Origin: Rhodococcus sp. IITR03 | GTDB lineage: Bacteria > Actinomycetota > Actinomycetes > Mycobacteriales > Mycobacteriaceae | Reading direction: 5' to 3' | DNA length: 7,356 bases | NCBI GenBank assembly: GCA_001017865.1 | Contig: LATQ01000001.1 | Location: 5,646-13,001 of the forward strand | Shown: positions 1 to 7,356 of the stretch, one piece after another | How the letters are laid out: every line of letters begins with the position of its first letter | How positions within the stretch are numbered: the first letter of the stretch is position 1 | The notes under the pieces: generated by a model | What the model saw: only the letters and a program-made list of their open reading frames with translations | What the model was told of the DNA's origin: nothing | Database searches by the model: none | Translations under genes and position numbers: made by a program

Positions 1-1
1 G

Positions 2-202
2 GCGCAGACAGCGTTCAGGGGTCGGGGTGCGCGCTCGGGCCGAGGCGCGCGTTCGGGACGGGGTGCACGTTCGGGACGCGGTGCCCGGCTGCGGCACCGT
101 CCTGCGTCTCGCGAGGCTGCGTCTCCGAAGGGAAATCGGACGAAGAGGATGCGTTCACCGGAGAGGCCCCGTTCGAGCTGCCATCGTGTCGTGAACGCAT
201 GA
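2..202 (+). CDS. 3' end of an unidentified protein with an Arg/Gly-rich repeat tail (5'-partial)
   Basis: Reading from base 2, this frame is open from the left edge to TGA at 200-202 (66 codons) and has no start in the window. Residues 6-29 are four tandem hexapeptides, RGRGAR followed by three copies of SGRGAR. After that comes a basic Ser/Arg/Pro-rich tail ending HRVVNA. The frame choice rests on the repeat: apart from the first codon of unit one (AGG versus TCG), all base differences between the four 18-base units fall on third codon positions of this frame and are silent. That is expected only if this frame is translated. The gene runs towards the NRPS. Arg/Gly-rich tails are known in RNA-binding proteins such as DEAD-box helicases, but nothing here identifies the family. 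G+C at third positions falls after the repeat, and a missing base like those in the NRPS could have altered the last ~35 residues and the stop. Confidence 0.6.
   Translation, partial: AQTAFRGRGARSGRGARSGRGARSGRGARLRHRPASREAASPKGNRTKRMRSPERPRSSCHRVVNA
17..88 (+). repeat. Four tandem 18-bp units encoding (S/R)GRGAR
   Basis: The units lie at 17-34, 35-52, 53-70 and 71-88. Units two to four each encode Ser-Gly-Arg-Gly-Ala-Arg; unit one starts with Arg instead of Ser. The Gly, Arg, Gly, Ala and Arg codons all vary between units, but only in the third base. The array has therefore diverged in DNA while the peptide stayed fixed. It may begin further left, outside the window. Confidence 0.8.
149..200. 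repeat. Inverted repeat with perfect 10-bp arms
   Basis: ATGCGTTCAC at 149-158 is matched by its exact reverse complement GTGAACGCAT at 191-200, with a 32-base gap. The right arm runs into the TGA stop of the plus-strand reading frame. On the plus strand it is followed by an A-run, not a T-run, so it is not a classic intrinsic terminator for that gene. It could form a long-loop stem in RNA or be a binding site; a chance match is possible. Confidence 0.4.
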
Positions 203-286
203 AAAAGCCCATACCCTTCGCTTTCGATCCCAACGGTCGCGTCTGCGAACCGAGCAAGCATAGTCACCCGCCGGAAACGGGCGAAC

Positions 287-300
287 TTACTCGGTAGTAA
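287..300. promoter_or_regulatory. Small palindrome, possible repressor operator
   Basis: TTACT-CGGT-AGTAA is a perfect 5-bp inverted repeat with a 4-base spacer, AT-rich against a GC-rich background. Its form resembles half-sites used by TetR-type regulators. On the minus strand it sits directly upstream of a weak promoter-like pair, TTCGCC (280-285) and TATGCT (257-262), 17 bases apart. A leftward promoter here would read antisense into the end of the plus-strand gene, and the gap lies between convergent genes. Function is uncertain. Confidence 0.2.
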
Positions 301-369
301 CCCCATGGGTTCATCTCTCCGACCACTCCCGACGTTACCGGCGCATCCCGCGGGGACTCGTCCGCCGAG

Positions 370-400
370 GTGGTGGGGCCACCCGAAGCGGCCCCACCAC
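370..400 (-). terminator. Probable intrinsic terminator of the NRPS gene
   Basis: GTGGTGGGGCC (370-380) and GGCCCCACCAC (390-400) form a perfect 11-bp stem around a 9-base loop, starting four bases past the NRPS stop codon (405-407). No T-run follows on either strand; hairpins without a T-run are common after actinobacterial genes. Being symmetric and between convergent genes, it could stop transcription from both sides. Its position supports the NRPS stop as the true end of the gene. Confidence 0.75.
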
Positions 401-404
401 ATCG

Positions 405-1260
405 TCAGTCCAGGTCAGCGAGCCGGTACAGGCGGTGTGCCGCGCCCCACTCCTCGAGCAACCCGTCGGGGGCGTCATCCACCACGACGACGGCCGCGAG
501 GTCCTCGAGCGACCCGGGTTCGAGCGTGCTCAGAGATGCCTCGGCAGGTGCACGTGGGTGACCCACTCGTTGTAGAGCACGCTGTCCAGTGCCGTACCCG
601 ACGACGCGCCTCGGGCACGACCACGACGACGGCACCGGTCGCCGTGACGACCAGCGGTTCGAGCGCCACCGCCTCGATCTCGACACCGCCCACCGCGAGG
701 CTGCGCGACTCGTAGGTCAGCTCGTACCGATCCCGCAGCGTGCCGATCCTCTCGACCAGTTCGACGTTCGTGAACGTCCGCGAGGGCAGCACGAGTGCCG
801 GGTCCGCCGAGCCGACCGGACGCAACCGGTCGGCGTAGGTCACCGGATCCGCCGGCTGCGCAGCCAGCTCGTCCCGCACACCGGGCTCGTCGACGACCAA
901 CCAGCTGTCCGCACCGTTCGCCGCGGTACCGGCGACCGTCAGTCCCAGAGCGGCTCCGGCGGGCAGCTGCCCGTCGACGCGGGTGGGATCGACCGGCACG
1001 ATCGCGGCACCGGTCTTGACCACCGCCCACTGGGCGACCACGGACTCCACCGAGCGTGGGATCGCGACCGCGACGACATCGCCGGTGCCGAGGCCGCGGC
1101 CGATGAGAAGCCGAGCCAGGCGGGACGACCGTGCGTCGAGTTCCCGGTAGGCGATCTCCGTCCCCTCACCGCCGATCTCCGGATCGGCCGGGAGCGAGAG
1201 CGCCGGCGCCGCCGGATCCTCCTCGACCACCTCGGCGAAGACCGTGGCCAGCGTCCGCGC
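405..1260 (-). other. Truncated, catalytically dead adenylation-like domain (A*) at the C-terminus
   Basis: About 285 residues collinear with the first half of an A domain. A1 (YRELDARSSRLARLLIGRG) and A2 (VKTGAAIVPVDPTR) are clear, followed by SWLVVDEPG and ADRLRPV as in the complete A domain upstream. Where A3 should give the Gly/Ser/Lys ATP loop it reads ALVLPSRTFTNVELV. Where FD of A4 is expected it reads VGGVEIEAVALEP. The fold then continues (VTHVHLPEASLSTLEPG, AVVVVDDAPDGLLEEWG) and stops at HRLYRLADLD just where A5 NGYGPTE would begin. It cannot bind ATP or adenylate by known rules. Codon use stays like that of its neighbours, which argues that the segment is kept for a purpose, perhaps as a platform for the C domain. 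Frame breaks occur near 605 and 543. Confidence 0.85.
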
Positions 1261-4200
1261 GCCGGTGTCCACGGCCGCGCTGGACGGTCCGGACTCGGCG
1301 ACGATGCGGGCGAGTTCCTCCGCATCGACGAGGTCGATGTCGCCGACCACCGACTCCGGATCGGCGGCGAACGCGTCGAGCACGCGCACCAGCCGCTCCG
1401 AGATGTTCCTGACCTCCGACTCGGCGAAGAACCGCTCGAGGTACTTGAAGGTCAGGTCGATCTGCGTGTCGGCGACCGTCATGAGAGTGATCGGGTAGTG
1501 CGTGGCGTCCTTGACCCCCACCCCGGTGATCGTCATGCCGTCGATCGACCCCGCGGCGTCGGACAGTGCCTCGCGGTCGATCGGGTACGACTCGAACACC
1601 AGCAGTGAGTCGAAGCCGATCGGGTTCCCGATCCGCTGTTCGATCTCGGACAGTCCGACGTAGTGGTGGTCGAGCAGACCGGCCTGTTCGGACTGCAGGC
1701 GCTGCAGCAGCTGCGCCACCGACTCGTGCGGATCGACCGCACGCGCACCGGCAGGGTGTTGATGAACAGACCGACCATCGACTCGACGCCGGGCAGGTCG
1801 GCGGGGCGACCCGAGACCGTGGCACCGAACACGATGTCCGGGTTGCCGGTGATGCGGCCGAGCAGCACACCCCAGGCGGCCTGCACGAGCGTGTTCACCG
1901 TGACGCCGAGCTCCGTGGCCAGCATCGTCAGCCGGGCGGTGTGATCGGTGTCGACCAGGACGGAGACCTTCGAGATCGTCTCGTTGTCGGGATCGCGCTG
2001 GACCGGCGCGATCACCGTCGGCTCGGAGAGCCCCTGGAGTGTCTGTGCCCACGCGTCGAGCGAGGCGGCGTGGTCCTGCTCGGCGAGCCAAGCGAGGAAG
2101 TTCCGGTAGGAACGCACGCGCGGCAGCACCGTGCGGTCTCCGCGCAGCACGTACAGGGCCATGAGGTCCTGCATGAGCAGCGGCATCGACCAGCCGTCGA
2201 GGAGGATGTGGTGGCTCGTCACCGCCAGGTGGTAGCGATCCGCCCCGGACCTCACGAGCAGGAACCGCATGAGCGGTGCCGTCTCCATGTCGAAACGCCG
2301 GGCCTGCTCGTCGGCGAGCACGTCCGCGAGTTCGGCCTCTCGGACGTCGTCCGCGCGATCGGTGAGATCGACCGTTCGCCACGGCAGTTCGACCTCGTCG
2401 AGCACGAGCTGCAGCGACTGCCCTCGTCGTCGGTGACGAATGCCGTGCGGAGGTTCGGGTACCGGTCGAGCAGTGCCTGTCCCGCGTCCCGCAGACGGTC
2501 GGGATCCACCGTGCCTTCGAGGTCGAGGACCGCCTGCATCGTGTAGACGTCGACGCGCTCGTCGATCGTCATCGATGCGTGGAAGAGCAGACCGGTCTGC
2601 AGCGGCGACAGCGGCCACACGTCCGCCAGCGACGGGTAGCGCTGCTCCCACGTCTCGATCTCCTTCTGGTCGATGTCGACCAGCGGCAGATCGGACGGGG
2701 TCAGGCCACCTGCGGCCCGGCGGACGCGGCGTGCCGCGCGAGTGCGCTCAACGCCTCGAGCCAGTGCTGCGCGAGTTCGTCGACGTCGTCGCGGTCCAGC
2801 AGACCCGCCGGGAAGGCGATGTTCGCCCCGAGCTGTGGGCCGTCCGCACCGTCGGAGACCACGGCGTTGATGTCCACGCTCGCGTTGGCGGGCATGTCGG
2901 CGTCCTGGGTCACGTCGAGCTTGCCCAGCGCGTCGGTGGGCGCCCAGCCGATCTCGGCGAGCCCCTCCGGCACGTCCGCCGAGGAGACCCGGCCGAGGTA
3001 GTTGAAGCTGACCTGCGGTGAGCGTGCGATCTCGGCCAGGCGCGCCGACGATTCCGGATCGAGGTAACGCAGCAGACCGAAGCCCATGCCCTTGTCCGGA
3101 TCCCGAGCAGCTGCTCCTTGACGGCCTTGACCGCCGAACCCATCGCGCACCGCCGGCGAAGGCGTCGTCGACGTCCACACCGGCGAGGTCGACCCGCACC
3201 GGGTAGGCGCTGGTGAACCAGCCGACCGTCCGAGACAGGTCGGCGCCCGGCACCACGGATTCCTCGCGGCCGTGCTCGAACTTCACGAGGGCGGAGGAGG
3301 ATTCGATGCCGCGGTCGCGGCGCCAGCTCACGAGTGCCAGTCCGAGCGCGGCCACCAGACCGTCGGCGACACCGCCGCGGAACAGGGCCGGCACCGTGGT
3401 GAGCAGTGCATCGGTCTGCGCGGCGTCGAGATTCATCTCGATGCGTTCGACGGTGGAGGTGACGTCGACGGCGGGGTCGAAGGGACGCTCGCCGAGCAGC
3501 GGGTCCGGTCCCTCGAGGATCCGTTCCCACAGCGGCAGTTCCGACCGGCGCTGTGCCGCGGCATCCACGAGGCCGTGGGCCCAGCGGCGCAGCGACGTTC
3601 CGACGGCCTCGAGCCGCGGTTGCTCACCGGAGACGATCTGTCCCCAGGCCAGACCGAGGTCCGGCAGCAGGATGCGCCACGACACGCCGTCCATCACCAG
3701 GTGGTGGGCGACGACGAGGAGCACGCCGCGACGTTCGGCCGAGCCGAAGTCGAACCACACGAATCGCAGCACCGAGCCGGCGAACGGGTCGAGTGCTCCG
3801 AGCGCGGAATCGAGTTCGCGGGAGGCGATCTCGGTGAGCTCGGCGTCGTCGACGTCGGCCGCGACCTCGACTCGCGTCAGCAGGCATCCGGGTCCACGGT
3901 GCTCGCGGAGCGACCCGCAGGGTCACCTCTCCGTCGGCATCGCGTTCGAGGATCGAGCGCAGCGCGTCGTGGTGGTCGACGACCGCGCCGATGGTGCGGG
4001 TCAGCACGTCCCGGTCGATGTCGGCCGGGAGGGTCACGGCGACGGTCTGCGAGAAGCGGTCGAAGCCGCCGGGCCAGCCGAGGACCTCGCGCATGATCGG
4101 GGTGAGCGGCACGTCGCCGACACCGCCGCCGGGGAGTTCATCGAGTCGCACCGCCTGCGTCTCGTCGGGGCGGGTGGCGACCTCGGCGAGGCCCGCCACC

Positions 4201-7200
4201 GAACGACGCTCGAAGACGTCACGCGGCGTGAACACCACACCACGCGCCTTCGCCCGCGACACCAACTGGATCGACACGATGCTGTCGCCACCGAGCGCGA
4301 AGAACGACTCGTCGACACTCACCTTGTCCAGATGCAGAACCTCCGCGAAGACCTCCGCGATGATCTGCTCGACCTCACTCTCCGCAGCCCGGTACTCGCG
4401 CTCCTCGATCACCGGCTCCGGAAGAGCATCACGATCGAGCTTGCCCACCGGCGTCAGCGGCACCTCGTCGAGCACCACGATCGCCGACGGCACCATGTGC
4501 GGCGGCAACGACCGCGCCACGAACTCCGTCAACTCCGCGGTGTCGACCGTCCGGCCGCGGACGGGCAGCACGTACGACACCAGCACCGTGGCACCCGAGC
4601 CGGTCGTGCGGCCCAGGGTCGCCGCGAAGTCCACCGTCTCGTGTTCGGTCAGCGCCGCGTCGATCTCACCGAGTTCGATGCGGAAACCGCGCACCTTGAC
4701 CTGGAAGTCGCTGCGGCCGACGAACTCGAGTTCGACGGGGCCGCCGTCGATCGAGCGCCAGCGCACCACGTCGCCGGTGCGGTACATGCAGGATCCGTCG
4801 GCGCTGTACGGGTTGGCGACGAATCGCTCCGAGGTCAGGCCGCTGCGACCGTGGTAGCCGCGTGCGAGTGCACCACCGGCCATGTACAGCTCACCGGCGA
4901 CACCCTCGGGCACCGGCTGGAGCCGGGCGTCGAGGACGAGCGCGGAGACCCCGTGCGTGGGATTGCCGATGGTGATCGGCCGTCCCGGCTGCAGCTTGCC
5001 GAAGGACGAGATGATCGTCGTCTCGGTCGGGCCGTAGCCGTTGAAGTACTTCCGTCCCGGCGCCCACCGCGCGAGCAGTTCGGGCGTGGTGACGTCGCCG
5101 CCGACGGAGACCACCTCGAGGCTGTCGATGCCGGTCGGATCCATCGTGCCGAGCACCGCGGGCGTGATGATCGTGTGGGTCACGCGTTCGGTCTTCAGCA
5201 GTTCGGCGAGATCCGGCCCCCCGATGATCCCGGCGGGCACGATCACCAGCGTGGCGCCGCTGGAGAACGCCGCCATCCACTCGAGCACCGACGGGTCGAA
5301 GCTCGGCGAGCAGATGTGCAGGAAGCGGTGGCCGGTCCGCAGGTGGTAGAGATCCACCGCGGTGTCGACCACTCCCCCGAGTCCGGTGTGCGTGACGACG
5401 ACACCCTTCGGTCGACCGGTCGAACCCGACGTGTAGATCACGTAGGCCGGCTGGTCGAGCCGGATCGGGCGCAGTCGCTCGGCGTCGGTGATCGGATCGG
5501 CCGACCGTGCCTCGAGTGCGGCGGCGGTCTCCGCCGAGTCGAGCACGAGCCAGTCGGCCTCGTCCGGCAGGCCGTCGATGTGCGTGCCGCCTGTGATGCC
5601 CAGTGCCGCACCGGAATCGGACAGCATGTAACGCACGCGGTCGGCCGGATAGGTCGGGTCGACCGGCAGGTGTGCGGCGCCGGTCTTCGCGATCGCCCAC
5701 ACGCTCAGCACCATCTCGTACGACCGCGGGTACGCGACCGCGACGATGTTCTCCGGTCCGACACCCCGCTCGATGAGCAGGCGTGCCAGTCGCGACGAGG
5801 TCTCGTCGAGTTCCCGGTAGGTGATCGAGCGACCCTCGTAGCGCACCGCCACGGCGTCGGGGTCCATCGCGACACCGGTCGTGAGGATGTCGGTGAGGCT
5901 TCCCCCGGCACTGACACGGTCGCCGTGGACGTGGGTGAGTCGGTCGAACTCGTCCGCGTCGAGGATCGCCAGGTCGCCGACGGGCGACTGCGGATCGTCC
6001 AACGCACCGGTGAGCAGCATCGAGAACCTGCGCGCGAACTCCTCGACGGTCCGCCGATCGAACAGGGCCGTCGCGTAGGAGAACTCGGCTCCGATGCCGG
6101 CGGGCTCGCCCGTCTCGTCGTACTGCTCGCGCAGCGTCAGGGACAGGTCGAACTTCGCGGTGTCGACGTCGAAGGGGACACCCGAAACCGTCAGGCCCGG
6201 GAGTTCGAGACCGGCCGACGGCAGGTTCTCGAACGACAGCGCCACCTGGAACAGCGGGTGGCGGGCGGTCGACGCTCCGGCGCGAGGATCTCCACGAGCC
6301 GTTCGAACGGGATGTCCGCGTGGGCGAACGCCTCGAGGTCGGTCTCCCGGACCCGGGCGAGCAGATCGGTGAAGCTCTCCCCGCCGTCCACCCGGCTGCG
6401 CAGCACGAGCGTGTTGACGAACATGCCGATCATGTCGTCGAGTTCGTGCTCGCCACGGCCCGCGATCGGGGTACCGATCGCGACGTCGTCGGTGTCCGCC
6501 ATGCGGGCGAGGAACACCGCGAGCGCGGTGTGCATCACCATGAACATCGTCGTGCCGGTCCGGCGTGCGAGTTCGGCGACGGCGCGGTGCGTCTGCGCGT
6601 CGATCGTGAGTCCGACCGTGCCGCCGGCGAACGACTGCACCGGCGGGCGCGGACGGTCCATCGGCAGGTTCAGCTCGTCCGGAAGTCCGGCGAGGGCGTC
6701 CTGCCAGTACGCCGCCTGGGCGGACAGCACGCTCTCGGGATCGCCCTCGGAACCGAGCACCTGGCGCTGCCACACCGCGAAGTCGGCGTACTGCACCGGC
6801 AGCGGCGTCCAGCCCGGTTCCTCCCCGTGTGCACGGGAGAGATAGGCGGTCATGACGTCCCGGGTCAGCGGAGCCATCGACCAGCCGTCGGCACTGATGT
6901 GGTGGACGACGAAGACCAGCACGTGGTCGGTCTCGCTCAGCCGCAGCAGCGCCACCCGCAGCGGCAACTCCGCGGTGACGTCGAAACCGGTGGTGACGAT
7001 CTCGCGGATCCGATCCGGCACGTCCGCCGGGTCGACGTCCTCGGCGACAACCTGCGGTGCCGCATCGGCCGTGAGCAGGACGAGCTGGTAAGGACGCCGT
7101 CGTCCTCCGGGTAGATCGTGCGCAGCACCTCGTGACGGTCGAGCATGTCGCGGACCGCCGCCTGCAGGGCCTCGACGTCGAGCGCACCGGTGAGCCGCAC

Positions 7201-7356
7201 GGCGACCGGCAGGTTGTCGGCGGCCGACGAATTGTCGAAGCGGTTGAGGAACCACATGCGCTGCTGCGCAAGCGACAGCGGGATGCGGTCGGTGCGCGGC
7301 TGCGGCACGAGCGGGGCACGCCCGGTCGTACCGGCCTGCCGTTCGGCGTGCGCGGC
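405..7356 (-). CDS. Non-ribosomal peptide synthetase, C-terminal part: C-A-PCP-E-C-A* (5'-partial, 11 apparent single-base deletions)
   Basis: Multimodular enzyme that builds a peptide on carrier-protein thiols in the cytoplasm. The visible ~2320 residues enter from the right edge with an Ala/Pro-type linker, so the GTG at 7306-7308 is not the start: the frame is open above it and reads like the linker that follows a PCP. Domains in order, counting from the edge: C (~24-456), A (~490-986), PCP (~988-1059), E (~1080-1542), post-E C (~1577-2007) and a truncated A-like domain (~2036-2320), ending at TGA 405-407. The frame changes near 7096, 6274, 3904, 3884, 3144, 3099, 2713, 2421, 1738, 605 and 543. 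Adding one base at each restores a single open frame (6952 + 11 = 6963 = 3 x 2321 codons) with every core motif in place. Sequence error is the likely cause; true gene decay is less likely. There is no terminal PCP, thioesterase or reductase. The product is not identifiable from this part alone. Confidence 0.93.
1345..2635 (-). other. NRPS condensation domain 2 (post-epimerization, DCL type)
   Basis: Starts ADVWPLSPLQTGLLFHA, the form of C1 usual for C domains after an E domain, which accept a D-residue donor. Other motifs: RYPNLRTAF; the catalytic centre SHHILLDGWSM (HHILLDG at 2193-2213); GATVSGRPADLPGVESMVGLFINTLPVRV; and the late segments HHYVGLSEIEQRIG and FDSLLVFESYPID. The catalytic His and Asp are intact. 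Frame breaks are near 2421 and 1738. No PCP follows to supply an acceptor amino acid, so this domain may use an acceptor in trans, a free nucleophile, or a group within the peptide itself. That role is inference. Confidence 0.9.
2735..4120 (-). other. NRPS epimerization domain
   Basis: Converts the L-residue on the preceding PCP to a D/L mixture; the following C domain then takes the D form. Motifs in order: PLTPIMREV; AHHLVMDGVSWRILLPD with the catalytic HHxxxDG at 3686-3706; KFEHGREE with the conserved Glu; SRTVGWFTSAYPVRV; PDKGMGFGLLRY; and VSFNYLG (FNYLG at 2992-3006). All are intact, so the domain should be active. Four single-base deletions fall inside it (about 3904, 3884, 3144 and 3099). 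A fifth at about 2713, in the linker after it, makes a false TGA at 2701-2703. With the base restored, the linker reads GGLTPSDLPLV into the next C domain. Confidence 0.92.
4180..4395 (-). other. NRPS peptidyl carrier protein (PCP/thiolation) domain
   Basis: About 70 residues that hold the activated amino acid and growing chain on a phosphopantetheine arm. The attachment motif is FFALGGDSIVSIQLV, with the modified Ser encoded at 4281-4283. The GGDS-I form is typical of carrier proteins placed before an E domain, matching the domain that follows. A VFEEL-like helix end is seen as RDVFERRSVAGLAEV. A phosphopantetheinyl transferase encoded elsewhere would be needed for activation. Confidence 0.95.
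4400..5890 (-). other. NRPS adenylation domain, complete, specificity unassigned
   Basis: Activates one amino acid as its aminoacyl-AMP and loads it onto the adjacent PCP. The domain lies in one frame and carries all core motifs: A1 YRELDE; A2 AKTGAAHLPVDP; A3 YTSGSTGRPKG (5403-5435); A4 with SPSFDPSVLEW; A5 NGYGPTE (5022-5042); A6 GELYMAGGALARGY; A7 YRTGDVVRW; A8 GRSDFQVKVRGFRIELGEID; A9 LPPHMVPSAIVVL; A10 PVGKLDRD with the catalytic Lys at 4440-4442. Aligning by eye to the GrsA Phe domain gives the ten pocket residues D-P-L-I-S-G-G-I-I-K (positions 235, 236, 239, 278, 299, 301, 322, 330, 331, 517). The 235 Asp and 517 Lys fit an alpha-amino acid. I do not recognise the code and assign no substrate. 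Confidence 0.93.
5990..7285 (-). other. NRPS condensation domain 1 (probably LCL type)
   Basis: Forms the peptide bond between the chain on the upstream PCP, outside the window, and the amino acid on the PCP of this module. Visible motifs: C1 LSLAQQRMWFLNR (7240-7278); C2 RHEVLRT; the catalytic HHxxxDG as HHISADG (6884-6904) with its second His and the Asp intact; C4 YADFAVW; C5 MIGMFVNTLVLR; then ADIPFERLVEILAP and ARHPLFQV. The LAQQRMWFL form of C1 differs from the PLSPLQ form of the second C domain and suggests an acceptor for an L-configured donor. The donor itself cannot be seen. Two single-base deletions (about 7096 and 6274) break the frame here. Confidence 0.9.

Follow-up and report, generated by a model that had tools for sequence, protein, structure and literature searches.

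A half-length pseudo-adenylation domain as a putative docking element at C|A junctions of nonribosomal peptide synthetases in Rhodococcus and its relatives

Why does a giant nonribosomal peptide synthetase (NRPS) subunit end in half of a dead adenylation domain, and does the assembly line end there as well? The window analysed here (the whole stretch of DNA, 7,356 nucleotides) holds the minus-strand 3' end of a giant Rhodococcus-type NRPS gene with the domain order C-A-T-E-C-A*, where A* denotes the half-length domain, followed by a stop codon, a hairpin and the start of the next gene. The features of the window are as follows.

1..257, minus strand: start of the next NRPS gene, comprising a linker and an Arg/Pro-rich N-terminal tail, homologous to the start of a 2,519-aa subunit of the relative G010; start codon uncertain, with frame breaks
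370..400, minus strand: hairpin directly 3' of the stop, without a T run (from folding; found in part of the relatives)
405..407, minus strand: stop codon of the A*-ended subunit (from the sequence; the database proteins P0001 and P0002 share the last residues)
408..1266, minus strand: A*, half-length pseudo-adenylation domain and C-terminus of the NRPS subunit (partial PF00501 match; landmarks mapped from G010; two frame breaks)
554..571, minus strand: NEWVTH, a motif specific to A* (its W, T and H are present in all 37 rows of the A* alignment)
700..717, minus strand: TYESRS, a motif conserved specifically in A*, within its second half (YESR-like in 38/38 A* and in 1/210 true A domains)
988..1017, minus strand: A2-like motif retained in A* (mapped from G010 residue 9657)
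1330..2640, minus strand: last condensation domain, approximate boundaries (PF00668); catalytic HHILLDG at about 2193-2213
2790..4130, minus strand: epimerization-type domain upstream of the last C, approximate boundaries (motif map); HH motif near 3706
4150..4330, minus strand: carrier (T/PCP) domain, approximate boundaries; serine motif near 4292 (motif positions mapped from G010)
4457..5903, minus strand: A domain of the preceding module (ORF translation); A3 near 5432, A5 near 5036

End point of the subunit

The minus-strand piece 601-1704 matched PF00501 (AMP-binding) over profile positions 2-79 of 384 only, directly after the Condensation match. Aligned with G010, the window shows 94.5% identity over 7,366 alignment columns and 23 gap openings, of which 19 are single-base and two lie inside A*. 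G010 reads A* through within one open frame of 9,860 residues that ends at the same point. This end point is also shared by three database proteins (P0001, P0002 and P0003) and by the ORF of a further locus (L001), and P0002, named as Rhodococcus rhodochrous, has last residues identical to those of the window subunit. Because G010 and other relatives are unbroken through A* and P0002 ends in the same residues, the end point can be taken as real on the strength of sequence comparison, and the indels of the window are most probably sequence errors. One truncated A domain at an ORF end is mentioned in PMC8692599, with a sequencing error suspected there. For the window, the reading that the truncation is only apparent, to which the indels relative to G010 lend some colour, is refuted by intact relatives that stop identically and deserves practically no credence.

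The initial annotation had proposed that the NRPS ends in a pseudo-adenylation domain of ~285 residues that lacks A3 and the FD of A4 and stops before A5, and the relatives bear this out: the A* relatives that were read stop at the same place, and none runs on into A5-A10, a PCP or a thioesterase (TE). Of the hairpin terminator placed after the stop, the hairpin stood and the terminator did not. A 64-nt structure folds 3' of the stop with -41.1 kcal/mol (z -4.3), and a stem of at least nine pairs follows the A* stop in 18 of 38 A* of relatives, but one run of a promoter and terminator scan found nothing, and no T-run terminator was found at the hairpin.

Signature, selection and distribution of A*

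The A3 motif occurs in none of 38 A* and in all 210 true A domains of the same loci, and an FDxS-like string in four of the 38 versus 208 of the 210. Regions A5-A10, including the C-terminal subdomain, are absent, the stop preceding A5 in the A* ends read; AMP-binding_C gave no match in the A* pieces scanned, and TIGR01733 (NCBIfam) scored 37.8-86.4 bits in five of five A*, below its cut-off of 317.4 bits. Residues conserved in A* and not in true A domains (YESR, the W of WxTH, and EDL) lie mainly in the second half. WxTH is absent from true A domains (0/210), and its presence in 38/38 A* holds by construction, the motif being part of the working definition of A*.

The net charge of the whole A* averages -25.7 (41 ends, one of them a spurious ORF), compared with a mean of -11.5 ± 3.7 in true A domains (n=154, counted over their first 270 residues). 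The second half, after the A3 column, carries -15.8 ± 3.2 in 38 A*, compared with -3.4 in 59 first A domains and -2.9 in 151 internal A domains (p 1e-22). A* was modelled on its own with AlphaFold because the C domain dominated the fold search with the C-A* model. The best model (pLDDT 83.9, pTM 0.86) matches A-domain N-cores in the fold search, the remaining four of five models having mean pLDDT of 77.4 to 58.7, and A* is predicted to keep the ANL (AMP-binding) N-core fold. The last C domain before A* has an intact HHxxxDG motif in 40/40 cases and could therefore act; in its own protein, no PCP lies downstream of it.

Selection on A* was estimated from 36 pairs of nine sequences. The dN/dS values of 0.19-0.44 exceed those of the adjoining C domain in most pairs, and A* is under purifying selection, in line with the earlier proposal that the dead half-length A core has been retained.

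The genome counts for A* are lower bounds, and absences are not proven, because scoring was limited to the best 9-13 candidates in each genome. Strong matches to an A*-tail profile (E below 1e-50) were found in 9 of 18 genomes of the genus, and a broader A* profile matched at least 105 of 401 genomes of the family (E 1e-34 or better). At least nine genomes matched in a draw of 298 from the order (E 1e-30) and at least three in a draw of 396 from the phylum (E 1e-26), all of them already drawn as family members. When the loci were read at the sequence level, the arrangement [C]-A*-stop without A3 and A5 was found in 20 of 30 loci of one set; the other ten were read in the wrong frame, the A* of eight of these being read separately and L088 and L093 being left out. 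The same arrangement was found in 19 of 20 loci of a second set, with no gene called at L096, whose A* appears as L085. A third set comprised 19 loci; the best match fell on A* in 14 of them and on a normal A domain in the other five. A*-ended proteins accounted for 26 of 120 among the matches listed in one protein search. In a search with a Nocardia A* protein, 119 of the best 120 of 382 matches were A*-ended by the sequence test, and the remaining one ends in EEWITH. Named carriers include Prescottella, Antrihabitans, Rhodococcoides, Rhodococcus and many Nocardia. A local profile trained on the same A* sequences tells A* and internal matches apart, giving at least 135.6 bits to 40 A* and at most 115.2 bits to 387 internal matches.

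A decaying remnant without function would explain the loss of the active-site motifs and a dN/dS somewhat above that of the C domain. However, the range of dN/dS values, the A*-specific conserved residues and the matches in more than a hundred family genomes speak against such a pseudogene, and, unless selection works on the DNA itself only, this reading was rejected as very improbable.

The C|A junction and its partner gene

A permanent NRPS terminus, as the initial annotation had envisaged, did not survive the inspection of the downstream genes. At 36 of 40 A* ends (script-scored in fetched loci), an Arg-tailed, A-first gene with a full A domain and no C domain follows within 450 bp on the same strand. 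At two further ends (the second A* of G010, and L099), an Arg-tailed A-first NRPS gene lies 2.0 and 3.3 kb on, behind other genes; for the remaining two, no further downstream gene is in hand. Because the following NRPS gene resumes with a full A domain, A* marks a subunit junction, ending a subunit and not the assembly line. The N-terminal tails of all 36 close partner genes have a net charge of +5 to +10. Complementary elements thus stand at both sides of the junction in 36/36 close pairs, and at 38/40 A* ends with the two distant ones. An Arg-rich tail in front and an A* behind are combined in the 2,519-aa subunit of G010 and in Nocardia subunits of ~2,450 aa.

We propose, with a probability of about two in three, that A* is a putative docking domain that arose from a dead adenylation domain and sits at C|A cuts of assembly lines. 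The lines would be cut between a condensation and an adenylation domain, the upstream subunit ending in C-A* and the downstream subunit opening with an Arg-rich tail, followed by the real A-T. The acidic second half of A* would bind the Arg-rich tail, and perhaps also the first A domain, while the first half may still sit beside C. Through this binding, the last C would meet the aminoacyl-PCP of the following subunit, and the peptide would cross between proteins. The proposal draws on the pairing of genes, the A*-specific residues, purifying selection, the opposite charges of the second A* half and the tail, the intact HHxxxDG of the last C and the relatedness of A* to the downstream first A domains.

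Some observations count against docking. The sizes of A* charge and tail charge are not correlated (rho 0.06, p 0.74, n=36 pairs). The predicted packing of C on A*, in a model of low confidence as to relative position, is unlike that of solved C-A pairs. Arg tails also occur without a neighbouring A*: of seven A-first genes that follow TE-ended genes, six carry 6-12 Arg/Lys per 45 residues (net +2 to +7), and the first NRPS gene is likewise Arg-tailed in three Nocardia-type clusters (net +4 to +5). In these three clusters (L105, L106 and L108), regulator- or peptidase-like genes, as read from the sequence, lie upstream of the first NRPS gene, which has both an Arg tail and an A* end and might therefore pair with itself or with a subunit elsewhere.

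Phylogenetic analysis placed the 38 A* in one clade among 248 domains (FastTree support 1.0; 0.992 for the first half and 0.996 for the second half alone), although long branches may have exaggerated this grouping, since the unrelated TIGR03089 was drawn into it. The sister group was formed by 20 Arg-tailed first A domains in the whole domain set (support 0.886) and by 21 first A domains in the first-half tree (0.847); the second-half tree placed A* with a mixed group without resolving its sister. A first-A profile outscored an internal-A profile in 38/38 A* (medians 142 versus 101 bits). Distances between A* pairs follow those of the downstream first A domain (partial r 0.44, 0/2,000 permutations, n=28, controlling for the C before A*, the next C and the next A), with a partial r of 0.34 for their own C; the correlation with the first A could come partly from common descent. 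The trees suggest a duplication of the A domain at the cut, after which one copy became the real A of the next subunit and the other decayed into A*.

Descent of A* from TIGR03089, a 230-position family that resembles A* in its partial similarity to AMP-binding proteins, was also considered and rejected: with a profile built from eight TIGR03089 proteins, the median score of A* was 0.4 bits, versus 142 with the first-A profile. In the family's own test, the A* places listed reached ~23-33 bits against a curated cut-off of 85 bits, compared with 275-288 bits for members. Its position in the A* clade, on a branch of length 2.9, is read as probable long-branch attraction. TIGR03089 (L166-L173) is a stand-alone half AMP-binding protein with one above-cut-off match in each of 8/8 genomes.

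The kinship and the distance correlation with the first A domain would also fit a dead-live pairing of A* with that domain itself, in which the Arg tail merely helps. For a pure A-A pairing, however, the joint presence of an acidic A* half and an Arg-rich tail in every close pair would be needless, and we regard this alternative as quite improbable.

A* could instead act only as a scaffold that covers the C surface normally packed on A and keeps C folded, with the Arg tail serving something else; the initial annotation had likewise suggested that A* may hold the last C domain in shape. In its first half, A* differs little in charge from true A domains (net -9.9 versus -8.0), the model keeps the fold, and PMC8150014 describes a stable conformation of the C-A didomain. 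However, the novelty of A* (acidity, YESR, WxTH and EDL) sits in the second half, and A* distances track the downstream A no less closely than the own C. In addition, the C-A* model (pTM 0.60), which has good local confidence (mean pLDDT 86.8) but a weak linker and low confidence in the relative domain position, lies ~12-16 Å rmsd over ~700 residues from solved C-A structures and does not reproduce the usual C-A packing (as in SrfA-C). A role as scaffold only is rather unlikely.

If A* is a docking domain, A* and the Arg tail may form a separate NRPS docking class, which Rhodococcus, Prescottella, Nocardia and their relatives would use at C|A cuts and which would be based on a duplicated and decayed A domain; in it, one A* might serve alternative terminal subunits and yield several products per line; we lean slightly towards this extension. 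In some clusters, several Arg-tailed, TE-ended subunits stand behind the same A* (three in G010), so one A* might feed alternative terminal subunits. Those of G010 (L162 and L163) are three successive Arg-tailed, A-first, TE-ended subunits in one cluster (Pfam).

The clusters show further features. In four genomes (G010, G006, G007 and G009), the NRPS cluster lies within ~10-20 kb of a run of ribosomal-protein-like genes, as read from translations. The A-T didomains at the start of two successive Arg-tailed subunits share long identical DNA runs within a genome, at the following places in joined-region coordinates.

G010: 48151 and 57549, 1,778 nt
G006: 29381 and 36885, 1,879 nt
L037: 3039 and 10508, 1,239 nt
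G014: 30249 and 37763, 846 nt, cut by the end

These runs are identical within a genome and differ between genomes, which suggests gene conversion. A second type of C|A junction occurs in the clusters of G010, G006, G007 and G014 (proteins P0069-P0082; for example, L056 6771-7100 and 7245-7574). Here, the upstream end and the downstream start are similar acidic pieces of ~100 residues, A-domain-like at their start, which may form a homotypic docking pair; a scan of the two pieces found no Pfam family above its cut-off. Five A-first genes at this junction have a net charge of -6 to -7, with a different paired small piece.

Comparison with known docking systems

Docking of A* to the Arg tail would explain what links the subunits of the large NRPS lines in Rhodococcus and Nocardia, and A* would exemplify half of a dead enzyme that has become a connector. 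For genome miners, A*/tail pairs would offer a rule by which subunits can be put in order, and would reveal a possible branch point. In the accessible text of a review from 2021 that covers structurally characterised docking domains (PMC9113145), the NRPS types are COM (E/C), PAX (PCP/C) and beta-hairpin/SLiM, charge matters in the SLiM type, and C|A docking or an A-domain-derived docking element is not mentioned. A literature search, with thin coverage of subscription papers, found no description of a junction element formed by half an A domain at a C-terminus.

Like A* and its tail, the COM, PAX and beta-hairpin/SLiM types match a C-terminal element of one subunit to an N-terminal element of the next (PMC9113145). 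However, these are described as short elements at E/C or PCP/C junctions, whereas A* is a ~285-residue dead A core at a C|A junction with an A-first downstream subunit, which places it outside COM and PAX. The beta-hairpin/SLiM class pairs an N-terminal beta-hairpin domain with a short C-terminal linear motif, and A* is not short. The dehydratase docking domain (DHD) of trans-AT PKSs offers a parallel, since it sits at a C-terminus and docks to the surface of the catalytic domain that comes next (PMC9113145), but it is a PKS docking region and is not derived from an A domain. The truncated A domains (dA) of fungal SidD and Nps6 are likewise dead partial A domains kept in an NRPS; as described in PMC10192304, however, they lack ~290 N-terminal residues, the part that A* keeps, and lie within module 2 of one protein. 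The 'type S' NRPSs with synthetic zippers share with A* and its tail a cut in the C-A linker that is joined in trans, and the yield at such a C|A cut dropped when one zipper was omitted (PMC8362031). If the docking reading is true, a natural pair for the C-A linker cut would be a direct tool for NRPS engineers, who have used artificial zippers at this cut (PMC8362031): type S relies on man-made coiled coils, whereas A* and the Arg tail would be a natural solution.
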